Shown here: one piece after another, positions 1 through 15,066 of the stretch | How the letters are laid out: every line of letters starts with the position of its first letter | Numbering within the stretch: the first letter of the stretch is position 1 | DNA from: Planctomycetota bacterium | Lineage (GTDB): Bacteria; Planctomycetota; B129-G9 | Assembly (NCBI GenBank): GCA_003644325.1 | Contig: QNCA01000003.1 | Span: 1 to 15,066, forward strand | Length of the DNA stretch: 15,066 nt | Direction of reading: 5' to 3' | Translations under genes and position numbers: made by a program | The notes under the pieces: model-generated | Seen by the model: the letters and a program-made list of their open reading frames with translations, nothing else | Databases searched by the model: none | What the model was told of the DNA's origin: nothing

Positions 1-120
1 CTTGAGTCACAAGGCAAACATAAATGGCATATTACGCTATCATAGCGCATTCTATCAGCAAGTTGGGCGCCGGACAGTATTGACCTGACCCCATTTTTTG
101 TTTTTTCGGCAGTTATACAC

Positions 121-163
121 CGGGCCGCTCGCGCTACCTGCCCCCCAAACTTTACGCACACCC
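121..163. repeat. 43-bp dispersed repeat, copy 1
   Basis: The stretch aligns with 8423-8465. Shared blocks include CGCTCGCGC, CCCCCAAACTTTA and the trailing GC-CACCC, with scattered C/T differences and one-base gaps. Both copies are intergenic and in the same orientation. Copy 1 lies about 150 bp before the first gene; copy 2 ends on the uvrC stop codon. No function can be read from it; a relic of a mobile or REP-like element is the simplest view. Confidence 0.6.
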
Positions 164-300
164 TCCGGTTGGATAAGGGAATTTTTTGAAAAAAAGCGAG
201 ATTCAGGCGGGACTTGTTGTGTCTAATTATATGTGATATGTGAAATTGGCGATGAGGGGCGGTGAGCGCTTATTCACCTCCGACGAGGCCTTTTATTTCA

Positions 301-305
301 GGGAG
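301..305 (+). promoter_or_regulatory. ribosome binding site deciding the start at 316
   Basis: GGGAG sits 10 nt before ATG 316. An in-frame GTG at 262 would add 18 residues in front of a classic signal peptide and has a poorly spaced purine run, so ATG 316 is preferred. Confidence 0.6.
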
Positions 306-315
306 CAGTAAGACC

Positions 316-1536
316 ATGAAGATAAAAAAATGTGTCGCGATTCTGGTCTGCCTTGCGGCGGCGTTCGTTGCGTTTGCAGGCCCGGCGCGAGCCTATACGC
401 GCTACTACGGCAGGATGGCCGGCACCGGCGACTGGTCCGGCGCGGGCAGAATGGCCGGCCTGAAGACCGCCATGAACAGTTGGGACAACTGGGGCCTGGG
501 CGGCGGCCTGGGAATGCTGGAGCCCTGCACCAAGGAGTGGATAATGCACCCCGACACCGGGGCGATTGCATGGCTGGACGGTCAGGCCGACGACGATGAC
601 CTGGTGTACTTTCACTTCGGCGGCCACGGAGGCTACGCGGAGGCAGATGCGGACGGCGACGACGATGCGACGCCCGTCTGGGGCGATGAGATCTACGGCA
701 ACCACAGCGCCTGGTACATCTACGACGACGAGTTCGCCGATGCGTTCCAGACGATAAACGGCGGCAGGAAGGTGTTCCTGATGGAGACGTGCTGCGCCGG
801 CGGCATAGTGGGCGGCACGCACGACTTGCAGCCCGGGCAGGACAACCTGACGGTGGGCTGGTCGTCGGCCGAGGAGCAGGATTCGCTCTACGAGTTTGTT
901 GAAACGTTGCGCCGGGGCTGTGCCAAGCCCGAGGGCGGCGGGTTCGCCCCGGCGGATTTCGACCAGAACCACGTAATCACCGTGGGCGAGTGGCTGGAGT
1001 ACGCGAGAATATTCCCGGAACACTCCGATAACGAGGTGGGCTGGGATGGCGGCGGGGAAGAGTTCCCGATATTATATGACAACATCGCCGAGTTGGCCTG
1101 CGAGATTTCGGGCAACGAAGGAAACTACCTCTACGAGTACACCCTGACAAACGACTCCTGGCAGGACCACGTGGAGGTCTTCGGCATCGACCTGCGCGAC
1201 GCGACCGTCACCGACATCGCCGCACCCGAGGGCTGGACTTGGCAGATGGAGGGAAACGCGGTAGTGTGGAGGGCGGAAAACCCGGAGGCATGTCTCGACC
1301 CCGGGGCATTGCTGGGGGACTTCTTGATAAGCAGCCCGTGCGCCCCGCGCGCAGAGCAGAGCGCCTGGGGGAGCGAGTTCACCGGATTTGACGACGACGG
1401 AGCGCTTTTCATGGGCCAGGATGAGGGACTCACCACGATACCCATGTCCGCGATTCCCGAGCCGGGCAGTGTCATGCTTGTGGTGTGCGGCCTCGCGGGC
1501 GCCCTGGGCGTGATTTCGCGCAGGCTCAGAGGATAA
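316..1536 (+). CDS. Secreted clan CD (caspase/legumain-like) peptidase homologue with PEP-CTERM anchor
   Basis: The 406-residue product starts with a signal peptide (KIKK, hydrophobic core, likely cut after ARA at residue 26). Residues 98-108 hold a hydrophobic strand ending in GGHGG, the expected position of the catalytic His (His104). Residues 153-163 form a second strand ending METCCAGG, matching the clan CD pattern of acidic residue-x-Cys (Cys159, or Cys160). The HG and E-x-C-x-x-G layout resembles legumain (C13) and caspase (C14) relatives. A loop at 214-225 (D-x-D-x-N-x-x-I-x-x-x-E) has EF-hand calcium-binding spacing. Residues 260-375 look like a beta-sandwich, and the C-terminus is IPEPG (380-384), a membrane segment and SRRLRG, a PEP-CTERM exosortase signal. 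Inference: an exported protease released or anchored at the cell surface or extracellular matrix. Substrate is unknown. It appears monocistronic, with a terminator directly after it. Confidence 0.75.
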   Translation: MKIKKCVAILVCLAAAFVAFAGPARAYTRYYGRMAGTGDWSGAGRMAGLKTAMNSWDNWGLGGGLGMLEPCTKEWIMHPDTGAIAWLDGQADDDDLVYFHFGGHGGYAEADADGDDDATPVWGDEIYGNHSAWYIYDDEFADAFQTINGGRKVFLMETCCAGGIVGGTHDLQPGQDNLTVGWSSAEEQDSLYEFVETLRRGCAKPEGGGFAPADFDQNHVITVGEWLEYARIFPEHSDNEVGWDGGGEEFPILYDNIAELACEISGNEGNYLYEYTLTNDSWQDHVEVFGIDLRDATVTDIAAPEGWTWQMEGNAVVWRAENPEACLDPGALLGDFLISSPCAPRAEQSAWGSEFTGFDDDGALFMGQDEGLTTIPMSAIPEPGSVMLVVCGLAGALGVISRRLRG

Positions 1537-1563
1537 GACATCGCTCCCGGGAAAGAACATCCG

Positions 1564-1600
1564 AACGGACGGCCGATGCGCGCCGTCCGTTTTCATTTAT
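1564..1600 (+). terminator. Rho-independent terminator of the peptidase gene
   Basis: A perfect 10-bp stem (1564-1573 with 1582-1591, AACGGACGGC) closes an 8-nt loop and runs into TTTTCATTTAT. It begins 28 bp after the stop codon at 1536. Its arms are also compatible with weak activity from the other strand. Confidence 0.8.
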
Positions 1601-1740
1601 GCCCGCACATATTTATCAGGCATGATTTTTGTCGGCCGAGGATGGGAGCGCACAACGTCGCGTGCCTCTCCGTTCATCGCGCGGATACCGGAGGAAGATG
1701 CAATGTCCGGGGTCCTTCCCACATGCGGCTTTATACCGGC

Positions 1741-1769
1741 TTGACAGCATCTCCGGCGTGTGCTAGAAA
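1741..1769 (+). promoter_or_regulatory. Strong sigma-70-type promoter of the DUF1858-recG-CNNM operon
   Basis: A perfect -35 TTGACA (1741-1746), a 17-bp spacer and -10 TAGAAA (1764-1769) preceded by TGC, i.e. an extended -10. Transcription would begin around 1776, within about two bases of ATG 1778, so the mRNA should be leaderless or nearly so. Confidence 0.7.
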
Positions 1770-1777
1770 GAAGGGAG

Positions 1778-2020
1778 ATGGCGAAGAGATTCAAAACCGG
1801 CATGCTGATATCCGAGGCGCTGGAGTTGCGCGAGGATGCCGCCGAGGTCTTTAACTCCTTCGGTTTGCCCTGCCATCGCTGTGCCGTGGCCGAGGTCGAG
1901 ACCATCGGGCAGGGCGCGCGCTCTAACGGCCTTGACCCCGAGGAAATTCTTGCAAAACTCAACTCCCTGTTCAACAAGAAGGAAACCGCTCCATCCGCGC
2001 AACCGCACCCAACCGGCTAA
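1778..2020 (+). CDS. DUF1858 domain small CxxC protein
   Basis: An 80-residue protein made up almost entirely of a DUF1858 (hybrid-cluster-protein-associated redox disulfide) domain. Visible family features are the N-terminal TGMLISEAL segment, the AAEVFNSFGLPCHRC core with a CxxC pair at Cys32 and Cys35, and the trailing GLDPEEILAKLNSLF helix. The family is thought to act in redox or metal-linked roles, but its biochemical role is not established. ATG 1778 is chosen over an in-frame GTG at 1760 because the predicted transcription start lies downstream of 1760. The purine run AAGAAGGGAG directly abuts the ATG. It is the first gene of the operon and ends 2 bp before the recG start, so coupled translation is likely. 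The last 12 residues are a low-complexity tail. Confidence 0.8.
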   Translation: MAKRFKTGMLISEALELREDAAEVFNSFGLPCHRCAVAEVETIGQGARSNGLDPEEILAKLNSLFNKKETAPSAQPHPTG

Positions 2021-2022
2021 AA

Positions 2023-4233
2023 TTGAGCGAAGAAACAGACATAGACCCGGACCCCGGCCTGCGATACCCGACCCGCCCCGGGCGCGCGCGCCCGTACGGG
2101 CCCTCGAAACGAGATAATTTCGACTCCCTCAAAAAGTCCGCGCAGTACGTCCGCGGCGTGGGGCCGAAAAACGCCGCCAGGCTGCGAAAACTCAACATCA
2201 AGACCGTCGGCGACCTGCTGTATCACCTGCCGAGGAAATACCTCGACTGCTCGAAGATCGTCCCCATGAACCAGGCGCGTCCAAAGCGGTTTTGCACCGT
2301 CCGGGGCAACGTCATCGACGCGGAGACCCGGCGAACTTACGGCGGCAAGACGATAACAAAGTTCGTTCTCACCGACGGCACCGGCGCGATGGCCGCCGTC
2401 TGGTTCAACGCCCCCTATATGGCCGAAGCCATGAAGGAAGGCGACGTGGTCGTCATGTCGGGAAAGGTGAATTTCTACGACATGGCGCAGATGGTCTCGC
2501 CGGAGTTCGAGGTGCTCGGCACGGACGAGGCCGAGGCGCTGGGCGACATGGCGCGCGCCATGCCCATCCTGCCCGTGTATCGCGCCACGGAGGGTCTCAC
2601 GCAAAGACGCCTGCGCCTGATTATGGGCAACGCCCTCAGGCTGGCATTGAAGGATGTCCGCGATTTCCTGCCGCCGGCGATGCTCCGCGCGCGGAAACTG
2701 CCCTCGCTCCCGGACGCCCTGCGCAAGGCACATTTCCCCCAAAAAATGAAAGAGGCGGAAACCGCGCGCAAACGCCTGGCCTACGATGAACTGTTCCTCA
2801 TGGAACTGGTTCTGGCATTGCGACACAAGGCGCTGAAAAGGGATGACAAGACCCATCGCGTCGACGTCTCGGCGAAAATCGACGAGCACATCCGGCGGCT
2901 CTTCCCGTTCCAACTGACCGCCGCGCAGGAAAAGGTCCTCACGGAGATAGTCGGCGATATACGGTCGGCCAAACCGATGAACCGGCTCCTGCAGGGGGAC
3001 GTCGGTTCCGGCAAGACGGTCGTGGCGCTCTACGCCATGCTCTGCTACGTCGCCAACAAGCGCCAGGCCGCGCTCATGGCCCCCACCGAGATACTTGCAC
3101 AGCAGCACTACCAGACCGTGTCGCGGCTCCTGAAGAACAGCCGCGTGCGGATACTGCCTCTCATCGGCGGCATGCCGAAGCGAAAACGCCGTGAAAGTCT
3201 GGCCGCCATCGCCGCAGGGGAGGTCGATATCGTCATCGGCACCCACGCGCTGATTCAGGCCGACGTGAACTTCGCCGGACTCGGCATCATCGTCGTCGAT
3301 GAGCAGCACAAGTTCGGCGTGATGCAGCGCGGCTCCCTCATCAAGAAGAGCCTGAATCCCGACGTGCTCATCATGACGGCCACGCCCATCCCGAGGACGC
3401 TGACCATGACGGTCTTCGGAGACCTGGACGTCTCGATAATCGACAGGATGCCCCCCGGCAGAAAGCGCGTCAAGACCTGGTGGGTGCCGCGGCGAAAACT
3501 CCCGGGCGCTTATGACTTCATTCGCAAGGAAATCAACAGGGGCCGGCAGGCCTACTTCGTCTATCCGCTCGTGGAGGAATCCACCGCCGAGCAGACCAGG
3601 CAGTTAAAGAACGCCACGAAGATGGCGGAACTGCTGGGGAAAGACGTCTTCCCGGAGTTCAGGGTCGGCCTGCTACACGGTCGGATGTCGAGCGAGGAAA
3701 AGAAATCCATAATGCTTTCCTTCCGCGACGGTAAAATACAGGTACTCGTTTCCACCATAGTCATCGAGGTGGGCATAGACGTACCCAACGCCACGATGAT
3801 GGTGATAGAGAACGCGGAGCGCTTCGGGCTGTCGCAGTTGCACCAGTTGCGCGGGCGCATAGGGCGCGGCTCGGAGGAGTCATACTGCATGCTCTTCGGC
3901 AATCCCCGCACCCCCGAGGGAAAGGAGAGGCTCAAGATAATCTCGCGCACTTCCGACGGCTTTAAGATAGCGGAGGAGGACCTGCGCCTGCGCGGCCCGG
4001 GCGAGTTCTTCGGCACGCGCCAGCACGGCCTGCCCGAACTGAGGATCGCCAACATCGTTGAAGACTACGAAATCCTGCGCGTGGCCCGGCGCGACGCCTT
4101 TTCAGTGGCGCAAAAGAAGTCTGTCACGGCCGGAGGCCGAGGCGTCCCAATCGACGGGACCTATTACGGCGCGATGCTGAAAGAGGTGCGCAGCCGTTTC
4201 GCGGACATGGTCGAACTTATCGGCGTGGGATGA
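2023..4233 (+). CDS. recG: ATP-dependent DNA helicase RecG
   Basis: RecG is a double-stranded DNA translocase that reverses stalled forks and migrates branches during repair. The 736-residue product contains the wedge domain (about 36-280, with the helix-hairpin-like GVGPKNAARL at 45-54 and an OB-fold segment around 92-165), then a superfamily 2 helicase: Walker A GDVGSGKT (325-332), DEQH box (426-429), TATPIPRT (452-459), IEVGIDVPNA (581-590) and HQLRGRIGRG (607-616). The C-terminal part includes LRGPGEFFGTRQHG. The first 32 residues are a charged, proline-rich extension beyond the usual start. The start is TTG with no Shine-Dalgarno sequence, 2 bp after the DUF1858 stop, implying translational coupling. 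No ATG lies before residue 82, so TTG is the best choice, but it is less certain than the identity. Confidence 0.97.
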   Translation: MSEETDIDPDPGLRYPTRPGRARPYGPSKRDNFDSLKKSAQYVRGVGPKNAARLRKLNIKTVGDLLYHLPRKYLDCSKIVPMNQARPKRFCTVRGNVIDAETRRTYGGKTITKFVLTDGTGAMAAVWFNAPYMAEAMKEGDVVVMSGKVNFYDMAQMVSPEFEVLGTDEAEALGDMARAMPILPVYRATEGLTQRRLRLIMGNALRLALKDVRDFLPPAMLRARKLPSLPDALRKAHFPQKMKEAETARKRLAYDELFLMELVLALRHKALKRDDKTHRVDVSAKIDEHIRRLFPFQLTAAQEKVLTEIVGDIRSAKPMNRLLQGDVGSGKTVVALYAMLCYVANKRQAALMAPTEILAQQHYQTVSRLLKNSRVRILPLIGGMPKRKRRESLAAIAAGEVDIVIGTHALIQADVNFAGLGIIVVDEQHKFGVMQRGSLIKKSLNPDVLIMTATPIPRTLTMTVFGDLDVSIIDRMPPGRKRVKTWWVPRRKLPGAYDFIRKEINRGRQAYFVYPLVEESTAEQTRQLKNATKMAELLGKDVFPEFRVGLLHGRMSSEEKKSIMLSFRDGKIQVLVSTIVIEVGIDVPNATMMVIENAERFGLSQLHQLRGRIGRGSEESYCMLFGNPRTPEGKERLKIISRTSDGFKIAEEDLRLRGPGEFFGTRQHGLPELRIANIVEDYEILRVARRDAFSVAQKKSVTAGGRGVPIDGTYYGAMLKEVRSRFADMVELIGVG

Positions 4234-4234
4234 A

Positions 4235-5461
4235 ATGCCGGGAAATATTACGATACAATTGGCGGAAATGTGCGTGCTGCTGGCGCTGTCGGCGTTCTTC
4301 AGCGGTTCGGAGACGGCGCTCTTCTCGCTCACGCGCAAGCAGGTGCGCGCGTTCCGCGACGGCAACTCCCTCATAGGCAACATCATCTATTCCGTGGTCG
4401 GCAGCCCGCGCAGTCTGCTGGTGACGGTTCTTCTGGGCAACATGATAGTGAACGTCATGTTCTGCAGCACGGCGTTCGCTCTTGCCCGGGGGATGAACGA
4501 CCCCTCTCGTGTCATAGCGGCGAACCTGGCCGCGTTGCTCGCGCTGATAATCTTCGGCGAAATCGCCCCCAAGACGGTCGCCGTCAGGGCGCCCGCCGCG
4601 TTCTCGAAATGCAGCGCAATCCCGATGTTCCTCCTGCAAAAGGCGGTCAGCCCGGCGGCGATGCTCTTTCACCTCGTGAGGCGCGAACGTCCGAGAGCGC
4701 ATGGAGACCCCTCCGCCATGACCCCCCAGGAGATAAAGCAGATCATCGCCTCGGCCGGGCGGGGCGGGGCCGTCGGCAAGAGACTCAGCAGGCTCATCAG
4801 CGCAATCGTCGATTTCCGCGAAATCCGCGTCAGGGAGGTCATGGTGCCGCGCGTGGATGTCGTCGCCTTCAGAAAAACCGACGGCATGGACGACCTCATC
4901 GCGCTCATCAAAAAAGAAAAGGTCAAGAACATCCCCGTTTTCAGCGGTTACAAGGACGACGTTGTGGGATTGATAAGCGCCAAGGACGTCTTCTGCACGA
5001 AGGCAGGCAACCCCGCGGAACTGATACGGCCCGTCCTGATAGTTCCCGAAAACAAAAGCATAGAAAGCCTCCTCATCGAGTTTCAGCGCGAACGCCGCAA
5101 GTTTGCGGTCGTCGTCAACGAGCACGGCGCCATGGAGGGGATAGTAACAATTGAGGACATACTCGAAGAGATAGTGGGAGAGATAGAGGACGAGTTCGAC
5201 CGCAGGCGGCGCGGCATAAGACCGGAGGGTAGGTACCGTATGGAAATCCCCGGAGACCTCTCATTGAGGGACTTCAACGAGCGGTTCGGCTGCGCGCTGG
5301 AAGCGAAAGACGTGGATACCGTCGGCGGTTACATCGCGGCCCGGTTGGGCAGGGTGCCGCGTGTCGGCGACAGGGTGGAATGCGAATCGGTCAGACTGCT
5401 TGTCAAAGGCGTCGGCAGGCATCGTGTAACCAGGGTATCCGTGGACAGGCATCCCGATTAG
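4235..5461 (+). CDS. CNNM/HlyC-CorC family membrane protein with CBS pair
   Basis: A 408-residue inner-membrane protein of the CNNM (DUF21) family, whose members are linked to Mg2+ or other divalent cation efflux. Domains in order: DUF21 membrane domain (about 5-190) with the signature SAFFSGSETALFSLTR (19-34) and GEIAPKTVAVRAP (108-120), a CBS pair (about 200-318, with VMVPRVDVV at 202-210 and GIVTIEDILEEIVGEI at 302-317), and a C-terminal CorC_HlyC transporter-associated domain (about 325-405, containing DTVGGYIAARLGRVPRVGD). Full length for the family. ATG 4235 begins 1 bp after the recG stop with GTGGGA just upstream, so coupling is likely. The older name hemolysin C is not evidence for a toxin. 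Confidence 0.9.
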   Translation: MPGNITIQLAEMCVLLALSAFFSGSETALFSLTRKQVRAFRDGNSLIGNIIYSVVGSPRSLLVTVLLGNMIVNVMFCSTAFALARGMNDPSRVIAANLAALLALIIFGEIAPKTVAVRAPAAFSKCSAIPMFLLQKAVSPAAMLFHLVRRERPRAHGDPSAMTPQEIKQIIASAGRGGAVGKRLSRLISAIVDFREIRVREVMVPRVDVVAFRKTDGMDDLIALIKKEKVKNIPVFSGYKDDVVGLISAKDVFCTKAGNPAELIRPVLIVPENKSIESLLIEFQRERRKFAVVVNEHGAMEGIVTIEDILEEIVGEIEDEFDRRRRGIRPEGRYRMEIPGDLSLRDFNERFGCALEAKDVDTVGGYIAARLGRVPRVGDRVECESVRLLVKGVGRHRVTRVSVDRHPD

Positions 5462-5463
5462 GA
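5460..5463 (+). promoter_or_regulatory. ribosome binding site deciding the TTG start at 5470
   Basis: AGGA lies 6 nt before TTG 5470 and overlaps the stop codon of the preceding gene. An in-frame ATG at 5380 would add 30 polar residues before the first membrane helix, and an ATG further in would cut the helix, so TTG is favoured. Confidence 0.65.
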
Positions 5464-5469
5464 ACAGAT

Positions 5470-6462
5470 TTGACGTCACTACTTATACTTTTTGTTATCA
5501 TCGCGGGCATCGTAATGTCGGCGTTTTTCTCCGCCTACGAGACCGGCGTGTACTGCCTCAACCGCGCGCGGCTGCGCCTGAAGCTGGAGCAGGGCGACAA
5601 CAGCGCCAGGGGTGTCGACGCGCTGTTGAAAAACATTCACCACCTCGTAGGCACTACGCTGGTCGGAACAAACCTGTCAACATACCTGGCCTCATCCGCA
5701 ATGACCGCCCTGCTGGCATTGTGGCAGGCCTCCGAATCGCGGGCGGAGTTGCTCGCGACCGTCATCCTTGCGCCCGTCATGTTTGTCTTCTCCGAAGTGC
5801 TCCCCAAGAATTACAGCAGAAAACACGCGGACACCGTGGCGTACCGCTGTTACCGCGTGATACGTTTTTTTCACTGGGTCTTCTATATTCCCATGTTCAT
5901 CGTAACGGGCCTGGGCAGACTGCTCACGGCGGCCATCGGCGGAAAGGGTCCCGATGAGAAACTCTCGCTCGACGAGTCCGACCTCCTCTTCTACATCGCC
6001 GAGGGTCTCGACTCCGGCCAGCTGTCGCCCTTCCAGAATCTCGCAGCGCGCAACGTGCTCGCCCTTACCAACAAGACGCTGAAGGATATCATGGCGCCCA
6101 TCGACCGCGTCGCATCCGTGCCGGATACCGCGACAGTCGGCCAGGTAAAGCCCATAGTGGGCGAGAAGCGCCTCTCCAGGTTGCCCATCTATCATGAACG
6201 CCCCGACCGGATAATAGGCAAACTGCACGTCCTGGACCTCCCGTTCCGAAACGGCGACGACCGGCCCGTTATGGATTACATGCGCCCGGTTATAAGGCTG
6301 CCACACGACACCCGGATAGACGCCGCACTCACTAAACTACAGGCCGCGCGCGCGCAGATGGCCGTCGTCACCGCCGGCAAAGAGAAGGACTCACCGGCAA
6401 TCGGCATAATCACGCTTAAAGACATCGTGGAAGAGATCGTCGGCGAACTCCGCGTCTGGTAA
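5470..6462 (+). CDS. Second CNNM/CorC-type membrane protein, short form
   Basis: A 330-residue paralogue of the preceding gene. The DUF21 membrane domain (about 1-185) has helices near 3-22, 69-88, 95-112 and 133-155, the motif FFSAYETGVYCLNRARL (19-35) in place of FFSGSETALF, and SEVLPKNYSRKHAD (108-121) in place of GEIAPKT. A CBS pair follows (about 205-322: IMAPIDRVASV, then GIITLKDIVEEIVGEL). It stops right after the CBS pair, so the CorC_HlyC domain of its neighbour is missing. Inference: the two could work as a heteromer or respond to different ligands. It starts 8 bp after the preceding stop and ends the operon; the next gene converges on it. Confidence 0.85.
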   Translation: MTSLLILFVIIAGIVMSAFFSAYETGVYCLNRARLRLKLEQGDNSARGVDALLKNIHHLVGTTLVGTNLSTYLASSAMTALLALWQASESRAELLATVILAPVMFVFSEVLPKNYSRKHADTVAYRCYRVIRFFHWVFYIPMFIVTGLGRLLTAAIGGKGPDEKLSLDESDLLFYIAEGLDSGQLSPFQNLAARNVLALTNKTLKDIMAPIDRVASVPDTATVGQVKPIVGEKRLSRLPIYHERPDRIIGKLHVLDLPFRNGDDRPVMDYMRPVIRLPHDTRIDAALTKLQAARAQMAVVTAGKEKDSPAIGIITLKDIVEEIVGELRVW

Positions 6463-6521
6463 CCTCTGGGTGCACTCTGACCCATGCGACATCCCTGAAA
6501 AAGAGTTGCACAAAATCCCGC

Positions 6522-6540
6522 CTCAGCCGGAACGGCTGAG
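6522..6540. terminator. Hairpin between convergent genes, likely terminator
   Basis: A perfect 8-bp stem (6522-6529 with 6533-6540, CTCAGCCG arms) and GAA loop between the CNNM and flagellin stops. Read on the minus strand it is followed by GCGGGATTTTG, a modest T-run, so it better suits the flagellin transcript; a bidirectional role is possible. Confidence 0.45.
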
Positions 6541-6567
6541 AAGGCACGCAGAGCGAAAATCTCAAGA

Positions 6568-6582
6568 GCGGCCGGGGGCCGC
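6568..6582 (-). terminator. GC-rich hairpin just past the flagellin stop
   Basis: A 6-bp stem GCGGCC/GGCCGC with a 3-nt loop lies directly beside the flagellin stop codon (6584-6586). The minus strand then reads TCTTGAGATTTT. This may terminate or protect the flagellin mRNA 3' end. Confidence 0.35.
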
Positions 6583-6583
6583 C

Positions 6584-8116
6584 TTAGGCAAGGAGTGAGA
6601 GGACATTTTGGGAGATGAGGTTGGCGGACGCGAGGACGGAGGTGCCGGCCTCGACGTTGATGCGCCTGCGGGCGAATTCCGCTGATTCCCTGGCGTAGTC
6701 CAGGTCGCGCACATCGGACTCCGACGCCGCGAGGTTCTGGAATGCTATGTTTAGCGAATTCATGTTGGATTCGATCGTGCTGCTCTGGAATGAGCCGAGG
6801 AAGGAGCGGTATTCGGATATGTCGTTAATAGCGGCATCGACTATTCGCACTCCGTTGCCGGGGTTGGTGGCCAGGTCGTTCGCTCCGCCGCTTCTTATGG
6901 ATGAGACATAGCCGCCGATTGCGACCGCCTCGTAGGATGTGCCGGTGCCGGTGCCGCCGCGTGTGCGCTCGGCCATGCCCAAAAAGGCGCCGGCCACGCC
7001 GTCCAGGCCGACCGTGACCGAATCGCGCTCTGCGGTGCCTATGTGTAACTGGAAGGTAAAGCCGGAATCCGCGACGGTGAACTGCACCGGGCCGTCGGCC
7101 GGGCCGGTGCCGTCGGCCAGCGTTATCCTCGCGTTTAACTGGTCGTTCTTGATGATGATGTCATTTCCGCGAGCGCTCAGTTTCATTCCCCTCATTCCCG
7201 CCTGCAGGTCCGCCCCGGTGTCCCGGACGGTGTCGCCGACCGCGAGGTGTTCGGGCGTGCCGTCGGCCTCGGGCGCGGCGTAGAGGCTGTCGCCCTGGAT
7301 GACATCCATCATCGCTTCCTGGTCCGCTCCGTACTCGTCGGATTGCAGCAGGATGGCGTCGCCCGCGGCGGGAGAGCCGAGTGTGCCGCTGGCGAGCGTC
7401 GCATACACGCCTGTGTTTTCGCGGACGGCGTTGATGGCCTCCATCATGTCCTGCGTGGTTACGCCGTCATTAACGAGTACGTCTTTGCTGCCGATAGCGC
7501 CGGTGATGCGAATTATCTGGTCGCCGGCGGCGGTGCCGGTGGCGGTGTCAAGTTGGGCGACAATGGCGGCCCTTTCCGCAGCCGCGGCGATGTCTATCTC
7601 GAAAGTCCTCTCATCCGCCCGGTTCATGGCGACGCTCCTGACGGAGAGATCGCTGATTGCGGAGGACTTGTCCGTAACGCGGATTGCGGAAGAGCCGTTG
7701 AGAAGGTTGCTTTTCCCGAAGCGCGTGGAGGCGGCGATTCGGTCTATCGAAAGTATGGCGTTATCGACGGCGTCCTGTTCGGCCCGCAACTGATCTTCAG
7801 ACGCCCCGCCCGTATTGAGCGCAAAGACCAGCGACCCGCGTATGGTGGTGAGCAAGTCGCATATTTCACCCAGCGCCTCATCAGCGGTGGATATCAGGTG
7901 AGACGCATGCTCGCTGTTTTCGCGGGCTTGCTGGAGGCTGCCTATCTGGGCGCGCAGTTTCTCGGAAATCACGAGTCCCGAGGGGTCGTTGGAATCCTCG
8001 GCTATGGCATCGCCGGAAGAGAGCCTTTTCAGCGAGGATTTTTGAAGACGGTCGGAAATGTTGAGATGTCGAAGCGACGTGACGGCAGAGACGTTGGTGT
8101 GAAGCCGCAAACCCAT
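6584..8116 (-). CDS. fliC: Flagellin
   Basis: A 510-residue structural protein of the flagellar filament, exported by the flagellar type III apparatus. The N-terminal D0/D1 region (1-141) shows the conserved RLSSG (31-35), DDPAGL-like SNDPSGLVISEKLRAQI (42-58), STADEALGEI (76-85) and TRFGKSNLLNG (131-141). The C-terminal D1/D0 coiled region (about 420-510) includes IESNMNSLNIAFQNLAASES, RDLDYARESAEFARRRI and ends QNVLSLLA. The middle (about 145-420) is the variable surface-exposed part, rich in Gly, Asp, Thr and Ala. The start ATG has GGAGGA 5 nt upstream (complement of 8122-8127). It stands alone: no chaperone, cap or other flagellar gene is adjacent. The fliC symbol is used generically; the species may call it flaA or hag. 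Confidence 0.95.
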   Translation of the reverse strand: MGLRLHTNVSAVTSLRHLNISDRLQKSSLKRLSSGDAIAEDSNDPSGLVISEKLRAQIGSLQQARENSEHASHLISTADEALGEICDLLTTIRGSLVFALNTGGASEDQLRAEQDAVDNAILSIDRIAASTRFGKSNLLNGSSAIRVTDKSSAISDLSVRSVAMNRADERTFEIDIAAAAERAAIVAQLDTATGTAAGDQIIRITGAIGSKDVLVNDGVTTQDMMEAINAVRENTGVYATLASGTLGSPAAGDAILLQSDEYGADQEAMMDVIQGDSLYAAPEADGTPEHLAVGDTVRDTGADLQAGMRGMKLSARGNDIIIKNDQLNARITLADGTGPADGPVQFTVADSGFTFQLHIGTAERDSVTVGLDGVAGAFLGMAERTRGGTGTGTSYEAVAIGGYVSSIRSGGANDLATNPGNGVRIVDAAINDISEYRSFLGSFQSSTIESNMNSLNIAFQNLAASESDVRDLDYARESAEFARRRINVEAGTSVLASANLISQNVLSLLA

Positions 8117-8155
8117 GTGCGTCCTCCATGATCGGCCATTAACGGATTCCGTTCC

Positions 8156-8173
8156 CGCGCCCCTTGGGGCGCG
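8156..8173. promoter_or_regulatory. Strong hairpin in the flagellin leader
   Basis: A perfect CGCGCCCC/GGGGCGCG inverted repeat (8156-8163 with 8166-8173) around TT lies 40 nt before the flagellin start codon. Within the predicted flagellin leader it could stabilise the mRNA or control translation. On the plus strand it is followed by TTTT, so it could also stop antisense transcription. Confidence 0.4.
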
Positions 8174-8224
8174 TTTTCACATCTACACGCAATACAACAC
8201 GATACGTGTACGCATATATATGGG

Positions 8225-8253
8225 CTATCGGCATTTTGCGGGCATGGACTTTA
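8225..8253 (-). promoter_or_regulatory. Candidate sigma-28 (FliA) promoter of flagellin
   Basis: On the minus strand TAAA (complement of 8250-8253) and GCCGATAG (complement of 8225-8232) match the FliA consensus TAAA / GCCGATAA. The gap is 17 nt, two more than in enterobacteria. It predicts a leader of roughly 100 nt. A 6-bp inverted repeat GCGGGC/GCCCGC (8238-8243, 8254-8259) overlaps the promoter and may be an operator or chance. Confidence 0.45.
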
Positions 8254-8315
8254 GCCCGCATTTCTCGCCACGCACCGTCGTTTTTACTCAAGTTGACTGA
8301 GTTTTTGTTAACCTC

Positions 8316-8374
8316 GGTGACTGTCACCAATCTACGAGCCGGTCCCCCTGATAAATCAGGGGGTCTGCGCTCCG
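8316..8374 (-). repeat. GGTGACNGTCACC element, copy A (one end lost)
   Basis: Read on the plus strand: terminal palindrome GGTGACTGTCACC (8316-8328), an arm ATCTACGAGCCGG, hairpin CCCCCTGAT/ATCAGGGGG (8344-8352, 8355-8363) and the inner arm CTGCGCTCCG. It is the reverse orientation of copies B and C. The second terminal palindrome is missing; similarity stops at about 8374. Confidence 0.75.
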
Positions 8375-8381
8375 CCCGTTC

Positions 8382-8404
8382 CGGGTCCTCGCCCCGAGGA
8401 CCCG
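8382..8404. repeat. Perfect 10-bp GC hairpin inside the repeat block
   Basis: Arms CGGGTCCTCG (8382-8391) and CGAGGACCCG (8395-8404) with a CCC loop. It lies about 60 bp downstream of the uvrC stop on the minus strand. No T-run follows on either strand, so it is a poor intrinsic terminator; it may be part of the compound element or slow exonucleases at the uvrC mRNA 3' end. Confidence 0.5.
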
Positions 8405-8422
8405 TCAGGGTCCGAATGGGTA

Positions 8423-8465
8423 CGGGTCGCTCGCGCCATTTACCCCCAAACTTTATGCGCACCCC
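8423..8465. repeat. 43-bp dispersed repeat, copy 2
   Basis: Aligns with 121-163 in the same orientation (CGCTCGCGC, CCCCCAAACTTTA, GCGCACCC). Its right edge meets the uvrC stop codon (complement of 8465-8467), so the repeat abuts the gene end exactly. Confidence 0.6.
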
Positions 8466-10369
8466 TAGGGTTTCAGGCGTTCGAGGATTGTGCGGGCGAG
8501 TCCGGCGCTGATGCCGGGGACGGATGCGAGTTCATCAACGGTTGCCCTTGATATGCGTTCGACGCTGCCGAATCTCTTCAGCAGGGCGACGCGGCGGGCC
8601 GGGCCTATGCCCGGTATCTCGTCAAGCACGGTGGTGAATTTTTTCTTCCTGCGCAGTTTCTTGTGGTATTCGACGGCGAAGCGGTGTGCTTCGTCCCTGA
8701 CGCGCTGCATGAGAAAGAGTTCGGGGGAGTCCTTCCGAAAGGTCACGGGATTGGAGCGGCCGGGGATATAAAAGATATCCATCTCCTTGCTTTTTCTGCC
8801 AGTGGTTTGGTCGCGCACTTTTGCTATCGCGGCGACGTCGAGGTCGCTTATGCCGAGGTCTCTGAGGACGGCACGCGCCACGTTCAATTGCCCCTTGCCG
8901 CCGTCAACGAGCAGCAGGTCGGGCACGGGCCACCGGTCCTTGAGGACGTCCTCCTTTGAACCTTCCCCTGCGCGCGAGCGCCGCAAGCGCCTGCCGATGA
9001 CTTCCTTCATCATGGCGTAGTCGTCGGAGCCGGCGACCGTCTTTACCCGGAAGCGCCGGTATTCCGCTTTCGCCGGTTTGCCGTCGATTGCGACGACCAT
9101 TGAGCCGACGGCCTCCGTGCCGCCGATGTTCGATATGTCGCAGCACTCGATGCGGCGCGGGTAGTTTCGGAGGCGGAGTTTGGACTGGATGGATTCCAGG
9201 AGGCTGCGCGTGCGTTCCTCCTCGCTGTGTTTTTCCTTGAAGACGACCTCGGCGTTGCGCGCGGCTATCCGCACCAGTTGCTCTTTCTCGCCGCGCAGGG
9301 GGACGGTTATCGTCACCTTCCCGCCTTTTCTCTCGGTCAACACGCTCTCCAGGCTGTCCCTTCCCTCGAAGTCCCTCGGCACCAGGATCTCGGGCGGGAC
9401 GGCGGCATCCTCGCGCTCGTAATATCGGAACAGGAACGAGGCGAGGACCTCCTCGGAGGAGAAGTCGTACGCCTGTCCGGGGAAACTCTTCCCCGCCAGG
9501 AGCATGCCGTTTCTCACGGGCAGTTGCTGGAACATTATCTCGGCGCCGTGGCGGTAGTAGCCGAAGATGTCGCGGTCAACGGGGGAGTGCTTGACCATCT
9601 TCTGCTTTTCCAGCGTCCGGCGGAGGGCGCGGATTCGGTCACGCAGGACCGCGGCCTGCTCGAACTGTTCCTCTCCGGCGAGTTTCTGCATTTCTTTTTC
9701 CAGTTGCGCCACGACATTGTCCGCCCTTCCCCCGAGTATGTCGATGACCTGGCGGACCATGTCCATGTACGTTCGGCGGTCCACAAGGGCACAACAGGGG
9801 GCGAGGCACTGTTTTATGCCGTGGTACAGGCAGGGGCGCGTGCGATTGCGGAAGTTGCCGTCGCTGCACTTGCGCAAGGGAAACAGGCGGTTGAGCAGTC
9901 TTACCGTCCGGCGGCAGGCATCCGCCGACGAATATGGGCCGAAGTACTTGCCGGAGCCTTTCGGCGGCATCTTGCGTACCCTGATTATCCTCAGGCGCGG
10001 CCATTCTTCGCCGGGGTCGATGTGGACGCTAAGGTAGGTCTTGTCGTCCTTGAGCCGTACGTTGTAAATCGGCTTGTATTTCTTGATGAGGACGTTTTCC
10101 AGCAGGAGCGCCTCTTTTTCGGAGTCCGTGACTATGAACTCGATGTCCTCGACGTTTCGGCGTATGAATTCACAAGCGGTCCTGCCGTCTCCCGATTTGG
10201 TGAAATAGGTGCGCACGCGGTTCCTGAGGTTTGAGGACATTCCTACATATACGACCGTTGCGGGGCCTTCGCGGCGGACACGAGCCTTCATCAGGTAAAC
10301 CCCCGGCGATGCGGGCGCCTGGTCGACTATCCGCCGGATATTGGTTGAGATGTGTCCTTCCCGGGTCAT
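8465..10369 (-). CDS. uvrC: UvrABC excinuclease subunit C
   Basis: UvrC makes both incisions flanking DNA lesions in nucleotide excision repair after UvrB loading. The 634-residue protein has the GIY-YIG 3' nuclease domain (about 18-100: SPGVYLMK, VVYVGMSSNLRNRVR), a four-cysteine cluster C168-C180-C188-C192 whose 12/8/4 spacing equals that of the E. coli UvrC iron-sulfur site, a UVR helix pair that binds UvrB (about 217-255, EEQFEQAAVLRDRIR), the RNase H-like 5' nuclease domain with likely catalytic residues D411 (ECCDISN), D449/D450, D489 (LLVDGGKGQ) and H562 (RDEAHRFAV), and two HhH motifs (582-634). No Shine-Dalgarno precedes the ATG, in line with a very short leader. The stop codon touches a repeat. 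uvrA is not in the window. Confidence 0.97.
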   Translation of the reverse strand: MTREGHISTNIRRIVDQAPASPGVYLMKARVRREGPATVVYVGMSSNLRNRVRTYFTKSGDGRTACEFIRRNVEDIEFIVTDSEKEALLLENVLIKKYKPIYNVRLKDDKTYLSVHIDPGEEWPRLRIIRVRKMPPKGSGKYFGPYSSADACRRTVRLLNRLFPLRKCSDGNFRNRTRPCLYHGIKQCLAPCCALVDRRTYMDMVRQVIDILGGRADNVVAQLEKEMQKLAGEEQFEQAAVLRDRIRALRRTLEKQKMVKHSPVDRDIFGYYRHGAEIMFQQLPVRNGMLLAGKSFPGQAYDFSSEEVLASFLFRYYEREDAAVPPEILVPRDFEGRDSLESVLTERKGGKVTITVPLRGEKEQLVRIAARNAEVVFKEKHSEEERTRSLLESIQSKLRLRNYPRRIECCDISNIGGTEAVGSMVVAIDGKPAKAEYRRFRVKTVAGSDDYAMMKEVIGRRLRRSRAGEGSKEDVLKDRWPVPDLLLVDGGKGQLNVARAVLRDLGISDLDVAAIAKVRDQTTGRKSKEMDIFYIPGRSNPVTFRKDSPELFLMQRVRDEAHRFAVEYHKKLRRKKKFTTVLDEIPGIGPARRVALLKRFGSVERISRATVDELASVPGISAGLARTILERLKP

Positions 10370-10379
10370 AGGATGATAT

Positions 10380-10408
10380 ATTTTATCAAAGAAGGGGCCG
10401 CGAGAGAA
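10380..10408 (-). promoter_or_regulatory. Candidate uvrC promoter
   Basis: On the minus strand a -10 TAAAAT (complement of 10380-10385) ends 10 nt before the uvrC ATG, and a weak -35 TTCTCT (complement of 10403-10408) is 17 bp further up. The leader would be only about 3-4 nt. AT-rich tracts at 10429-10466 could act as an UP element for this promoter or the divergent gene. Confidence 0.4.
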
Positions 10409-10592
10409 GTTTCGGATTAGTTTGTTGCTTTTTCGGGCGAAAAAATTTCAGTTTTTCAGAAAATTTAGCGAGCCTTTGGGGGCTTCCGGCGTGTCTATAA
10501 ATAGGGAAGGATATTATAGTTTAGAGGTCTGCAAAGACATCCGGGCCTCCTCTTGGCGCTAATTGTATCACTAATCAGCGGAGCATGTTAGG

Positions 10593-11963
10593 ATGCTTAA
10601 AAGAACAGGAAGAACGCGAATTGGCCTGCTTGTCTGCGCAGCCTTGATCGCGTGGTCGACTGCCGAGGCGGCCGAATTCCGCGTGAACGGTTCCACTTTA
10701 CTGCCATGCAGCAACGCCACTGTCGGCATGGACCGGCTCGGAAATTTCGTTGTGGCATGGGAATACCAGACCAACATCGGCATCCAGCGCTTCGGCCTGG
10801 ACGGTACGCGCCAGGGCGCTGAAGAAGTATGGTTAGGGCAGGACAGCCCCAAATTCAGGCCCTCCGTGGCCCGGAACGCTTCCGGCAACTACATCGTAAG
10901 TTGGAAGGAAAGGACAACCGAGGACGCGGTTTGGGTGCAACTGTTCGACCACATGGGCAACCCCCTGCATTCCGCCACCCCGGTGAGCAGTTCTCTGGAG
11001 GATTGTGACCCATACCACCATTCGATAATCGCGCCCCAGGGTAACTTTGCGGTCACCTGGACACAGTGGAACGAACCATCCTCCAACTTCGTTTATGTTC
11101 GCCGTTATGATTCCGGCGGCGGTGAGATAACACCGGACCTCGTGGTCAGCGTCGGGTTTAACTCGGTCGGCGCATACGACTCGCACGGCAATCTCATGCT
11201 GGCCTGGACCAGCGGGGACATACCGGGCGGTCTGGATGTCTATCTCCGAGGCTACAACGCCGACGGCACGCCTCTCGGAGAGCCGCGCCGGGTGGGAGCA
11301 GGCGGGCAGGGACGCTACCTCCCTTCGGTCGCCTCCAACGGCGAGATGTTTATGGCCGCATGGGTAGAGGAAAACTCCGACGGCAACGGGACGGGCATAT
11401 ACGCCCGCCGGTTTGACGAGACGGGCAAACCCATCGGCCACAAGTTCCTGGTAAATACCACCATCTACGGCGACCAGCTTTTCCCCCGGGTCGCATCATC
11501 CCCGACAGGTCAGGGCGACTTTCTGATAACCTGGCAGGGCCCCCGGGGAGCGGGTTGTGAAGACATCCAGGTATTCGCACGCAGATTTGACGCCGCCGGT
11601 TATCCCATAGACGATGAAATACCGGTCTCCGAGTCCGGGACCGACATATGGCCCACCCCCGCCGCCGCCATGGACGATTCGGGTAACTTCGTTATCGTCT
11701 GGGAGGCCCTCGATCACCCCGGAGGAGAATCCGGCGAGACTGTCAACATCTACGCGAAGAGATATGATTATGCCGGTGAAGAATTGGACGACGAACCGTT
11801 TACCGCAAAAGTTCCCGAACCTCTGACGATTATCCTGCTCGTACCCGGTCTGGCCGCCCTCGCCCTGGCGAAGAGAAAACACCGCCGCACAAGCGACGGT
11901 GACCGTCACCATTACGGAGCGCAGCCCCCCCGACCTGTCGGGGGGCCGGCTCGTAGATGGTGA
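10593..11963 (+). CDS. Secreted seven-repeat beta-propeller-like PEP-CTERM protein
   Basis: A 456-residue exported protein with a signal peptide (cut near residue 26-27, TAEA/AEF) and seven similar units of about 48-57 residues. Each unit has a Gly-Asn/Asp turn, a F-V-V-x-W strand and an I-Y-A-R-R-F-D-x-x-G strand; the key Trp residues are 56, 104, 156, 205, 257, 314 and 370. Seven such blades fit a closed beta-propeller, probably a binding or structural surface protein. VPEP (407-410), a hydrophobic segment and KRKHRR (427-432) form a PEP-CTERM exosortase signal. Residues 436-456 are encoded by the GGTGACNGTCACC element, which also supplies the TGA stop, so the original C-terminus was probably nearer residue 433-436. 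GGAG lies 9 nt before ATG 10593. Its upstream region is shared with divergent uvrC. Ligand unknown. Confidence 0.75.
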   Translation: MLKRTGRTRIGLLVCAALIAWSTAEAAEFRVNGSTLLPCSNATVGMDRLGNFVVAWEYQTNIGIQRFGLDGTRQGAEEVWLGQDSPKFRPSVARNASGNYIVSWKERTTEDAVWVQLFDHMGNPLHSATPVSSSLEDCDPYHHSIIAPQGNFAVTWTQWNEPSSNFVYVRRYDSGGGEITPDLVVSVGFNSVGAYDSHGNLMLAWTSGDIPGGLDVYLRGYNADGTPLGEPRRVGAGGQGRYLPSVASNGEMFMAAWVEENSDGNGTGIYARRFDETGKPIGHKFLVNTTIYGDQLFPRVASSPTGQGDFLITWQGPRGAGCEDIQVFARRFDAAGYPIDDEIPVSESGTDIWPTPAAAMDDSGNFVIVWEALDHPGGESGETVNIYAKRYDYAGEELDDEPFTAKVPEPLTIILLVPGLAALALAKRKHRRTSDGDRHHYGAQPPRPVGGPARRW

Positions 11964-11971
11964 CTGTCACC
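11898..11971 (+). repeat. GGTGACNGTCACC element, copy B (complete)
   Basis: A 74-bp unit bounded by GGTGACCGTCACC (11898-11910) and GGTGACTGTCACC (11959-11971). Inner arms TACGGAGC (11913-11920) and GCTCGTA (11949-11955) can pair with one bulge, and the centre is a CCCCCCGA/TCGGGGGG hairpin (11926-11933, 11938-11945). It covers the last 22 codons, stop included, of the PEP-CTERM gene and ends 45 bp from the uvrB stop, between two convergent genes, where it could also act as a transcription barrier. Confidence 0.85.
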
Positions 11972-11985
11972 CCGCGCCCGGACGG

Positions 11986-12008
11986 GCAGCGTCTGACCCC
12001 CTCGCTGC
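11986..12008. repeat. Short inverted repeat next to the uvrB stop
   Basis: GCAGCG (11986-11991) and CGCTGC (12003-12008) flank an 11-nt loop, 8 bp beyond the uvrB stop codon. No T-run follows on the minus strand, so a terminator role is only possible. Confidence 0.3.
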
Positions 12009-12015
12009 GCCGGTA

Positions 12016-14016
12016 CTATTTCCCCATGTATGACAACTCCCTCTCCTCCAGCGCCTTGATTTCGTCGCGTATCTCCGCGGCCAGTTCAAACTCCAGGTTG
12101 TCCGCCGCTTCCTTCATTTGCTTGCGAAGTTGCGCGATGCGTTTCGGTATGTCCTTGACGGCTTGATACTCGACGGTCTCTTCCGATGCCCTGGGCACCG
12201 TCACGTAGTCCGCCTCGTAGATGGAATCGAGGATGGAAACCATGTCTTTCCTCACGGTTTCCGGGGTGATGTTGTTTTTCCTGTTATACGCGGCCTGCTT
12301 CTTTCGCCTGCGATTGGTCTCCCCTATCGCCCGGCGCATCGATTCGGTCTCGTGGTCGGCGTACATGATCACGCGCCCGTCGATGTTTCGCGCGGCACGG
12401 CCGAATGTCTGAATCAGCGAACGCTCGCTCCGCAGAAAACCCTCCTTGTCCGCATCCAGTATCGCCACGAGAGAGACCTCCGGCAGGTCAAGCCCCTCGC
12501 GCAGCAGGTTTATCCCGATGAGTACGTCGAAATCACCCCGCCTGAGCGCCTGGAGTATCTCCATGCGCTCGATGGTATCTATGTCGCTGTGCAAATACTT
12601 CGTCCTTATGCCGAGTTCATGGTAGTACCCCGCCAGGTCTTCAGCCATGCGCTTGGTCAGGGTGGTCACGAGCACGCGGTCGCCTTTCTCCACGCGGGCG
12701 CGTATCTCTTCCAGCAGGTCGTCCACCTGGTTTCCCGCGGGCCTGACCGTCACGTCGGGATCTATGAGTCCCGTCGGGCGGATTATCTGCTCCACCACCG
12801 CGCCCTTTGATTTTTCCAGTTCATAATCGCCCGGTGTCGCCGACACATATACCACCTGGCCGGTGCGCCGGGCGAACTCCTCGAATCGCAGCGGGCGGTT
12901 GTCCAGGGCACTGGGCAGGCGGAAGCCGTACTCCACCAGTGTCTCCTTGCGCGAGCGGTCTCCGCGGTACATGCCGCCCAGTTGCGGCACGGTTATATGG
13001 CTCTCATCTATGAACAGCAGGTAATCGTCCGGGAAAAAATCCACCAGCGTGGGCGGCGGTTCGCCCGGCGCGCGGCCGTCCAGGTGACGCGAATAATTCT
13101 CTATCCCGGTGCAGTACCCCAACTGCTCCATCATCTCCAGGTCATACCGCGTCCGCTGCTCCAGCCTCTGTGCCTCCACAAACTTGCCCGCAGCCCGGAA
13201 CCACTCCACCCGCTCCTCCATCTCTTTCTCGATGTTCCTTATCGCCATTTCCATCTTTTCGCGGTCAGTCACGTAATGCGTCGCCGGGTATATCGCCGCC
13301 TTCTCCAGCGTTTCGATGTCCCGGCCGCGCAACGGGTCTATATGCGATATCTTCGTCACCTCGTCGCCCCACATCTCGACGCGCACGGCGCGGTCTTCCT
13401 CGTACACCGGGAAGATGTCCAGCACGTCGCCCCGCACGCGGAACGTCCCCCGGTGAAAGTCAATGTCGTTGCGCCGGTAGTGTATCTGGATGAGTTTCGA
13501 TAATATCGCCTCGCGACTTATCTCCTGGCCCTGGTGCAGGAGCAGCAGCATGTCGTGATATGCCTCGGGCGAGCCCAGGCCGTATATGCAGGAGACGCTC
13601 GCGACGATTATCACGTCGTTGCGCTCAAGCAGCGAGTAAGTCGCGGAGTGGCGCATCTTGTCGATGCGCTCGTTGATGGATGCGTCCTTCTCAATATACA
13701 GGTCGATGCGCGGTACGTAGGCCTCCGGCTGGTAGTAATCGTAATACGATACGAAATATTCCACCGCGTTCTCGGGAAAGAGTCCCCGGAACTCCGAGTA
13801 GAGTTGCGCGGCGAGCGTCTTGTTCGGCGCGATGACCAGCGTGGGACGATTGACGCGCGCGATCACGTTGGCCATCGTGAACGTCTTGCCGCTGCCGGTC
13901 ACGCCGAGCAGCGTCTGGTGCTCCAGACCCTTCTCAACGCCGTCGACCAGTTCTTTTATCGCCCGCGGCTGGTCGCCCTTCGGCTCGAAATTCGTCGTCA
14001 GTCTGAACTCCGCCAT
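12016..14016 (-). CDS. uvrB: UvrABC excinuclease subunit B
   Basis: UvrB is the DNA-damage verification helicase of nucleotide excision repair; it is loaded by UvrA and recruits UvrC. The 666-residue product has the family's normal length and all landmarks: Walker A GVTGSGKT (38-45), the damage-probing beta-hairpin region [21 protein letters not shown] (91-111), DESH box (337-340), VSATPGDYE (391-399), [13 protein letters not shown] (536-548) and a C-terminal UVR domain (623-660) that pairs with the UVR of UvrC. The N-terminus ([20 protein letters not shown]) aligns with known UvrB starts. The upstream GGTGG is 12 nt from the ATG, too far for ideal use. It converges with the PEP-CTERM gene and is divergent from the lipoprotein gene. 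Confidence 0.98.
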
Positions 14017-14022
14017 ATCGTC

Positions 14023-14051
14023 ATTTTACCACCTTTCAGAATGCGCGGCAA
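14023..14051 (-). promoter_or_regulatory. Candidate uvrB promoter, leaderless type
   Basis: On the minus strand -35 TTGCCG (complement of 14046-14051), a 17-bp spacer and -10 TAAAAT (complement of 14023-14028) lie only 6 nt before the ATG at 14016, so transcription should begin at or next to the start codon. A CCCCGG/CCGGGG hairpin (14054-14070) sits just upstream. No LexA-type box is recognisable. Confidence 0.55.
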
Positions 14052-14090
14052 CGCCCCGGGAATGCCGGGGAGCACGTAAAGGACCGCGCC

Positions 14091-14161
14091 GGTGATTGTC
14101 ACCACTACGGAGCCGTCCCCGATGTGTCGGGGGCGGATCATCGTAGATGGTGACTGTCACC
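14091..14161 (+). repeat. GGTGACNGTCACC element, copy C (complete)
   Basis: A 71-bp unit bounded by GGTGATTGTCACC (14091-14103) and GGTGACTGTCACC (14149-14161). It shares the left arm ACTACGGAGC with one change and the right 21 bases exactly with copy B. The centre is CCCCGA/TCGGGG around TGTG (14117-14132). It lies between the divergent uvrB and lipoprotein promoters, a position that argues against terminator being its main role. Confidence 0.85.
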
Positions 14162-14208
14162 GTGCCAAGCAGCCACCCAGGATCTGCATGCTCCCGGAAC
14201 GTCGCTGC

Positions 14209-14236
14209 TTGCCCGGCCGTGAATAAATGGTATAAT
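14209..14236 (+). promoter_or_regulatory. Sigma-70-type promoter of the lipoprotein gene
   Basis: A perfect -10 TATAAT (14231-14236) preceded by TGG (extended -10), with TTGCCC (14209-14214) 16 bp upstream. The leader is about 37 nt and includes GAGGAG (14268-14273), 6 nt before ATG 14280. Confidence 0.65.
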
Positions 14237-14279
14237 CCCCCGTAAAATATATTGAACCGATGCAGGAGAGGAGTCTGTC

Positions 14280-14906
14280 ATGAAGATAGCAAGAATAGTC
14301 GTGTTCGCCGTGGTGGCAATAATCGCGGGCTGCGTTACGATCAACGTGCGGGTTTCCTTCCCGGAGGCGCGATTCCAGGAGGTGGCCGACAGGATAGTCG
14401 ACGAGGTCCAGGGACGCCTGCACGACGCCCCCGGAGGCGGCCCGGAGGGCGCGCTGCCTGCACGCCACATCGCCTCGTGGTCTTTCATCAGCCTCGCCCA
14501 TGCCGATGATATCGACATAACGGTGGAGAACCCGGAAATAGAGGCAATCAAGGAGAGAATGAAGAAGAACTTTGATGAATACAAGAGATTCAAGGACAAC
14601 GGTTCAGTGGGCGAAAATCTGCGGGGCTACCTCATGGAGCGGTATGACGGGTCGGAAGACCTCAGCCTGGACGAGGAGAGGGAACTGCGCAAGATCATCC
14701 AGCGCGAGAACGCGGACCGCAGGGAACTCTACCTGGCGCTGCTCAAGGCAAATGGATTCGACGAGACTTCAATGCCCAAAATCGAAAGGATATTTGCAAA
14801 GAGTTGGTACAAGAAAGCCCTCAGGCGCTGGTATGTCCGCTACAAGGACCCCGAAGAAGGCGAAATCTGGCTTAGAAAAGAGGAATGGCAGCAAAGAGAG
14901 GACTGA
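14280..14906 (+). CDS. YnbE-like/YdbL (DUF1318) fusion lipoprotein
   Basis: A 208-residue lipoprotein. The signal peptide ends in the lipobox IAGC, with lipidated Cys18, followed by VTINVRVSFPEARFQEVADRIVDEVQG, typical of YnbE-like lipoproteins. A Gly/Pro linker (about 50-60) and a hydrophobic SWSFISLAHA stretch (66-75) lead to a DUF1318 (YdbL) domain (about 80-185): NPEIEAIKERMKKNFDEYK, NGSVGEN (107-113), LSLDEERELRKIIQRENADR, then the conserved IFAKSWYKKALRRWYV. In E. coli YnbE and YdbL are separate proteins beside YdbH, an AsmA-like protein linked to phospholipid transport to the outer membrane. Here they form one chain and no ydbH is visible. The GAGGAG site fixes the start. The charged tail after 188 is not part of the family core. 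Confidence 0.85.
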   Translation: MKIARIVVFAVVAIIAGCVTINVRVSFPEARFQEVADRIVDEVQGRLHDAPGGGPEGALPARHIASWSFISLAHADDIDITVENPEIEAIKERMKKNFDEYKRFKDNGSVGENLRGYLMERYDGSEDLSLDEERELRKIIQRENADRRELYLALLKANGFDETSMPKIERIFAKSWYKKALRRWYVRYKDPEEGEIWLRKEEWQQRED

Positions 14907-14957
14907 ACCGAAAGAGCGCAATCGGCAATGAACATGCAGCGATTGGCGATGCGTTCG

Positions 14958-15066
14958 TCAGTGCCAGAGAGAGACGTAGTGATTGATGAGTTGAACTTGC
15001 AGAGTGGTCTCGTCGGCGGCCGTGGAGGAGAGGCGCAGGATTTTCGCCGCGCGCGCCAGGTTCTCC
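14958..15066 (-). CDS. 3' end of an unidentified gene (partial)
   Basis: The minus strand is open from the window edge to a TGA at 14958-14960 and encodes 35 residues, ENLARAAKILRLSS through INHYVSLWH. The mix of amphipathic helix residues looks like a genuine protein end, and convergent placement with the lipoprotein gene is sensible. The piece is too short to name a family. The 51 bp between the two stops holds only a weak CAATCG/CGATTG inverted repeat. Confidence 0.45.
   Translation of the reverse strand, partial: ENLARAAKILRLSSTAADETTLQVQLINHYVSLWH

Follow-up and report, generated by a model that had tools for sequence, protein, structure and literature searches.

The closest described systems are those in which short repeats accompany a Y1 transposase. 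In TIRtrons (TIRYT), a Y1 gene is flanked by inverted repeats with the consensus GGGGWSAS, and these TIRs are described as able to form dimers, clusters and families of moderate abundance (Di Nocera et al., 2013, PMC3733652); the same paper reports that in A. variabilis and H. neapolitanus dimers of REPs lie within longer palindromes. RAYTs could act on a hairpin of the whole doublet or on separate REP hairpins that together make a clover, and in the REPIN literature this is posed as a hypothesis: the legend to Figure S11 of Bertels and Rainey (2011, PMC3116915) sets a stable whole hairpin against a 'clover' form.

Here we describe a family of short repeats in a stretch of 15,066 nucleotides (the window) on contig C3 of an uncultured Planctomycetota (the source genome, G000; 2,279,701 bases, or 2.28 Mb, in 471 contigs, 79.7% complete). 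The repeats are bounded by a 13-bp palindrome, GGTGACNGTCACC, which we call P, and a unit is made up of P, a body and a second P; the genome has far more than a hundred copies of the unit. Comparisons were made mainly with a sister genome from the same genus (G001) and with a genome from the same family (G002). Since the ends of the units match those that flank a transposase gene, the units are most likely small parasitic elements, which also ride in larger mobile repeats. The literature was looked through for GGTGACNGTCACC and no related mention was found; likewise the literature on REP sequences and tyrosine transposases in planctomycetes yielded nothing beyond the papers cited here.

Repeat units in the window

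A reading of the window made from its sequence only had reported five dyads, and all five are there: those at 8316, 11898, 11959 and 14149 are exact and that at 14091 carries one mismatch. When up to two mismatches are allowed the window has seven matches to P against 0.72 expected, a number that was reached in 0 of 200 shuffles. The features that we recognise are as follows; M1 and M3 are outer inverted-repeat families described below.

8287..8315, plus strand: right half of M1 (terminal repeat CTCAAGTTGACTGAGTTTTT and GTTAACCTC), directly joined to the P end of unit A
8316..8422, plus strand: unit A, long subtype with a decayed right P end; not in the syntenic place on sister-genome contig C275
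11898..11971, minus strand: unit B, a complete short unit with ends at 11898-11910 and 11959-11971; not in sister-genome contig C351
14067..14090, plus strand: a decayed stretch, probably from the left of outer MITE M3 (GGGGAGCACGTAAAGGACCGCGCC), by eye against M3 copies
14091..14161, minus strand: unit C, a complete short unit with ends at 14091-14103 (one mismatch) and 14149-14161; not in the syntenic place on sister-genome contig C351
14162..14195, plus strand: probable right part of outer MITE M3 (GTGCC...CCAGGATCTGCATGCTCCC), half-context class H3, by eye

Units B and C are complete, as had been proposed, and each folds as a hairpin that spans the whole unit (z -5.25 for B and -8.01 for C, folded with a few flanking bases). 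Copy A had been taken for a short unit that lacks one end; comparison with L028:1941-2061 shows it instead to be of a long subtype with a second hairpin, laid out as P-AATCTACGAGC, hairpin CCCCCTGATAAATCAGGGGG, second hairpin GGGTCCTCGCCCCGAGGACCC and GGGTA, of which the right end has decayed. Unit B overlaps the 3' end of a PEP-CTERM gene, to which it provides a new C-terminus and stop codon, and a comparison of protein ends showed that the PEP-CTERM protein of the sister genome ends differently. The scan for the M1 terminal repeat placed the window site at C3:8287-8306, and the M3 scan (up to four mismatches) did not pick up 14067..14090. No target-site duplication was seen by eye at the ends of units B and C.

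Around the window copies the sister genome has syntenic genes (uvrB is 85% identical), and units A, B and C are all absent from the syntenic places, in line with the expectation that relatives would lack the copies. The intergenic DNA of the sister genome has diverged, so that the exact footprint of insertion is not recoverable.

The unit is conserved as a whole hairpin

The usual unit has the layout P-A(A)TCTACGA...variable hairpin...CTCCGTAAT(T)-P and a length of ~68-80 nt, and the long subtype with its second hairpin reaches ~115 nt. From the outside inwards the stem comprises GGKGAC paired with GTCMCC, an A·A mismatch, an inner GTCMCC/GGKGAC pairing, a bulged C, TACG paired with CGTA, and the variable hairpin. 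A GTAG tag lies 2-3 nt before P at one end (GTAGAT(T)), and GTAA at the other (GTAAT(T)). It had been noted from the window that the hairpin bases vary while their pairing is kept, and this holds more widely: among 22 sequences the column pair 38/53 is CG in 12, UA in seven and AU in one, with two gaps.

The ends could be conserved either as palindromes in their own right or through pairing with each other. We examined both readings in an alignment of 52 distinct units (A3), which was restricted to short units with GAC-N-GTC kept at both ends and so covers neither long units nor unit C of the window nor those beside the RAYT gene. The whole-unit hairpin had 97.5% of cells paired and 45 double changes, neither of which was matched in any of 500 shuffles; the single-end palindromes had 89.0% of cells paired and showed no clear excess, since 34 of 500 shuffles were as high on pairing, 470 on double-change pairs and 20 on the covariation score (the shuffles ignore relatedness, so these counts are not probabilities). 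With both genomes pooled, pair 3/11 of the palindrome fails in 17 of the 52 left ends and in 17 of the 52 right ends.

A direct comparison of the two readings was made with 58 distinct units, 38 from the source genome and 20 from the sister. All 20 of the units in which the readings disagree (16 of the sister's 20, and four of the 38) favour end-to-end pairing. At the variable outer positions 105 of 120 end-to-end pairs are Watson-Crick in the sister genome, against a mean of 84.1 with shuffled partners (0 of 5000 as high), and in the source genome the figures are 176 of 192 and 166.7 (2 of 5000 as high). Most ends in the source genome are palindromic by themselves, but this symmetry is broken in most sister units; the best-scoring of these have the form GGTGACAGTCCCC...GGGGACAGTCACC, in which neither end is a perfect palindrome and the two ends are complementary. 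The A·A centre is present in 20 of 20 sister units and in 25 of 32 source units. When three sister units and one source unit were folded as single-stranded DNA they gave essentially the same structure, with z from -6.3 to -8.5.

We conclude that the conserved structure is not the dyad, and reject the single palindrome in that role because end-to-end pairing wins wherever the two readings differ. The real unit is a predicted hairpin of ~70 nt in which an A·A mismatch is conserved and one C is bulged, and the palindrome is its by-product. Matched changes could also arise without selection, by template switching in a quasi-palindrome, but the A·A mismatch would then be expected to disappear.

Copy number, distribution and gene context

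The source genome holds 466 exact P sites, where ~0.24 would be expected from base composition. The family had been predicted to have many further copies, and these are indeed found at many loci across the genome. At least one P site is present in 28 of the 59 genomes searched (the source included); the sister genome has nine and the same-family genome two, and apart from the source none of the 59 has more than ten. A strict signature of the unit gave 74 + 77 matches on the two contig strands of the source genome and 14 + 14 in the sister. In the other 390 Planctomycetota genomes there was one apparently chance match in each of five, and these five do not exceed the count from a backward control pattern. 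The strict signature is thus apparently confined to this genus among the 392 genomes. With a model of the unit, and with up to 150 candidates scored per genome, we found ~40 distinct unit places in the sister genome (55 model matches, both strands counted) and no match at E 0.001 in 19 more distant genomes. The same-family genome matched neither the model nor the strict signature.

Unit anatomy, the sequences at the sides of P, gene context, proximity to MITEs and M1 duplications were studied in a sample of 540,035 of the 2,279,701 bases, made up of 69 stretches with the window among them. The sample has 154 P sites at up to one mismatch, which form 66 neighbouring pairs no more than 125 bp apart, and the commonest distance between the two P of a pair is 56 bp (21 of the 66). 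By a simple longest-ORF caller (ORFs of at least 100 aa; no gene finder was used), 129 of the 154 sites lie outside ORFs, which is where only 10.8% of the DNA lies, and ten of the 25 sites inside ORFs are within 9 bp of a predicted start. Of the 94 sites with two neighbouring genes, 60 have these genes in tandem, 22 have them convergent and 12 divergent, and the corresponding shares of intergenic bases are 46%, 22% and 32%; sites are depleted between divergent genes and enriched between tandem ones. Spread by viruses was also considered and set aside: the paired pattern occurs in two viral contigs, where it looks coincidental and the spacers are unrelated.

A transposase gene flanked by unit ends

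It had been suggested that a REP-associated Y1 (HUH) transposase gene flanked by the same palindrome might be found, and there is one. PF01797 matched a single gene in the source genome; in the sister it matched three. The source gene (G000:C210:137-817, the same as L108:137-817; minus strand, 226 aa) has a pair of P ends on either side, P-AATTTATCTACCTC...-P and P-AATTTAAGTCTATC...-P; one of the four P ends, on the AATTTATCTACCTC side, has a mismatch, and the last codons of the gene run into P. The motif that the ends of the units carry, GGTGACAG, is thus also the one that borders the single known Y1 gene of this genome. Since the assembly is 79.7% complete, a second Y1 gene may be missing from it. 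The units beside the gene are AT-rich and differ in their arms from the common units, which are GC-rich; in place of A·A they carry an A-T pair, so that they share ends, not body, with the common units.

In NCBIfam the source protein matches only REP_Tyr_transpos and IS200; its match to the REP-associated family NF047646 is below the cut-off (66.9 against 80 bits). The best solved relative by profile is the TnpA-REP structure 4er8 (E 1.4e-9), which is also the best match by fold (E 1.4e-8, from a predicted model with pLDDT 91); a single-sequence search of the PDB gave no match. Residues H60 and H62 (the HUH motif), Y120 and N124 are invariant in 28 sequences, and from its spacing to N124 we take Y120 to be the probable catalytic tyrosine. 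By its HUH motif, tyrosine, asparagine at Tyr+4 and predicted TnpA-REP fold, the protein is assigned as a RAYT.

The sister genome has a relative of this RAYT with 58% identity, which is flanked by GGGGACAGTCCCC; its other two PF01797 genes are accompanied by different inverted repeats of their own (L118) or by a long palindrome (L119). At the third base of the unit half-ends the source genome has T in 112 of 128 cases and G in six; the sister has G in 42 of 80 and T in 37, and there the units were retrieved with a model built mainly from source units that may bias towards T ends. Unit ends in the sister genome therefore appear to have shifted in the direction of the ends of its own RAYT, and as T is kept at nearly half of the half-ends the parallel is partial. 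More widely, among homologous RAYT genes from many phyla (the best 80 of 568 relatives, of which 72 loci were used and eight omitted for short flanks), GGKGACAS lies no more than 200 bp upstream or 260 bp downstream in 51 of 72, in 35 of them on both sides; it occurs in 0 of 53 distant control stretches. The full GAC-N-GTC core adjoins only eight of 78 homologous genes.

Units are nested in other mobile repeats

The sequence-only reading had described the repeats as MITE or REP-like units. True MITEs are involved, as separate outer elements that carry the units, and the units are nested in at least three such inverted-repeat families. M1 is CTCAAGTTGACTGASTTTTT, M2 is CTGTATATTCAAAGG and M3 is GGGAGCATGTAAGAATC. 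The sample has 16 complete copies of M1, 11 with two P ends and five with one; the one-P form of M1 measures 113 bp and its P-unit-P form 169 bp, a difference of exactly one P and body. Target duplications of 6-7 bp border 12 of the 16 copies, where shuffled flanks gave a mean of 0.86 and at most seven. Inspection by eye of four complete M3 copies showed probable duplications of 8-9 bp in three, of which one includes a mismatch. M2 and M3, too, are found with a single P or else with a unit; M2 has a bare P-like site at L019 of the source genome and carries units at L032 of the same genome and at L153 of the sister. In the same-family genome an M1-like half is joined to a bare P at L117, a weak case with four mismatches.

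At up to one mismatch the M1 terminal repeat occurs 320 times in the source genome and in neither of the other two; at up to three mismatches the counts are 392, seven in the sister and zero in the same-family genome. In the sister genome a unit adjoins at least the M1-like sites at L114, L248 and L249, so the association of M1 with the units may predate the burst. A search for an autonomous partner, as M1 terminal repeats paired 400-4000 bp apart, gave one pair, at L108:2812-4245. Some M1 copies appear by eye to be inserted beside the P of other units, and by inspection the orientation of the unit looks constant inside M1 and M3, window copy A excepted. Among the 154 sampled sites, 77 are near M1 (within 150 bp of its terminal repeat), 26 near M3 (six near both), two near M2 and 55 near none; the sequences on either side of P fall into 33 pair classes, unclustered sides included. 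M1 accounts for a large part of the burst in the source genome, and because half of the sampled sites are near its terminal repeats, copy number alone is no proof of RAYT activity.

Discussion

The reading that we prefer, with a probability of roughly 0.73, is that the units are non-autonomous miniature hairpins of the REPIN or TIR-repeat kind, associated with a RAYT/TIRYT, and that the MITEs are secondary vehicles. The RAYT most likely bound the bulged hairpin where the DNA was single-stranded, as it is for instance on the lagging strand; it would have cut and rejoined the hairpin, by which copies would have spread between genes, and in this lineage at least three TIR-type MITEs would have captured units too, so that the units multiplied with them. 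Copy number, location, a structure with compensatory changes and a RAYT flanked by the same ends are supported directly, as are the end shift between the sisters that parallels that of their RAYTs, the absence from syntenic places and the nesting in MITEs. Against this reading stand the different bodies of the units that adjoin the RAYT, the small number of homologues with the full GAC-N-GTC core, the one-sided GTAG tag, the closeness of half of the sampled sites to M1, the partial nature of the end shift and template switching as another source of matched changes. Movement in trans by a Y1 transposase, which had been proposed at the outset, gains support from the P-flanked gene; we infer the binding, cleavage and movement themselves.

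The same data can be read with the units as mere passengers that have no current link to the RAYT and were caught in the DDE-type MITEs M1, M2 and M3; copy number and absence from relatives would then be due to MITE transposition, and the ends shared with the RAYT would be ancestral. The target duplications in 12 of 16 M1 copies fit this, together with the contrast of 320 terminal repeats and none between the sisters, the 77, 26 and two sites near M1, M3 and M2, the M1-like sites beside units in the sister genome and the apparently constant orientation of units inside M1 and M3. We nevertheless consider it unlikely, as 55 of the 154 sites are near none of the three families, paired changes maintain the structure with its mismatch, the sister genome has ~40 unit places and only seven M1-like sites, and its unit ends have partially followed those of its RAYT. 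A bolder scheme, which we would put forward only tentatively and hold to be doubtful, is a system of two tiers in which RAYT recombination exchanges gene-less cassettes of ~56 bp (P and body) at P, with P-carrying DDE-type MITEs as the vehicles. The MITE forms with one and two P, the mosaics and the bare P of the same-family genome allow P to be a docking or exchange point; deletion between 13-bp repeats accounts for the same one-P and two-P forms more simply.

Two further readings would have the repeats kept for a function. An RNA-level element, that is a terminator or an mRNA-stabilising hairpin acting in transcripts, would suit the strong hairpins and the excess of sites between genes in tandem (60 of 94, for 46% of the intergenic bases), but no Rfam family matched in the window, the contig strands are used about equally (74 and 77, orientation being by contig and not by gene) and the units are not conserved at the three orthologous loci examined; this is very unlikely to be their main nature, and RNA-level roles may be secondary. 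A role of the dyad in binding a regulator or nucleoid protein had been offered as an alternative; the dyad would then have been selected at many loci, and its strong two-fold symmetry and intergenic position would fit. We find this scarcely credible: most sister units have single ends whose symmetry is broken and yet keep end-to-end pairing (16 of 16 discordant units in the sister and four of four in the source genome), only 12 of 94 sites lie between divergent genes, which hold 32% of intergenic bases, and the sites are absent at syntenic loci, with the signature in more than one copy in only two of 392 genomes. It explains less than do RAYT-associated hairpins.

On our preferred reading, of RAYT-associated hairpins, sister units that have broken end palindromes but have kept end-to-end pairing and the A·A mismatch are natural evidence for the whole hairpin and offer defined substrates for testing the fold that a RAYT uses. 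They are also hairpin parasites that ride in other MITEs, so a burst of palindromes such as that seen here (466 against nine in the congener, with ends partly changed) need not reflect the RAYT alone.

Comparison with known systems

The units share with REPINs and BIMEs, as described by Bertels and Rainey (2011, PMC3116915), an intergenic, inverted doublet that forms a hairpin, a single-copy RAYT with a distinct repeat cluster beside each RAYT, and clusters of which some stem from insertions in or beside units already present. Canonical REPs have a GTAG/GTRG tetranucleotide immediately 5' of the hairpin; the present units have GTAG at one end only and their single ends are not kept palindromic, and for these reasons they are not textbook REPINs; covariation in this planctomycete family favours the whole hairpin over the clover of that paper. 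The TIR consensus GGGGWSAS fits GGGGACAG of the sister genome and is one base off GGTGACAG of the source (PMC3733652). Unlike the TIR repeats as described there, the present family has hundreds of sites, a whole-unit hairpin with A·A that is supported by covariation, and nesting in MITEs. Subclass 2.1 proteins are described with a C-terminal HTH domain (PMC6006769), for which the source protein has no match in NCBIfam.

A long imperfect stem with a conserved mismatch is also found in the group 2 long bulged REPs of E. coli TnpA-REP, whose HUH protein is homologous (4er8 being the best match); at 226 residues the source protein exceeds the 4er8 chain (165) by ~60, and the sequence of the unit differs (PMC8266576). 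As with the REP dimers of A. variabilis and H. neapolitanus, REP-type doublets are here embedded in other palindromic repeats; unlike what is described for those species (PMC3733652), there are at least three distinct outer families, two of them with target duplications (counted for M1, by eye for M3), and outer copies with one P occur as well as those with P-unit-P.

Unit B and the PEP-CTERM gene

Window 10593-11963: PEP-CTERM gene, its 3′ end overlapped by unit B at 11898-11963

The stop codon and final codons of this gene come from unit B, a hairpin of ~70 nt with the 13-bp palindrome P at both ends. As the orthologue in the same-genus genome G001 ends otherwise (...LRSGRFGCKHH), comparison of the two sequences indicates that the C-terminus of the window protein was changed by the element.

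MITE families that carry units

L017:13331-13499: MITE M1, one of 16 complete copies
L154:1347-1426: MITE M3
L033:10-192: MITE M3
L024:5753-5935: MITE M3

M1 is 82-169 bp long, with the terminal inverted repeat CTCAAGTTGACTGASTTTTT and target duplications of 6-7 bp. The family has expanded in the source genome, where 320 terminal-repeat sites were found (≤1 mismatch); G001 has only 7 M1-like sites, all diverged (≤3 mismatches). M3 has the terminal inverted repeat GGGAGCATGTAAGAATC and, probably, target duplications of 8-9 bp.

The hairpin foot of units may be a favoured target of M1. By eye, several copies directly adjoin P within other units at L023:1976, L033:4773, L024:9872 and L122:823, with target duplications such as TAGATTA beside GTGAC.

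P outside ordinary units and a second type of RAYT

In the same-family genome G002 there was no match to the unit model or to the strict unit signature; a bare P is joined there to an M1-like half with 4 mismatches (L117:2408-2460, G002:C175). At L016:5179-5295, P forms the joint between tandem 52-bp repeats (GTAAGAAGATTCGCAGAACTTGTCCCGACCTGTCGGGAT), whose body is unrelated to units and whose ends are the same.

L119:10033-11073 (G001:C261): REP-associated transposase (RAYT) of a second type, palindrome on both sides

This RAYT has a DnaA-like C-terminus, and the palindrome that flanks it, CTACTGTCACCTAAAGGGGTCAGACCCCTTTAGGTGACAGTAG, is perfect.
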